Origin: Bacillus sp. V5-8f
GTDB taxonomy: Bacteria > Bacillota > Bacilli > Bacillales > DSM-1321
Direction: 5' to 3'
Length of the DNA stretch: 64,000 nucleotides
NCBI RefSeq assembly: GCF_002863565.1
Contig: NZ_PGUW01000011.1
Coordinates: 62,001 to 126,000, forward strand
In this document: positions 1-64,000 of the stretch, piece after piece
How the letters are laid out: each line of letters opens with the position of its first letter
How positions within the stretch are numbered: the stretch's first letter is position 1
Position numbers and translations under genes: made by a program
Notes under the pieces: model-generated
What the model saw: only the letters and a program-made list of their open reading frames with translations
Told to the model about the DNA's origin: nothing
Databases searched by the model: none

Positions 1-170
1 AATTATTCACATTATGATATTATTAATGGTGCAAAGTTAATATCCTAATATAGGTGAGCGCGGAAATTTTGATTCTTTTGCGTTTCAAAATTGCCTTACG
101 TTACTTTATATGAAATTGGTAATTTAGTAATAGAAGTTATGAAGTTACTTTTTTAGATAGGATGATAGAA

Positions 171-2837
171 ATGGTTGGAATGAAAAGTCTATTCTTGCAA
201 TTTAATGGTAAAACATTTCTTTTTATCTCTATCTTGGGTCTAGTTCTTTTTTGTTCAAGTTTTAAATTAACTTTAGTTTATGGAATCACCTTCACTTTTA
301 CCAGTATTTTCATGTTTCTCATGCTTCGGCTATTCGGCCTTGCTCATTCCATTATAGCAGGAATGCTAGCTTTTCTTTTTGTACCCCACAATTTTACAAG
401 TATATTTGGACATACGATTGTCCTATTAGAAATTATATTTGTTGAAGCGTTCTTCTATAGGGGCAGAAAGGCAAAGATGATCTTTGTTGATGCACTTTTT
501 TGGTTGACTATTGGCTTGGCCTCCATATTTTACCTCAATCGCACTGCCTTATCCGAGAATGCTTTATATTTTGTCATGTCTAAAGATTTCTTCAATGGGC
601 TTTTTAATGTCCTGATTGCAGATATGCTTTTAGCCTATTTTCCTTTTTACAAACTACTAGCTAAATTAAATAAAAATCACGTATCCATTCACCAATTTCT
701 AACTCATGTAACGTTAATCTCAATTCTAATTCCTTTTTGCTTAAGTGTTCTGACAAATACAAGGAATTCACATGAATTTATTCATGATATAGAAAGGCAA
801 GCTAAGAGTAATATCATTCAAATTGAACAAGAGCTGCTCCTATGGAATGCGGATGATCTTAGGAAGCTGTCTTTATACGGAAGCACTCAAATGGACAAAT
901 TAGATAAGGTTGTTCAGCAAAAAAAATCACGTGATTTTGATATTGTTATTTCGGGTTTTCACAACGATGTAATCGTTTCCACTTCAAACACGATTTCTGT
1001 AAAGGAAAAGTATGATTGGCAGCATACGTATGATATCAAAAAGGTTTCAAATAATGTTTATCGGGTGCTGCCAAAAGGACAAGATGACGGCTTGCCTATT
1101 ATTAAATGGGAGGCAGGAAAATATGTTTATGTTAAACCTGTTGATCCTTTATCGCTTAATATAAACATTGAGTTTCCGATTGTTAAATACCAGGAGTACA
1201 TATATCGTGATTTTTTGGATAAACTCGGTTATTCACTCGTATTTGCTTTAGGAACGGTACTTCTCATACTGGTTGTCAGTCGAATATTAATGAATAACTT
1301 AAAGCAATTGACGGTTGTAACGACAGGTTTGCCTCAGAAACTATTTCATCTAGAAACGGTAGAGTGGCCGCAAAGTAACGTAGCAGAATTGCGGTTGCTC
1401 ACCCGAAATTTGATGAAGATGGCTGATAAGCTAAAAGAATTATTTCAAGAAAGCCATGAAATGAATGAACAGCTTAGGGACCGGACAAAAAAATTAAAAG
1501 AGTCAGAAGAACAGCTGCATCAATTAGCTTTTTATGATGTATTGACCGGATTGCCCAACCGCCTTCATTTCCAAACTTATGTGAAGCAGCTTATTACAAA
1601 TAATGCGACGAAACATTTAGCGGTTATTTTTATTGATTTAAATCAGTTTAAGCGAATCAATGACACGTTAGGCCATGACGCCGGAGACACACTCCTTCAG
1701 TTGACGGCGAGTAAACTGCGTTCCTTACAGAATAGCGAAAGAGAGGTTTTTCGGCTTGGCGGGGATGAATTTGTTGTTGTCCATTGTGTGGAAGGCCAAG
1801 AAGAAGTCTCCGAAACACTAGAAAGAATCCTTAAAGAATTTTCAACATGCTTTTCGATTCAAGGACAAACGCTATATATTACCGCCAGTATAGGAATCAG
1901 CATGTATCCGGAGGATGGAACGGACTTGGATACTCTGGTAAAGTGCGCGGACTCAGCGATGTATCTTTCAAAGGAAAAAGGCGGAAATGTCCCGCAATTT
2001 TTTGATGAATCCATGAGAGACAGATTCCAAGAACGCCTATTGATTGAAAATGCATTACGCCAAGCGGTTGAGAAAGGTGATTTTGAGCTATTTTATCAAC
2101 CGAAGACTAGAGCTGGGATGGTAACAAGCATGGAAGCGTTGATGCGTTGGCATGACCCGGTTTTGGGGTTTGTTTCTCCATCCACCTTCATTCCGATTGC
2201 AGAGGAAATTGGATTGATCCTGCAGATTGATGAGTGGGCACTCATGGAGGCTTGTAAACAAAACAAGGAATGGCATGATCAAGGCTTAGCACAAATTCCG
2301 GTGTCTGCAAATTTATCCGCCAAGCACTTTCAACAGGATTATTTGGTTTCAATGATAAAGAAGACTTTGGATGAATCGGGGATGGACCCCAAATTTTTAA
2401 AATTAGAGATCACGGAGAGTGTTTTTATTAAAGATGCCAAGCATGTGGCGGAAGTCATCTATAAGCTGAAAAGTTTAGATGTCCACATTTCGATCGATGA
2501 CTTTGGAAAGGGATATTCGTCCTTATACCAACTATTGCATCTTCCAATTGACGAAATTAAGATTGACCGCCAATTTATTGAGGGAATTGATCAGGATGTA
2601 AAAAAAGCATTATTAGTTTCATCCGTTCTTGATATTGCCCATGGACTTGATTTAAATGTAGTAGCGGAAGGAGTAGAAACAGAGAAAGAAAGAGATCTAC
2701 TGGTACAAATGGGATGCGATGAGCTTCAGGGTTATTTGTTTAGTCCTCCCATCAGTAAAATAAAGATGGCAGAATTCTTATGTGTGGACGAAAGTTTAGC
2801 AATGAGTAGTAGCACGAAGATTGAAACAGCACAATAA
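171..2837 (+). CDS. Membrane GGDEF-EAL c-di-GMP turnover protein
   Basis: Bifunctional-type cyclic-di-GMP enzyme: a GGDEF domain (family role: makes c-di-GMP from two GTP) followed by an EAL domain (family role: cleaves it to pGpG). The first 200 residues hold several hydrophobic segments, then an extracytoplasmic stretch (about 205-350), one more membrane segment near 355-375 and a linker. GGDEF lies near residue 530 in intact form (LGGDEF), and the EAL half keeps EALMRW, DDFGKGYSSL and EGVET, so both domains look catalytically complete. Three in-frame ATGs exist at 162, 171 and 180; the AGG at 159-161 is correctly spaced only for 171. It is transcribed alone. Which activity dominates cannot be told from sequence. 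Two c-di-GMP riboswitches elsewhere in the window are likely readers of the same signal. Confidence 0.93.
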   Translation: MVGMKSLFLQFNGKTFLFISILGLVLFCSSFKLTLVYGITFTFTSIFMFLMLRLFGLAHSIIAGMLAFLFVPHNFTSIFGHTIVLLEIIFVEAFFYRGRKAKMIFVDALFWLTIGLASIFYLNRTALSENALYFVMSKDFFNGLFNVLIADMLLAYFPFYKLLAKLNKNHVSIHQFLTHVTLISILIPFCLSVLTNTRNSHEFIHDIERQAKSNIIQIEQELLLWNADDLRKLSLYGSTQMDKLDKVVQQKKSRDFDIVISGFHNDVIVSTSNTISVKEKYDWQHTYDIKKVSNNVYRVLPKGQDDGLPIIKWEAGKYVYVKPVDPLSLNINIEFPIVKYQEYIYRDFLDKLGYSLVFALGTVLLILVVSRILMNNLKQLTVVTTGLPQKLFHLETVEWPQSNVAELRLLTRNLMKMADKLKELFQESHEMNEQLRDRTKKLKESEEQLHQLAFYDVLTGLPNRLHFQTYVKQLITNNATKHLAVIFIDLNQFKRINDTLGHDAGDTLLQLTASKLRSLQNSEREVFRLGGDEFVVVHCVEGQEEVSETLERILKEFSTCFSIQGQTLYITASIGISMYPEDGTDLDTLVKCADSAMYLSKEKGGNVPQFFDESMRDRFQERLLIENALRQAVEKGDFELFYQPKTRAGMVTSMEALMRWHDPVLGFVSPSTFIPIAEEIGLILQIDEWALMEACKQNKEWHDQGLAQIPVSANLSAKHFQQDYLVSMIKKTLDESGMDPKFLKLEITESVFIKDAKHVAEVIYKLKSLDVHISIDDFGKGYSSLYQLLHLPIDEIKIDRQFIEGIDQDVKKALLVSSVLDIAHGLDLNVVAEGVETEKERDLLVQMGCDELQGYLFSPPISKIKMAEFLCVDESLAMSSSTKIETAQ

Positions 2838-3010
2838 TAACTTAGTTGTAATATAGTGGTAATATGAGGTAGAATAGTACTATGAAAACGGTGGTTAAAT
2901 AGGACTGTATCGTACTGAGTATTTCATTTTACTAAATATATTTGTACATTGGACATTGCTTAGTATGATAGGGATAAGTTTTATAGAGTTTATAATTATG
3001 GGGGTTACGA

Positions 3011-3832
3011 ATGGTTGGAAAGATTGCTTCATTAGAGAATTTAATTGCTGCTGTGCCATTGATAAAAGACTGTTTACCAGTGGATTCGTCAATTACAATC
3101 TCTAATTTGGAAAAGGTAGTTGGTGTTTTTCCCGGTGAGAGTGTAAACCTTGGCATAAATGTAGGGGATGTTCTACATCCGCAAACTCCAATCGCACAGG
3201 CCATGAAACAAAGAACATCTATTCATGTAAATGTTCCTGAGCATGTCTATGGATTTGAATTTACAGCAAGGGCCATGCCTATTTATGATATAGCAGGTAC
3301 AATGATCGGTGGCATGGGGATTGCCATGCGAAGGCAAACCGAACTGAGGCTTATGGCTGACCAAATGATGCATTCACTAACTAAAGTTAATGAAGGCATG
3401 AGCGACGTTTCAACGGGAGCGGTTTCTTTAGCGGACTTTACACAGCAGCTTATAGCAGAATCACAGCATGTGACGGAAGATGTAAAAAAATCCGGCGAAG
3501 TATTACAAATCATTAAAAAAATTGCTGAGCAAACTAATTTATTAGGCTTAAATGCAGCTATTGAGGCCGCGCATGCCGGAGAAAAAGGCAAAGGATTCGG
3601 AATTGTAGCTAACGAAATTCGAAAACTATCGAATGAAACAGTTACATCTACCAACAAAATTCGCGAGACATTATTGCAATCTCAGGATGCTACCGCTGAA
3701 ATTGTGCAATCTATCCAAAAAATGAACTCCATTGGGATGGATCAGGCATCTTCGATTCAAAATATATCGGCCGTTCTAGAAGAACTTCAAAAAATGTCAG
3801 AAAAATTAAATCAATTTGCCGAAAAATTGTAA
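3011..3832 (+). CDS. Soluble methyl-accepting chemotaxis receptor (YfmS-like)
   Basis: Cytosolic chemoreceptor of 273 residues with no membrane segment. Residues 1-110 form a small sensor-like domain ([16 protein letters not shown] region); residues about 125-270 are a shortened MCP signalling domain with the highly conserved hairpin tip around [20 protein letters not shown]. Receptors of this kind signal to CheA/CheW and sense an internal cue; B. subtilis YfmS is the closest type I know. A GGGGG run six bases before the ATG supports the start, and a clear terminator follows. The N-terminal domain resembles that of the LytTR regulator at 33197, suggesting a shared ligand-binding module (inference). 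Confidence 0.88.
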
Positions 3833-3846
3833 ATGATTGAACTGTA

Positions 3847-3876
3847 CCCCAATTGATAAACAATTGGGGTGCTTTT
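3847..3876 (+). terminator. Rho-independent terminator after the soluble receptor
   Basis: Nine-base perfect inverted repeat (CCCCAATTG / CAATTGGGG) with a five-base loop, followed by a short T run. Confidence 0.85.
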
Positions 3877-3902
3877 GACATAAGGGGATTTATTTAATGC
3901 TT

Positions 3903-4367
3903 TTAAACCGATTGTCTACCCTCGAATGGAAGATCATCGTCCTTTGTAGTACGTTTTTTCAAAAAACCAAAGAAATTCTCGATTTCCCGTTCTGCACTTA
4001 AGAGAGAATCCGAACCATGGATTACATTCTCTTCTTTTATATTTGCAAAATCTCCGCGAATTGTACCTGGCATTGCTTCCGAGGGACTTGTCTTGCCAAT
4101 CATGAGGCGAGAAACTTCAATTATATTTTCCCCTTCCCAGACCATTGCAAAAACAGGACCGGATATAATAAACTCCACTAATTCGCCAAAGAATGGCTTC
4201 TCCTGATGTTCCATATAATGATATTCAGCTTTAGCGCGGTCCACTGTCATAAGCTCTGCATTTAATAACGTAAAACCTTTTTGTTCAAAGCGTTTGATGA
4301 TTTCTCCGATTAATCCTCGTTGCACTCCATCAGGCTTTACCATAATAAACGTGCGCTGTAATGCCAT
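3903..4367 (-). CDS. ndk: Nucleoside diphosphate kinase
   Basis: Transfers the gamma phosphate of ATP to other (d)NDPs through a phospho-histidine. The protein begins with the family's [13 protein letters not shown] and has the active-site His117 in NVIHGSDS; length 154 is normal. AGAGGTG seven bases before the ATG fixes the start. In B. subtilis ndk sits near menaquinone and chemotaxis genes; here it is a single-gene unit facing the soluble receptor, so it may be a relocated copy or a second paralogue (not decidable from this window). Confidence 0.97.
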
Positions 4368-4875
4368 ACGATCACCTCTTTGATAAAATAACTATAAATG
4401 TCTTTATCAGAAACATCCCCACTCATGGTGTACTTTACCTCTTCTTAGGAATTAGTTCTGTATCCTTATTCATTATGGATAAAAATCACAAATTTCAAAC
4501 CAACTCATAACTAGAAAATTTTAAAACATCAGCATACAGGTGGTGAGGTAAGACCGTCACTTTTCAATCACTCATGAAAATTCAAACTGGGACTCCAAGA
4601 TACATTACGCAGAAAAACAGGCTTAAGCAGGAATGAGAAAATAATAATACTTTAGTAGTTTTACCAGCATTCTACAACAGAGTACCAGTCTGTCATACAG
4701 AAGTTTTGTAACCTAGAAACACAAAAACAGAGCACAAAAAAGATTGCGCCCCTTCTTATTAAATCATTACTTATCGTATGTATGCCATCTAAGTTTGATT
4801 CGTTGCTATAACAATGCAGCCAAGATACCCCATTAGCAGCCATATTCCATGTCTAATGGGGTTACAAAAGATATA
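4368..4875. other. Gene-poor spacer
   Basis: About 500 bases between ndk and the DUF2512 gene. A 60-codon minus-strand frame (4661-4843) has no recognisable protein features or ribosome binding site. The ndk promoter should lie in its left part, but I see no convincing -35/-10 pair. Confidence 0.5.
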
Positions 4876-5275
4876 TTAGTGAGTAGCGTTACGATGTTGT
4901 TTTTGATCAAATACGTAGTAATCAAGATATTTATGGAAGATCCACTCGCATACACTAATAATTACAGCACATATGAGAGAGACTGTTATCAGGCCGTCAT
5001 CATGAGAAAACAGGATTTCACCCATAATCCAGATGATCAAAAAAGCCAATACGGCATCAAAAGCGGTGGTAATAACATTTCTTTTATCCGGGTCTGATTG
5101 ATCCCCGATCATACGGAAAATGAATAGGTCACCAGGAAAATAGGTAAGGGCTGTTAAAGATAAGCTGATTAACAAAAGTTCATTAAGTTCTAAATGGAAC
5201 GCTCCTGGAAGAATCATTCCTAAAGCAACTGCGATCATTACAAACTTGATGAGAATGGGTTTTGCATGTTTCGAT
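4876..5275 (-). pseudogene. DUF2512 (YndM-type) membrane protein with broken start codon
   Basis: Four hydrophobic segments and the overall pattern (LLISLSLTALTYFPGDLFI, then FLIIWIMGEIL) fit the DUF2512 family of small Bacillus membrane proteins, whose function I do not know. The open frame with an ATG starts only at 5238, where there is no ribosome binding site. Upstream, the same frame continues with HAKPILIKFVM, which looks like the family's N-terminus. A strong AGGGAGG (5283-5289) is followed seven bases later by ATCG instead of ATG; removing the C at 5273 restores a start giving MKHAKPILIKFV. Either a recent one-base insertion has damaged initiation or this is a sequence error. The rest of the frame is intact. 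Confidence 0.65.
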
Positions 5276-5394
5276 CTCTTTTCCTCCCTTATATATGGTT
5301 ATCCCTTATGCATTTTAGAATAAATACCGGAACATATAGAAAAGAGAGAGAAGATGGTTTCTTCTCTCTGCTATCTTTGTTCTGGATAGGATTT

Positions 5395-5748
5395 TTAATC
5401 ATCTTCACGCTGTCTTGCTCTTGCTTCTCCGCCCTTGCGTCCAGCTTCTTCTCTGCTCATTTTTCCATCGCTGTCATCATCACGCTGTTCAGCTCGTGCG
5501 TTTCCGCCTTTTTCACCGATTTCTTGATAAAATTCTTTATCATGATTTTCAGAAGTCGCTTCGCCACCCTTCCGTCCAATCTCTTGATAGAATTCCTTGT
5601 CATGGTTTTCAGCCGTGGCTTCTCCGCCTTTGCGTCCGATTTCCTGATAAAATTCCCTGCCGTGATTTTCAGCTGTAGCTTCTCCGCCTTTGCGTCCTGC
5701 TTCTTCTACCGTCATTTTTCCATTCTTTTCTCTGTCGTTCTTAGCCAT
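5395..5748 (-). CDS. GsiB-like general stress protein with KGG repeats
   Basis: Very hydrophilic 117-residue protein built from five copies of a roughly 20-22 residue unit ending in GRKGGEA (R/E-KGG core at each repeat), the KGG or 'stress-induced bacterial acidophilic repeat' found in B. subtilis GsiB. Such proteins are LEA/hydrophilin-like and are induced by heat, salt, ethanol and starvation; the biochemical role is unsettled. Two adjacent ATGs exist (5751 and 5748); AAGGAGG at 5757-5763 is eight bases from 5748, so I use that one. The longer frame to 5799 would cross the promoter. A SigB-type promoter directly upstream fits this family. Confidence 0.88.
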   Translation of the reverse strand: MAKNDREKNGKMTVEEAGRKGGEATAENHGREFYQEIGRKGGEATAENHDKEFYQEIGRKGGEATSENHDKEFYQEIGEKGGNARAEQRDDDSDGKMSREEAGRKGGEARARQREDD

Positions 5749-5798
5749 CATACATTCCTCCTTGTTCGTTTTATGAAGAAAGTGTGTCTGATACTTCA

Positions 5799-5823
5799 AT
5801 TCCCCGATTACAGAATTCGAAAC
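5799..5823 (-). promoter_or_regulatory. SigB-type promoter of the stress protein
   Basis: On the minus strand GTTTCG, 13 bases, GGGAAT, close to the SigB consensus GTTTAA / GGGWAW, placed about 35 bases upstream of the ribosome binding site. Confidence 0.65.
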
Positions 5824-5859
5824 ATTGTCAAGGGCATTTTTTATCGATTTTAGACGAAG

Positions 5860-6200
5860 TAAAAAAAGGGAGTCAGAACTTAAATTTTATTAAAATAGTA
5901 TATCTTCTGTAAGGATTTCTGATGATTAGCTGTATATTCTTAAATATTATGAATATTTTAATAATTAAATAATTCTTATAATAGTATTGTAATATATCAA
6001 TAAAAACCTTATAATACTATTTATCAGAAAGACAATTGTCTTTTCTGGATGGAACATGGTGGAATTCCCATTAATCGAGCCGTTGATGTCTAAAAAATTT
6101 TATACTCTATAGATGAATCTTTGATTCATTTGCAAACAATGTGTAAGAGAGATATAAATAGCTCCATATCTAGCAGCATAAGAAAGTCTATCTAATACAA
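5860..6200. promoter_or_regulatory. AT-rich control region upstream of sstT with repeats
   Basis: Holds two 14-base near-identical elements, CTTATAATAGTATT (5975-5988) and CTTATAATACTATT (6008-6021), whose starts are 33 bases apart, and just after them the perfect 16-base palindrome AAAGACAATTGTCTTT (6028-6043). The arrangement looks like operator sites for a dimeric regulator; no family can be assigned. Confidence 0.4.
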
Positions 6201-6213
6201 TGGGGGAACATCT

Positions 6214-7452
6214 ATGACTAATATACTAAAAAAATGGAGTAGGTTGAGTCTCGTCAAGCAAATCCTTGTAGGTTTGATTATTGGGATCATCCTGGCCTTA
6301 ACGATTCCCGAAGTTGCAAAACCTATTTCGATTTTAGGTTCTTTGTTTGTAGGTGCTTTGAAAGCAATTGCACCTGTGTTGGTACTCTTCTTGGTTATGT
6401 CGGCTATTGCCCAACATAAGCGTGGACATAAAACGAATATGAAATCCATCATCGTCCTATACCTTTTAGGGACCTTTTTAGCTGGATTAATCGCTGTTAT
6501 TGCAAGCTTTATTTTTCCTGTAGGTTTAACACTTGCAAAAGGTGCTGAGGGTGTGACGCCTCCTGGCGGTGTGGTAGAGGTTCTCAAAACATTGCTGCTG
6601 AACGTGGTAGATAACCCGGTTAATGCCATTGTGAATGCAAATTATATCGGAATCTTGACCTGGGCGGTAATTCTTGGATTGGCTTTACGAAATGCTGCTG
6701 ATACGACAAAAACATTGATTGGCAATTTTTCAGATGCTATTTCCAAAATGGTTTCATGGGTTATTAAATTTGCCCCATTAGGAATCATGGGTCTTGTATT
6801 TGAGTCTATTACAACGAATGGGATTGAGGCATTATTAAGCTACGGGAAATTACTTGCTGTGTTGATCGGCTGTATGGTCTTTGTGGCATTAGTTGTGAAT
6901 CCAATCATTGTCTTTGCAGTTATTAAGCAAAACCCTTACCCGCTTGTTCTAAAATGCTTAAAGGAAAGCGGAGTTACAGCATTCTTTACACGAAGTTCAG
7001 CTTCCAATATTCCTGTTAATATGAAATTATGTGAAAATCTAGGTTTAAATAAAGACAGTTATTCAGTATCGATTCCATTAGGTGCTACGATTAATATGGC
7101 TGGAGCCGCTGTTACGATTTCTGTTTTAACACTTGCGGCGGTTCATACACTTGGCATACAAGTGGACCTTCCTACAGCGATTCTGCTTAGCTTAGTAGCA
7201 GCTATATGCGCTTGCGGTGCCTCAGGTGTAGCCGGTGGATCCTTATTACTGATTCCTCTGGCATGCAGCTTGTTCGGGATCCCAAATGAAATTGCTATGC
7301 AGGTAGTTGGAGTAGGATTTATCATAGGTGTCCTGCAGGACTCTTTTGAAACGGCTCTAAACTCATCTACAGATGTAATCTTTACAGCGGCAGCCGAATT
7401 TAAGGAATGGCGTAAAGAAGGTAAAATAATAGAGATTAAAAAAGCGGCTTAA
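6214..7452 (+). CDS. sstT: Na+/serine-threonine symporter SstT
   Basis: Dicarboxylate/amino acid:cation symporter family (DAACS) protein that imports serine and threonine with sodium. The 412 residues contain about eight membrane segments plus re-entrant loops; [11 protein letters not shown] and the [13 protein letters not shown] stretch are the substrate/sodium-binding hairpin and the broken helix characteristic of SstT. Length is typical. A GGGGGA element precedes the ATG. Single-gene unit with its own terminator and an unusual repeat-rich upstream region. Confidence 0.95.
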
Positions 7453-7476
7453 CCAATATCATTATCCGCGAATGAG

Positions 7477-7510
7477 ATGCACCCCGTTGATATAATGGGG
7501 TGCATTTTTT
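7477..7510 (+). terminator. Terminator of sstT
   Basis: Nine-base perfect stem ATGCACCCC / GGGGTGCAT with an 11-base loop and a run of Ts. Confidence 0.9.
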
Positions 7511-7651
7511 ATGTAGAGTAAAAATTAGAAAAAACATGTGATGGTGAAAATTCGGAAGGGGTTTTTTTGTAGGGCAGAAAAACACCTATATCACACTTAA
7601 ATGAGAGGGTGAATTTAAAAGAAAAAAGCCACCTTGTCTTCCGGTTTAAAA

Positions 7652-7688
7652 ACAAACAAAAGGGATGCCCAAGTGAATATGGGCATCC
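7652..7688 (-). terminator. Terminator of the CBS-domain gene
   Basis: Stem GGATGCCCA / TGGGCATCC; on the minus strand it is followed by a T-rich stretch, 15 bases beyond the CBS gene's stop. Confidence 0.8.
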
Positions 7689-7703
7689 TGAGTAGGAACC
7701 TTA

Positions 7704-8127
7704 TTACATTGATTCTGCTGGATTTGAAATCTCCTCAAGTGCTTCTCCTGCCTCATCGTCTAGTTTATCTGTGACAGCGAGGTCCCCAAGCGAGACGATC
7801 CCAATTAATTTTCCATCCTCTACGATTGGCAGACGGCGGATCTGGACATCAGCCATTAAATCTGCTGCTTCCTCTGCCGTCATATGGACGGTTCCCCGAA
7901 CAGGGTCAGTTGTCATCACTTTTGATACAGAAGTATCACTTGGCAGCTGGCTCGCCAGCGCTTTTATGACTAAGTCGGCGGTCTGTTGCAAGGCCGGTTA
8001 GCTGGTCCCCCTCACAAATCGGAATCACTCCCACATCCAAGTCCTTCATTTTTTGTGCAACCTCGTAAATAGGGGTATCCGGTGGACATGATTCCACATC
8101 CCTTGTCATTACCTCTCCTATTTTCAA
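7704..8127 (-). pseudogene. CBS-domain protein (YhcV-like), frameshifted
   Basis: Should encode a 140-residue protein of two CBS domains, a module that binds adenine nucleotides. It opens with a TTG (8127) seven bases after GGGAGGA and reads MKIGEVMTRDVESC to LTGLATDR, then shifts frame: one extra C in CGCCGAC (about 7977-7978) turns the expected TDRDLVIKALAS into TDRRLSHKS. The second domain continues in the other frame from about 7975 to 7704 (KVMTTDPVRG, QIRRLPIVEDGKLIGIVSLGDLAV) and is otherwise perfect. With the extra base removed the length equals that of B. subtilis YhcV. Either a fresh mutation or a sequence error. A SigB-type promoter lies upstream. Confidence 0.88.
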
Positions 8128-8173
8128 TGTGATTCCTCCCTTTTAAAAATGTTGCTTTCGTTCTACTTTTTAA

Positions 8174-8199
8174 ATTCCCGGGGAATTCAGGTTAAAAAC
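8174..8199 (-). promoter_or_regulatory. SigB-type promoter of the CBS-domain gene
   Basis: Minus strand GTTTTT, 14 bases, GGGAAT, matching SigB consensus GTTTWW / GGGWAW, about 46 bases from the TTG start. The -10 also forms part of an AATTCCCCGGGAATT inverted repeat. Confidence 0.55.
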
Positions 8200-8278
8200 T
8201 GTTAGTTTTTGCAAATTTACATAATCGGTTATCCCATTAACGGTGGTAGACTCTGTTAAAAAACCAATTTTTTTTACA

Positions 8279-8308
8279 TTGACGTGTTCAAAATTTAGAG
8301 GTTAGAAT
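8279..8308 (+). promoter_or_regulatory. Promoter of licT
   Basis: TTGACG, 18 bases, TAGAAT: a good SigA-type promoter about 87 bases before licT. Confidence 0.6.
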
Positions 8309-8394
8309 CAATGATAGTATTATTCTGATACAAAAGACCTGTTAGTTGTGGTAGTGGGCTTAGGTTTGGGCAATATTCAGTGGAGGCTCTGTAA

Positions 8395-9228
8395 ATGAAA
8401 ATAGCAAAAGTGATTAACAACAATGTAATCAGTGTCCTTGACGAGCAAAAGAAAGAGTTAGTGGTAATGGGCAGAGGCATAGCTTTTCAAAAGAAGCCTG
8501 GCGATGCCGTGGACGAGGCACGAATTGAAAAGGTTTTTACCTTAGAGAATAAAGGTATATCGGACAAGCTACAAAAATTATTAAATGACATTCCCATGGA
8601 ATATATGACTGTATCCGAAGAAATCATAAACCATGCGAAAGTAAAACTCGGAAGAAAGTTAAATGACAATATCTATATATCTTTAACTGATCATATTCAC
8701 TTTGCGATTGAACGACAGCAAAAAGGCGTGAATATAACAAATGCATTGCTATGGGAAATTAAAAGAATATATAAGGATGAATATGCCGTTGGTAAAGAAG
8801 CGTTACAAATGATTCAACAAAAGCTGGGAATTAATCTTCCAGAGGATGAAGCTGGATTCCTTGCGATGCACATCGTCAATGCAGAACTAAACGAAGAAAT
8901 TCCGAACGTTGTCAATATTACAAAATTAGTTCAGGACGTCTTAAACATTGTTAAATACCATTTTAGAGTAGAATTGGATGAGGAATCATTAAATTATTTC
9001 CGTTTTCTCACTCATCTAAAGTTTTTCGCACAACGGCTTTTAAACGGCACATCGATGGATAGAGCAGATGATTTTCTTTACGATTTGATTAAGGATAAGC
9101 ATAAAGAGGTTTTTGAATGTACGCAAAAAATCAAAGCTTTTGTCGAAAGTGAATATAAACGTGAGTTAACGAAGGAAGAAATGGCCTATTTAGCTCTTCA
9201 TATTGAACGGGTGGTAAACCGAAAATAA
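8395..9228 (+). CDS. licT: LicT transcription antiterminator
   Basis: BglG/SacY-family RNA-binding antiterminator of 277 residues. Residues 1-56 are the CAT domain that binds the RAT hairpin (MKIAKVINNNVISVLDE); PRD1 (about 65-170) and PRD2 (about 172-277) carry the histidines phosphorylated by HPr and EII (H in DHIHFAIE, MHIVNAE, LTHLKFF, LALHIERV). In the family, beta-glucoside lets the unphosphorylated PRD1/phosphorylated PRD2 form bind RNA and stop termination. TGGAGG nine bases upstream fixes the start. Its targets, two RATs, lie just downstream before bglP. Confidence 0.97.
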   Translation: MKIAKVINNNVISVLDEQKKELVVMGRGIAFQKKPGDAVDEARIEKVFTLENKGISDKLQKLLNDIPMEYMTVSEEIINHAKVKLGRKLNDNIYISLTDHIHFAIERQQKGVNITNALLWEIKRIYKDEYAVGKEALQMIQQKLGINLPEDEAGFLAMHIVNAELNEEIPNVVNITKLVQDVLNIVKYHFRVELDEESLNYFRFLTHLKFFAQRLLNGTSMDRADDFLYDLIKDKHKEVFECTQKIKAFVESEYKRELTKEEMAYLALHIERVVNRK

Positions 9229-9264
9229 TTATACTGGGTGTGAAAGTGGAACAATTTATTGAAA

Positions 9265-9302
9265 AGAAAGCGTTGACAAAAATTGAAAGCGTATGCTATT
9301 TT
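9265..9302 (+). promoter_or_regulatory. bglPH promoter with two CcpA cre sites
   Basis: TTGACA (9273-9278), 18 bases, TATTTT (9297-9302). Two cre-like sequences overlap it: AGAAAGCGTTGACA (9265-9278) over the -35 and TGAAAGCGTATGCT (9284-9297) in the spacer, the latter one mismatch from TGWAARCGYTWNCW. This predicts catabolite repression of bglPH by CcpA/HPr-Ser-P. Confidence 0.65.
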
Positions 9303-9334
9303 AAATGTACAAAATAATATTCTTTGATTTTATT

Positions 9335-11422
<2,088 letters not shown>

Positions 11423-11463
11423 CAGTAAGGGAGATTGCCAGTCTCCCTATATGAGAAATTTAA

Positions 11464-12924
<1,461 letters not shown>

Positions 12925-12935
12925 AGGAATGAATA

Positions 12936-12977
12936 GGTCGGTCATTCATTATTGAGTGGCCGGCCAATTCTTTATTT
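12936..12977 (+). terminator. Terminator of the bgl operon
   Basis: Thirteen-base stem GGTCGGTCATTCA / TGAGTGGCCGGCC (three G-U pairs) followed by a T-rich tail. Confidence 0.7.
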
Positions 12978-13051
12978 AGCTAATATTCCATGCTAACTCT
13001 CAGTATATAGGCAAATGTAATTACGGTAGTTTCGCAAACAGTATACATTCG

Positions 13052-13552
13052 TTATCGAATCAACGGTTTCAGACTGAAGGAATCCAAAGCGTAATTGATA
13101 ACATCAATATCATAAATTTTTTTCTCCAAACAGAACTGAATGACCAAGTCTGCGGTCTCGCTGTTTGACAAGGAGTAACCGGCAGCACCTAAGAGTTCAT
13201 CCGTGTCCGTTTTATCCAGCTCAAGTGCTAATGCAAGAGCGACAATGATATTTTTTCCGGGCCGGTAGTTTGGATTGGAGCGTATTTTTGAAAAAAGTCT
13301 ACGGTCAATACCGGCTTTATTGTAGATTTCCGGGTCACTTGCCCCTTTTTGATCGATAAAGCTGAACAATGCTTGTTTGAGCGATGGTTTTCGATTATTT
13401 TTTATAAAATCTTCTATTTCCCTCTCGTGTATATCCTCAAGGATAAACTCACTCTCTAAATCATGAATTGGTTGAGATACAACGAATACAAGTTCATGTA
13501 AGTGATGTTCTACATATTCCCGCATTTCTGCAAGTATCCTATCATTAAGCAA
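13052..13552 (-). CDS. HTH protein of unknown function, divergent from vWA gene
   Basis: 166 residues. The N-terminal 60 are acidic, probably helical. Residues about 75-135 read like a lambda-repressor/XRE-type helix-turn-helix: SDPEIYNKAGIDRRLFSKI, then GKNIIVALALALELDKTDTDELLGAAGYSLS. The last 30 residues form a short helical tail. I recognise this type as a family often found next to vWA-domain genes in Firmicutes, but know no function. It is transcribed away from the vWA gene, and a perfect palindrome sits between them, suggesting it regulates the pair. Confidence 0.72.
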   Translation of the reverse strand: MLNDRILAEMREYVEHHLHELVFVVSQPIHDLESEFILEDIHEREIEDFIKNNRKPSLKQALFSFIDQKGASDPEIYNKAGIDRRLFSKIRSNPNYRPGKNIIVALALALELDKTDTDELLGAAGYSLSNSETADLVIQFCLEKKIYDIDVINYALDSFSLKPLIR

Positions 13553-13571
13553 ATGATGTACCCCCCCAAAT

Positions 13572-13588
13572 GTCGCTTAAGAAGCGAC
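13572..13588. promoter_or_regulatory. Candidate operator palindrome between HTH and vWA genes
   Basis: GTCGCTT-AAG-AAGCGAC, two perfect seven-base arms with a three-base centre, 20 bases before the HTH start and 63 before the vWA start. Neither side has the T run of a terminator. Confidence 0.5.
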
Positions 13589-13650
13589 CAAAATATGGAT
13601 AAATCCAACTATTATTATACCATGATCAGTAATTTGAGGGGATGATACGT

Positions 13651-14238
13651 GTGAACAGAAATTTGACTGAAATCATTTTTTTACTTGATAGAAGCGGTTC
13701 CATGGCAGGTCTTGAAAGTGATACCATCGGAGGCTTTAACTCCCTGCTTGAAAAGCAGTGCCAACTGGAAGGGGAAACACTTGTTACAGCCGTTCTTTTT
13801 GATGATATGTATGAAATATTATGGAATGGGGTTGACGCTAATAGCACTAGGCTCACAGGCAAGGAATATTATGTTAGAGGATGTACGGCACTGCTGGATG
13901 CGGTGGGGAAAACCATCTTGGATGTGGGGCACAGATTATCAGAAATGAGCGAGGAGCTAAGACCAGGCAAGATAATATTTGTTATTACGACCGATGGTAT
14001 GGAAAATGCAAGCCGTGAATTTACCTATGAGAAGGTGAAAGAGCTCATCAAACACCAACAAGAGAAATATAATTGGGAATTTATTTTTATCGGGGCAAAT
14101 ATTGATGCCGCAGAAGAAGCAGAGAGCATGGGGATTAATGCAGGTAATGCATATAACTTTCAAGCTTCAAGCACCGGTGTGGAAGAAATGTATCTTATGG
14201 TCCAGGAAGAACTGTCAGAGAGAAGACGGAAAGAATAA
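13651..14238 (+). CDS. von Willebrand factor A domain protein
   Basis: 195 residues, almost entirely one cytoplasmic vWA domain (no signal peptide or membrane segment). The metal-dependent adhesion site is complete: DRSGSM near residue 14, the Thr in GCTALLDA, and the Asp in TTDGMEN. Such intracellular vWA proteins usually bind protein partners through Mg2+ and often work with AAA+ ATPases or stress systems (TerY-like), none of which is in view. GAGGGG lies nine bases before the GTG at 13651 but abuts the ATG at 13642, so I use the GTG. Confidence 0.88.
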   Translation: MNRNLTEIIFLLDRSGSMAGLESDTIGGFNSLLEKQCQLEGETLVTAVLFDDMYEILWNGVDANSTRLTGKEYYVRGCTALLDAVGKTILDVGHRLSEMSEELRPGKIIFVITTDGMENASREFTYEKVKELIKHQQEKYNWEFIFIGANIDAAEEAESMGINAGNAYNFQASSTGVEEMYLMVQEELSERRRKE

Positions 14239-14532
14239 TAATTTCTGCCGTTAAGACAATGTAGATGATTTAGCTTTGTCTAACTGTAGCGGGGACTTAC
14301 ATATCATCCAGGTTGCATGAGGAAATCTCCGTTTTTATAAAAGAACTTCGTGAAATTGAAGGGGTTGTTTTAGTTCGGACCAAGATAAGTACAATGTAAA
14401 GAAACATAAAGTTCTGAGCTTTTTTATGGAATCATTTTCGCGGTATATAGCAAGTGCTGACCAGTTTTATAATTTTTTTCTACGAGGACACTATATACTT
14501 AAAAGTGATCTTTATGAGGTGGAGGCTACTTA

Positions 14533-14958
14533 ATGAAGGTACTATCGATGATTCAGCCTTGGGCAAGCCTTTTCGTTTTAGAAGAAGCAAAATATGAAAC
14601 GCGGACTTGGAGAACAAGTTATCGGGGAGCTCTGGCGATTCACACTAGTAAAAAAATAGATAAAGAAGTCTGTAGCTATCCGGTCATTCAGTCGTTGCTT
14701 GGCAGGCACAGGTATACTGTTGAAAATCTTCCTACTGGTAAGATCATTGCTGTATGCAACCTTGTAAATTGTTTAAGGGTAACGGAAGACAATGAAACAT
14801 GGGCAGTATTGGAGGATGGGCGTGTAGTATCGGGTAATGACTATCTTTTAGGCGATTTCCCTGTCGGTGGTTACGTTTGGGAAGTTAAAGATATGCACAT
14901 GTTAGATGAATTCATTCCAGCTAAAGGAAAGCTTGGATTGTGGGAGCATGAGCTATGA
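14533..14958 (+). CDS. ASCH-domain protein
   Basis: 141 residues forming one ASCH domain, a PUA-like fold expected to bind RNA or modified nucleosides: SMIQPWASLFVLEEAKYETR at the start (the 'G/Y-KxxExR' site, here EEAKYETRTW), HTSKK, and ending KGKLGLWEHEL. E. coli ASCH protein YqfB is an N4-acetylcytidine amidohydrolase; whether this one is an enzyme is unknown. GGAGG upstream of the ATG supports the start. No operon partner is certain, but a 43-codon frame overlaps its stop by ATGA. Confidence 0.88.
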   Translation: MKVLSMIQPWASLFVLEEAKYETRTWRTSYRGALAIHTSKKIDKEVCSYPVIQSLLGRHRYTVENLPTGKIIAVCNLVNCLRVTEDNETWAVLEDGRVVSGNDYLLGDFPVGGYVWEVKDMHMLDEFIPAKGKLGLWEHEL

Positions 14959-15086
14959 GAATTCCAGTGGCTGAATTCTCTCTAGGTTATTGGTTGAAAT
15001 GGCTTTTAAAAAAACCTATAGATAATTTCCATCCGCGGTTACTCCTCAATTTATTAGGGCTTTGGCCGGCGTTACATTATATATAG
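14955..15086 (+). CDS. Possible 43-residue coupled small ORF
   Basis: Begins at an ATGA overlap with the ASCH stop codon, a common sign of translational coupling. The product is basic and hydrophobic (GYWLKWLLKKP, LLLNLLGLWPALHYI). No family recognised; it could equally be chance. Confidence 0.25.
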   Translation: MRIPVAEFSLGYWLKWLLKKPIDNFHPRLLLNLLGLWPALHYI

Positions 15087-15319
15087 GTATTTACGTAATT
15101 AATATCTTTCACACCTAATCATATTAATTTTCCTAAATATTTATTGAAATATTCAAAAGCTTGAAAGTACGTCAATCCATTTTAAAAAGGGTATAATAAA
15201 TTGATAGAAGGACTCATTATAATGTCTAATAAGAGGATCCATATAACCTGTTTATAAAAAAATGAATAGCACTTGTTTTTGTTTTCAGAATAAGGACACA
15301 AGAAGGGAAAGGGGATACG

Positions 15320-16780
15320 ATGACAAAAGAAATAGGATGGAAATTTGATAATAGTTATGCCCGCCTGCCCAAAACTTTTTATACAAACCAGTCTCCAGAT
15401 CCTGTAGAGTTTCCGAAGCTAGCCATACTCAATCAGTCGCTTGCGGTATCATTAGGACTTAATGTTGAGGCTTTGCAAGGTGAAGATGGCATAGCGATTT
15501 TTGCAGGCAACAAGGTTCCTGAAGGCGCTTCCCCACTTGCCCAGGCTTACGCGGGCCATCAGTTCGGTCATTTTACTATGTTGGGTGATGGCCGTGCAGT
15601 ATTACTGGGCGAACAGATTACCCCCCGGGGTGAACGGTTTGATATTCAGCTCAAGGGCCCCGGACGGACACCATATTCACGCGGGGGCGATGGCCGGGCG
15701 GCGCTTGGCCCAATGCTTCGTGAATACATCATAAGTGAAGCTATGCATGCCCTGGGCATTCCAACTACACGAAGCCTGGCCGTGGTGACTACCGGTGAGG
15801 CGGTCATCCGCGAAACCCACTTGCCAGGTGCCATCTTAACTCGTGTAGCTGCCAGCCATCTGCGTGTTGGCACTTTTCAGTACGCTGCTACATGGGGGTC
15901 ACCCGGGGAACTTAAGGCCTTGGCAGATTATGCGATAAAGCGCCAGTATCCGGAAATTGAGGGTGATAAAAATCCTTATCTTTCACTACTCAAGGAAGTA
16001 ATCAAGCGACAGGCAGCCCTGATATCAAAATGGCAGCTGGTTGGCTTTATCCATGGTGTGATGAATACCGATAACATGACGATAAGCGGAGAAACCATTG
16101 ACTATGGTCCTTGCGCCTTTATGAATGAATATGACCCGGCTACGGTATTCAGTTCTATTGACACGGGAGGACGGTACGCTTACGGCAACCAGCCGGGTAT
16201 TGGAGGATGGAATCTCGCCCGATTTGCGGAAAGCTTGTTGGAGCTTATTCATGAAGAACAGGAACAGGCCATAGAACTGGCCCAGGACGCGATTGCTGAA
16301 TATCCAGATCTTTATAAACAAAATTGGCTTTCCGGAATGAGAGCAAAACTGGGATTGTTCAATGAGGAAACACAAGATGAAGCCCTTATTAAGGACCTTC
16401 TGGATGTAATGAAGAAGTATGGGGCGGACTTTACTAATACCTTCCGGGCTTTGACCATTGGGAAAACAGAAGGTACTGACCTGTTCGGCAGCTCGGAATT
16501 TGCAAAATGGCATGATGTGTGGGTGGAAAGATTAGGAAGGCAAGAGGAAACAAAAGAATCCTCACAGGAATTAATGCGGAACAGCAATCCTGCTGTAATC
16601 CCAAGGAATCACAGGGTAGAAGCGGCACTCGAAGCTGCAGTGGAGCGCGGAGACTTCACCGTAATCGAAAAGCTTCTTGAAGTTCTTTCACGCCCATACG
16701 CCCACAATCCAGAACAAGAAGAATACACCACACTTCCTGAGCCATCAACCATTCCTTACCGTACTTTTTGCGGAACATAA
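15320..16780 (+). CDS. selO: SelO protein adenylyltransferase
   Basis: SelO/YdiU pseudokinase-fold enzyme that transfers AMP from ATP to protein Ser/Thr/Tyr side chains. Recognised by the N-terminal [44 protein letters not shown] (flipped nucleotide site), [11 protein letters not shown] and DYGPCAFM. 486 residues, full length. The C-terminus ends FCGT; Cys484 occupies the place of the selenocysteine of animal SelO and could form a regulatory disulfide. In E. coli SelO protects against oxidative stress by modifying glutaredoxin and other proteins. Stands alone with its own terminator. Confidence 0.96.
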
Positions 16781-16890
16781 TCCATAAATTTGGAATTGTG
16801 GGTCTATAGCCATGATCATTTCGTTTTTTATATAATTGTTCCTCAATCAAAAATAAACTGATTTGTGTAGTTGGTGAAGTATGTAGGAAA

Positions 16891-16935
16891 AGGCATCATT
16901 CCGGTGAAACTGGAATGATGCCTTTAAATTTTTTC
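16891..16935. terminator. Bidirectional terminator between selO and the RidA-repeat gene
   Basis: Twelve-base perfect stem AGGCATCATTCC / GGAATGATGCCT, nine-base loop, T-rich on the plus side and a shorter T run on the minus side. Confidence 0.85.
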
Positions 16936-16975
16936 GGGAATAATGATATTATAGATTTTCAAAACTATTTTACTT

Positions 16976-18289
16976 TTATTTTTTATCAGGAGAATGGAAT
17001 GTTCCTTCTACTTCAACAATATCATCCTGATTTAAGCGATCCACTTCAACAATTGTGCGTGGTGGGTATGGTCCCTCACCCCAAAGCTCTTCTTGGATTT
17101 CATTCACTAATGGGCGGTATCTGAACATATCTGTAACATACACTACAAGGCGGGTAGCATCTTTAAGGCTTGCCCCTTCAGACTCAGCAATTAGCTTCAT
17201 GTTTAGGAACGCCTGGCGAATCCGGTCTTTTTCATCTTTGACTAAAGCATCCGTTGCAGGATCGATTCCACGCATACCTGCAACATAAACGGTATCCCCG
17301 GCAAGAGTCCCTAAACTCCATGTTCCAGTTGGCTTAATGGCACCTTCAGGAGAAAGTGTCTTTACGCCTAGCTTGCCCTTCAATGGGACATAGAATGTTC
17401 CTTCTACTTCAACAATGTCATCCTGGTTCAAACGATCCACTTCAATAATTGTTCGTGGCGGATAAGGACCTTCACCCCAAAGCTCTTCTTGAATTTGGTT
17501 CACCAACGGGCGGTATCTGAACATATCTGTGACATACACTACTAAGCGGGTTGCATCATTGAGGGATGCCCCTTCTGATTCCGCAATTAGCTTCATGTTT
17601 AGGAATGCCTGGCGAATGCGTTCTTTTTCGTCTTTGACTAATGCATTAGTTACAGGATCGATTCCGCGCATACCTGCTACAAAAACAGAATCCCCGGCAC
17701 GAGTTCCTAAACTCCATGTTCCAGTCGGCTTAATTGCGCCTTCAGGAGCAAGTGTTTTTACACCCGATTTCTTCTTCAGAGGAGCATAGAATGTCCCTTC
17801 TACTTCAACAATGTCATCCTGATTCAAGCGGTCCACCTCGACAATTGTACGCGGCGGATATGGCCCTTCACCCCATAGTTCTTCTTGGATTTCATTCACC
17901 AATGGACGGTATCTGAACATATCTGTGACATACACTACTAAGCGGGTTGCATCATTGAGGGATGCCCCTTCTGATTCCGCAATGAATTTCATGTTTAGGA
18001 ACGCCTGGCGAATCCGGTCTTTTTCATTTTTTACCAATGTATTGGTTGCAGGGTCGATTCCGCGCATACCTGCTACATGAACATAATCGCCCGCTCGAGT
18101 TCCTAGACTCCAGGTACCGGTCGGCTTGATTGCCCCATCCGGGGACAAGGTTTTAACACCATTTGGAGATAAATCGGTTTTTGTTTTAGCAAAAATGTCT
18201 TGTCCGAAACTAGCAAAAAACAAAATAAGTATAGCAATAATAGACAAAATTTGTCTGTATGGCTTTCCTGCCAAGTAATCCTTAAACAT
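16976..18289 (-). CDS. Exported protein of three tandem RidA (YjgF) domains
   Basis: 437 residues. Residues 1-34 form a signal peptide or anchor (basic start, then a hydrophobic stretch ILSIIAILILFFASF). Three near-identical 132-residue repeats follow (about 44-175, 176-307, 308-437), each a complete RidA/YjgF domain: AGMRGIDP, NMK.IAESEGASL, then PPRTI.EVDRLNQDDIVEVEG. The Arg in PPRT aligns with catalytic Arg105 of E. coli RidA and the Glu in VEVEG with Glu120. Cytosolic RidA hydrolyses reactive enamines/imines; an exported triple-domain form is unusual. RidA is a trimer, so one chain could fold as an intramolecular trimer (inference). Start: ATG at 18289, eight bases after AGGAG, rather than a GTG nine bases upstream. 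Confidence 0.9.
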   Translation of the reverse strand: MFKDYLAGKPYRQILSIIAILILFFASFGQDIFAKTKTDLSPNGVKTLSPDGAIKPTGTWSLGTRAGDYVHVAGMRGIDPATNTLVKNEKDRIRQAFLNMKFIAESEGASLNDATRLVVYVTDMFRYRPLVNEIQEELWGEGPYPPRTIVEVDRLNQDDIVEVEGTFYAPLKKKSGVKTLAPEGAIKPTGTWSLGTRAGDSVFVAGMRGIDPVTNALVKDEKERIRQAFLNMKLIAESEGASLNDATRLVVYVTDMFRYRPLVNQIQEELWGEGPYPPRTIIEVDRLNQDDIVEVEGTFYVPLKGKLGVKTLSPEGAIKPTGTWSLGTLAGDTVYVAGMRGIDPATDALVKDEKDRIRQAFLNMKLIAESEGASLKDATRLVVYVTDMFRYRPLVNEIQEELWGEGPYPPRTIVEVDRLNQDDIVEVEGTFHSPDKK

Positions 18290-18299
18290 TATTACCACT

Positions 18300-18778
18300 C
18301 CTAAAAAATTACTTTGTTATCAAATTTCACAATACATTAACCTGTTAATTGCTATCACTGAGATAAGATGATTTAAACAAAGCGTCAGTATTTATTCTAT
18401 GTTCAACCAGTTACCATCTAAGTTTTAGCAATTAATGCATCACCGCCCACAATTATCCTGAAATAATAGGACTAAATATAAAGAACTAGTTTAATATTTG
18501 TCAACTATAAATCTTTCAAAGAGTCAATAAAAACTATTTTTATTAAAAAAACACTATGAGACAGTGTGGTTTGGAACAAGTATCTAAACTTTTATTAAAA
18601 AAAGACGATAGGTATTTGGTCGGGGTAATTATCAATAGAATGAAATTGGTTAGTGATAATTCTTGTTAAATTAGGCAAAATATACTATACTTCAGCTGTG
18701 GGAATTTGTCGAATAAACTCGAATTTTTTCTTAATGTCGAATCTTACTATGTATATTTAAGGTTTGTAAAACAATTGA
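18300..18778. other. Spacer upstream of the RidA-repeat gene and riboswitch
   Basis: Roughly 480 AT-rich bases between divergent transcription units. Both promoters must be here. I see no gene and no convincing element I would place exactly. Confidence 0.5.
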
Positions 18779-18860
18779 ATAGGCACACCCATTGAAAAAT
18801 GGGGCCGCAAAACTACAGGGGCTACAACGTGAAACGTGTTATGCCAGCCAGTTGCCGAAA
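18779..18860 (+). ncRNA. c-di-GMP-I (GEMM) riboswitch upstream of chemoreceptor
   Basis: Matches the GEMM-I layout: GGCACACCCATTGAAAAATGG (GAAA-type tetraloop hairpin), CCGCAAAACTACAGG core, a second hairpin, then CCAGTTGCCGAAA closing the three-way junction. It departs from the common GACGCAAAGCC core (here GCCGCAAAAC), so ligand affinity or specificity could differ. A terminator hairpin follows directly. Confidence 0.85.
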
Positions 18861-18867
18861 TTATTGG

Positions 18868-18898
18868 AATCCTCCTATTTCGGGGATTTATTTTTTTG
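18868..18898 (+). terminator. Riboswitch expression platform terminator
   Basis: AATCCTC / GGGGATT seven-base stem (one G-U) and a seven-base loop followed by a long T run, about 210 bases before the chemoreceptor start. Confidence 0.65.
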
Positions 18899-18923
18899 TC
18901 TAAAACATAGAAAGGAGATCATT

Positions 18924-18950
18924 GTGAAGTTCACGGTGTGTATACGTTAA
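18924..18950 (+). CDS. Possible eight-residue leader peptide
   Basis: AAAGGAG six bases ahead of GTG opens an eight-codon frame (product MKFTVCIR) ending in TAA, located between the riboswitch terminator and the chemoreceptor gene. Strong initiation signals on such a tiny frame are odd; function unknown. Confidence 0.2.
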   Translation: MKFTVCIR

Positions 18951-19106
18951 ATTTTATAAAAATCTATTATAAGAGTGTTTCATGTCGATTAAAGACGAAA
19001 CCTGCTTTAAAGCATGCATGATTCGTGATACTTATTTTATATAGTAGTGAATGTAAAACTCGAAGAGAATGAGTTTCAAAATCAGCATTTGGAGGACAAA
19101 TAAGAA

Positions 19107-21092
19107 ATGAAAACCAGAAAGAAACCAAGAGGGAAACTGAAGATGAGGATGAACATCAAGACTCGTTTGATCATCGCTTTTATGGCGATTTTGATAGTTC
19201 CAACTACCACGATCGGATGGTTTTCCTATCAAAAAGCGGCGAACCAAATAACAACTGAAATTGAGAAAAACGCTGTGAAAGACGTAGAATCTGTAAACAA
19301 TCAGATTAACGAACTTCTATCATCAAGCCTGGAGGACCTGGATTACTTAGCGAAAACGGTAAATGGGAAGATGGTTCAAGGGGAAACAAGTCCTGAGCTC
19401 AGAAAAATTCTTGATCCAGTCAAGGCAGTCCAGCCTGAATATGATCACGTTCAATTTGCAACGACAACCGGTGTATTATTAAATTCACCGCAGCAGCAAT
19501 TTGACGCAGGATTTGATGTCAGGGAACGTCCTTGGTACATAAAAGCAATCGAAAACAAAGGAACTGCACTTGTTAACAGCCCGATCATATCACAGGATGA
19601 AAAGGTGATCATTGTTCCGTCGAAATCCACAAATGATGGTTCAGGAGTTGTCAGCGTAGTTTTAAGTTTAAGTAATCTTACCGAGCGAGTAAACAAAATC
19701 AAAGTCGGAGATAAGGGATTTGTGTCTATTATGGATCAGGAAGGTAAATACCTTACTCATCCGAAGCTTGATCCTGGGACTGAAAATAAAGACGCTACCG
19801 TTTCTAAGTTTTACGCTAAAGATTCCGGAATAATCGATTATGAAGCTAAGGAAGAAAGAATGGTTTTTGTCACAAATAAAATGACAGGGTGGAAAATTGT
19901 CGGCACCATCGAAATGTCAGAGGTTGCGAGTGCGACAAATGGTATTCTTTATACCACTATTGCTGTTATTGTAGTGTCTATTTTAATCGGCATCTTGCTT
20001 GTTCTGTGGAATGTGCGTTCTGTTACCTCACCTCTTAATCAATTAAAAGAAGGCATGAAAGAAATAGCATCGGGTAATTTAGCATATAGAGCAGATTCTA
20101 AGCGAGATGATGAGATTGGCCATATATTCAAGCATTTAAATGAAATGAGTGAAAGTCTAAAACATCTAATAGGTAAAATTTCCGCAAATTCGGAGTTAAT
20201 ATCATCATCGGCCGTTCAATTAACAGCGAGTTCTGAACAAACGAGCCAGGCAGCGGAACATATTTCATATACAATCCAAGAAGTTGCTTCGGGAACTGAA
20301 AGACAGAGTGAAAGTGTTGAACAAGCAATTAAAATCGTTAGTGAAATGGACCGGGGTGTTCAGCAAATAACCGCCAATGCTAAAAACGTATCGGTAAATG
20401 CAAGCAACACTTCCGAGAAAGCAAATATCGGAAACCAGGCGATCCAAAATTCCATACAACAAATGAATGCAATCCAAACAACTGTTAATAATCTTGGAGA
20501 AGAAATTAAAGGGTTGGGAGATCAATCCAAACAAATTGGAGATATCATTCAAACGATAACCAACATTGCAGGACAGACCAATCTGCTTGCTTTAAATGCT
20601 GCAATTGAGGCTGCAAGGGCAGGAGAGTCGGGCAAAGGGTTTGCCGTTGTAGCGGATGAGGTTCGCAAATTAGCAGAACAATCAGCGGCTGCTGCTGAAC
20701 AAATCACACATTTGATATCAAAAAATAAGCAGCAAACCGATGTGGCTGTTAAAACAATGGAAGCTACTACACAAGAAGTACTTGCTGGTATTGAATTGGT
20801 AAATACAGCTGGCCAATCATTTAACGAAATCAGGAAAGCGACAGATGATGTTACAAAACAGACGGAAGAAGTGGCTGCGGCAATTCAACAAATTTCCGAA
20901 AGTGCAAAAATGATTGTAAGTTCCATTGATACAATTGCGGAAGTGGCGCAGAATGCGGCAGCAGGAACTCAAAATGTATCAGCATCGACACAGGAGCAAT
21001 TAGCTTCTTTAGAAGAAGTATCTGCATCTGCTTCTTCATTATCGGGAATGGCAGAAGAATTACAAATGCTGGTTCGCAGTTTTAAAATATAA
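19107..21092 (+). CDS. Transmembrane methyl-accepting chemotaxis receptor (riboswitch 1)
   Basis: 661-residue receptor of the B. subtilis McpA/TlpA type. Short basic N-terminus, membrane segment about 19-39, extracytoplasmic double-Cache (dCache) sensor about 42-280 ([17 protein letters not shown] is the typical Cache signature, often amino-acid or organic-acid binding), second membrane segment about 283-306, HAMP ([19 protein letters not shown]), and MCP signalling domain with tip [20 protein letters not shown]. The C-terminus RSFKI is conserved in these receptors. GGAGG lies 11 bases before the ATG. Expression should respond to c-di-GMP through the upstream riboswitch. Ligand not predictable. 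Confidence 0.95.
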
Positions 21093-21191
21093 TTCTATTT
21101 AAATCCGTAAGGGCTCCTTTAAGGTTAGGCTTGAGAACGGTTTTGTAAGCAGAATGAAGAGTATCATCGGTTAATTACATTATTTGTTGTG

Positions 21192-21226
21192 AAAATGGGT
21201 TCCTGAAAAATGGAATCCATTTTTTA
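21192..21226 (+). terminator. Terminator of the first chemoreceptor gene
   Basis: Twelve-base stem AAAATGGGTTCC / GGAATCCATTTT (one G-U) with T run. Confidence 0.8.
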
Positions 21227-21600
21227 TTGTGGACTTATCCTACCTTCAAATCCTAAAATCGATCTTCATAAGTTAAGGGGAATAACTGATAAGTGGATAG
21301 ATCTTTTATCAGTTATTTCTCACTTCATGATCTACTTCCAGAAAGTTTCAATTCTTAGAATTTATCATTCTCTTTAATATTTGAGTGGATTTCATCATAA
21401 GGTATTTTTAATAGCTTTTAAATAATTTCAGTAACTCATTAAATAGACCAAGGCAGGACCTAGTCTGGATTGAATCTTATATTATTTGAAATTCCCTCTT
21501 AGGGCTGGAAGAAAGAATCTACCTTATTTTAATAATTTTCAGCTGTGTCTTATAGTACATAGATTTCCATGGTTTATGCTGTTCACAAAATAGACAAAAA
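21227..21600. other. Spacer before the aldehyde dehydrogenase promoter
   Basis: About 375 AT-rich bases. No gene or structured element recognised. Confidence 0.5.
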
Positions 21601-21603
21601 AGC

Positions 21604-21633
21604 TTGAAAACGTTTAATAATTGCCGATATAAT
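21604..21633 (+). promoter_or_regulatory. Promoter with overlapping cre site, aldehyde dehydrogenase gene
   Basis: TTGAAA, 18 bases, TATAAT. The sequence TGAAAACGTTTAAT (21605-21618) covers the -35 and differs from the CcpA cre consensus at one position, so glucose repression is expected. Confidence 0.65.
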
Positions 21634-21741
21634 CTTTGTGTAGGATAAGAAATTTACTATTTTTATATACTAAAGTAAGGAGATTTCTTATCTACAGCAC
21701 AAGTATTTCTCTTTTAATATAAAAGTGGGGTGTTTTTGTCT

Positions 21742-23202
21742 ATGTCAAGATTTGAAGATTTAAATAAAAGTTTTATAAATGGTGAGTGGGTGGAAGGGAA
21801 TAGCTCACGCACTTTTGATATAACAGATCCTTATGATAACTCAGTAATTACTACTGTCAAATTAGCGACCGCTGAACAGCTTAAAGAAACTTTTGAAATT
21901 GCTGAAAAGGCTCAAAAAGAATGGGCTAGATCTACAGCCGAACAAAGAAGAGAAGTTCTTCGAAAAGTACTGGAATTCTATAAGCTAAATCACGAAGAAA
22001 TCGTGAAAGTGATCGTACGTGAATCGGGTTCTACCATTTTAAAGGGAAATATCGAATTAGCCATTACATATGATGAACTGGAAGCAGCAATCCAATCAGC
22101 TGGAGAGCTGGATGAAGTGAGAACGATTCCTGCCCAGATTCCCGGAAAGGAAAATTATATCCACCGTCTCCCTTTAGGTGTTATTTCATCGATCACACCA
22201 TTCAATTTCCCAACTAACTTAAGTATAAGAACAATCGCTCCAGCTATTGCTCTAGGAAACGCGGTTGTTCATAAGCCTGACATTCAGGTAGGTCTGACTG
22301 GTGGCCAAATTATTGCAAAAGCTTTTGAATATGCCGGTCTTCCTAAAGGCGTATTCAACTCCATTTTAACCGACCTGGAAGAAATAGGTGATGGGATGCT
22401 TGATAACCCTATTCCGCGGTTGATAAGTTTTACTGGTTCTACCGCGGTCGGCAGACACATTGGCAGGATTGCTGGTGAAAATCTGAAGAGAGTGGCTCTT
22501 GAACTTGGCGGTAATGGCCCACTGGTTGTCTTGAGTGATGCGGATGTTGATCAAGCTGTAGATGCTGCCGTTTTTGGTAAATTTGTACACAATGGGCAAA
22601 TTTGTATGATTACAAACCGTATCATTGTACAAAAAGACAAATACAAAGATTTTGTGGAAAAGTTTGTTGCGAAGACAAAGACACTAAAAGTCGGAGATCC
22701 GAAAGATCCTTCTACTGTGATTGGCCCGATTATCAATGAACGGCAAGCTGAAAAAGTAATGGGGTTTGTTCAAAAAGCTAAAGAAGATGGGTTAAAACTG
22801 GCTCTTGAAGGTAAGCGTGAAGGAAATGTGATTTCTCCATTCGTATTCATTGATGTACCAAACGATTCTACACTTGCTCAAACAGAGATTTTTGGCCCGG
22901 TGGCTCAAATTATCCCTGCTGAAACTGACGAGCAAGCGATTGAATTTGCCAACGACACTGAATATGGCTTATCTTCGGCAATCTTTACTGCTGATCTTGA
23001 AAGGGGACATGAATTAGCCCTACAAATCGATGCTGGCATGACTCATATCAACGATCAGACAGTAAACGCGCAAGCTGACGTAGCATTCGGGGGCAACAAA
23101 GCCAGTGGTCTTGGACGATTTAGCCATCCTTGGATTGTTGAGGAATTCACAGTCACGAAGTGGGTTTCTGTTCAAAAACAACCACGGCAGTTTCCTTTCT
23201 AA
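21742..23202 (+). CDS. NAD(P)-dependent aldehyde dehydrogenase (YfmT/vanillin dehydrogenase-like)
   Basis: 486-residue ALDH superfamily enzyme oxidising an aldehyde to its acid with NAD(P)+. Visible: ISSITPFNFPTNLSIR (Asn of the active site), SFTGSTAVGRHI (Rossmann loop), LELGGNGP (general-base Glu), NGQICMITNR (nucleophilic Cys) and EIFGPV. The sequence resembles the benzaldehyde/vanillin dehydrogenase branch (B. subtilis YfmT). In B. subtilis yfmT neighbours the soluble receptor yfmS; here the similar receptor is 18 kb away. I prefer the ATG at 21742 over a GTG at 21730 that overlaps the GTGGGG ribosome binding site. Confidence 0.92.
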   Translation: MSRFEDLNKSFINGEWVEGNSSRTFDITDPYDNSVITTVKLATAEQLKETFEIAEKAQKEWARSTAEQRREVLRKVLEFYKLNHEEIVKVIVRESGSTILKGNIELAITYDELEAAIQSAGELDEVRTIPAQIPGKENYIHRLPLGVISSITPFNFPTNLSIRTIAPAIALGNAVVHKPDIQVGLTGGQIIAKAFEYAGLPKGVFNSILTDLEEIGDGMLDNPIPRLISFTGSTAVGRHIGRIAGENLKRVALELGGNGPLVVLSDADVDQAVDAAVFGKFVHNGQICMITNRIIVQKDKYKDFVEKFVAKTKTLKVGDPKDPSTVIGPIINERQAEKVMGFVQKAKEDGLKLALEGKREGNVISPFVFIDVPNDSTLAQTEIFGPVAQIIPAETDEQAIEFANDTEYGLSSAIFTADLERGHELALQIDAGMTHINDQTVNAQADVAFGGNKASGLGRFSHPWIVEEFTVTKWVSVQKQPRQFPF

Positions 23203-23364
23203 GTAAACAAACCTTTGCAAGAAAACTTATTTCATATTGATATTATCCCCTCTAAGAAGATAAGTGTAGAAATCCACAGCTAGGATATTACACTTTTTAT
23301 GGTGGGGATTATGCTATAGAACGTAATGGAGAAATCTACTAAAAAATAAGAGAATAGTTGAATT

Positions 23365-23406
23365 AAGGCTGAATTACAGGTTATGTAATTTCAGCCTTAT
23401 GTTTTT
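23365..23406 (+). terminator. Terminator of the aldehyde dehydrogenase gene
   Basis: Long stem AAGGCTGAATTACA / TGTAATTTCAGCCTT with one bulge, followed by GTTTTT. Confidence 0.75.
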
Positions 23407-23511
23407 CCCCTCTTTTTTGCGAACAGAGTATGTATTATTTTCAGTTTTTCGGACAGGTAGATTGGTGATTACCATATGATATCAGCTCTAATTCAAAAAG
23501 GGTATTATATA

Positions 23512-24519
23512 TCAATAAATAATCCTGTTATAAATGCTTCTTGCTCTTGAAGGCTCATTGGTACCGTGGATAATTGCACGGCCATCTTTAAAAAGGACGA
23601 TTCGGTATTCTTCAAGAGAGAATGATAGCAGGTATGGATTTAAAACGACATTCTTTACAGACTCTTTTAAGCGTTCAGATAAACTCTCAAGCTGAATAGG
23701 GCGGGGGATTCCCGGTCGAAGTTGAACGGCATCCCTCCCGCACAACACATCGGTTTTTGATTGATTTTCGAACATCAAATAAGGAAAAGTGGCATTTTCG
23801 CTACATGTTGGGCAATCACAATTTTTTAATCCCTGTATGTTTATTGCTGTCTTTTCATTTTTCCAAATATCAAGGGATTGCATGATTGGCAAAACCTCTT
23901 GTCCGGTAAGAAGCTTAAACACGTTTGTGACCTGAAGAGCTGCAATGATTTGGACAATCGGGCCAATCACACCGACTGTGTCACATGTCATGCCGTCGGC
24001 TGGCAAATGATTCAGTAAACAATGCAGGCAGGGGGTTTTTCCCGGAATAATGGGGAAAGTCAGCCCATAGCTAGCCACACATGCCCCGAAAATAAATGGT
24101 ATTTTTTCCTTTACAGCCGCATCATTGACTACCAATCTAGTTTCAAAATTGTCGGTAGCATCAATAATAATGGTTTTATTTTTTATTAGTTCTTCGATAT
24201 TCTGGCCATTGACATCGGCTATAATACTTTTTATATTTATTTCGCTATTTAGTTCCTCTAGGCGGGCTTTAGCGGCAATTGCTTTAGGCAGTTTTGAATT
24301 CGCATCGTTTTCGGTATATAACTGCTGGCGCTGTAAATTACTCCACTCTACGTAATCACGATCAACAATCGTAATATTTCCGACTCCTGCTCTTGCAAGC
24401 ATCTCTGCACTTGCAGATCCGAGTGCCCCTGCGCCGATAATAACTGCATGGGCACGTTGCAATTTTAACTGTCCCTCTTTCCCTAAAAATAATTCCTGCT
24501 TTGTATATCGATGATTCAA
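23512..24519 (-). CDS. thiF: ThiF sulfur-carrier adenylyltransferase
   Basis: Adenylates the C-terminal glycine of ThiS so it can accept sulfur for thiazole synthesis. E1-like fold: nucleotide loop [13 protein letters not shown] at 29-41, [23 protein letters not shown], and the zinc cysteine pairs CLHC and CPTC. The C-terminal 90 residues extend beyond the minimal MoeB/ThiF core. Start overlaps the thiG stop by four bases, so the genes are translationally coupled. Last gene of the operon here. Confidence 0.95.
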
Positions 24520-25289
24520 GAAGTCACCATCCCCATAGGCGGGCTGCTTGCTTCTGCGTAATTTTTTTCAGAGATTCTTCCCGCTTCAAAACCAAGTTGT
24601 CCTGCTTCAACTGCCAGCCTCATGGCAAGGGCCATTTTTACGGGATCTTTGGCACCGGAAACCGCCGTATTAAGCAAAACACCGTCGGCTCCGAGCTCCA
24701 TGGCATAGGCGGCATCACTTGGAGAACCGATGCCGGCATCAATAATAACAGGAACGGTTGCTTGTTCAATGATCAGCTGCAGATTTAAGGGATTTACGAT
24801 TCCTTTTCCGGAACCTATCGGCGAGGCACCTGGCATAATTGCATGAACTCCCAGTCGCTCGAGCCGTTTTGCCAGGACAACATCATCTGACGTATAAGGC
24901 AATACTGTAAATCCTTCGGCCAACAACATTTCCGAAGCTTTCAAGGTCTCAATGGGATCAGGCAAAAGGGATTTATCGCAGCCAATGACCTCGACTTTTA
25001 TCATGTCGCATAACCCTGAAGCTTTAGCAAGCTTGGCAATCCGCACCGCTTCTTCAGCTGTTTTGGCACCAGCGGTATTAGGAAGTAAGGTGTAGTTTGA
25101 CAAATCCAATTGTTCCAGAAAATTCGGCTGGGATTTCTCAAAAATATTCATTCTTCGTACCGCAAAAGTCAGGATTTCAGTCCCTGATTCTTTAATCGCT
25201 TGTTTTTGAATTTCAAATGATGGATATTTGCCTGTACCGAGCAACAGCCTGGAGTTAAACGTTTGGCTGGCTATTTTAAGCATGGTCAT
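24516..25289 (-). CDS. thiG: Thiazole synthase ThiG
   Basis: TIM-barrel enzyme joining deoxyxylulose phosphate, dehydroglycine and ThiS thiocarboxylate into the thiazole phosphate of thiamine. [14 protein letters not shown] at the start, Schiff-base Lys98 in MIKVEVIG, phosphate-binding GSGKGI and DGVLLNTAV. 257 residues, normal. Its ATG overlaps the thiS stop (ATGA) after a GGAGGAGG stretch that also encodes the thiS Gly-Gly tail. Confidence 0.97.
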
Positions 25290-25489
25290 CCTCCTCCTAC
25301 AAAATGAACGATTTCAACGGTATCTCCATTGGCCAAAAGCCGTGAAGCATACTCCTCCTTGTTTGCAATTTCCTTGTTCAGTTCCACTACAAGAATTTTA
25401 TTGTCTAACTCGTAAAATGAAAGCAAATCCTGAATTGAGCATACGCCCTCAGGCAAATTTACTTGTCTGCCATTTAATTGAATGGTCAC
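25286..25489 (-). CDS. thiS: Sulfur carrier protein ThiS
   Basis: 67-residue ubiquitin-like carrier with the essential C-terminal Gly-Gly (HFVGGG) that is adenylated by ThiF and converted to a thiocarboxylate. The pattern [21 protein letters not shown] is typical. It lies 15 bases after thiO with a good AGGAGGTGAT-type site inside the gap. Confidence 0.96.
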
Positions 25490-25504
25490 TTGTTTATCAC
25501 CTCC

Positions 25505-26614
25505 CTACACAGGTACCATGTTGCGGTCAATTCTGAATGCTTCTGCCCACTCTTTTTTAACTTCCTTTTTTAGAATATAATCCCGAATCATTTGCCCGGT
25601 GGCAGGAGCAAGTAAAATTCCATTCCGGAAATGGCCGGCTGCAAACAGTATTCCTTCCTGTTCGGGATGAGGCCCAATAAATGGCCTCTGATCAAATGTT
25701 TGCGGACGAAGGCCTGACCAGAAAGATTCGATTTTCATCTCGGTAACAGACGGCAGCATGGTCTTTGCCTTTTCAATCAGCGATTCAATCCCTGCAAGAG
25801 TGGCTTTTTCAGTCCAGTCGTTTTCAACCATGGTCGCCCCGATTACTAGCCTTCCATCATTTCTTGGGACAATATAGCTATGATCATGAAATAAAGTATG
25901 TTTCAGCATGATGCTTTCATGAGAAACGGATAGACATTCTCCTTTGACTGGAACAAGCTGATGGCGTAAACTAAGCTGGGTAAAAAAAGAACTGCTCCAT
26001 ACACCATTAGCCACTACGACATATTGCGATTCAAAATTTCCTGCAGTCGTTTTTGTTACATAAGTGCTGCCCTTTTGATGTATATCCAATACATGAGTAT
26101 ATTCCAGAATGGACGCACCCAGTGACTGGGCGCTTTTACTAAACCCCCTGCATACTGAAACAGGCAAAACATGTACATCGTCTTTAATATATGCGGCTCC
26201 TAAAATGTTTGAGGCTATAGCAGGTTCATATTTCCTGACATCTTGTTCGTCGTACCATTCAACAGTAGGCAGGGAAAGTGTGTATCTAAGCAGGTGTTTT
26301 TCAAACATTGTATAGACAAGCTTAAATATGCCGCCCTTTTTAAGCTGTATGTCAATTCCACTAAGTTCCCTTATCTCTTCCTGAAGCTTCAGATACTCCA
26401 ATTGGCTGCTCCTTGCAAAAGGATAAAATATGTCATGCTCATCATCTATTTCTGAGTGGGCGCCAAGCATTCCAGCAGCGGCGCCGGTGGCTTTATTGCC
26501 TATTTGCCCGCTTTCCAATACTGCAACGTTTATCTGTTCCTTAGCTAAATAATAGGCAATCGAGCAGCCGATAATGCCTCCGCCGATTACAACAACATCA
26601 AACTTGTTTTTCAT
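25505..26614 (-). CDS. thiO: Glycine oxidase ThiO
   Basis: FAD-dependent oxidase converting glycine to iminoacetate (dehydroglycine) for ThiG in aerobic bacilli. FAD-binding GGGIIG at 11-16, then AVLESGQIGNKATGAAAGMLG, and the C-terminal FAGHFRNGILLAPATG. The start is the ATG at 26614, preceded by AAGGAGG, giving 369 residues, exactly the usual length; an ATG farther upstream lies inside tenI. Overlaps the tenI 3' end by 17 bases. Confidence 0.96.
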   Translation of the reverse strand: MKNKFDVVVIGGGIIGCSIAYYLAKEQINVAVLESGQIGNKATGAAAGMLGAHSEIDDEHDIFYPFARSSQLEYLKLQEEIRELSGIDIQLKKGGIFKLVYTMFEKHLLRYTLSLPTVEWYDEQDVRKYEPAIASNILGAAYIKDDVHVLPVSVCRGFSKSAQSLGASILEYTHVLDIHQKGSTYVTKTTAGNFESQYVVVANGVWSSSFFTQLSLRHQLVPVKGECLSVSHESIMLKHTLFHDHSYIVPRNDGRLVIGATMVENDWTEKATLAGIESLIEKAKTMLPSVTEMKIESFWSGLRPQTFDQRPFIGPHPEQEGILFAAGHFRNGILLAPATGQMIRDYILKKEVKKEWAEAFRIDRNMVPV

Positions 26615-27218
26615 GGCTTTGTTCCTCCTTACATGCGTCCTTAAAAAGCAGTGCTGAAGATAACGGGTTGTATGCAGAAAATATTCCCGACATAACCGCA
26701 ATTCCATCTGCATTGGTTTGTTGTATTGCTTTTACCCGTTCTGCCGTAATTCCCCCGATTGCATAAACCGGGATTTGAAGGTCTCTTTTCAAATCGCCGA
26801 TTGTATGGGCCCCATTAGCAGGTATCCCCTTTTTACTGTTCGTCATAAAACAATGACCATATAAAACATAATCCGCCCCATCTTTTTCGGCTTGCCTGGC
26901 TTCCTCCAAGGAGTGAACGGAACGTCCAATACGGAGATGAGGGAAATGGTCCCTTACATATTTGATTGGAAGACCGTGGGAAGGGAGGTGAACATTGAAA
27001 ATACTCATAAGTAGTGCTGCATCCAGGCGGTCGTTTATGACGATTTTTTCTTTCTTAACACCTCCAGCTTCTAAAAGCTGAATTAGTAAAAGCAATTGCT
27101 GGATATTTTTTGTTTTTTCCCGAATATGTACGTAATCGACAACATTTCTAATTGAAATAATGATGGAAGCTATATCCTGGACAGAATGCAAATCATCGGT
27201 TACTGCAATTAATTTCAT
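26598..27218 (-). CDS. tenI: Thiazole tautomerase TenI
   Basis: ThiE-like TIM barrel of 206 residues that in B. subtilis aromatises the ThiG product. It keeps YVHIREK, NDRLDAAL, GRSVHSLEEA, DYVLYGHCF, GIPANG and YAIGGI. Lack of the full ThiE pyrophosphate site and its place before thiO argue for TenI rather than ThiE. First gene of the operon; unlike B. subtilis, tenA does not precede it and thiD does not follow thiF. Confidence 0.88.
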   Translation of the reverse strand: MKLIAVTDDLHSVQDIASIIISIRNVVDYVHIREKTKNIQQLLLLIQLLEAGGVKKEKIVINDRLDAALLMSIFNVHLPSHGLPIKYVRDHFPHLRIGRSVHSLEEARQAEKDGADYVLYGHCFMTNSKKGIPANGAHTIGDLKRDLQIPVYAIGGITAERVKAIQQTNADGIAVMSGIFSAYNPLSSALLFKDACKEEQSHEKQV

Positions 27219-27261
27219 TAGCCTTATCCTCCATCAGAGAATTGGAACAAAAACTTTTCCA

Positions 27262-27298
27262 AACAGAAAAACCACTCTCCGAAACAGGAAAGTGGTTT
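27262..27298 (-). terminator. TPP riboswitch-linked terminator
   Basis: Minus-strand stem AAACCACTTTCC / GGAGAGTGGTTT with a T-rich tail, about 45 bases before tenI and just downstream of the aptamer. Confidence 0.8.
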
Positions 27299-27336
27299 GT
27301 AGTTTTGTACAAGAAAAATACAAGCACAAAGAAACA

Positions 27337-27437
27337 ATATGAGCCACTTTCCTACGCAGGTTCGAACCTGTTCAGGTTATAAGGGTTTAAAAGTCACTAC
27401 TTTATTCTCAGCCCATAACATGGGATCCCCTAGTGAG
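27337..27437 (-). ncRNA. TPP (thi-box) riboswitch
   Basis: Minus strand contains all conserved blocks in order: GGGGATCCC, GGGCTGAGA, ACCC, ACCTGAACAGGTT and TGCGTAGGAAAGTGG. With the following terminator it should shut off tenI-thiO-thiS-thiG-thiF when thiamine pyrophosphate is plentiful. Confidence 0.95.
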
Positions 27438-27591
27438 ATTGGTATTTTATTTGGTTATGAAATAAAAATAACATAAAATTCTGAACAATACAACGAATTG
27501 GTGATTTTTTTGATTAGATTGCAGAAGAAGGAAATTCGTTCTGAGTTAGAGAAGGGTATATACTATGGCACAAATGGATGGAGGGAACACA

Positions 27592-27864
27592 TTGAAACAT
27601 ATACACATCGTGGTCAGCGGCCATGTACAGGGAGTAGGTTTCCGTTATTTTACCCAAGTAAAGGCCCTGGAACATCATATAACTGGGTGGGTAAAAAATA
27701 GGGAAGATGGAACGGTTGAAATCGTTGCTGCAGGAAATGAGAAGCAGTTATCCATGTTTATTTCCTGGCTGAAAAAAGGGAATCGCTTCTCGACAGTGGA
27801 AAATGTCAGTGTTACCCCGTTGTTTGAGGAAAAAACATATTCGAATTTTTCTATAAAGAAGTAA
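27592..27864 (+). CDS. acyP: Acylphosphatase
   Basis: Small enzyme hydrolysing acyl phosphates such as acetyl phosphate or 1,3-bisphosphoglycerate. With the TTG at 27592 as start (GGAGGG six bases upstream) it has 90 residues: KHIHIVVSGHVQGVGFRYF with catalytic Arg18, and GWVKNREDG with Asn36. An ATG at 27565 would add nine residues not seen in the family. Single gene. Confidence 0.93.
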   Translation: MKHIHIVVSGHVQGVGFRYFTQVKALEHHITGWVKNREDGTVEIVAAGNEKQLSMFISWLKKGNRFSTVENVSVTPLFEEKTYSNFSIKK

Positions 27865-27898
27865 TCTCCTGAATAAATGTAAGAAATGCATTTTTGGC

Positions 27899-27956
27899 TA
27901 GGGTGCCTCATACTTTATGATCGCTGATTAAACTAAAGGAGTGAAAGGCACCCTTA
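27899..27956. terminator. Weak bidirectional hairpin between acyP and the thiolase
   Basis: AGGGTGCCT / AGGCACCCT arms separated by about 37 bases; weak T runs on either side. The only terminator-like structure between the convergent genes. Confidence 0.4.
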
Positions 27957-27988
27957 TTCACCCAAAACTGATAAAAATCTTTTCATTT

Positions 27989-29083
27989 TTACATTAATGC
28001 CTGAAACAGCACGGCAACACCAATTCCTCCACCACTTCCGATTGCCGCGAGTACATATTTGCCCTGTGTTCTTCTTTGTACTTCGTAAAACAGCCGAGAT
28101 ACCAAGATGGCACCAGAAGCCCCATACGGATGGCCCATGGTTAAGGCTCCCCCGCGAATGTTCAATTTTTCATATGGAATGGAGAGTTCCTGTGCACATG
28201 CAACGATCTTTGAAGCAAATGCTTCATTGATTTCCATTAGACCAATTTCCTCGATTGTCAGCTGATTTCGTTTCAATAATTGCTGGATTGCCGGGACAGG
28301 GGCTATTCCCGGGTAATGGGGGTGTACGCCTGATACCTCGCTATCAATGAATCGTAAAACAGGCCGAAACCCAAGAAGGTTAGCGGTTTCTTCTTCCATC
28401 ACCAATGCTGCGCTTGCACCGTCATGAATGCCGCAGCTGTTTGCAGCTGTGACCGTTCCGCCTTTTATAAAGATCGGTTTGGCCCGCTTTAAGACCGCCC
28501 GCATGTTCCGCTCCCTGGAAAATTCCTCATCCTTATTCCATTTATCAATGGTCAGTATTTCATCCTCAAACATGCGTTTATTATAGGCTTCCCAACTTCG
28601 TTCATAGCTTAATAGCGCAAACTCATCCTGTTTTTCTTTTGGAATCTGATATTTCTGAGCCACATAATCTGCAGCAACACCCATGTCAGGGTCACCTATT
28701 CGATCTGGAGAGAATCGGGCTCTCTTTTCATAGGGAGAGGTACTGGTGCTTTCGGTACCACCTGCAATGTAGCAGTTTCCTGCTCCCCCTTGAATCATAT
28801 AACAAGCCATTCGAATCGCTTCGAGTCCTGCGCTGCATTGCCGGTCAAGTGTTAATCCGGGAACAGAAAGAGGGAGTCCTGCTTCCAAAGCAGACAACCT
28901 TGCTACATTTCCTCCAGGCCCTGTTACATTTCCAAGAATCACATCGTCAATCTTATCCTCTATTCCACCTGCCAAGTCACGGAGAAGAGGTGCGGCCAGT
29001 TCATGTGGCTGCAAGGCTTTAAGCATTCCATTCCTTTTTCCGACAGGTGTTCGTTTTGCTTTTACGATTACCGCGCGTTTAAT
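27989..29083 (-). CDS. yhfS: Thiolase (YhfS-like), apparent ATT start
   Basis: Acetyl-CoA acyltransferase family protein. Catalytic Cys83 is in LDRQCSAG, and CGIHDGASA, INEAFASK and GHPYGASGA are present; the usual second active-site Cys near the C-terminus appears replaced (IGSGGGIGVA), so full thiolase activity is uncertain. The first ATG (29026) would drop about 19 conserved residues. The same frame continues upstream as KRAVIVKAKRTPVGKRNG, the standard thiolase N-terminus, to an ATT at 29083 that stands exactly seven bases after AGAGGTG and overlaps the stop of the acyl-CoA ligase. So ATT, a rare start, is the likely initiator. Order yhfS-yhfT-bioY matches B. subtilis. Confidence 0.88.
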   Translation of the reverse strand: MKRAVIVKAKRTPVGKRNGMLKALQPHELAAPLLRDLAGGIEDKIDDVILGNVTGPGGNVARLSALEAGLPLSVPGLTLDRQCSAGLEAIRMACYMIQGGAGNCYIAGGTESTSTSPYEKRARFSPDRIGDPDMGVAADYVAQKYQIPKEKQDEFALLSYERSWEAYNKRMFEDEILTIDKWNKDEEFSRERNMRAVLKRAKPIFIKGGTVTAANSCGIHDGASAALVMEEETANLLGFRPVLRFIDSEVSGVHPHYPGIAPVPAIQQLLKRNQLTIEEIGLMEINEAFASKIVACAQELSIPYEKLNIRGGALTMGHPYGASGAILVSRLFYEVQRRTQGKYVLAAIGSGGGIGVAVLFQALM

Positions 29084-30545
29084 GGCTTTTCACCTCTTGT
29101 TCCAGTGATTCCTTTAACTTCGCCCGGGCAATCTTCCCGCTTGTTGTATGTGGCATTTCATCGACAAAATACCATTTGCGGGGGATTTTATAGGATGATA
29201 ATTTCGTCCTGCATAGATTTCTGAGATCCGTTTTTGTGGCGTTCCCTTTTATCACAGCAGCCGCGACTTGCCCCCAGTATCGGTCCTCCAGACCTATAAC
29301 TGCGACTTCGTCTACATCAGGGTGAAGGGATATAACTTTTTCAATCTCTTCAGGAAAGATATTGATCCCGCCATATAAAATCATGTTTTTTTCGCGGCCC
29401 GAGATATATAGGAAGCCATCTTCATCCAGATAACCCATATCATCAACGGTAGCCCATCCATTTTCGTCCCGAATCGGTTGAATGCTTTGATAATCGTTAT
29501 CGAGGTAGCCTGTGAATAGCATGTTGCTTCTCACATATATTTTTCCAACTTGATTTGGCTCAGCTGTACTCATGTCTGCACGGCGGATTTGCAGTTCCAC
29601 ATTGTGGCACGGTTTTCCCACAGATCCAGGCTTCTGATTGTTTTGGTCATCAGTTAAAACAGAAACAAAACTCAGCTCACTAGCCCCATAGAATTCGTAC
29701 ATAGACATGTTAGGAAACAACTTTCGGATCGCGAGCTTCGAATTCTCTTCCCACTTAGCACCGGATGAAATAAATTTCATCTCATTGGCGGTGGTGTGCC
29801 CATAGGTTCGGAGGGCTTCGATCATAGTCGGGACTAAATATACAATCGTAATCGGATATGTATGTATAAATGATAAAACTTGAAAAGGGGAGAATTTTTC
29901 AAGCACGTAGACGGTTCCGCCTAAATATAAAGTACTTATTGCTCCATATAAGAAATGAGAAAAAATAAACGGGCCTGGAATGAGAACATGATCAGTCTCA
30001 TCAATATGGAAATCAAAACGGTTGCAATGGAAGCTTTCAACCCATGATTCATGGGAACGGATAAAAGCTTTCGGATTTCCGGTTGTTCCAGAGGTAAACC
30101 CCATATAAAAGGGTGTATTTCCTTCCAAGGTCCCTCTTTCAACAACAGCAGCCTGATTCATTTCTTCCTCACAATCATCCCATATCCTTACATCAGGATG
30201 GAGATGATTTAAATGACGATGCATGTCCCTTGTCGTAATCAGCACAGAAGGTTGAGAAAGGGACAAACGTTTCTCTATCTCCTCTTCCTTCCATTTCATA
30301 TCAAACGGGATTGCGATCCAGCCAGCCATCGAGGCTCCTGCAAAGAGCTGCAGGAAAGGTACACTGTTGGGCATAAAGATTGCTAATCTCTTATTTACAT
30401 CGCCTATAGAGTCAAGCCAATTTGCTGTTTTGCAAATCAATTCGTGCCATTCGTAATAGCTTAATAGTTGGTTATCCGTGTGAATGGCTACTTTTTCTGG
30501 ATAAAGTTCAGCATGTTTAGCGTAGGTTTCAGTTATTGCAGCCAA
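29079..30545 (-). CDS. yhfT: Acyl-CoA ligase (YhfT-like)
   Basis: ANL-superfamily enzyme activating a carboxylic acid with ATP and CoA. Motifs: MGFTSGTTGNPKAF (ATP loop), FYGASELSFV, TGYLDND, GYLDEDGFLYISGREKNMI and the catalytic lysine in TTSGKIARAK. The start is a TTG at 30545 seven bases after AAAGGAG, giving 488 residues close to B. subtilis YhfT; the longer frame to 30650 lacks such a site. Its stop overlaps the thiolase start. In B. subtilis this operon is controlled by biotin repressor BirA and includes bioY, hinting at a role in making or salvaging a pimelate/biotin precursor (inference). Confidence 0.92.
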   Translation of the reverse strand: MAAITETYAKHAELYPEKVAIHTDNQLLSYYEWHELICKTANWLDSIGDVNKRLAIFMPNSVPFLQLFAGASMAGWIAIPFDMKWKEEEIEKRLSLSQPSVLITTRDMHRHLNHLHPDVRIWDDCEEEMNQAAVVERGTLEGNTPFYMGFTSGTTGNPKAFIRSHESWVESFHCNRFDFHIDETDHVLIPGPFIFSHFLYGAISTLYLGGTVYVLEKFSPFQVLSFIHTYPITIVYLVPTMIEALRTYGHTTANEMKFISSGAKWEENSKLAIRKLFPNMSMYEFYGASELSFVSVLTDDQNNQKPGSVGKPCHNVELQIRRADMSTAEPNQVGKIYVRSNMLFTGYLDNDYQSIQPIRDENGWATVDDMGYLDEDGFLYISGREKNMILYGGINIFPEEIEKVISLHPDVDEVAVIGLEDRYWGQVAAAVIKGNATKTDLRNLCRTKLSSYKIPRKWYFVDEMPHTTSGKIARAKLKESLEQEVKSH

Positions 30546-30563
30546 GGGAATTCTCCTTTCTAG

Positions 30564-30594
30564 GCAAGAAGGAAAGGAATAATCTTTCCTTCCT
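30564..30594 (-). repeat. Stable hairpin upstream of the ligase gene
   Basis: Minus strand GCAGGAAGGAAAG / CTTTCCTTCTTGC, 13-base stem (one G-U) with a seven-base loop, ending about nine bases before the ribosome binding site. No T run follows, so it is not a standard terminator; a processing or protective element is possible. Confidence 0.5.
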
Positions 30595-30720
30595 GCATAA
30601 TAAGAATACGACATAGACGACACATCCATGGCAACATCTTTGTGATCCAAAATCGTGTGGCCCTAAAAATGAGTCTGTCTTCGCGTTAAAGAAGCATATC
30701 TAATCTGCGAGGTTTCTAAT

Positions 30721-30745
30721 AAAAAGAGACACATCAATGTGCCTC
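30721..30745 (-). terminator. Terminator overlapping the bioY stop
   Basis: Minus-strand GAGGCACAT / ATGTGTCTC with a two-base loop then TTTTT; the left arm includes the last codons of bioY. It should reduce readthrough into the ligase-thiolase pair. Confidence 0.7.
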
Positions 30746-31297
30746 GAATGTTTTGGATAATTTACGGTAAAAGACAGGAGACTTTAGCAGCCTGTGTACG
30801 AGAATAGAAGCAATTATAGCTTTCAATGTATCTCCCGGAATATAAATAAGGCTTAATTTTATTGCCTGTAGAAGATCAATATTCATAACAAAAGCTTGAA
30901 TGGGTATGCCAATTAAATAAATCAAGAAAATTCCGACAGTAAGATTTAAAAGTAAAATATTTCGCAATGATAATGTGCGGAAACGCGAAAGTAAATAACC
31001 GATGCAAAACGCAGTAAGCGGGTAGGCAAGCAAATAACCGGCACTTGGCCCTACAAAAACACCGATTCCGCCGCGGCCTCCGGATAGAAGAGGGGCACCG
31101 GCTGCCACAATTAACAAGAAAACAATTTGGCTTAAGGCTCCGAGTCTTGCTCCCAGAACTCCTCCGGCAAGCAGAACACCCAGTGTCTGAAGGGTAATCG
31201 GAACCGGAGTGAATGATAACATGATAGGCGGCACTAATCCTAAAGCGCCCATAACAGCTGCGAATAAAGCAACATACGTCATATCTGTGGTCTTCAT
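30734..31297 (-). CDS. bioY: Biotin transporter BioY
   Basis: S-component of an ECF-type biotin importer, an integral membrane protein with six segments. VALFAAVMGALGLVPPI, FTPVPITLQTLGVLLAGGVLG and GGRGGIGVFVGPSAGYLLAY are BioY signatures. ATG at 31297 has GGAGAG seven bases upstream; a TTG 15 bases earlier overlaps that site. 187 residues. The energy-coupling proteins EcfA/T are encoded elsewhere. Confidence 0.96.
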   Translation of the reverse strand: MKTTDMTYVALFAAVMGALGLVPPIMLSFTPVPITLQTLGVLLAGGVLGARLGALSQIVFLLIVAAGAPLLSGGRGGIGVFVGPSAGYLLAYPLTAFCIGYLLSRFRTLSLRNILLLNLTVGIFLIYLIGIPIQAFVMNIDLLQAIKLSLIYIPGDTLKAIIASILVHRLLKSPVFYRKLSKTFEAH

Positions 31298-31343
31298 AAA
31301 TAATCTCTCCAATTTTAAGAATAATAGATAAATTATAACTTTA

Positions 31344-31373
31344 ATTGTAAATGCTTGTAGGAAAATGTGTCAA
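31344..31373 (-). promoter_or_regulatory. Promoter of bioY
   Basis: Minus strand TTGACA, 18 bases, TACAAT. I looked for a BirA operator (TTGTTAAC half-sites) over it and did not find a convincing one. Confidence 0.6.
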
Positions 31374-31545
31374 CTGCATAATTATTTATGTTTACATATT
31401 TAAGTGTATAGAAAAATCGCCTTTTCCGTTTTTTACTAAGTGGGATGGACAAATGCATTTGGAATATTGGAATTCAAAATTATAAAATGTGGTTAGTTAA
31501 AGTCATCTGCCATCAGCCTATGTAGAGATTTTAAAGGCGGAAAAA

Positions 31546-31821
31546 ATGAATGATAAGCTTGTGGAATATTGTTATCGTCATATGTCCTTCATTCAACATC
31601 TTTATCAATATCTTTTGAGCGATTATGTTAATGAAGTTAATGAGCTGTTCAAACGTTTTATTGAAACAGAAGCTGAGTTACCGAATAATAGGAAAAAATA
31701 TAGGAGTATATGCTCGATTATATTAATCAAATATCTATATACGAAGAGTATAATAAATGAATCATGCAAAAAGCACTTCGTAAAAACTTGTACAATGTTT
31801 AAAGAAAAATTTAAAATCTAA
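31546..31821 (+). CDS. Hypothetical 91-residue protein
   Basis: Basic, probably all-helical, no signal peptide or membrane segment, three cysteines (CYRH, CSII, SCKKH, TCTMF region). Not recognised. A weak GGCGG lies five bases before the ATG and a terminator follows, which favours a real gene. Confidence 0.5.
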   Translation: MNDKLVEYCYRHMSFIQHLYQYLLSDYVNEVNELFKRFIETEAELPNNRKKYRSICSIILIKYLYTKSIINESCKKHFVKTCTMFKEKFKI

Positions 31822-31832
31822 TTAATCATATA

Positions 31833-31860
31833 GGGCAGACCTTTTGTTGTCTGCTCTTTT
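31833..31860 (+). terminator. Terminator after the 91-residue ORF
   Basis: GGCAGAC / GTCTGCT stem with an eight-base loop and TCTTTT tail. Confidence 0.65.
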
Positions 31861-31884
31861 GTCTAAATCAAGGAGGATAACATA

Positions 31885-32208
31885 ATGATCATGATCCAAT
31901 CAGAACAACAGTTTAACGAAACAATCAAGAAGGAACATCCTGTCGTAGTTAAGTTTTTTGCAGGTTGGTGTCCGGATTGTAAAAGAATGGACGCCTTTTT
32001 GCCTTCCGTTTTAGAGGGTGATTTCTCAGACATTCCATTCTTCGAAATAGATAAGGATGCTTTTCCTGAAATTGCTGAATCTTATGATGTTATGGGAATC
32101 CCGAGTTTACTAGTGTTCAGAAACGGAGAAAAGCTAGGTCATTTGCATAGTGCAAACGCAAAAACTCCCGAACAGGTAACAGAGTTTCTTTCAAAATATT
32201 TTTCTTAA
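31885..32208 (+). CDS. ytpP: Thioredoxin-like protein (YtpP)
   Basis: 107-residue thioredoxin-fold protein with the redox motif WCPDC (Cys29, Cys32) and cis-proline GIPSLL. Cytosolic, no signal peptide. The CPDC centre and length match B. subtilis YtpP, proposed to act as an alternative thioredoxin, possibly reducing low-molecular-weight thiol disulfides. AAGGAGG precedes the ATG; own terminator. Confidence 0.93.
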   Translation: MIMIQSEQQFNETIKKEHPVVVKFFAGWCPDCKRMDAFLPSVLEGDFSDIPFFEIDKDAFPEIAESYDVMGIPSLLVFRNGEKLGHLHSANAKTPEQVTEFLSKYFS

Positions 32209-32217
32209 GCTATTCAA

Positions 32218-32255
32218 GAGCTTACTGCTTATCTAGTGGTAAGCTCCCCTTTTTG
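32218..32255 (+). terminator. Terminator of ytpP
   Basis: GAGCTTAC / GTAAGCTC perfect eight-base stem, then CCCTTTTT. Confidence 0.8.
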
Positions 32256-32342
32256 GTAATACTTCTAAAGGTACAGTAAAATTTCTTAAACCCATTCTTA
32301 AAACAGGTTTATGATGAAATCCCCAGAAGGGAGCTATAAAAG

Positions 32343-33008
32343 ATGAGTTCTAGTATTAAAGCATTTATATTTGATGTGTATGGTACATTATTTGATGTCC
32401 ATTCCGTAAAAGAAAAGTGTGATGAACTATACGGCGGCAAAGGTGAAGAAATCAGCTTGTTGTGGAGGGAAAAGCAGCTAGAATACGCATTTTTGCGTCA
32501 ATTGATGGGTAGATATGATACGTTTGTAAACATAACAAAGGACTCATTAAAATACTCCCTGAAAAAATTAAAGCTTGAACATAGCATTCAAAATGAACAA
32601 GCACTAATTGAGGCATATAAAAACCTAGCTTATTATCCGGAAGTGGAGAATGTATTAACCCAACTAAGGCATAAAAAACTTTCCGTTTTTTCTAACGGGT
32701 CCCGGGATATGTTAGAACCGCTTCTTCATAATTCCGGTTTATCCAGTCTGTTTGATGAGGTAATTAGTGTAGACGATATGAAACAATATAAACCCACACC
32801 TGCCTCTTATGGTCATGCATTAAATATCCTGGGCCTTGAGAGGGAAGAAGTGTTATTTATGTCTTCCAATGGCTGGGATATTTCAGGAGCAAGAAACTTC
32901 GGCTTTAAAACTGCTTGGATTAATCGAAACAATCTCCCAGTGGAAGAACTGAATTTGGAACCTGATCGAATTTATTCGGATTTAAAGGGGATACTGGAAT
33001 GGCGGTAA
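32343..33008 (+). CDS. HAD-family hydrolase, 2-haloacid dehalogenase type
   Basis: 221-residue HAD-superfamily protein with an alpha-helical cap. Nucleophile Asp11 in FDVYGTLFD, Ser/Asn in VFSNGSRDML, conserved Lys in QYKPTPASY, and SSNGWDISGARNFG, the signature of L-2-haloacid dehalogenases. Family enzymes replace halogen of 2-haloalkanoic acids with hydroxyl, but many members act on phosphate esters, so the substrate is uncertain. AAGGGAG precedes the ATG. Confidence 0.88.
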   Translation: MSSSIKAFIFDVYGTLFDVHSVKEKCDELYGGKGEEISLLWREKQLEYAFLRQLMGRYDTFVNITKDSLKYSLKKLKLEHSIQNEQALIEAYKNLAYYPEVENVLTQLRHKKLSVFSNGSRDMLEPLLHNSGLSSLFDEVISVDDMKQYKPTPASYGHALNILGLEREEVLFMSSNGWDISGARNFGFKTAWINRNNLPVEELNLEPDRIYSDLKGILEWR

Positions 33009-33196
33009 TTTCTATAATCGATAAAAATCATTAGCCATTGCTACAAAAGTAATAGAATAATTTTCAGAGAAACAAACCCATTTTGAGCAATTTGGGCGTT
33101 ATTTCAATCGTTACCATCCCAAATCATAGAAACTATATCGAAAAGAGGGTAAAATAAACCTACTTAATGTCGTTTACATCATGGAAGGTGTTGAAG

Positions 33197-33841
33197 ATGG
33201 AAAGTATTACGGTAGTTTCCCTGTTGGACGTTATAGGGGAATTGTTTTCAGACGAAATATCAATTGCTGTATCAAATACGAAGGAATATATTTATTACCG
33301 ACCGAGCAAACGGATTGATCTTAAAATCCGGCCAGGGGATCCGGTAAAAGAAGGGACGATCACTTATAAAGCATTAAGGTCCAATCAAAAAGTCTCTGAA
33401 TTTATTAACCGTGACGTGTTTGGCATTCCTTATCACGGTATGGCCATGCCCTTTCTGCACGAAGGAATACTGCAGGGATGCGTAACGGCTATTTCGCCTG
33501 CTTTAACGGATGGAAAATCGGTTGTCACATTAAAGACCCAAGACGGATGGATTCCCATTCCTTTTACACAGGTTACTTACATAGAGTCAAAAGAGAAAAA
33601 GACTTTTGTTCACACCGAAGGCTTGACAGGGACTCATAAAAACTCGCTTCAGGAATTTGAGTTTATATTGCCAAAGGACTATTTTATCCGATGCCATCGA
33701 TCTTTTATCGTGAATGTGAATCATATCAGCGAAATTTATCCTGATACGCATTCTACGTTTTTACTATCGATGAATAATGGTGACAGAGTTCCTGTAAGCC
33801 AGTCCTATTCCAGCTATTTTCGGAGACTGCTAGGATTTTAG
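33197..33841 (+). CDS. LytTR-type transcriptional regulator with sensor domain
   Basis: 214 residues. The C-terminal about 95 residues are a LytTR DNA-binding domain (IPFTQVTYIESKEKKTFVHT, then FIRCHRSFIVNVNHI and VPVSQSY). The N-terminal 115 residues lack a receiver Asp pocket but resemble the sensor half of the soluble receptor at 3011 (VFGIPYHGMAMPFLHEGILQG), so this is a one-component regulator probably sensing a small internal ligand. GGAAGGTG six bases before the ATG at 33197 makes this a better start than 33167. It precedes the CoA-transferase gene and likely controls it. Confidence 0.88.
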   Translation: MESITVVSLLDVIGELFSDEISIAVSNTKEYIYYRPSKRIDLKIRPGDPVKEGTITYKALRSNQKVSEFINRDVFGIPYHGMAMPFLHEGILQGCVTAISPALTDGKSVVTLKTQDGWIPIPFTQVTYIESKEKKTFVHTEGLTGTHKNSLQEFEFILPKDYFIRCHRSFIVNVNHISEIYPDTHSTFLLSMNNGDRVPVSQSYSSYFRRLLGF

Positions 33842-33852
33842 GGTAAAAATAT

Positions 33853-33882
33853 GCTGTTTAGGGAGTTGATTTCGCTGTTTTA
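33853..33882 (+). promoter_or_regulatory. Candidate LytTR binding repeats
   Basis: GCTGTTTA (33853) and GCTGTTTTA (33874) are direct repeats 21 bases apart, two helical turns, the geometry used by AgrA-type LytTR proteins (9-bp repeats, 12-bp spacer). They lie between the LytTR gene and the CoA-transferase, upstream of a possible promoter TTGAAA (33911) / TAAAAT (33936). Confidence 0.5.
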
Positions 33883-33976
33883 TCTGAATTTTCCGTAACC
33901 TATCCCTCGATTGAAATCTGATGTTCTATTCTGGGTAAAATGATTTCATATTCACTTTTGAGAGAGGGATGGCTAA

Positions 33977-35497
33977 ATGGAGAACTTTAGTGAACGGATT
34001 AGAAATCCTCATCTGCGGAATCGTGTAGTAACAGCTGAAGAAGCTGCGTCCTGGATTGAAGATGGCATGACTTTGGGATTGAGTGGCTTTACACGTGCAG
34101 GTGATGTCAAAGCGGTGCCATTCGCTTTGGTGAAACGCGCCGAAAATGAATCATTTAAAGTAAACGTATTTACAGGAGCCTCTTTAGGTTCTGATGTTGA
34201 TAAAATGTTTGCGGAAGCCGGCATCCTTGGCAAGAGACTTCCTTTTCAGGCAGATCCTACGATGCGGAAGGGAATCAACCAGGGGGACTTTTTATTCGTG
34301 GACCAGCATTTGTCCCATACTGCAGAATTAGTGCGTGGAAATGTTATGGACCCTGTCGATATTGCAATATTGGAAGCGGTTGCATTAAATGAAGATGGAA
34401 TGGTTATCCCTACTACGTCGATCGGGAACTCGCTATCCTTTGCTCTGAACGCGAAATCCATCATTATTGAAATTAACATGGCCCAGACCACGGAATTAGA
34501 AGGTTTGCACGATTTGTATGAACCAGGAAAACAAGGAGAAAGGGATCCGATTCCCCTAAAGCAGGCGGATGATCGAATTGGCACGGCTGGAATACCAATT
34601 GATATTAATAAGATTAAAGGAATCGTGTTTACAAACCAGGCGGATTCTCCATCGACTATCGTAGCACCGGATGAGGAAACAGTGATCATGGCACAGCATT
34701 TGATTGAATTCCTGCGGAAGGAAATAGATGCTGGCCGCTTGACTGAACGGCTTGCGCCGCTTCAATCAGGAATCGGTTCCGTTGCAAATGCTGTTTTGCA
34801 TGGGATGTTAGATTCCGAGTTTGAGGATTTAGAAGTATATTCGGAAGTATTGCAGGACGCAGTTTTTGATTTAATGGATGCAGGAAAGGTTCGTTTTGCT
34901 TCTTGTTGTTCTATTACTCTTTCGGAATCAAAGATGAATGACGTGTTCTCGAATTTTGGAAAATATCGTGATCGTTTAATTATGAGACCGCAGGAAATTT
35001 CCAACCATCCTGAAATCATCCGCCGCCTCGGATTGATTTCCATTAACACGGCATTGGAATTGGATATCTACGGCAATGTTAATTCAACCCATGTACTTGG
35101 TACGAAAATGATGAACGGAATCGGTGGATCTGGCGATTTTGCCCGGAATGCCCGTCTCGCCATTTTTGTGACAAAATCAATTGCAAAGGATGGAAAAATA
35201 TCCAGCATTGTTCCTTTTGTTTCCCATGTGGACCATACAGAACATGATGTAGATGTGATTGTCACAGAGCAGGGATATGCAGACTTGCGGGGATTGGCAC
35301 CAAGACAGCGCGTTGAATTGATCATCGAACGCTGTGCCCATCCGATGTATCGTAAACAGCTTTGGGAATATTATCAGGAAGCCCTCACAAGAGGCGGACA
35401 AACTCCTCATGTATTGGAAAAAGCTTTTTCCTGGCACACGAATTTTGCACAAAACGGAACCATGCTTGAATCTGCTGCTTTTGCAGAAACTATTTAA
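33977..35497 (+). CDS. Succinyl-CoA:acetate CoA-transferase (AarC/Cat1 family)
   Basis: 506-residue class I CoA-transferase of the acetyl-CoA hydrolase/transferase family, moving CoA between acetate and succinate. The catalytic glutamate is Glu290 in VYSEVLQD; GIGSVANAV, GNVNSTH, GIGGSGDFARNA and TEQGYADLRGL are typical. This enzyme lets cells detoxify or use acetate and can replace succinyl-CoA synthetase in the TCA cycle. Start follows GAGAGGGATGG. Placed directly after the LytTR regulator, 135 bases apart, with its own terminator. Confidence 0.93.
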   Translation: MENFSERIRNPHLRNRVVTAEEAASWIEDGMTLGLSGFTRAGDVKAVPFALVKRAENESFKVNVFTGASLGSDVDKMFAEAGILGKRLPFQADPTMRKGINQGDFLFVDQHLSHTAELVRGNVMDPVDIAILEAVALNEDGMVIPTTSIGNSLSFALNAKSIIIEINMAQTTELEGLHDLYEPGKQGERDPIPLKQADDRIGTAGIPIDINKIKGIVFTNQADSPSTIVAPDEETVIMAQHLIEFLRKEIDAGRLTERLAPLQSGIGSVANAVLHGMLDSEFEDLEVYSEVLQDAVFDLMDAGKVRFASCCSITLSESKMNDVFSNFGKYRDRLIMRPQEISNHPEIIRRLGLISINTALELDIYGNVNSTHVLGTKMMNGIGGSGDFARNARLAIFVTKSIAKDGKISSIVPFVSHVDHTEHDVDVIVTEQGYADLRGLAPRQRVELIIERCAHPMYRKQLWEYYQEALTRGGQTPHVLEKAFSWHTNFAQNGTMLESAAFAETI

Positions 35498-35512
35498 TCT
35501 AAAAAAATAAAA

Positions 35513-35550
35513 GGAGGTTTTCCCAGGTGGAAACCTTTCTTTTTTATTTT
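35513..35550 (+). terminator. Terminator of the CoA-transferase gene
   Basis: AGGTTTTCC / GGAAACCT stem with one bulged T, then TTCTTTTTT. Confidence 0.75.
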
Positions 35551-35834
35551 AAGGATAGCTCCTAAACCTGCAGAAGTAGAATTTTTAGTTCTACAAAGGC
35601 TCTATTGTGCAGTCGGGAATCCCACAGTATTTTTTCGCTAAGTGCAACTCCTCCTCGTTAATGATTAATATCCATAAGAAGATTCACTTTCGATAGGGAC
35701 TACAGTAGATTTAGGAATGATATTGTCATCGATGGTTGCGCTATTGCTCATATTAGGAGGTTCATAGAGTCACTAGCCAGAATTCAATTTATAAAACTGC
35801 ATTCAATGGCAGATTGTAAGAAAGGGAGTTAAAA
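35551..35834. other. Leader region before cobT
   Basis: About 280 bases with a hairpin GTAGAATTTTTAGTTCTAC (35576-35594). I checked it for a cobalamin riboswitch because cobT follows, but the conserved B12-box and GCCACT blocks are not recognisable. Confidence 0.4.
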
Positions 35835-36884
35835 ATGAAAACAATGACCGGACAAATTCCTGCTATTGATAAAGAGACAGGACGAAAGGTGAAAGAATAT
35901 ATTGATACGTTAACGAAGCCGGTGGGGAGTTTGGGTAGACTAGAGGAAATTGCGATAAAGTTGGCAGAAATCACATCCGATGAATTTCCTGTTGTCACAC
36001 CTCCTGGGGTGATTGTATTTGCTGCAGACCATGGTGTCGTGGAAGAGGGCATCTCCGCTTATCCGCAAGAGGTAACGGCACAAATGGTGCATAACTTTGT
36101 CGGCGGTGGTGCTGCGATAAATGTGTTTAGCAGACAGATTGGCGCCTTGTTTGAAGTTGTGGATGTAGGAGTCGCACAGGATCTGCAGTTCGATGGTGTT
36201 GAGATGTGTAAAGTTCGATATGGAACAGCAAACTTTTGCAGGCAGGATGCCATGAGCAGAGAAGAAACGGAAAAAGCAATCCAAGTTGGATACGAACGAG
36301 CTGAAAACATGATTAAGAAAGGCATCAGATGCTTGATACTTGGGGAAATGGGGATAGGGAACACAACTGCAAGCAGTGCGATATTGGCTGTTTTAAGCGG
36401 TAAAAGCCTCGACGCATTAGTAGGGCCTGGAACAGGAATCGGCAGCAAAACTATTGCCCATAAACAAATGGTTATTCAGCGTGCACTAGAAACTCGAAAA
36501 CCGGATCAAAACGATCCTATTGATATATTGTCTAAGATCGGCGGACTGGAAATTGCAGCGATAACAGGTGCGATGCTAGCAGGGGCGAAGCATCGAATCC
36601 CGGTTCTTGTTGATGGGTTCATTTGTACAGTTTCCGCACTTGCTGCAAAAGAAATTTGCAGTACAACAATTGACTATATGTTTATTTCACACCGTTCAAC
36701 TGAACCGGGACATGAGATAGCAATCCGGATGCTGGGTAAGGAGCCGATTCTTGATCTGGGCCTTCGATTAGGGGAAGCTAGCGGGGGAGCTGTGGCTTTC
36801 CCAATAATACAATCAGCATCTTTAATGCTGAGGGAAATGGCTACTTTTACATCTGCAGGCGTTTCTGGTATAGAGAAAATGTAA
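35835..36884 (+). CDS. cobT: Nicotinate-nucleotide:dimethylbenzimidazole phosphoribosyltransferase
   Basis: Activates the lower ligand base of cobalamin by transferring ribose-phosphate from nicotinate mononucleotide. LTKPVGSLGRLEEIA, FAADHGVVEEGISAYP, GEMGIGNTT, GPGTGIG and SHRSTEPGHE are diagnostic; 349 residues, usual length. AAGGGAG before the ATG. No other cobalamin gene is nearby, so it probably serves lower-ligand remodelling or salvage (inference). Confidence 0.96.
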   Translation: MKTMTGQIPAIDKETGRKVKEYIDTLTKPVGSLGRLEEIAIKLAEITSDEFPVVTPPGVIVFAADHGVVEEGISAYPQEVTAQMVHNFVGGGAAINVFSRQIGALFEVVDVGVAQDLQFDGVEMCKVRYGTANFCRQDAMSREETEKAIQVGYERAENMIKKGIRCLILGEMGIGNTTASSAILAVLSGKSLDALVGPGTGIGSKTIAHKQMVIQRALETRKPDQNDPIDILSKIGGLEIAAITGAMLAGAKHRIPVLVDGFICTVSALAAKEICSTTIDYMFISHRSTEPGHEIAIRMLGKEPILDLGLRLGEASGGAVAFPIIQSASLMLREMATFTSAGVSGIEKM

Positions 36885-37398
36885 AGGAAATGGTCTAATG
36901 CTAAGAACTAACTAGTATATGAGGCACCGGTGAGAGGGGTAAATTAAACTAGCTGTGAATGACGTGTTTGAAATGTCGCTGTCTTTTCTATCGACGGGTT
37001 AGTAAGGAAGGATGGCTCAATATACAGAGAACAAGGCAAAGCTTAATTTTCATTAGTCTGTCAGGAGAGGCTCTTGTTCTTAGTTGTAGAAGAAAAAACC
37101 AAAACTGGCCCGTGCCTTGAACAGTTTTTGGACTGAATTCCTTATGAAGCGAATAAATGATTTCCAATTCTTTTTATCGTTGAACGTGTGAATATCCAAT
37201 CGCTTGTAGCATGTTAAGGATTATAGTAGTATACCGCACCTTTTGATGTGCTTCTGCATCATTGCAAAAACTAAATTCTATCATTTGATTCCAATTGAAG
37301 AATATGCCTAAATGAATATAGGACTGGAATATGGTTCCCACATAATGGAACTTACAATGTCCCCTATATATAGAAGATGGAAAGGGCTGATCAATCAA
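36885..37398. other. Spacer between cobT and the SDR gene
   Basis: About 510 bases without a convincing gene; a longer frame of the SDR from 37312 enters it but lacks family similarity there. Confidence 0.45.
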
Positions 37399-38199
37399 AT
37401 GAAACTCGAACTGGAAAATAAGACGGCACTTGTTACAGGAGGAAGTAAGGGGATTGGGAAGGCTATTGCCTTGGCGTTTGCTAAAGAAGGTGCAAATGTT
37501 ATTATATGTGGACGCGGTCAAGAGGCATTGGATGAAGCGAAGAAAGAAATAGAGGAAAACGGCGGAAAGGTTCTTGCTGTCCGGGCCGATTTATCGAAGC
37601 AGGAGGATGTAGATCATCTTATTTCTGAGGCGATACGTCAATACAATACTATTGATATTCTTGTAAACAATGCAGGGGTGGCAAGTGGATTTGATGATTT
37701 TGAAGCACTTGAGATTGAGGACTGGCAGCGTCTTTTTGATATCAATCTTTTTGGTACCGTACGTGTTACAAAGGCTGTTATTCCGTATATGAAAAAAGCC
37801 GAATTTGGACGGATCATTAATATCTCCTCTGAATCCGGAGTGCAGCCAGACCCATTCATGCCGCATTATAACGCTTCAAAGGCAGCGCTGATCAACTTTA
37901 CCAAGAGCTTGTCAAAAGCATATGCCGATCAGGGGATTCTCGTTAATACCGTTTCTCCTGCCTTTATTATGACGCCGATGCTGGAGAAGCTGTTAAAAGA
38001 TAATGCTGAAAAGCAAAACATCACGTATGAAGAAGCTACACAGCAGTTTCTAAAGGAAAACCGGCCACACGTGGAAGTGAAACGGCCGGGGACAGTGGAA
38101 GAGGTCGCATCAGCTGTTTTATTCCTGGCCTCTGGCAAGGCTGGCTTTATTAATGGAGTGAACCTTCGTGTAGACGGGGGCTCTGTAGCGAGTCAATAA
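37399..38199 (+). CDS. Short-chain dehydrogenase/reductase
   Basis: 266-residue SDR with NAD(P)-binding TGGSKGIGKAIA, NNAG, and the catalytic set Ser (ISSESG), Tyr and Lys (YNASK). C-terminal RVDGGS is typical of FabG-like members. The AKEGANVIICGR segment with an Arg after the second strand hints at NADPH preference. Substrate unknown. I use the ATG at 37399 (MKLELENKTALVTGG); an earlier ATG at 37312 adds 29 residues absent from the family. The AAAGGG site is 12 bases upstream, a little far. Confidence 0.85.
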   Translation: MKLELENKTALVTGGSKGIGKAIALAFAKEGANVIICGRGQEALDEAKKEIEENGGKVLAVRADLSKQEDVDHLISEAIRQYNTIDILVNNAGVASGFDDFEALEIEDWQRLFDINLFGTVRVTKAVIPYMKKAEFGRIINISSESGVQPDPFMPHYNASKAALINFTKSLSKAYADQGILVNTVSPAFIMTPMLEKLLKDNAEKQNITYEEATQQFLKENRPHVEVKRPGTVEEVASAVLFLASGKAGFINGVNLRVDGGSVASQ

Positions 38200-38485
38200 T
38201 ATTGTTTTACTTAACAAATTTAGGCACCGTTGCATTTGTGTTACCGGTGTCTATTTTTTATCCCTGATATTCAATATCCATCTAAGGTTCCTTTGCTGTC
38301 TTAGTTAATAATATCGATCTTTCACATTGGATTAGAGTTGAAGTGCAATTTATCAATTTGAAATCTCATGATGAAACTGGAATACGCTAGTTGGGTAAAC
38401 AGCAAACTATTCTAGTGAGTAAAAAAGGGGATTCCTTGATGATATTAGGGTATAAGATGTATGTCAGCTAGATGGAGGAATATAC

Positions 38486-39265
38486 ATGAATGGTACATTA
38501 ACGAATCAGTTCATAATTGTTACAGGTGCTTCAAGCGGGTTAGGTCTAGCGATGGCAAAAGCGCTCCTTATGCAAGGTGCAACGGTTGCCTTGGCTTCAC
38601 GCTCGGGTGCTAAGTTAACAAAGGCCGTTCAGCAGTTGAGGGAAATGGGATTTGACGCTGTCGAACTGGGGATGGATGTCCGATCCGAGCAATCCATTAA
38701 AGAAGCAGCAGAATGGGTTAAAAGGGAATGGGGAAGAATTGATGTTCTCGTGAATAATGCCGGGATTGGCATGAAAACGGTCAATCCGAATTTTTTGACC
38801 GAACCGCAGCCGTTTTTTCAAGTATCACCGGAAGGTTTTCGTGATTTGATGGATACGAATGTGACAGGATATTTTTTGGTATCACGCACTTTTGCGCCTC
38901 TAATGGTACAGCAAGGAAGCGGAAAAATCATAAATATCTCCATGAATTATGAAACAATGAAAAGAAAAGGCTTTGTCCCGTATGGTCCATCACGTGCCGC
39001 AACGGAGTCTCTCTCGTTTATCATGGCTGAGGATTTGAAGGAATATGGTGTAACCGTTAACATGCTGCTTCCTGGAGGAGCAACTGTAACAGGGATGATA
39101 CCCGAAGAAGTAAGGGAGCAGCTGGAGGGAAAAGTCAATCTGCTTGACCCAGAAGTGATGGCAGAACCGGTTGTGTACCTCGCTTCAGCAGAATCCGATG
39201 GGCTTACCGGGGAACGAATTGTAGCAGTGGAATTCGAGAAATGGAAGACAGAAAGGGGAAGATAA
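38486..39265 (+). CDS. SDR-family protein with YxxxR in place of YxxxK
   Basis: 259-residue SDR: cofactor motif [18 protein letters not shown], then [10 protein letters not shown] and YGPSRAATE. The active-site Lys after Tyr is Arg here (Y-G-P-S-R), which may weaken or change catalysis. AGATGGAGG before the ATG. The next gene starts one base after its stop, so the two form an operon with an aldo/keto reductase, suggesting consecutive carbonyl reductions on one substrate class (inference). Confidence 0.85.
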
Positions 39266-39266
39266 A

Positions 39267-40253
<987 letters not shown>

Positions 40254-40897
40254 CCGTTGGTACCGGGAATTTCTCAGGTTTGTTTACGAATAACTTTAAC
40301 AATCAGAGCAGGACCTTTAATGGAACAAAATGTTTGATTTAGTAACCAAATAAAATTATTGCGGTTCATTTCAACGCAAAACTCTCGTCACCAAGTGGTT
40401 ACAATCTCTGATGATTCGTTTGGTATTTGTAAATATTTCACAAATAAATGGAAACCGGCCTATTGGAATAATGCTTCCAAAAGGAAACAGCTGAAGTAAT
40501 CATCTGTTTCCATTGGGAGCTTTTTCTATGGGGTGTGGCCAGCAAGCCGTTCTTAACTAGTTAGTGAACCTAGCCTGAATAAGTATAAATGTGCTTAACA
40601 GCTGTCAGGTACTGAGCCCCATGGCAAGGAAATTTTTACATAGAGTGCGATAAGATAGCAGTGCCATCAAGTGATTTCAACGATTTTAAAAGCATACCCT
40701 CTTACAAGGGACTAGGGTAATTCGAAAACGTTTTTGGGGAACAGGATGGCAGGTTTGAAAGTCTTAAAAGCACAATACTAAAAATGTTCTACAAAATTCG
40801 GAAGTACTGGAAGGTAAAATTATTTGAATTTTAACATTAGATATAATAGTGTGTTAATACAGTAATAAATAGATATTAAATAAGGGAGTTCAATTTT
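40254..40897. other. Intergenic region with one terminator
   Basis: About 640 bases. A nested hairpin and T run at 40473-40525 end the reductase transcript; the rest shows no gene or recognisable regulatory RNA. Confidence 0.5.
40473..40525 (+). terminator. Terminator of the SDR-reductase operon
   Basis: Inner stem GGAAACAG / CTGTTTCC and outer stem GCTTCC / GGGAGC followed by TTTTT. Confidence 0.75.
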
Positions 40898-41833
40898 ATG
40901 CCAAAAACTCATTACTTTCCAAATGATGTTGTACATTTTAGCTGGGATGCAAAGCGTAAACCTGTATTAACAATAAATAGCGGCGATACAGTTATTTTTG
41001 AAACACGAGAAGTAACTGATGGGCAATTTAATCTTGAATCATCAACTGATGCAATTGCTGAGCTTGACTGGGATCGTGTTTATCCATTGGCAGGACCCGT
41101 GTATGTCGAGGGAGCGGAACCCGGTGACACATTGGCAGTGGAAATCTTGGATTTAAAAGCAAAGGGCTGGGGCTGGACTGCGGTTCTGCCTGGGCTTGGA
41201 TTATTAGCCGAGGAGTTTCCAGATGCGTATCTGCGTACATTTGATTTATCAGATGGGGAGTATATTCATTTTAGAGAAGATATTAAAGTGCCAATTGAGC
41301 CGTTTTTGGGTACGATGGGTGTCTGTCCAAAAGATGCGGAAGGTGTGTCGATTATGCCCCCTGGAACCTTTGGCGGCAATTTGGATACCCGCCAGCTAAC
41401 GATTGGCACAACGTTGTATCTTCCTGTCCAAGAAGTCGGTGCTCTTTTTAGCTGTGGAGATGGCCATGCTGCTCAAGGTGATGGCGAGGTTTGTGTCTCT
41501 GCGTTAGAATGCCCGATGTATTCCAGTTTAAGATTCACTTTAATTAAAGGGAAAACAATCCCGGCTCCACAATTCCAAACAAGGGGACCATTGACACCAA
41601 AAGTGAATACAGCAGGCTTTTATGGGACAACAGGGGTTGGAGCTGACCTTCTTCAGGCATCCCAGGACGCTCTTCGCGCAATGGTAGATTATATTGCTGA
41701 AACTTATAGTATGAAAAAGGTTGATGCCTACTTGCTATCCAGCTTGTGTGTAGATCTTAAAATATCCGAAATAGTCGATGCTGGGCAGTATGTAGTCAGC
41801 GCAGTCCTGCCACTTGCAATTTTTAAATCGTAA
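40898..41833 (+). CDS. Acetamidase/formamidase family protein
   Basis: 311-residue FmdA/AmdA-family amide hydrolase (acetamide or formamide to acid and ammonia). Family motifs: GPVYVEGAEPGDTLAVEI, GWGWT, MGVCP, PPGTFGGNLDTRQL and FSCGDGHAAQGDGEVC (metal/active-site region). Length normal for the bacterial members. AAGGGAG precedes the ATG. Single gene; natural substrate not predictable. Confidence 0.92.
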   Translation: MPKTHYFPNDVVHFSWDAKRKPVLTINSGDTVIFETREVTDGQFNLESSTDAIAELDWDRVYPLAGPVYVEGAEPGDTLAVEILDLKAKGWGWTAVLPGLGLLAEEFPDAYLRTFDLSDGEYIHFREDIKVPIEPFLGTMGVCPKDAEGVSIMPPGTFGGNLDTRQLTIGTTLYLPVQEVGALFSCGDGHAAQGDGEVCVSALECPMYSSLRFTLIKGKTIPAPQFQTRGPLTPKVNTAGFYGTTGVGADLLQASQDALRAMVDYIAETYSMKKVDAYLLSSLCVDLKISEIVDAGQYVVSAVLPLAIFKS

Positions 41834-41968
41834 GAACGAATCCGTCTAAAAACATACAAACTCTCCTCATCATGTAGGCAGGTGAGATATTTCAACAAAT
41901 TCGGGGAGTGACTGGCAGAGCCTTTACGCTGCTGAATTGTAAAGACCATTGAATAATATATACATCAT

Positions 41969-42000
41969 GGAGGTTTTCCCGTGGGAATGCCTCCTTTTTT
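41969..42000 (+). terminator. Terminator before tagA
   Basis: GGAGG..TTTCCC / GGGAA..CCTCC hairpin followed by TTTTTT, 136 bases downstream of the formamidase-like gene. Confidence 0.75.
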
Positions 42001-42090
42001 ATTTCTGCACCCTTTGAATACATATTTTGCTGATATTTTGAGAATACTATACGCCATACATGCAAAATTCGGTCAAAGGGTGGGTTTTTG

Positions 42091-42858
42091 GTGCTTAAAA
42101 TTTTATCTGTCCCGTTTGCGGAAAATAATATGAATGAAGCGGTCAGTTGGACACATGAGAGAATGGAGAATTTTCTTCCTACGTTCATTGTAACGGCGAA
42201 CCCGGAAATCGTTATGCAGGCTAAAAGAGATGCTGCTTTTCATCAATTAATCTCTTCTGCTGATATGATCACACCGGATGGAATTGGAATTGTCTATGCG
42301 TCCAAAATATTAGGAAATCCGTTGAAAGAGCGGGTTGCAGGCTACGATTTTCTGCATTCTTTACTGCAGCATCGGGAGAGTATTGGCGCGCCTACTAAAT
42401 TGTTTTTACTTGGTAGCACGAGTGATGTTGTGGAAGCAGCTGGCGAGAAATTAGCGGAACAATATCAGCAAGTTCAGGTCATGGGAACCCATCATGGGTT
42501 TTTCGAAAAGGATTCCGAGGAGGAACGCTTTATTGTAAAACTTATTTCTCGTGAGAAACCTGACCTTCTATTAGTAGGTGTTGGCAGTCCGAAGCAAGAG
42601 GAATTTATCCATAGGTTTAGACATGAACTTGGTGCAACTGTCATGATTGGTGTCGGTGGCAGCCTCGATATTTTATCCGGCCGTATTAACAGGGCCCCGG
42701 CGACCTTCCGTAAATTAGGATTAGAATGGTTTTACCGTTTAGTATGTGAACCGAGGAGGATCAAAAGGCAATTGATGCTTCCTGTTTTTGCGTATCAAGT
42801 GCTTATAGAGAGACTGACACGAGGTAGTGCGGAGGTTGAAGTGAAGTCGATGAAATGA
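42091..42858 (+). CDS. tagA: Teichoic acid ManNAc transferase TagA
   Basis: WecG/TagA/CpsF (GT26) enzyme adding N-acetylmannosamine to undecaprenyl-PP-GlcNAc, the first committed step of the wall teichoic acid linkage unit. TANPEIVMQA, ITPDGIGIVYAS (conserved Asp), VGVGSPKQEEFI and GLEWFYRL are diagnostic. 255 residues. I use the GTG at 42091, six bases after AAAGGGTGGG, rather than the TTG three bases earlier. The C-terminal 50 residues are the membrane-association tail. The rest of the pathway lies 9-16 kb away. Confidence 0.95.
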   Translation: MLKILSVPFAENNMNEAVSWTHERMENFLPTFIVTANPEIVMQAKRDAAFHQLISSADMITPDGIGIVYASKILGNPLKERVAGYDFLHSLLQHRESIGAPTKLFLLGSTSDVVEAAGEKLAEQYQQVQVMGTHHGFFEKDSEEERFIVKLISREKPDLLLVGVGSPKQEEFIHRFRHELGATVMIGVGGSLDILSGRINRAPATFRKLGLEWFYRLVCEPRRIKRQLMLPVFAYQVLIERLTRGSAEVEVKSMK

Positions 42859-43262
42859 GTGATTTGCCTTTCTTAGACACTCTGCACAAGGATGTAATTA
42901 GGAAGCTGAATAGCTTAGCATACCCATCCGATTCCTAAAAGTTGTACAATTTTGAAATTACATATCGGGTTGTTTCTATAAGTTAGTTGAACTGACTGAG
43001 GAACAGCCCCTTTATCGTTATACAATCAAATAAAAGGAATGCCTTTATGTCCCGATGTTTGAATAAAATAACAGATATATGTCGATAAATAGTAGCAACC
43101 AAATAGTAAGTTAAGTTTGAATTTTGATCACTAATTTTGGCTCATTCATGTGTTAAAGTTGGAAGGTTTCTCCCGATTCATAGGCGACAAGTGCGGGTGA
43201 ATTCTCCTGTCCAAGGTAGGAACATTCTTATAGTGATTTAACAGTTCAAAAATTAAAGAAGG
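42859..43262. other. Spacer with probable tagA terminator
   Basis: About 400 bases. GGGTTGTTTC.. / GAGGAACAGCCC (about 42969-43012, several G-U pairs) followed by TTTATC looks like the tagA terminator. Nothing else recognised. Confidence 0.45.
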
Positions 43263-44819
43263 TTGGGAAGTCTGTTGGTTCATGTATCATGGATTTTTAA
43301 AACAATAAAGTTTAATAAAAATCGAAAATTTCACTATAACGCAGACGGATATTATGTTGTGGATAATAAACTCGAAAACAGAACAGTTCAAACCAAAATA
43401 ACCGTGGTGACACCAGTTTATAATGCGGAAAAGTATTTAAAGAAAACGATTGATTCTGTTATTAACCAAACAATAGGATTTGACAATATAGAGTATCTCT
43501 TGGTTGATGATTGTTCGACTGACTTATCAAGGGATATTTTAATAGAGTACTCTTCCAAATATGAAAACATTATAGCTGTCTTCTTGGATCGAAACACCGG
43601 AACACCCGGCCATCCACGCAACCTTGGGATTCAATTATCTACCTCAAAATATATAAGCTTTCTGGATGCCGATGATTGGCTGGAACCGAATGGTTTGGAA
43701 ATCCTGTATACGATTTTAGAGGAAACAGGTGATGACTATGTTGTTGGGAAAACAATACAGCTCAAATCGGAGGGTTCGAAAATTGTAGGGGAGCATGAAT
43801 CCTGTAAAGAACGCAGAAATGTTTCCCCCTATTCGATTCCTCATATATTTCAACACCTAGGGCCACGTGCAAGAATGGTGAGAGCGAGTGTTATTAAAGA
43901 TAATGGAATATTGTTTCCGGAAATGAAGTTTGCAGAGGATAAACAATTTTTCATGGATGTTTTAATTCATTGCAAAACAATCTCCACAACGCAAGCGCCT
44001 ATTTATTATTTAAACCGGTTTGATGATAATAATGCTTCCCTAACAAAACAAACGAATATCATGCAAAAAACAGATAGTAATATAGAAGTGATCCATCATA
44101 TTATTAATAAAAATTTAGAACCAGAGAAAGAAAAAATGATCCTGAATCGATTATATGAGTTCGATTCCATTACGCGTCTGTTTAACACAGGGCATTTTCA
44201 AAAAACGAAATTGAAGGCGCTTTATTATAATAAATTTAACGAGATACTGAAAACAACGACAAGTTTACGGTACGAAATATCGGATAATTTTTTTAATCCA
44301 GTCAATAAAGTGGCGTACGAGCTCTTTAAAGAAGGGAAGACTAAGCAGCTTGAAAAGCTGTTTGAGTGGGACAAAAAAGAAAAAGTGAAAAATGTCTTAA
44401 TTAAAGACAATCTCCCTTATTATGTAGCCCCGTTCCTAGAAGAGAAATACCGGAACATCCGGGTATCCATGCTCGCGATTTTTAAAGCCGACCACTTTTA
44501 TGATAATAAATATGTTCTTGATTTCATGGTGTATGGGGATTATGTCGATCGGATAACCGATGTTATTATCAGGGACCGGGAAAATGTAACTCTCGAGTAT
44601 TCGATTCCCGTTCATGTACACAAAGGCAATGGACGGCTGGAAGTGGACATCAACCTATTGAATCAACTTCCATCAGCGGGGTATGCTATGTTCCTTCGCT
44701 ATAACGACTACCAAAAAATTAATATTAGAAAAATCAATGAAAATCAAATCCAATATCAAAACCGTGATTTTATCTTTTATACAACCATTCATTCGAACGT
44801 AGGCCTAAAAGTAAAGTAG
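43263..44819 (+). CDS. Family 2 glycosyltransferase, probable teichoic acid glycosyltransferase
   Basis: 518 residues. An unusual 45-residue basic lead-in is followed by a GT2 domain (about 46-270): TVVTPVYNAEKYLKKTIDS, DDCSTD, and DADDWLEPNG with the metal-binding DxD. A middle helical part (270-390) and a C-terminal beta-rich domain (about 400-518) recall the TarS/TarP-type wall teichoic acid glycosyltransferases of staphylococci. No membrane segment. Closeness to tagA and absence of tagE in this window make it a candidate decorator of poly(glycerol phosphate). The start is uncertain: the TTG at 43263 overlaps GAAGG. Confidence 0.78.
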   Translation: MGSLLVHVSWIFKTIKFNKNRKFHYNADGYYVVDNKLENRTVQTKITVVTPVYNAEKYLKKTIDSVINQTIGFDNIEYLLVDDCSTDLSRDILIEYSSKYENIIAVFLDRNTGTPGHPRNLGIQLSTSKYISFLDADDWLEPNGLEILYTILEETGDDYVVGKTIQLKSEGSKIVGEHESCKERRNVSPYSIPHIFQHLGPRARMVRASVIKDNGILFPEMKFAEDKQFFMDVLIHCKTISTTQAPIYYLNRFDDNNASLTKQTNIMQKTDSNIEVIHHIINKNLEPEKEKMILNRLYEFDSITRLFNTGHFQKTKLKALYYNKFNEILKTTTSLRYEISDNFFNPVNKVAYELFKEGKTKQLEKLFEWDKKEKVKNVLIKDNLPYYVAPFLEEKYRNIRVSMLAIFKADHFYDNKYVLDFMVYGDYVDRITDVIIRDRENVTLEYSIPVHVHKGNGRLEVDINLLNQLPSAGYAMFLRYNDYQKINIRKINENQIQYQNRDFIFYTTIHSNVGLKVK

Positions 44820-44827
44820 GTTTTCTA

Positions 44828-44890
44828 GGGGTCGGTCCCCACTGCATTAAAGCTTTAAACCAGTGGGGGACTGACCCCTATGTTTTTTCA
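44828..44890. terminator. Large bidirectional hairpin
   Basis: GGGGTCGGTCCCCACTG / CAGTGGGGGACTGACCCC, a 17-base GC-rich stem with one bulge, loop CATTAAAGCTTTAAAC itself palindromic. T run on the plus side; it separates the convergent glycosyltransferase and antiporter genes. The GGGGTC-type arms recur in shorter form at 53358. Confidence 0.75.
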
Positions 44891-46185
44891 TTTTTCTCTG
44901 GAAGTTTCGTTATGATCGATTCGTCTCCGGGCATTAATGTCCACCCTTTTGTCATCACAAACCGAAGCCATGTTCCTGGGATCCAGGAAGTGATTAAGGC
45001 CAACAACACGAGAACTGCAAAGAATTCCTGATTAATAATGCCTGAAGTAAAGGCAACAGAAGAAAGTACAATCCCAGGACCGCCACGATCATTTATGGCT
45101 AACCCTAAATTTAAACTAGTTAACCGATCTTGCTTAAGAAAACGGGAAGTTAAGTATACAGCCACTGTTTGCGTCAGGGTTGCAAACAATAAATACCCAA
45201 TAAAGAAGATGGGATTGAAATTTTTGACTAGATCAAGTTGTAATCCTACAATAGCAAAATAAAGCGGAATGAACCAGGAAAAGGAAATATTTGAAATACC
45301 TCGTTCAATACTGGCCGAGACGTCAGTGGGCAGTGAAAGCTTGGTGATGATGCCTGCAAGTAAAGCACCAAATATGATTTCTACATGTAATCTCCCCGCA
45401 ATAGCTGCCAGCATAAACATGATAAACAAGAAATATCCCAGGTTTGAGGCCCTAAATAACAAATTCTGTTTAATGAACGTGAGATGGTTTAATAATATAT
45501 ATCCAATTGTTAACGTTCCTATAATAAATCCTAAGGTCATTCCGATGCTTTTTAATGCTGTTTCAGCTGTAAATAGACTTGCGTTGCTAACAAGAGCTGT
45601 TGCGAAACCTAGCGCAATCCATAATATAATGTCATGGATCCCAGCACATGCAATCACAATCTTGGAAAACCGTGTGTCCATAATTCCTAAGTCATGGAAT
45701 ATTTTGGATATTACTGGAATTGATGTTACTGCTATAGAAATTGCAATCACAATTTTGAATGCCAGAGGATTATTAGCGCTTCCAAGATAAGGAGTAATAG
45801 TAAACATGTCAGCAGCGAGCCACCCAATAATAAATGCGGGGATGGTGGCACCCACAACTAATGCGGATATTAGCTTAACATCCTCTTTATTAAAATTGGT
45901 CTGAAACTTAAGTCCTGAATTGAACATTAGCATGAGCAAACCAAATTGATAGATTAGCCCAAATAGCTTATCTTCTGTTTGAAACCCCAAAAACATCCAA
46001 TTGAATGCTTCCGGGAAGAAATGCCCCAATAATGTTGGACCAAGAACTAGGCCTGCCGCTACTTCCCCTATTACTCGAGGGATAAATAACCGTTCGGCTA
46101 TAAATCCTAAAAAGTGGGCGGATGCCAATAGGCAACCCATTGCAAACAAAAAATGACTGATTTCTGCACTGGTTAAGCTAAACAT
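44878..46185 (-). CDS. CPA2-family cation:proton antiporter
   Basis: 435-residue membrane protein with about 12 segments, from the Kef/NapA-type monovalent cation:proton antiporter-2 family. ERLFIPRVIGEVAAGLVLGPT at segment 2 and the ISIAVTSIPVISKIF / AGIHDIILWIALG helices contain the ion-site region (here with His-Asp in GIHDI). No C-terminal RCK/TrkA-N domain, so it lacks the nucleotide gate of KefB/C. GGAGGGGG seven bases before the ATG. Stop lies next to the large hairpin. Confidence 0.92.
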   Translation of the reverse strand: MFSLTSAEISHFLFAMGCLLASAHFLGFIAERLFIPRVIGEVAAGLVLGPTLLGHFFPEAFNWMFLGFQTEDKLFGLIYQFGLLMLMFNSGLKFQTNFNKEDVKLISALVVGATIPAFIIGWLAADMFTITPYLGSANNPLAFKIVIAISIAVTSIPVISKIFHDLGIMDTRFSKIVIACAGIHDIILWIALGFATALVSNASLFTAETALKSIGMTLGFIIGTLTIGYILLNHLTFIKQNLLFRASNLGYFLFIMFMLAAIAGRLHVEIIFGALLAGIITKLSLPTDVSASIERGISNISFSWFIPLYFAIVGLQLDLVKNFNPIFFIGYLLFATLTQTVAVYLTSRFLKQDRLTSLNLGLAINDRGGPGIVLSSVAFTSGIINQEFFAVLVLLALITSWIPGTWLRFVMTKGWTLMPGDESIITKLPEKNEKT

Positions 46186-46560
46186 AAAAAACCCCCTCCG
46201 AAGTAGAACATTATGAAATTCACATACAAACTAAATTAGAAAATGGTACCTAACCAGTTTGTTATTTTAGGGATTTAAATATAAAGGGCACGATAATCCT
46301 GAGTTTTTTTAATATAGACCTAACCTAGGGAATAAAGGAGTACTGGAATACTCTTTTGAAAACATTATATGCAGGCAAAGTAAACAGGATTGGGTATATC
46401 CCTCATATTCAAAACTAATTGCGTATCAATCGGAAAACAGGCCGTTCAATGCAGGGACTGATAAAATCCGCTAACGGTTTTGACATTATGGGGGTATAAT
46501 GAATAATTTCATTTGGAGAGTACATATTAAAAGCGAAATCAATCATAAAGGAGTAAACAA
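46186..46560. other. Divergent control region, antiporter and PepSY genes
   Basis: About 375 bases between divergent genes. A TATAAT at 46495-46500 (GGGTATAATG) is the only promoter-like element I can point to, without a good -35. Confidence 0.4.
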
Positions 46561-46917
46561 ATGGTGAAAAAGATTCTTTGCGTAGTGAGTAGCTTAATTG
46601 GTTTTGTTGTTGTATCTCATTTAGGGTTCCAGCCCGGGCTTGTCTATGCTACTGAAGGCATTAGCATAGAAAAAGCCAAAGATATCGCCCTTCAAAATGT
46701 AAAAGGAAAAATCGTAAATGTAGAGACAGAAGTCGATGACGGAGTTACAAAATACGAGGTTATCGTGCAATCAAGTAAAGGAATGTATGAAGTGGAAATT
46801 GATAAAGAAACTGGTAAAGTGCTAGAGGTGGAAAGGGAAGGTACAAATGTAGAAGGAGATGATGATGATCGTCATGATGATGATCGACATGATGACGATG
46901 ATCGTTACGATGACTAA
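46561..46917 (+). CDS. Exported PepSY-domain protein with Asp/His-rich tail
   Basis: 118 residues: signal peptide 1-30 (KK then a hydrophobic run, ending VYA), one PepSY domain about 34-93 (ISIEKAKDIALQNVKGKI, YEVEIDKETGKVLEVE), then a 22-residue tail made almost only of Asp, Arg and His in repeats of DDDRH. PepSY domains often inhibit peptidases or act in envelope sensing; the tail could bind divalent metal ions (inference). AAAGGAG precedes the ATG. Followed 33 bases later by a second exported small protein. Confidence 0.9.
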   Translation: MVKKILCVVSSLIGFVVVSHLGFQPGLVYATEGISIEKAKDIALQNVKGKIVNVETEVDDGVTKYEVIVQSSKGMYEVEIDKETGKVLEVEREGTNVEGDDDDRHDDDRHDDDDRYDD

Positions 46918-46950
46918 AAATATTTGTACATGCGCATGAGAGGATAAGAC

Positions 46951-47334
46951 ATGATAAAAATTCGTATATGTATTCTTCTATTATGCAGCTTGCTGCTTTT
47001 CACGAATGTTTGTACTGCACAAGAAATAGAAACAAACCGGGAACCTGCTGATGGATTAAACGATCCAGAAATGAACTGTACAAAAAACATTAAATTTACA
47101 TCAGCTCAGCTTAAAAGACTGGATTATATTTACTATAGAATCTATAAGGACTATATTGATTTAATCGAGACTTATGCGTGGGCAGGTGCTTTATCTCAAG
47201 ATCAAAAACAATTAAGGTATAAAATGCTGAGTAATTATATAGATACTTTCCATGCAAGAAAGTATAGATGGTGCTCGGAACATGAACCGGATGAATGGGA
47301 AGAAGAGTGGTATAACAGCGATAATGAGGATTAA
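46951..47334 (+). CDS. Small exported protein, possibly DUF2680-like
   Basis: 127 residues: signal peptide 1-23 (CILLLCSLLLFTNVCTA), two cysteines in the mature part (Cys43 and the one in RWCSEH) that could form a disulfide, and a helical pair FTSAQLKRLDYIYYRIYKD / TYAWAGALSQDQKQLRYKM resembling the DUF2680 pattern 'QxxxLxxLYxxxxxLxxxLIxxYxxxGxLTxEQ'. Acidic C-terminus. Function unknown. Likely co-transcribed with the PepSY protein. Confidence 0.72.
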   Translation: MIKIRICILLLCSLLLFTNVCTAQEIETNREPADGLNDPEMNCTKNIKFTSAQLKRLDYIYYRIYKDYIDLIETYAWAGALSQDQKQLRYKMLSNYIDTFHARKYRWCSEHEPDEWEEEWYNSDNED

Positions 47335-47356
47335 TGTATCCCATAATAGTTTTTTT

Positions 47357-47394
47357 ATTAGATGGACAACCATACGTTCATCTAATTCTTTTTT
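47357..47394 (+). terminator. Terminator of the two exported-protein genes
   Basis: ATTAGATG / CATCTAAT stem, 14-base loop, TCTTTTTT tail. Confidence 0.75.
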
Positions 47395-47439
47395 GGACTT
47401 TCATGACATACAATGAAATAAAAAAACTGAGATGATGGG

Positions 47440-47823
47440 ATGCAAATGGGCTATTTGGCTGTAGGGATTGGCGGTATTGTTGGAGCTATATTGCGATTTT
47501 TGGTTTCTGACTTATTGACAAATCATTTTTATAATTTTTTCCCTTTCGGTACTTTATTTGTTAACCTGACTGGTTGTTTTATACTTGGGTATTTCCTTGG
47601 GTTTGCGAGGGTATTTCCTATGCCGAACTGGTTAGTTTTAGGATTTGGCACGGGAGTGATCGGATCCTATACGACTTTTTCAACATTTAGTAATGAGGTT
47701 ATTTTTTATTTTATTGAAAATAAAATCATAGCTGGAATAGCATACATATTGGCGAGTGCTATTGGGGGAATTAAGTTAGTCGGAGTAGGGTTTGCTCTCG
47801 CTATTGCAAAGGATGGGAAATAA
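47440..47823 (+). CDS. crcB: Fluoride channel subunit CrcB/Fluc 1
   Basis: 127-residue four-helix membrane protein of the Fluc fluoride-efflux channel family: GGIVGAILRFLVS, FPFGTLFVNLTGCFILGY (conserved Asn) and GSYTTFSTFSNE. Paired with a second crcB whose ATG follows its stop with no gap, as in bacilli that make heterodimeric channels. The ribosome binding site is weak (GATGGG). I saw no fluoride riboswitch upstream. Confidence 0.95.
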   Translation: MQMGYLAVGIGGIVGAILRFLVSDLLTNHFYNFFPFGTLFVNLTGCFILGYFLGFARVFPMPNWLVLGFGTGVIGSYTTFSTFSNEVIFYFIENKIIAGIAYILASAIGGIKLVGVGFALAIAKDGK

Positions 47824-48198
47824 ATGTTCTACCAATTATTGTTAGTTGGCGCAGGCGGATTCTTTGGAGCGATTACGCGTTATGCTGTTACTGTTTTCTT
47901 TTCCAGGCTCAATCTGTTTTTCTTTCCTTTAGGTACATTCCTAATAAACGTAAGCGGATCTTTTTTATTAGGTTTTCTGTTAGGATGTTCCTACTTATCA
48001 CCTAGTCAGGTTCTATTTTGGGCCACTGGCTTTTTAGGGGCGTTTACGACATTTTCAACATTCAATTACGAATTATTGATGTTAAAGATGAATAAACGTC
48101 TTACTGTTCATGTACTATATTTTTTGAGTAGCTATATAGTTGGCTGCTTATTTGCTGCTCTCGGTTATTCGCTTGGTATCCAGTTCCAAATTCTATAG
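47824..48198 (+). CDS. crcB: Fluoride channel subunit CrcB/Fluc 2
   Basis: 124-residue partner of the preceding gene with the same four-helix plan: GGFFGAITRYAVT, FPLGTFLINVSGSFLLGF and GAFTTFSTFNYE (conserved Phe-box and Asn). Start codon directly follows the previous TAA, so translation is coupled. Pairs of this type form dual-topology or heterodimeric fluoride exporters in the membrane. Confidence 0.95.
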   Translation: MFYQLLLVGAGGFFGAITRYAVTVFFSRLNLFFFPLGTFLINVSGSFLLGFLLGCSYLSPSQVLFWATGFLGAFTTFSTFNYELLMLKMNKRLTVHVLYFLSSYIVGCLFAALGYSLGIQFQIL

Positions 48199-48251
48199 AG
48201 AAGCCAAAGATATTTTCAGCTATGCTTAAGCTACCTGTATTAGTTAAATTA

Positions 48252-48280
48252 GCACTACTGTTTTTATTAGTGCTTTATGA
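48252..48280. terminator. Shared terminator, crcB pair and convergent ORF
   Basis: AGCACTA / TAGTGCT stem followed by a T-rich stretch; the stop codon of the convergent gene lies inside it. Confidence 0.55.
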
Positions 48281-48671
48281 TTCTAACCTTACCCTTGGAG
48301 AAATTATAATAACTAAATATTTCAATTCTATACCCGTGACCGTCAGGAAGGTTTGAAAACGTATGGGTAAAACCATTTATATTCCCTTCATTTCGAATTT
48401 GACTGTAAATGGTCTTTTGCCCCCACCATTTCATTTTAATAATTGAGTACATAACGATATCATTTTTATCCATAACTTCCTGATAGCCTACAAGAGTCAC
48501 ACAGTTGTTGTGAACAGAGAACTTTGAACTATAAAAAACAGGTACATCTATACCAAGACCCCAGTTCAAGTATTCTTTTTTCCTTATATTCGTTAGTGTC
48601 CTGTTCACTACTAAACTTAATAACATGCATACGAAAAAGATAATGGCAGATAATACATGTTGGCCCAGCAT
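48267..48671 (-). CDS. Hypothetical single-pass membrane protein
   Basis: 134 residues. One N-terminal membrane segment (about 5-23) then a basic and aromatic-rich extracytoplasmic part with a beta-strand pattern (VPVFYSSKFSVHNNCVTLVGY, VMYSIIKMKWWGQKTIYSQI). Not recognised. GAGGCGA precedes the ATG. Composition is like its neighbours. Confidence 0.65.
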   Translation of the reverse strand: MLGQHVLSAIIFFVCMLLSLVVNRTLTNIRKKEYLNWGLGIDVPVFYSSKFSVHNNCVTLVGYQEVMDKNDIVMYSIIKMKWWGQKTIYSQIRNEGNINGFTHTFSNLPDGHGYRIEIFSYYNFSKGKVRIIKH

Positions 48672-48832
48672 TCAATCGCCTCGTTTACATCATTTATTAT
48701 AGTATTTGCAGGATTTCATAAATAAGAAACGGCGAATATCTTAGTAAGGCAATTATTATGTTGAAATTATTCAACTTTTCTAGTAACTTATGACTATATA
48801 TAGTTATATATACTTACGTTTTATTTTCCGAT

Positions 48833-48909
48833 AACAGCAAACCTATTGAAAAATAGGGACGCAAAGCCTAGGGTCTAAAGCAGGGATGCCATGATTGCCT
48901 GGTTGCCGA
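48833..48909 (+). ncRNA. c-di-GMP-I (GEMM) riboswitch upstream of second chemoreceptor
   Basis: Canonical GEMM-I: CAGCAAACCTATTGAAAAATAGG (GAAA-type tetraloop hairpin), GACGCAAAGCC core, TAGGGTCTAAAGCAGGGATGCC hairpin arm, then CCTGGTTGCCGAAG. This copy keeps the consensus core exactly, unlike the copy at 18779. Confidence 0.95.
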
Positions 48910-48931
48910 AGAAAGTTGTGACGGTGAATGA

Positions 48932-48962
48932 AAGTCCGCTTTTTCAATGAAGCGGGCTTTTT
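48932..48962 (+). terminator. Expression-platform terminator of the second c-di-GMP riboswitch
   Basis: AAGTCCGCTT / AAGCGGGCTT ten-base stem, eight-base loop, T run; located between the aptamer and the chemoreceptor gene. Confidence 0.85.
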
Positions 48963-49069
48963 ATACGCGTTTATAAGGTGGTTTGTATAAGAATGAATTA
49001 GATTAAGCTGACGTTTATGTTTCTACTTTTTTTAAAAAACATACATATAACAGACATCAGGAGGACCAA

Positions 49070-51034
49070 ATGCTTAAAAGATTAACACTACGAAACAAAC
49101 TGATTCTCTCGTTTATATTTATCTTGCTTGTGCCAAGTCTAATTATAGGGTTTTCGTCCTATAACAGTGCGAAAAATAATATAGAGCAGCAAATGATTTC
49201 AAACGCCAATGGAAACATTGAATTATTGAACAGCTTGATTGATGCAACCATCCTGCCAAAGATGGAACAGTCGAACTTTTTGGCATCGACTCTACATGCA
49301 GGAATGCTGAAAGACCGGGAATATAAAGAGCTGCAAAACCAGCTTCAGAATTTCACATCATCCAGCAAGGAAGTATTGTCAGTTTATGTCGGGACAACTG
49401 ACGGCAAGACCATCATCGAACCGGTGGTGGATTTGCCAAAAGATTTTGATCCAAGAGAGAGAGAGTGGTACAAACAGGCCATGGAACGTAAGGGGCAGGC
49501 TATTGTAACGGCTCCCTATACGGACGCCTCCACAGGCAAGCATGTCATCACCATGGCTTCCGTCTTGGAAGACGGCAGTGGCGTTGTAGGGATTGATGTA
49601 GATATCGACAGCATCAACAAAACGATTTCCACTGCGAAAATCGGGGAAAAAGGGTTTCCTTTTGTGGCGGATGCAGATGGCAACATGGCGTTCCATCCCA
49701 CGGATAACAGCCGAAAACCATTAGTCAAACAAGTGGCAGGCCCGATGTTTGGAAAGAGCCAAGGAAAATTCTCCTACGAAATAAATGGCGTGTCTAAACA
49801 GCTTGTTTTCTTGACGAATGAAACGACCGGATGGAAAGTTGCAGGAACTATGGATAAGTTGGAATACACGCAAGCTTCCTCGTCCATCTTCAATATTACT
49901 ATCCTAGTGATTGGGATTATGGTGGTCATTGGCGGTTTGTTTGTATACCTTGTGATCCGTTCCATTGTCCGTCCGATTCAAAATATGGTCTCGGTAACAG
50001 AAAAGGTCAGCAGCGGGGATTTGACAGAGCGTGTGGCAATCAAGACCAATGATGAACTTGGCAAACTCGGCGCAAGCTTTAATAAGATGATTGATTCTGT
50101 ACGGATGCTTGTTTCAAAGATTAACCAATCTTCAGACCATTTGGCCGCATCAACTCAGCAGCTAGCCGCGAGCTCAGAGCAGACCGCCCAGACTACCAGG
50201 GAAGTGACAACTGCTATCACACAAGTGGCAATTGGCTCAAAGGCGCAGATGGCAAGTTCCATAGAAGCAGGAAAGTCCATGGAAACAATAACAGAAGGCA
50301 TCGGGCGTATTGCGTTTAATTCTAGTACTGTATCGGAATCTTCAGTCGCTGCCCATAAAAATGCGGAACAGGGAGATCAAGTGCTTGAGGAAATGGTAGC
50401 ACAAATGAAAAACATTAGTGACTCCGTTAAACAAGGCGTTGGCATCGTGAGGCTTCTCGGGCATCATTCCGAACAAATCGGGAAATTTATCGAAGTGATT
50501 ACCCAAATTTCTGATCAGACAAACCTTCTTGCTTTAAATGCAGCGATTGAAGCCGCACGTGCAGGCGAACATGGACGCGGCTTCGCGGTGGTGGCCGATG
50601 AAGTACGGAAGCTTGCCGAGGATTCCAAACGGTCTGCCGATCAGATTGCACAGCTGGTGGCGACCATCCAGAGTGATACATTGAAGGCCGTTTCCTTAAT
50701 GGAAAAAGGCGAGGAAGAAGCGAATAGCGGCCTGATGGTGGTAGATACAGCTAGCAAAGCGTTCCAGCACATCCTGCAGTCTGTGCAGGAAGTATCCAGC
50801 CAGATTCAGGAGGTAGCGGCTACCTCTCAAGAAATGTCGGCAAGCTCGGAAGAAATTGCGGCCACTGTGGAGCAAGTTTCGCACATTGCAAGTGAAACCG
50901 CCGAAAGCACAAGCCAGGTTGCAGGCAATGCCGAACTGCAGTTAACAGCCATTCAGGAAATTTCACAATCCATTCATGAACTGGGCACACTGGCAGCGGA
51001 TCTTCAAGAAACCGTAAATCAATTTAAAATATAG
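49070..51034 (+). CDS. Transmembrane methyl-accepting chemotaxis receptor (riboswitch 2)
   Basis: 654 residues: membrane segment about 10-30, dCache sensor about 35-275 ([17 protein letters not shown], then [16 protein letters not shown]), membrane segment about 279-300, HAMP ([21 protein letters not shown]), and MCP signalling domain with tip [20 protein letters not shown] and [12 protein letters not shown]. The C-terminus VNQFKI matches McpA/TlpA-type receptors. GGAGG precedes the ATG. Expression is expected to follow c-di-GMP via the upstream riboswitch. The sensor sequence differs clearly from that of the receptor at 19107, so a different ligand is likely. Confidence 0.95.
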
Positions 51035-51080
51035 TGTTTTCCTGTAATAATCTTTATTAATGCAGATAACTAAGCCATTT

Positions 51081-51118
51081 AAAAAGGGAAAAGTCCATAA
51101 AGGGATTTTTCCCTTTTT
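51081..51118. terminator. Bidirectional terminator, chemoreceptor and tagF
   Basis: AAAAAGGGAAAAGTCC / GGGATTTTTCCCTTTTT, long stem with A run on one side and T run on the other, suited to both converging transcripts. Confidence 0.85.
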
Positions 51119-51145
51119 ATACTAATAAGTGAACAGAAGTGGATC

Positions 51146-53266
51146 CTAGGCTTGTTTGAGAGGGAAAATTTTTTCAACGATTTGACGGGTTGAATCTCCA
51201 CATTCTAAATAACAAAATTTATTATAAAACTCATCGTACTCTGTGGGTCTTTTAAACCCTTCCGCTTCTAGCTTTTTTACAGTTTGAATGACTTCTTCAG
51301 TCGTCTTTACTAAAGGGCCAGGGGCTTCCTGTTCAAAGTTAAAATAAAAGCCACGAAGATTGTCCCGGTATTGATCAATATCATATACATAGAATATCAT
51401 AGGCCGTTTCAAGTTGCCGTAATCAAAGAATACTGACGAATAATCAGTGATTAAGATATCTGACATTACATACAATTCACGGATGTCTTCGTGATTCGAG
51501 AAATCATAGGCAAAGCCCTGGAAAGGCGTTAAATCAAGATATTCTGAAATCAAATAGTGCAACCGGCAGAGCAGTATATAATCGTTTTCCAATTTCTCCT
51601 TCATTACATGAAGATCCAGATTTATATCAAAGCGGTATTTTCCGACTGTATAAAATTGATTGTCCCGCCATGTTGGAGCATATAAAATTACTTTTTTGTC
51701 CAAAGGGATTCCATAATTTTGTTTCAACTTATCAATGGTTTGCTGATCATTGTGGTTACAAATGAAATCATTTCTCGGGTAGCCGGTTTCCACCACTTCT
51801 TTATCAAATTGAAAAGCCCTTCGAAAGATTTCGGATGAATAGGCATTTGGAGAAATTAAATAGTCCCAATTTTTTGCTTCTTTAATGAAGTTTTTCTTAT
51901 AATTTTCAGCTGTTGTTCCGGGCATATGCACTTCTTCCATATCCGCAGCCAGCCGTTTTAGAGGGGTGCCATGCCATGTTTGAAGGTAAATGGTGTTTTT
52001 TGGTTTGGGCAGCCATAAGGGCATTCTGCTGTTTGTCACCCAGAAACGGGCACGCGGCATGATCAATAGCCACTTCAAAGAAAAACGGCGGATGCACTTT
52101 AGATTCTTGTCCTTGAAATTATGAAGATGCTTTTTGTCGACGCTCCAGTAACATTTATAAGGATAACGATGATCTTGTAGATACTCATAAATCGCACGTG
52201 GGTTATCGCTAAACTGTTTGCCAAGGAAACTTTCAAAAACAACTATTTTTTGCTTTTTAGGCAACATTCCGATCGAATAAAAAACTCTTTTATAAAGTTT
52301 TTTTATAACTGGGTGTCTTTTGATATAGAGAAATTTCCCTTTTACTGTTGTTTTTATTTCATTTTTAAAATTATATCTTGAAAGCTTAATATGTAATTGT
52401 TTTGCTTTTTTGGTTCTGCTTATGGTTACCCGTTTTTTGTCGCCATTGACCTTCTTGACCAGGGATTGTTTCTTGAAAGTAGGAGATTTAAGCACTATGG
52501 GGGATGTCTCGGCAGTTACTTTCTTATAGCCCACGGTATAGGACATTTCAATCCGTGCTTTAAATGTGATTGCTTCACTTTTATATGACAGGAAGGCTTT
52601 TATTGGGATCACGGCTTCAAAAGCGATTGGAAGGACATTATTATCCCTTTTATATCCTCTTGTTACATACCCCTTATCCACGATTAATAAAGGTACTTTA
52701 ATGAGATGTTTCTCATCATTTTCCATAAATACCAAGGTTGCTTTTGTATCAACAGTCTCCCCTGATAATAAAGGATGAACGGTATAACCTTTTATGCCTA
52801 TCGTGCCTTTATTGATAAAATTTATATGTTCTACCTTGGCAAAAGGTTGGGCTAATTGTGACTTGAATGAAAGGTTTCCATGATTTGTAGTGAAGGGTGC
52901 CAACATTTTACCTTTTTTTAGGAAGAACAATAGCTCCAAATCCATAAGTTCGCTGTGTATCCGTATTCTTTCAGTTGAATGGTCGGTTCCATACGCCACA
53001 TAAACATCCCAGTCTTTTCCGTTCATCAATAGTTCCTCTAAATCTACTTCTGTTAAAGCTGCCTTAAGATTATGTTTTTTGTTATCAACGAAGGTTAAGG
53101 GATACTGTTTCTTTTTTGTTGTATATCGTTCAACAAATAGCAGAGTCAGTTCGTTCTGAAATACAAAGTGCAGTTTGGGAAACTTGATCTGGAGGTATAA
53201 GCAAGAATTCTCCAAATATATAGAATCCAAATGACAATTTTTAATAAAACGGGTTCTTCTTCTCAA
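51146..53266 (-). CDS. tagF: Poly(glycerol phosphate) polymerase TagF
   Basis: 706-residue CDP-glycerol glycerophosphotransferase that extends the wall teichoic acid chain on the cytoplasmic face. The N-terminal about 290 residues are beta-rich; the catalytic half (about 330-706) has two Rossmann-like lobes with WHGTPLKRLA (catalytic His), YLISPNAYSSEIF, YAPTWRDNQ and ITDYSSVFFDY (CDP-glycerol site). Slightly shorter than B. subtilis TagF. Start is TTG, eight bases after TAGGGGA. Divergent from tagD-tagB-tagG-tagH across a 320-base gap. Confidence 0.94.
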   Translation of the reverse strand: MRRRTRFIKNCHLDSIYLENSCLYLQIKFPKLHFVFQNELTLLFVERYTTKKKQYPLTFVDNKKHNLKAALTEVDLEELLMNGKDWDVYVAYGTDHSTERIRIHSELMDLELLFFLKKGKMLAPFTTNHGNLSFKSQLAQPFAKVEHINFINKGTIGIKGYTVHPLLSGETVDTKATLVFMENDEKHLIKVPLLIVDKGYVTRGYKRDNNVLPIAFEAVIPIKAFLSYKSEAITFKARIEMSYTVGYKKVTAETSPIVLKSPTFKKQSLVKKVNGDKKRVTISRTKKAKQLHIKLSRYNFKNEIKTTVKGKFLYIKRHPVIKKLYKRVFYSIGMLPKKQKIVVFESFLGKQFSDNPRAIYEYLQDHRYPYKCYWSVDKKHLHNFKDKNLKCIRRFSLKWLLIMPRARFWVTNSRMPLWLPKPKNTIYLQTWHGTPLKRLAADMEEVHMPGTTAENYKKNFIKEAKNWDYLISPNAYSSEIFRRAFQFDKEVVETGYPRNDFICNHNDQQTIDKLKQNYGIPLDKKVILYAPTWRDNQFYTVGKYRFDINLDLHVMKEKLENDYILLCRLHYLISEYLDLTPFQGFAYDFSNHEDIRELYVMSDILITDYSSVFFDYGNLKRPMIFYVYDIDQYRDNLRGFYFNFEQEAPGPLVKTTEEVIQTVKKLEAEGFKRPTEYDEFYNKFCYLECGDSTRQIVEKIFPLKQA

Positions 53267-53586
53267 AATATTTGTCCCCTAACGTAGAAAAATCCTACCT
53301 TTTATTATTTACCGGTAGGATAAATATATACATTTTCACTTACTGCTTGCGTTTTAGGAGGTCAGACCCCCAATGCGGTAAGGCAATAAAGCATCGGGAT
53401 ACATTATCAAATACGATAACCCAATAAATCTCCAGGTTAGTTACTGCTCCAAAATAGTAATACAATGAATAAACCGGTGAAGGTCTGAAACCTAAGTGAT
53501 CGTAATTTTGACATTTCCGGAATAAATATTGAAATTTTTTCCTATAATTACTAAAGAAAAATTCCCATCAAGAGGAGGGCTCGCGT
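53267..53586. promoter_or_regulatory. Divergent tagF / tagD control region
   Basis: About 320 bases that must hold both promoters. TATAAT at 53543-53548 is a likely -10 for tagD. A GGAGGTCAGACCCCC element at about 53358-53372 resembles the arms of the hairpin at 44828. Confidence 0.45.
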
Positions 53587-53985
53587 ATGAAAAAGGTGTT
53601 GACATACGGAACCTTTGATTTACTGCATTTTGGGCATATCAATTTACTGAAGCGCGCAAAAGCATTAGGGGATTACCTAGTCGTTGGCCTGTCCACTGAT
53701 GAATTTAATAAATCGAAAAATAAACAAGCCTATCACAGCTTTGAAAATAGGAAGATGATTTTGGAATCGATCCGCTTTGTTGATGAGGCCATTCCTGAAC
53801 GAAGCTGGAACCAGAAAATAGAGGATGTCATGAAACATAATATTGATATTTTTGTTATGGGGGATGATTGGGAAGGACATTTTGATTTTCTAACTGACCA
53901 TTGTGAGGTCATTTACTTGCCAAGGACGATTGGCATCTCTACTTCAAAGATCAAAAAAGATTTGAATGTAGTGAACAATGGTTAG
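53587..53985 (+). CDS. tagD: Glycerol-3-phosphate cytidylyltransferase TagD
   Basis: Makes CDP-glycerol, the donor for TagB and TagF, from CTP and glycerol-3-phosphate. 132 residues with HFGH (His14, His17), the cytidylyltransferase RTIGISTSKIK motif and GDDWEGHFD. GGAGGG precedes the ATG. Overlaps the tagB start by eight bases. Confidence 0.97.
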   Translation: MKKVLTYGTFDLLHFGHINLLKRAKALGDYLVVGLSTDEFNKSKNKQAYHSFENRKMILESIRFVDEAIPERSWNQKIEDVMKHNIDIFVMGDDWEGHFDFLTDHCEVIYLPRTIGISTSKIKKDLNVVNNG

Positions 53986-55156
53986 GGAGCTAGCCATTTT
54001 TCTTTTTCTGCTTGTCTTTAGGCTTGTTTTTTTTCTCTTTAACCTCTTGCCACTTAAGGATAAGACAACTTTTATTGTTAGCTTTGGTGATAACAGCAAA
54101 TATGTTTTGGAAGAAATGTGGCGGCAAAACATCGAGGTTGAAGTGGCAGTCCTTTGTAAAAGAAATAGAATGGACCTATTCATTGACTATACACATATTG
54201 AAGTCGTTCCTTTTGACACACTGACTGTCTTTCATTGGTTGAAATCGATTTATCACTTAGCAACGTCCCGTTATATTATGGTGGATAATTATTATGGCTT
54301 TCTTGCCGCTGTCCATTTTAAAAAGGGGGTTGAATGTATTCAATTATGGCATGCATCAGGCGCCTGGAAGAAGTTCGGACTTGAAGACGAATCGATCAAG
54401 TATAGAAGTCCAAAAGCAAGAAAGCGCTTTTCACGGGTTTATAGTAGATTTCACAAAGTAGTGGTTGGCTCGGATGCCATGGCGGCTGTTTTTATGAAAT
54501 CCTTTAGCCTTAACGCGCAACAAATTTTAAGAACCGGTGTCCCGCGTACAGATTTCTTTTTTAATGAAAAACTGGTAAAAAAGGCAAGGCATACATTAGC
54601 TGTTCAATATCCTATGTGGAAAACCAAAAAAGTCATTTTGTATGCACCTACATATCGGGACAACGAGCTTGAGCAATTTACGCTCCAACTTGATCTCCAA
54701 ACAATGGCTGAGAAGCTAGGCAATGATTATATTCTTCTTCTGCGTTTGCATCCTGCCATCCAGAATACAGTTATTTTTTCTAAACAATATTCGGATTTCG
54801 TTGTTGATGTATCCTCCATAAAATATGAAATGAATGAACTGCTTGTTGCCGCCGACTATTTAATTACGGATTATTCATCCATCGTATTTGAATATTCGCT
54901 TATGAAAAAACCAATCATTTTTTTCATATATGATTTAGAGCAATATAAGCATTCCCGTGGAGTTGTGGAGGAATTTGAACATCATCTTCCAGGCCCCATT
55001 GCGAGAGCTACGAATTCAATTATTGAAACAATCCTTTCCAATGAGTTCAATCTTCATGCGATCCACGATTTTTCCGAAATATGGAACAAATATTCTAAGG
55101 GTTATTCAAGCTATCATTTGGTTCAATATATGTTTCCTGAAAAAGTCCGGAGATAA
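53978..55156 (+). CDS. tagB: Teichoic acid glycerol-phosphate primase TagB
   Basis: 392-residue CDP-glycerol glycerophosphotransferase that adds the first glycerol phosphate to the ManNAc-GlcNAc linkage unit. An N-terminal hydrophobic stretch (IFLFLLVFRLVFFLFNLL) anchors it to the membrane face; catalytic motifs CIQLWHASGAWKKFG and LITDYSSIVFEYS match TagF. Lacks TagF's long N-terminal domain, which supports primase rather than polymerase. Translationally coupled to tagD. Confidence 0.92.
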   Translation: MVRELAIFLFLLVFRLVFFLFNLLPLKDKTTFIVSFGDNSKYVLEEMWRQNIEVEVAVLCKRNRMDLFIDYTHIEVVPFDTLTVFHWLKSIYHLATSRYIMVDNYYGFLAAVHFKKGVECIQLWHASGAWKKFGLEDESIKYRSPKARKRFSRVYSRFHKVVVGSDAMAAVFMKSFSLNAQQILRTGVPRTDFFFNEKLVKKARHTLAVQYPMWKTKKVILYAPTYRDNELEQFTLQLDLQTMAEKLGNDYILLLRLHPAIQNTVIFSKQYSDFVVDVSSIKYEMNELLVAADYLITDYSSIVFEYSLMKKPIIFFIYDLEQYKHSRGVVEEFEHHLPGPIARATNSIIETILSNEFNLHAIHDFSEIWNKYSKGYSSYHLVQYMFPEKVRR

Positions 55157-55269
55157 AAGGATAAGGGTAAGCTTAATCCTTTAAATTGAAAAATGGCTTA
55201 GAATGTTTATTTTTGGGCAATGACTGTAATAAAATCCTTATTTGTGTGAGGGAAGGACAGGCTTTTATT

Positions 55270-56100
55270 ATGAAGTCACTAATTACAATTGTAAGGGAGC
55301 AAATTAGTTCCTTTTATCTAATTCTAAGACTCTCTGCCTTTGAAATAAAAAGTGCCAATAACAATAATTATTTGGGCAGGGTTTGGGAAATATTGAATCC
55401 GGTCATCCAGCTTTCAATTTACTGGTTAGTGTTCGGGATTGGAGTACGCGGCGGCCAAGATATTACAATGGAAAATGGTGTGCAAATTCCTTTTTTCATT
55501 TGGATGGTAACGGGGATGATTGTTTGGTTTTTTGTGAATCCGGCCATTTCGAAATCCTCCAAATCCATCTATTCAAGGCTTCAATTGATTTCTAAAATGA
55601 GCTTTCCAATGAGTGCGATTCCGTCCTTTGTTATCATGGCTAATTTCTATACGCATCTTATGCTGGTTGCGGTTGTATTGATTTTCTTACAATTTACCGA
55701 TTTTAAACTATCCGTCTATTATTTTCAGCTTCCTTATTTCATGTTGGCAACGCTAGTGTTCTTGATTGCTCTTGCTCTTATAACATCAACTCTTTCTACA
55801 ATCATTCGTGATATACAACAAATTGTTCAGGCTGTTTTAAGAATGATGCTATATTTAACTCCACTTCTTTGGCATACACATGATTTTGTGCTTAAGGGGA
55901 TTGATTTAACCTTTTTGTTTAAGCTGAATCCTCTATATTACCTTGTCGAAGGATACAGGGCGTCGTTGCTGGGGACAACATGGTATGCTGTTGAATACAC
56001 CGGATACACGCTTTATTTTTGGGTATTGATTCTTGTTATGCTCATTGTGGGTTCTGCTTTACATTTGAAATTTAGAAATCGTTTTGTAGATTTCTTATAG
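55270..56100 (+). CDS. tagG: Teichoic acid ABC exporter permease TagG
   Basis: 276-residue ABC-2 type permease with six membrane segments that, with TagH, flips finished wall teichoic acid across the membrane. N-terminal amphipathic helix SSFYLILRLSAFEIKSANNNNYLGRVW is split by typical ABC-2 motifs (LGRVWEILNPV). The ATG at 55270 gives almost exactly the B. subtilis TagG length; a frame from 55186 adds 28 unrelated residues. AAGGA lies about 12 bases upstream. Confidence 0.93.
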   Translation: MKSLITIVREQISSFYLILRLSAFEIKSANNNNYLGRVWEILNPVIQLSIYWLVFGIGVRGGQDITMENGVQIPFFIWMVTGMIVWFFVNPAISKSSKSIYSRLQLISKMSFPMSAIPSFVIMANFYTHLMLVAVVLIFLQFTDFKLSVYYFQLPYFMLATLVFLIALALITSTLSTIIRDIQQIVQAVLRMMLYLTPLLWHTHDFVLKGIDLTFLFKLNPLYYLVEGYRASLLGTTWYAVEYTGYTLYFWVLILVMLIVGSALHLKFRNRFVDFL

Positions 56101-56118
56101 ATAGATGAGGGACATAAA

Positions 56119-56943
56119 TTGAGTACAACTGTTGTGGTGGAAAACGTTTATAAAAAATATAAGATGCACAAATCACCGAAAGAAAAACTTTTGGATGTTA
56201 TTTTGCCTGGAGGCTATGGGGAAGATTTCTATGCCCTTCAAGATATTTCATTTACCGCGAATCAAGGGGATGTAATTGGGCTTGTTGGAGTAAACGGTTC
56301 AGGAAAATCAACCCTTTCCAACATCATAGGTGGTGTTATCCCACCAACATTTGGTACCGTAAAGACAGTTGGGCAGACTTCAATTATTGCCATCTCATCA
56401 GGACTTAATAACCAGTTGACCGGAAGGGAAAATATTGAATTAAAGTGTTTAATGCTCGGCTTTAGGAAAAAGGAAATCCAGGAGATGGAAGCGGAAATCA
56501 TTGAATTTGCTGATATTGGGAAGTTTATCAACCAGCCAGTTAAAAAGTATTCAAGCGGGATGAGGTCCCGCCTCGGCTATGCAATCTCAGTTACCGTAAA
56601 CCCCGATATACTAATCATCGACGAAGCCCTTTCAGTAGGTGACCAGGTATTTGCACAAAAATCAAAAAACAAAATGCTTGAGTTCCGGAAAAAAGGGAAA
56701 ACGATTTTCTTTGTAAGCCATTCAATGGGCCAGATTAAAGAGTTTTGTGAAAAAGCGATATGGCTTGAATATGGTGAGATAAAAGACTTCGGCCCTGTAA
56801 ATGAAGTGATTCCAGAATACGAAAAGTTCTTAAAGAAATATAAGGCAATGACAAATGAAGAGCAGAAAATATTCCGCGACGAAGCCATACTGAAGCAAAG
56901 CGGATTAACTCCTTTAAAGAATAGGAAGGAAATCTCACAATAA
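56119..56943 (+). CDS. tagH: Teichoic acid ABC exporter ATPase TagH
   Basis: 274-residue ATPase partner of TagG. Walker A GVNGSGKST at 57-65, signature YSSGMRSRL near 144-152, Walker B ILIIDEA at 164-170, and H-loop FVSHSMGQ. GGYGEDFYALQDISF before Walker A is typical of the teichoic/O-antigen exporter group. It lacks the long C-terminal extension of B. subtilis TagH. Starts at TTG after GAGGGA. Its 3' end overlaps the convergent mnaA gene by nine bases. Confidence 0.93.
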   Translation: MSTTVVVENVYKKYKMHKSPKEKLLDVILPGGYGEDFYALQDISFTANQGDVIGLVGVNGSGKSTLSNIIGGVIPPTFGTVKTVGQTSIIAISSGLNNQLTGRENIELKCLMLGFRKKEIQEMEAEIIEFADIGKFINQPVKKYSSGMRSRLGYAISVTVNPDILIIDEALSVGDQVFAQKSKNKMLEFRKKGKTIFFVSHSMGQIKEFCEKAIWLEYGEIKDFGPVNEVIPEYEKFLKKYKAMTNEEQKIFRDEAILKQSGLTPLKNRKEISQ

Positions 56944-58101
56944 ACTCACGCACGATTGAAATGGGTCGGGCCTTTCTTTTCGAAGTTTAAAATAGCAAAG
57001 AATGGCTTCTGCAATGCGGCGGGAGGCTTCACCGTCTCCATACGGATTTTTTGCTTTACGCATTTTAGAATATGCGATGGGGTCTGTTAACAGATGATCA
57101 ACCATTTTATAAATGGTTTCTGCGTTGGTTCCCGCCAATTTTACAGTGCCCGCGGCAATGCCTTCCGGGCGTTCTGTTGTATTCCGCAAAACAAGAACAG
57201 GGATGCCAAGAGAAGGTGCTTCTTCCTGGATACCTCCTGAATCTGTGAGTATTAAATAAGAACGCGCCATAAAATTATGAAAGTCAATAGCATCCAAGGG
57301 ATCAATCAGATGTATCCGGGGATGGTTTCCCAATATGTCCCGGGCTGCCTGCCTTACTGCCGGGTTAAAGTGAACCGGGTACACAACAGCAATATCATTA
57401 TGCCTTTCAGCCAACCTGTAGATAGCTCTAAATATACCACGCATAGTCTCTCCAAAAATTTCACGTCGATGGGCAGTCACTAGAATAAGACGTGAACCAG
57501 CTATTTCCTCGAACATTGAATGATGATAATCCTTATAAATGGTTATTTTTTGTGCATCAATAACCGTATTGCCAGTTACGAAAATCGTTTCTTCCAATAT
57601 ATTTTCTTTTCGCAGATTGTTCGCTGAGATCTCGGTTGGGGTGAAGTGAAGATCAGCGATAATACTGGTAAGTTTCCGGTTTATTTCTTCAGGGAATGGT
57701 GAGTACTTATGATTTGTTCTAAGACCGGCTTCGACGTGGCCAACTGCGACTTGATTATAGAAAGCTGCTAAACTCGCTGTAAAAGTTGTAGTTGTATCAC
57801 CGTGAACCAGAATCATGTCCGGTTTGGCCTTTTTTATCACATGATCTAAATCCTCTAGTGCACGCGTCGTAACATCCATTAGGCTTTGCTGGTCTTTCAT
57901 TATATTAAGGTCAAAATCTGGATAGATTTTGAACACATCCAGCACTTGATCAAGCATTTGGCGATGTTGGCCAGTTACACACACATACGTATCAAATTCC
58001 TTATGTTTTTTTAGTTCATTGATAATAGGAGCCATCTTAATAGCTTCCGGCCTTGTCCCAAAAATGATCATGATTCTTTTCTTTTCATATGAAGGACACA
58101 T
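56935..58101 (-). CDS. mnaA: UDP-GlcNAc 2-epimerase MnaA
   Basis: Supplies UDP-ManNAc for TagA by epimerising UDP-GlcNAc. 388 residues in the non-hydrolysing epimerase/WecB family: FGTRPEAIKMAP, VTGQHRQMLDQVL, VHGDTTTTF, GHVEAGLRT (catalytic region), TAHRREIFGE and LTDSGGIQEEAP. AAGGTG six bases before the ATG at 58101 makes this a better start than the GTG nine bases upstream. Converges on tagH with no space for a terminator. Confidence 0.96.
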   Translation of the reverse strand: MCPSYEKKRIMIIFGTRPEAIKMAPIINELKKHKEFDTYVCVTGQHRQMLDQVLDVFKIYPDFDLNIMKDQQSLMDVTTRALEDLDHVIKKAKPDMILVHGDTTTTFTASLAAFYNQVAVGHVEAGLRTNHKYSPFPEEINRKLTSIIADLHFTPTEISANNLRKENILEETIFVTGNTVIDAQKITIYKDYHHSMFEEIAGSRLILVTAHRREIFGETMRGIFRAIYRLAERHNDIAVVYPVHFNPAVRQAARDILGNHPRIHLIDPLDAIDFHNFMARSYLILTDSGGIQEEAPSLGIPVLVLRNTTERPEGIAAGTVKLAGTNAETIYKMVDHLLTDPIAYSKMRKAKNPYGDGEASRRIAEAILCYFKLRKERPDPFQSCVSLL

Positions 58102-58470
58102 TTCTCTCACCTTATCTGCAATTAACGGAATTGTTTACATAGGTTAAAACTGATAAATTGAACGGGGGAATGGTTATATTACATAGATAGTCTTTGAACA
58201 AGCCGCTTATTCCTCTAAATTTATAAATCTGCCGGTTTGTTAAAGCCCTGATACCGGGGAAAACTGGGCCTTCCTTCAAATGGTATATATTCTCACAATG
58301 TGCAAGGTTGGGCGCCTTGCTGATTTAAAACTTGGTATGTTCCGATTACTTTATTATCTCAATGCAGCTGCGAGAAATCGGGGAGTCACATGCAGTCTTT
58401 TTTAGGTGTTAAAATGCTGCAGATTAATGATGTAATCTTTAATGGATTCAAACAAAGGGAAATTTAAAAC
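58102..58470. other. Spacer upstream of mnaA
   Basis: About 370 bases. Should carry the mnaA promoter; no gene or clear promoter found. Confidence 0.45.
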
Positions 58471-58512
58471 AAAAAAGCCTCATGGTCATGTTAAAAGGTG
58501 ACTCATGAGGCT
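58471..58512 (-). terminator. Terminator of the decayed GNAT gene
   Basis: AAGCCTCATG / CATGAGGCTT perfect ten-base stem with T run on the minus strand. Confidence 0.8.
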
Positions 58513-58538
58513 TCATTTATGGTGAGAAGGGTTGCCAC

Positions 58539-58725
58539 TTACGATAATAGTATGGTCGTTCCGGTAGCTTCTCGTCCTCTCTCCACGAAACCTACTTTTT
58601 TATAAAAGTTCTGTTTCCCCTCTGCCGCAAATACTTGGATTTTTTTAATTCCTTCTTTCCTGCACTTTTCTATCAACCGTTCTACTACTTTTCTTCCCAA
58701 CTCCATATTTTGATACTAAAAATCC
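58539..58725 (-). pseudogene. Remnant of a GNAT acetyltransferase
   Basis: Minus-strand frame encodes only the C-terminal third of a GNAT domain: YQNMELGRKVVERLIEKC (acetyl-CoA-binding motif A region) and IKKIQVFAAEGKQNFYKKVGF (motif B region), ending at 58539. A TAG lies just upstream of the Tyr codon and the N-terminal half of the domain is missing. The intact terminator beyond it shows this was once an expressed gene. Confidence 0.75.
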
Positions 58726-58966
58726 AACTTTTTTATTTAGATCACAATTTCGATTATCTATTACCCGCGACCGGGGCCTGGTAATCTCTTAGAAGAAAGA
58801 ATCGATTCAAAAAGGCAAGTCATGGATCTTTAAAGGCAAGAGTTGCTATCTTTAAGGTGGGAGTCTTTTTTCGAAATAAAAAACAGAAAAAATACCTTCA
58901 TTTGCTTTACCGGATTAAAGGATGATATCATTTTATTTACTAATGGAAGAGAAAGGATGAAAAGGA

Positions 58967-59467
58967 ATGTCTTTGGAAACTGTAATAGCCCATTTTAAAC
59001 AGTGGAATCGCGAAACAGATGTGATGGAGTTTGAAACTTCCAGTGCAACGGTTGAGCAGGCTGCTAATACAATTGGGGTCATCCCTGCTCAAATTGCAAA
59101 GACGCTATCCTTCAGGGGAGAAGGGGACAAAGCAATCTTAATTGTCGCTGCAGGCGATGCCAAAATCGACAACCGGAAATTCCGGGATACATTCCATTTA
59201 AAGGCTCGTATGCTATCGCCAGACGAAGTTCTGGAGCAAACAGGTCATGTAATTGGAGGAGTTTGTCCATTCGGATTGGCAAATGATTTGGATGTCTTTC
59301 TCGACATTTCATTGAAAAGATTCACCACAGTTTATCCCGCCTGCGGAAGTATTAACTCTGCAATCAAGTTAACATGCGAAGAACTATACCAATATTCATA
59401 TGCGAAACAATGGGTGGAAGTTTGTAAAGGATGGGAAGACGAACAGGAAAAGAAGTCGGTATCTTAA
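58967..59467 (+). CDS. YbaK/EbsC-family aminoacyl-tRNA editing protein
   Basis: 166-residue single-domain protein of the family that deacylates mischarged tRNA (YbaK on Cys-tRNA(Pro), ProXp types). AKTLSFRG contains the conserved Lys45; VAAGDAKIDNRKF, HVIGGVCPFGL and PACGSINSAIKL are diagnostic. Which amino acid it clears is not decidable by eye. AAAGGATG and AAAGGA stand ahead of the ATG. Single gene. Confidence 0.92.
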   Translation: MSLETVIAHFKQWNRETDVMEFETSSATVEQAANTIGVIPAQIAKTLSFRGEGDKAILIVAAGDAKIDNRKFRDTFHLKARMLSPDEVLEQTGHVIGGVCPFGLANDLDVFLDISLKRFTTVYPACGSINSAIKLTCEELYQYSYAKQWVEVCKGWEDEQEKKSVS

Positions 59468-59884
59468 ACATTGTTAAGAGCAGAGAATTTGAAATAGCAT
59501 GACAATGTCGGGTCCTGGACTAAAACCATTTGAGGTATAAAGCACGGGAATCAGAGGGATATCCCCCATATTAATTAAAGGGGTTATTTATCTTGTTAAA
59601 TCATAGGACAATCAAGATTCAGAAAAATAAAAATGTGGAAATCTAGTATTTCGAAAGAAATAACAGGTATGGGAGTGACAGGCACCTCATTTGGATAATC
59701 CCTGTCACTTTTCCTGGTAATCCTTTTAAATTTTCACCTAGTAAATGGTGATCGCTGAAATCTGGCTAATTTTCGCTTAAATCTATGCTGCTTTCGCTTA
59801 ATAATTTTTCTTCCTACTAAATCAGTAAACTTTTCGGCTAATCAGTAGTTTTCACATTACATATATTTCTCTTAAACTTGTCTT
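59468..59884. other. Convergent spacer with hairpin and degenerate repeats
   Basis: Contains a terminator at 59674-59713 and, from about 59750 to 59850, several imperfect copies of a TTCGCTTAA/CTAAATC motif on the plus strand. No gene. Confidence 0.5.
59674..59713 (+). terminator. Terminator after the YbaK gene
   Basis: AGTGACAGG / CCTGTCACT nine-base stem with TTTTCC tail. Confidence 0.7.
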
Positions 59885-61054
59885 CTATGTTGTACGAACA
59901 TACGAAAACTCTTTAAAGCACTCTACTGCCTTCGCAGGATCCACCGTATAGCCCAACTCGTTCATTGTTTCCCCAATCAATAGAATCGCTCTTTCAAGCA
60001 TTTGTTCCGTTGTATTTCCCATATGGCCGATCCGGAATGCTTTTCCTGCTAAATGCGCTAGTGCTCCCGCGACAATGAGGCCTTTTTCTGCAAGAGCGGA
60101 ACGGAAAGCAGGATCGTCCATTCCTTCCGGATAGAGGATACAGCTGAGTGTCGCAGCCGCGGCATCCTCATCAGCTAAAGCTTTCATCCCATATTCCGCG
60201 AGTGAGGCTCTTACGGCTTTGCCGAATGCTGAATGGCGTTTATATCTTTTTTCCATCCCTTCCTCCAATACCAATCTCATTCCTTCATCCAATGCATAAA
60301 TGAGGTTTACTGGAGGAGTCGCAAAATATTTTTGAGGATCATTCATGATTGGAATCCAATTATGAATATCACAATAGTATGCCGGTACACGTTCCATTTG
60401 TTCCCGCGCAGCCAAGGCAGTTTTGTTAAAAGCCACAATAGCCAGACCTGGCGGCACGCCAATCGCTTTTTGGGAACCGGTTAGAATGATATCGATTTTA
60501 TGGGTAGGATCACCATACGTTTTGCTCATATCTTCTTCCATAGCGGCGGTTGCACAGACGCCATCGACAATAGCGAGTGCCCCGTGCTTTTTAATGAGTG
60601 GGACAAGTACATCCAAATTGGCTGCTACGCCCGTTGAAGTATCTGCATGTGTAATAGTAACTGCTTTAAAGTTTCCATTTGCAAGTTTCTTTTCTACATC
60701 AACCGGATTAACCTGCTTACCCCATTCGGATTGGAGTACATCCACCTCAATGCCAAAAGCTTCCCCCAATTTAATGAAACGATCGCCGAAATAGCCGTGG
60801 CTGATTACTAAAAGCTTTTCCCCCGCTGCTACGGTATTCACAAGTGCCATTTCCATCGCCACAGTTCCAGAACCAGCTATAACAAACACTTCACCGTCTG
60901 TTTTCAGCATCATCTTTAATTTCTCGATTGCACTTCGATAAATAGCGGCAAACCTTGAGTCTGTATGACTACGGGTTTCCCCTGCTAGCGCATCATAAAT
61001 GGAATCGACGACTGGTGTCGGACCAGGGATGAGCAGCATCTCTTCGTTTCTCAT
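59885..61054 (-). CDS. Class V aminotransferase (alanine/serine-glyoxylate type)
   Basis: 389-residue PLP enzyme of the alanine-glyoxylate/serine-pyruvate aminotransferase family. LIPGPTPV at the N-terminus, AGSGTVAMEMAL (phosphate site), Asp164 in AIVDGVCA, and PLP-binding Lys196 in LTGSQKAIG; C-terminal FRIGHMGN is a family mark shared with PucG-type and phosphonate-related members. Substrate likely glyoxylate plus alanine or serine, but ureidoglycine cannot be excluded. ATG at 61054 after GGGAGGA; an ATG 15 bases upstream overlaps that site. Confidence 0.92.
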   Translation of the reverse strand: MRNEEMLLIPGPTPVVDSIYDALAGETRSHTDSRFAAIYRSAIEKLKMMLKTDGEVFVIAGSGTVAMEMALVNTVAAGEKLLVISHGYFGDRFIKLGEAFGIEVDVLQSEWGKQVNPVDVEKKLANGNFKAVTITHADTSTGVAANLDVLVPLIKKHGALAIVDGVCATAAMEEDMSKTYGDPTHKIDIILTGSQKAIGVPPGLAIVAFNKTALAAREQMERVPAYYCDIHNWIPIMNDPQKYFATPPVNLIYALDEGMRLVLEEGMEKRYKRHSAFGKAVRASLAEYGMKALADEDAAAATLSCILYPEGMDDPAFRSALAEKGLIVAGALAHLAGKAFRIGHMGNTTEQMLERAILLIGETMNELGYTVDPAKAVECFKEFSYVRTT

Positions 61055-61069
61055 TTTCCATCCTCCCAA

Positions 61070-61563
61070 GTGACTTACTAAAATAAATGGAAAAATCCAT
61101 TTCTTAACCTAACTATTTCTGGATGAATCATTAAAAATCCTTTTTTTCTCTATTAATATGAAAATATAGCATTTTTCCTACCGGAATATCATATAGGAAG
61201 CCAATGGTGCCGGCTGATTCACCTTTTAATTTTTCTATTTAAAGAGGGGCGTTCATTCTTTAACTCATAGTTGCCTTTTAGCTGCAGCAAGGCTGTCAAC
61301 GAGGAATCATTAACACAAAAGTTTGTTCGGATGCTATAGAGATGAGAAAATTTCAAGGTTAATTTCGTGAAGATTCTCTATAATAAGAAGAAGCCATCCA
61401 AAATAGCCCCACCTATCAGCGAATGGTTATGGTACTTAACTGTTTGACAGATGTTATTTGAACTGATATATTTATTTCGAATTAAAGATGTTTTAAAATG
61501 AGATATAAGAGCTGATATAACATACACCAAACTACACAGAATCTCTCTTGGAGGTAATAATAA
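61070..61563. other. Divergent control region, aminotransferase and dioxygenase
   Basis: About 490 bases between divergent genes. No ORF. I searched for an MhqR-type palindrome (ATCTCGAATTCGAGAT-like) and found none. Confidence 0.45.
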
Positions 61564-62541
61564 ATGAACGGATTAAAAGGGATCCATCACGTAACAGCCA
61601 TTACAAGCAGTGCAGAAAAGAACTATGAATTTTTCACATATGTTTTGGGGATGCGTTTAGTGAAGAAAACCGTTAACCAGGATGATATCCAGACCTACCA
61701 CTTGTTTTTTGCAGATGATACGGGCAGCCCGGGTACAGATATGACGTTTTTCGACTTCCCAGGTATCCCGAAAGGTGTTCATGGCACTAACGAGATTTCA
61801 AAAACATCATTCCGTGTACCAAGCGACGCAGCATTAAAATATTGGGTAAAGCGTTTTGATCGTTTGGAAGTAAAGCATACAGGCATTAAAGAACAATTTG
61901 GCGTAAAGACACTTTCCTTTGTAGATTTTGATGACCAGCAATACCAATTGATTTCGGACGAAAATAATAAGGGTGTTGTTCCAGGGACACCATGGCAAAA
62001 GGGGCCGATCCCTCTTGAATATGCCATAACTGGTTTAGGGCCGATCTTTGTACGTGTCGCTAATTTTGATTATTTTAAAGAAATGATGGAAAAGGTTCTA
62101 CTCTTTAAGGAAATCGCCCAAGAAGGTTCCTTCCACTTATTTGAAGTTGGAGAAGGAGGAAATGGCGCACAGGTAATTGTTGAATACAACACAATTCTCC
62201 CAGAGGCGAGGCAAGGCTTTGGCACTGTTCACCATGCGGCATTCCGTGTTGAGAACCGTGATGTATTGGACGAGTGGACCAATCGGATGGGAAGCTTCGG
62301 ATTCCAAACGTCCGGTTTCGTTGATCGCTACTTTTTCGGGTCATTGTATGCTAGAGTGGCACCGCAAATTTTATTCGAATTCGCGACGGACGGTCCGGGA
62401 TTTATGGGGGATGAACCGTATGAAACACTTGGGGAAAAACTATCTTTGCCTCCATTTTTGGAACCGAAGCGGGAACAAATCGAAAAAATGGTTCGGCCTA
62501 TTGATACTGTAAGAAGCACGAAAGAATTTGTTAAAGAATAA
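61564..62541 (+). CDS. Ring-cleaving dioxygenase of the MhqO type
   Basis: 325-residue vicinal-oxygen-chelate protein with two glyoxalase/dioxygenase modules (about 5-135 and 150-285). Putative Fe(II) ligands are His8/His9 in GIHHVTAI, His in TVHHAAFRVE and Glu in LFEFATDGPG. B. subtilis MhqA/E/O-type proteins cleave hydroquinones and are induced by quinone stress. GGAGG precedes the ATG. The convergent TetR gene shares its terminator but need not be its regulator. Confidence 0.92.
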   Translation: MNGLKGIHHVTAITSSAEKNYEFFTYVLGMRLVKKTVNQDDIQTYHLFFADDTGSPGTDMTFFDFPGIPKGVHGTNEISKTSFRVPSDAALKYWVKRFDRLEVKHTGIKEQFGVKTLSFVDFDDQQYQLISDENNKGVVPGTPWQKGPIPLEYAITGLGPIFVRVANFDYFKEMMEKVLLFKEIAQEGSFHLFEVGEGGNGAQVIVEYNTILPEARQGFGTVHHAAFRVENRDVLDEWTNRMGSFGFQTSGFVDRYFFGSLYARVAPQILFEFATDGPGFMGDEPYETLGEKLSLPPFLEPKREQIEKMVRPIDTVRSTKEFVKE

Positions 62542-62550
62542 TGTAAGGGA

Positions 62551-62586
62551 AAGCTCATCTCACATTAAGATGAGCTTTTTTATTTT
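62551..62586. terminator. Bidirectional terminator, dioxygenase and TetR genes
   Basis: AAGCTCATCT / AGATGAGCTT perfect ten-base stem, seven-base loop, T run to the right. Confidence 0.9.
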
Positions 62587-63478
62587 AGGAAGCTGTCTTT
62601 TTTTGGGTAAAGAAAGATTCAATTAACTTTTCCAGGTTTTGAATGTCGTCATGCCAGGCTTTGTTCTCCTTCAAAGATAAAAGGGCGCTTTCCACAAGAA
62701 ATCTCCTTGGTTCTTTTGAAGTCAAAAGTTCATCTTGAATAAAGTCCAACAAATCTAAATATTTCGACTGTTCATTATGATGTTTTGCTTCTTGTTTTAA
62801 TGTTAATACACTTTGATAGAGCTTCTTTTGAAAAGTCGGGTCAGAATTTTCGCTGTCGGAAAGCCAATGATTTAACAGTTCGGGCTGAATTAATTGCTGG
62901 CCCGCTTCCGAAACGTCCTTAACTATCTTCACAAGCCGTTCCACACTATAACGGACCACCTGATGGAGGCTGTTATTTGGGGGTTGCAATATGGCCTGGT
63001 ATTTAAGGCTGTGGTGTAATATTCCAATAAACATAATGGCACAATCCAACAAATAAGGTTTTTTCTCTTCGCCAAAGATTTCTATAAACCGCTGGAATAA
63101 CCAGCGTAATACTCGTACCTGGCCTTGTTTGATAAATTGTTTAAGGTCTGGATCATTTAAAATAAGGAGCTCTTCAAAAAGGGTAATTAATTTATTCGCT
63201 CTATTAGTATTTAAGTGTAATTCAATTTGTTTAATAAATATTTCTATGTTGGAAGGATCTTGTCCAACAAGCAGTTCACTGCGATCCTGTTCCAGCTTAT
63301 TGTAAATTGTTTTAAGAAGGGTGATTAACAATTCATTTTTCGAGGAAAAATAATTGTAAAAAGTTCCTTTGGATATACCGCTATATTCCAATATATCCTG
63401 AATGGACGTGTGTTGAAAACCCTTGTCTGTAAATAATTGGTGGGCCATCTTGATAACATGCTGCTTCCTATCGTTCAT
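62585..63478 (-). CDS. TetR-family repressor
   Basis: 297 residues: N-terminal TetR helix-turn-helix (DRKQHVIKMAHQLFTDKGF, TSIQDILEYSGISKGTFYNYFSSK) and an unusually long C-terminal ligand/dimer domain of about 230 residues (most TetR proteins total about 200). ATG at 63478 follows AAAGGTGATC; an upstream ATG at 63529 overlaps the operator region. Divergent from an MFS exporter gene, the classic layout for a drug-responsive repressor of its neighbour. Confidence 0.92.
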   Translation of the reverse strand: MNDRKQHVIKMAHQLFTDKGFQHTSIQDILEYSGISKGTFYNYFSSKNELLITLLKTIYNKLEQDRSELLVGQDPSNIEIFIKQIELHLNTNRANKLITLFEELLILNDPDLKQFIKQGQVRVLRWLFQRFIEIFGEEKKPYLLDCAIMFIGILHHSLKYQAILQPPNNSLHQVVRYSVERLVKIVKDVSEAGQQLIQPELLNHWLSDSENSDPTFQKKLYQSVLTLKQEAKHHNEQSKYLDLLDFIQDELLTSKEPRRFLVESALLSLKENKAWHDDIQNLEKLIESFFTQKKTAS

Positions 63479-63498
63479 TTGATCACCTTTTTTAGTTG

Positions 63499-63515
63499 TT
63501 ATACTGCCTGTATAA
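63499..63515. promoter_or_regulatory. Candidate TetR operator
   Basis: TTATAC-TGCCT-GTATAA, a perfect inverted repeat with a five-base centre, 21 bases before the TetR start; a half-site AGTATAC recurs at 63645-63651 just before the exporter. Confidence 0.5.
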
Positions 63516-63663
63516 AACCCATAGTACATGATTTATTTCTTTTTAACAAATCCAGTAATATCAAGCCTTTTTTACTTTACAATATTTGAACCGATGGTAT
63601 ATGATATGTGTTGGATGAAACTGGAGTCCAATATATTGAACTAAAAGTATACAGGGGGTACAA

Positions 63664-64000
63664 ATGGACCATTCAAATAAAGAAACTAATCGTCCACCAT
63701 ATGGAATTCTTGCTGTCCTGATGATCGGTGCGTTTATTGCTTTCTTAAATAATACGTTATTAAATATCGCATTGCCTTCCATAATGAAGGAATTGGATAT
63801 AGGCCCATCCACCGTACAGTGGCTTACGACAGGATTTATGCTGGTTAATGGAATCTTGATTCCAACCACAGCGTTTTTAATTCAAAAATACTCTGTAAGA
63901 CGTTTATTTCTCGTAGCCATGGGATTATTTACTGTCGGTACCATCATTGCTGGAATTGCCCATACGTTTCCCATTTTATTGACGGGCCGTATGGTTCAGG
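63664..64000 (+). CDS. MFS multidrug exporter, DHA2 family (partial)
   Basis: First 112 residues of a 14-segment major facilitator, cut by the window end. Segment 1 with LNNTLLNIALPSIMKEL (the family's motif D1), then STVQWLTTGFMLVNGILIP and the LTGRMVQ end of motif B. Resembles B. subtilis LmrB and EmrB/QacA drug:H+ antiporters. CAGGGGG five bases before the ATG. Probably repressed by the divergent TetR protein. Confidence 0.9.
   Translation, partial: MDHSNKETNRPPYGILAVLMIGAFIAFLNNTLLNIALPSIMKELDIGPSTVQWLTTGFMLVNGILIPTTAFLIQKYSVRRLFLVAMGLFTVGTIIAGIAHTFPILLTGRMVQ

Follow-up and report, generated by a model that had tools for sequence, protein, structure and literature searches.

A gene for a predicted exported protein of three Rid domains stands divergently beside a chemoreceptor gene in the window (the whole stretch of 64,000 nucleotides analysed here), and the linkage of the two genes is well supported. 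The three-Rid gene is no artefact and has long existed, its product is predicted to leave the cell, and a functional link between the Rid protein and the receptor appears likely. We propose, at about even chances, that the gene pair is a chemosensory module in which the exported Rid trimer works as an enzyme, or binds a ligand, on behalf of a chemoreceptor dedicated to it. The module is supported because the divergent adjacency is kept, the other neighbours differ between genera, and the two genes co-occur in genomes.

Gene organization and predicted export

The sequence-only reading had described a signal-peptide-like N-terminus followed by three 132-residue Rid repeats, and this description was confirmed at the coordinates of Table 1, in an open reading frame of 437 residues on the minus strand. 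The ATG at 18289 is the likely start, because a GTG at 18298 shares bases with the AGGAG ribosome-binding site of the gene. A Pfam search found PF01042 in three stretches of the protein, with 172 bits and an E-value of 5.9e-51 at a cut-off of 27.3, which places it in the Rid/YjgF/UK114 superfamily; with three tandem fused Rid domains it also has the organization that defines 3x-RidA. The motifs PPRT and VEVEG, with their Arg and Glu, are present in every repeat, as had been claimed. The same genome has three other PF01042 proteins, all single-domain, and the window gene is the only tandem Rid found there. Elsewhere in the window (5395-5799, minus strand), a small protein is built of repeated GRKGGEA units.

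Table 1. Features of the Rid gene and its divergent partner in the window
Feature	Position	Strand	Details
Hairpin in the gap from the Rid gene to its convergent neighbour (15320-16780)	16889..16925	.	Terminator-like on the + strand only (scan)
Gene of the predicted exported 3x-Rid protein	16976..18289	-	437 aa; start ATG 18289, stop 16976; ORF and Pfam
Rid domain 3, aa 308-434	16988..17368	-	Pfam, conserved motifs
Rid domain 2, aa 176-302	17384..17764	-	Pfam, motifs; best match of 3lme
Rid domain 1, aa 44-170	17780..18160	-	Pfam, conserved motifs
Predicted signal peptide, aa 1-34	18188..18289	-	Cleavage near IFA|KT; rule-based; model helix 9-28
Sigma-A-type promoter of the Rid gene	18475..18504	-	TTGACA-18-TATATT, 11/12, ~215 bases ahead of the ATG
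Divergent partner, methyl-accepting chemotaxis protein, 661 aa	19107..21092	+	dCache_1, HAMP, MCPsignal (Pfam)
Sensor domain (dCache_1) of the partner receptor, aa 47-266	19245..19904	+	Portion of the receptor that accompanies the Rid gene

By a simple rule, the N-terminus is net positively charged and has a hydrophobic stretch that averages 3.4 on the Kyte-Doolittle scale over 12 residues, with an IFA|K end resembling a signal-peptidase site, and the AlphaFold2 model places a helix of low confidence at residues 9-28. The same rule detected a hydrophobic N-terminal stretch in 31 of 37 Rid proteins including that of the window, and in all ten from Bacillota. The six proteins lacking this stretch are from Pseudomonadota and branch apart from the clade that unites the others (94/86). 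The Rid protein of L037 carries LLAC, which we read as a lipobox-like word. Export of the window protein, as proposed earlier, is accordingly a prediction, shared by the leader-bearing relatives.

Promoters were compared at ten loci including the window, with L030 and L127 outside the comparison. A sigma-A-type promoter scoring 11/12 lies on the Rid strand in seven of these loci, the window included, and the equally good sites of six relatives stand 74-134 bases ahead of the start. On the receptor strand, a sigma-D motif reaches 11/12 in three of the ten. A sigma-D promoter for the Rid gene itself was rejected, as no score on the Rid strand exceeds 10/12 at any of the ten loci. The promoter types of the Rid and receptor genes differ.

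Predicted fold, conserved residues and subfamily

The best AlphaFold2 model of the window protein has a pTM of 0.84, and 287 of its residues, distributed over the three domains, can be superimposed on single-chain chorismatases at 3.0 Å. The prediction agrees with the earlier suggestion that the chain may fold as a built-in intramolecular trimer. Among 56 Rid domains of the family, the catalytic Arg and the Glu are each conserved in 55, and one domain of P. pabuli has Cys in place of the Arg. Trp occupies the position of RidA Tyr17 in all 56 domains, and 42 of the 127 columns are invariant; these counts omit three domains that are not 127 residues long (L030 domain 1, L059 and L062). Substitution of Tyr17 by Ala in RidA is reported to have little effect (Niehaus et al. 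2015, PMC4433059).

Comparison against the RidA subfamily model TIGR00004 (cut-off 106.25) gave 57.5 and 74.6 for two single-domain relatives and 102.6 for a two-domain relative, all under the cut-off. The window protein, scored whole, reaches 164.7, over the cut-off only by summing its three domains. Judged from the single-domain relatives, the domains of this family, taken singly, would fall outside the RidA subfamily. In the window's own genus, L010 (1495-2766) carries a canonical three-domain RidA that has no leader, is 26% identical to the window protein and scores 305 bits to TIGR00004; its triplication is probably independent.

Divergence of the repeats

At the DNA level, the window repeats are spaced by 396 bases and show 85-86% identity to the reference copy across 300 bases. 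They are 82-87% identical across 124 codons, and the best amino-acid identity between them is 91%. The dS values between the three repeats are 0.57, 0.67 and 1.17, with dN/dS of 0.04-0.08, which indicate that the repeats have long diverged and that all three are under purifying selection. The term near-identical, as used in the sequence-only reading, is a little strong. That reading also pointed to recent duplication or gene conversion; the former is rejected by the dS values and finds no support in the presence of three-repeat relatives in several genera, whereas within-species homogenisation is visible in the Rid domain tree, yet only in part. The repeat dS, together with the multi-repeat relatives in other genera, also rules out an assembly collapse or expansion, the error that the same reading had warned of.

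The Rid domain tree comprises 59 domains and one outgroup, the root resting on the very long outgroup branch. The repeats of the window and of Domibacillus form one clade (97/88), and those of L032, of L030 and of P. oleatilyticus each cluster as a set, while the first repeat is separate in Saccharibacillus and in L028/L029. Such a grouping points to homogenisation that is partial rather than to fresh copying. In L037, a Kiloniellales MAG, the three repeats cluster together (95/94) away from Bacillota, which suggests a triplication independent of the Bacillota one. L032 (recorded as Neobacillus mesonae MER 107; genome G154) is listed in the genus of a Paenibacillus, and its Rid domains cluster with those of the window and Domibacillus against this listing, indicating mislabelling, transfer or both. 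The tree and the column counts exclude L051 (internal stop), L064 (contig starting inside the gene), L065 (frameshift) and L058 (run of N), the last contributing its first domain alone to the identity correlations below.

Relatives and their distribution

Relatives were collected by scanning GTDB genomes once for six peptide patterns, an approach that picks up close relatives only. The scan gave 39 Rid loci, 11 in Bacillota and 28 in others, and the single-, two- and three-domain relatives that the sequence-only reading had proposed to look for were all found. Three domains are present in nine of the 11 Bacillota loci, counting L058, which has room for three across its run of N; of the remaining ones, P. 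oleatilyticus has two domains and L064 is cut. Outside Bacillota, fused Rid occurs at two of 28 loci (L036 and L037). By these domain counts, within this sample, fusion is the rule among the predicted exported Bacillota proteins, and bacteria that have an outer membrane seldom show it.

Close Rid genes are sparse even among near relatives. The window genome is the only one with a close match among the 150 genomes around it, the best other match being 37% identical over one domain; four of 75 genomes in the Paenibacillus genus of L028 carry a close Rid gene, and of 61 genomes around Domibacillus, Domibacillus alone does. The distribution of the family is patchy. Mobile elements as carriers were rejected: a scan of viral contigs with the single pattern DRLNQDD returned 13 stretches and no relatives, and one of 72,556 plasmid records matched, from Methylobacterium at 53.7% identity.

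Several loci show features of their own. At L036 (3974-5772), an adjacent gene pair codes for two and one exported Rid domains, three in total. The Rid protein of L030 is fused to a Cu_amine_oxidN1 domain (Pfam), and in Saccharibacillus (L031:5542-6159) a small leader-bearing Cu_amine_oxidN1 protein is encoded directly downstream of the Rid gene (Pfam). In Pseudomonadota, the single Rid gene of L040, L047, L057, L060 and L063 has purL, purQ or a glutaredoxin-like gene in its vicinity (named by eye). The three-Rid gene of genome G431 (L127:8471-9790) has no ATG, GTG or TTG ahead of its leader, and an ATT start after AGGAGGGG is possible.

Linkage to a chemoreceptor gene

Adjacency was assessed at 12 Bacillota loci, namely the window, L027, L028, L029, L030, L031, L032, L033, L034, L035, L058 and L127, with L064 outside the test as its contig begins within the Rid gene. 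A chemoreceptor gene is the divergent neighbour of the Rid gene in 11 of the 12. The exception is L030, where two genes lie between them, named by eye as one for a leader-bearing L-asparaginase-like protein (1200-2429) and one for a lipoprotein. The Rid-chemoreceptor pair is present again in genome G167. This pairing, which the sequence-only reading missed, offers the best hint at what the Rid protein does. In the flanks of about 4 kb, the Bacillota loci share other genes only inside Saccharibacillus or between L035 and L064. Inspecting the ORF lists of seven Pseudomonadota loci by eye, we noticed no sensor gene next to the Rid gene.

Searches with the sensor alone (residues 31-300 of the window chemoreceptor) revealed that the two genes also co-occur. 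In the 75 genomes of the L028 genus, a close sensor (51-55% identity, 293-313 bits) is found in four, the same four that carry the Rid gene, with the next-best sensor at 37% and 189 bits (Fisher p of 8e-7, uncorrected for kinship). The window genome is likewise the only one of the 150 genomes around it that has a close sensor, the next being 38% identical. A class-wide search of 398 genomes, with at most six candidates scored per genome and a threshold of 1e-58, was passed by six genomes: G000, G748, G439, G723 and G431 at 47% identity or more, and G447 at 36%. The Rid gene adjoins the sensor in four of the five at 47% or more (G439 via its identity with G176). G000, G439 and G748 were already known, so that the new cases are G431, which agrees with the pairing, and G723, which counts against strict pairing of Rid and sensor. 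In G723 (L126:3437-7794; sensor 48%), there is no Rid gene in the 14 kb around the sensor; its receptor adjoins genes resembling CheW and CheA (by eye). No Rid gene lies near the sensor of G447 either.

The window sensor is 46-72% identical to the 11 linked sensors, compared to 28-31% for three paralogues in its own genome. Over 66 pairs, uncorrected for kinship, Rid identities track those of the sensor (r of 0.74) more than those of the signalling domain (r of 0.42). The window sensor is more conserved than the signalling domain against ten of its 11 partners; as a general rule this was rejected, holding in only 34 of the 66 linked-receptor pairs.

The sensor pocket

The sensor model has a pLDDT of 86 (17 sequences), and its closest structures are amino-acid dCache receptors. 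In such receptors R126 binds the carboxyl group of the ligand and D173 contacts amines, as described in PMC10104139. Alignment to PctA showed R126, W128 and Y129 in every one of the 12 Rid-linked sensors, along with Val in place of D173, Phe in place of Y121, and Ile (in 11) or Phe (in one) in place of Y144. The dCache_1AA pattern of Y121, R126, W128, Y129, Y144 and D173 is thus broken in the linked sensors. Among eight unlinked sensors, the D173 place holds Asp in four and Glu, Ser, Asn and Ala once each, the Ala being that of the G723 sensor. Loss of the Asp is therefore not unique to the Rid-linked sensors, as four of the eight unlinked ones also lack it; Val at this place, in contrast, occurs only in the linked ones of the 12 and eight compared. 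An amino-acid or amine ligand is disfavoured by the change of D173 to Val, a reading tempered by the D173 exceptions among the unlinked sensors. On the simplest reading of these residues, the ligand would be a carboxylate lacking an amino group.

A parallel in Cyanobacteria

In four of 12 cyanobacterial loci, the Rid gene adjoins a dCache_1-type histidine kinase gene (Pfam was run on two of the four). Across the 117 genomes around that of L044, where the Rid protein is of the single-domain form predicted to be exported, a close kinase sensor occurs in all five Rid-bearing genomes versus two of the 112 others, at a threshold of at least 56% identity that was chosen afterwards (the next value is 50%). 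Overall, the kinase sensor is present in seven of 11 Rid-bearing cyanobacterial genomes, representing 11 of the 12 loci, and absent from four, which form one clade of the Rid tree. The cyanobacterial kinase sensor has no RxWY motif by eye; therefore its ligand may differ.

Proposed function and alternatives

Rid proteins are cytosolic damage-control enzymes, and they release 2-oxo acids. In the module that we propose, the three Rid domains on one chain would fold into a Rid trimer, which outside the membrane would act on, or bind, an amino-acid-derived imine or enamine, and the receptor would read the resulting carboxylate, e.g. a 2-oxo acid. As the cell lacks a periplasm, fusion of the subunits would keep an extracellular trimer from dissociating. 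A more specific version, which we offer tentatively as one possibility, is that the Rid protein converts an imine or enamine that is not itself sensed into a 2-oxo acid, and that the co-inherited dCache receptor, which has Val at the amine-contacting Asp but retains the carboxylate-binding Arg, steers the cell by it. Several observations weigh against the module: the G723 sensor with no Rid gene nearby, the unlinked sensors that likewise lack Asp at the D173 place, the cyanobacterial genomes without the kinase sensor and the missing RxWY motif of that sensor, the 34 of 66 receptor pairs, the Pseudomonadota loci in which no sensor neighbour was noticed, the differing promoter types, and the Trp in place of Tyr17.

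Periplasmic binding proteins dock on some chemoreceptors, and a non-catalytic Rid trimer might likewise bind a small molecule in the pockets at its interfaces, and dock on the dCache domain as a co-receptor. The same linkage and co-occurrence data would fit such a role, the family-wide Trp in place of Tyr17 and the invariant columns suggest a specialised pocket, and one P. pabuli domain has given up the Arg. However, near-universal retention of Arg and Glu is what an enzyme would show, and the sensor retains R126, W128 and Y129 of a pocket of its own, so we regard a co-receptor as doubtful. The retained Rid fold and Arg, along with the Pseudomonadota relatives in which no sensor neighbour was noticed by eye, would also suit an extracellular imine/enamine hydrolase for damage control that has no sensory role, the receptor being a passenger. 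This is unlikely, as the adjacency persists across genera while other neighbours change, and sensor and Rid co-occur.

Chlorinated RidA has reportedly been described as a chaperone. A role outside the cell as ribonuclease or chaperone, which the Pfam name L-PSP and the reports on chlorinated RidA (PMC6435465) might suggest, is highly improbable: the family name alone favours it, whereas nothing that would fit was noticed in the neighbourhood and the chemoreceptor linkage would be left unexplained. It is scarcely credible that the feature is an artefact of repeat assembly or of a falsely called signal peptide. The signal peptide is called by a simple rule and nothing speaks for an assembly error, but the repeats differ by dS of 0.57-1.17, three-domain relatives with leaders occur in several genera, and one relative is fused to Cu_amine_oxidN1.

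If the proposed module is correct, an exported Rid lineage inherited with a chemoreceptor would give Rid proteins a role in sensing, tie reactive enamine and imine chemistry to behaviour, and provide a candidate ligand class for an orphan receptor type. The fused domains of Bacillota, set against the mostly single domains of bacteria with a periplasm, would offer a clean test of why subunits fuse.

Comparison with known systems

Domain fusion is already known in Rid proteins, whereas an exported Rid lineage with a dedicated chemoreceptor is new as far as we searched: among the matches listed, none joins exported or tandem Rid, or Rid and chemoreceptors, in a search whose scope left most subscription journals outside. 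Loss of RidA is described as affecting motility through 2-aminoacrylate, inside the cell (PMC5636819).

Like the window protein, 3x-RidA (e.g. EF_0115) has three Rid domains per chain, presumed to be covalently linked units of the trimer (Niehaus et al. 2015, PMC4433059). It is assigned there to the RidA subfamily, whereas the single domains of the window family score below the RidA model. The window family further differs in having Trp for Tyr17, mostly a leader and, in Bacillota, a chemoreceptor neighbour; no mention of export of 3x-RidA was noticed in PMC4433059, and 'extracellular', 'periplasm' and 'chemo-' are absent from its main text. A Rid protein from culture supernatant, Rhp-PSP (PMC4632080), was rejected as a relative, its two printed peptides being unlike this family by eye.

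The closest solved relative is RPA2473 of Rhodopseudomonas palustris (PDB 3lme), which matches with 150.7 bits across one domain and superimposes on the window model at 1.0 Å with 51% identity, both having GTW and GPYPPRT. Unlike the three-domain window protein, it is a single domain known from its structure only, and its construct may have no leader, because the numbering of the aligned chain begins at 28. The chorismatases (PDB 5a3k and 4bps) are 15-18% identical to the window protein and resemble it by fold comparison; unlike them, the window protein has near-identical repeats. Compared to the dCache_1 amino-acid chemoreceptors PctA, McpB and Mlp24, the linked sensors have Val at D173 and Ile or Phe at Tyr144, and, unlike these receptors, they stand paired with the gene of a predicted exported Rid protein.
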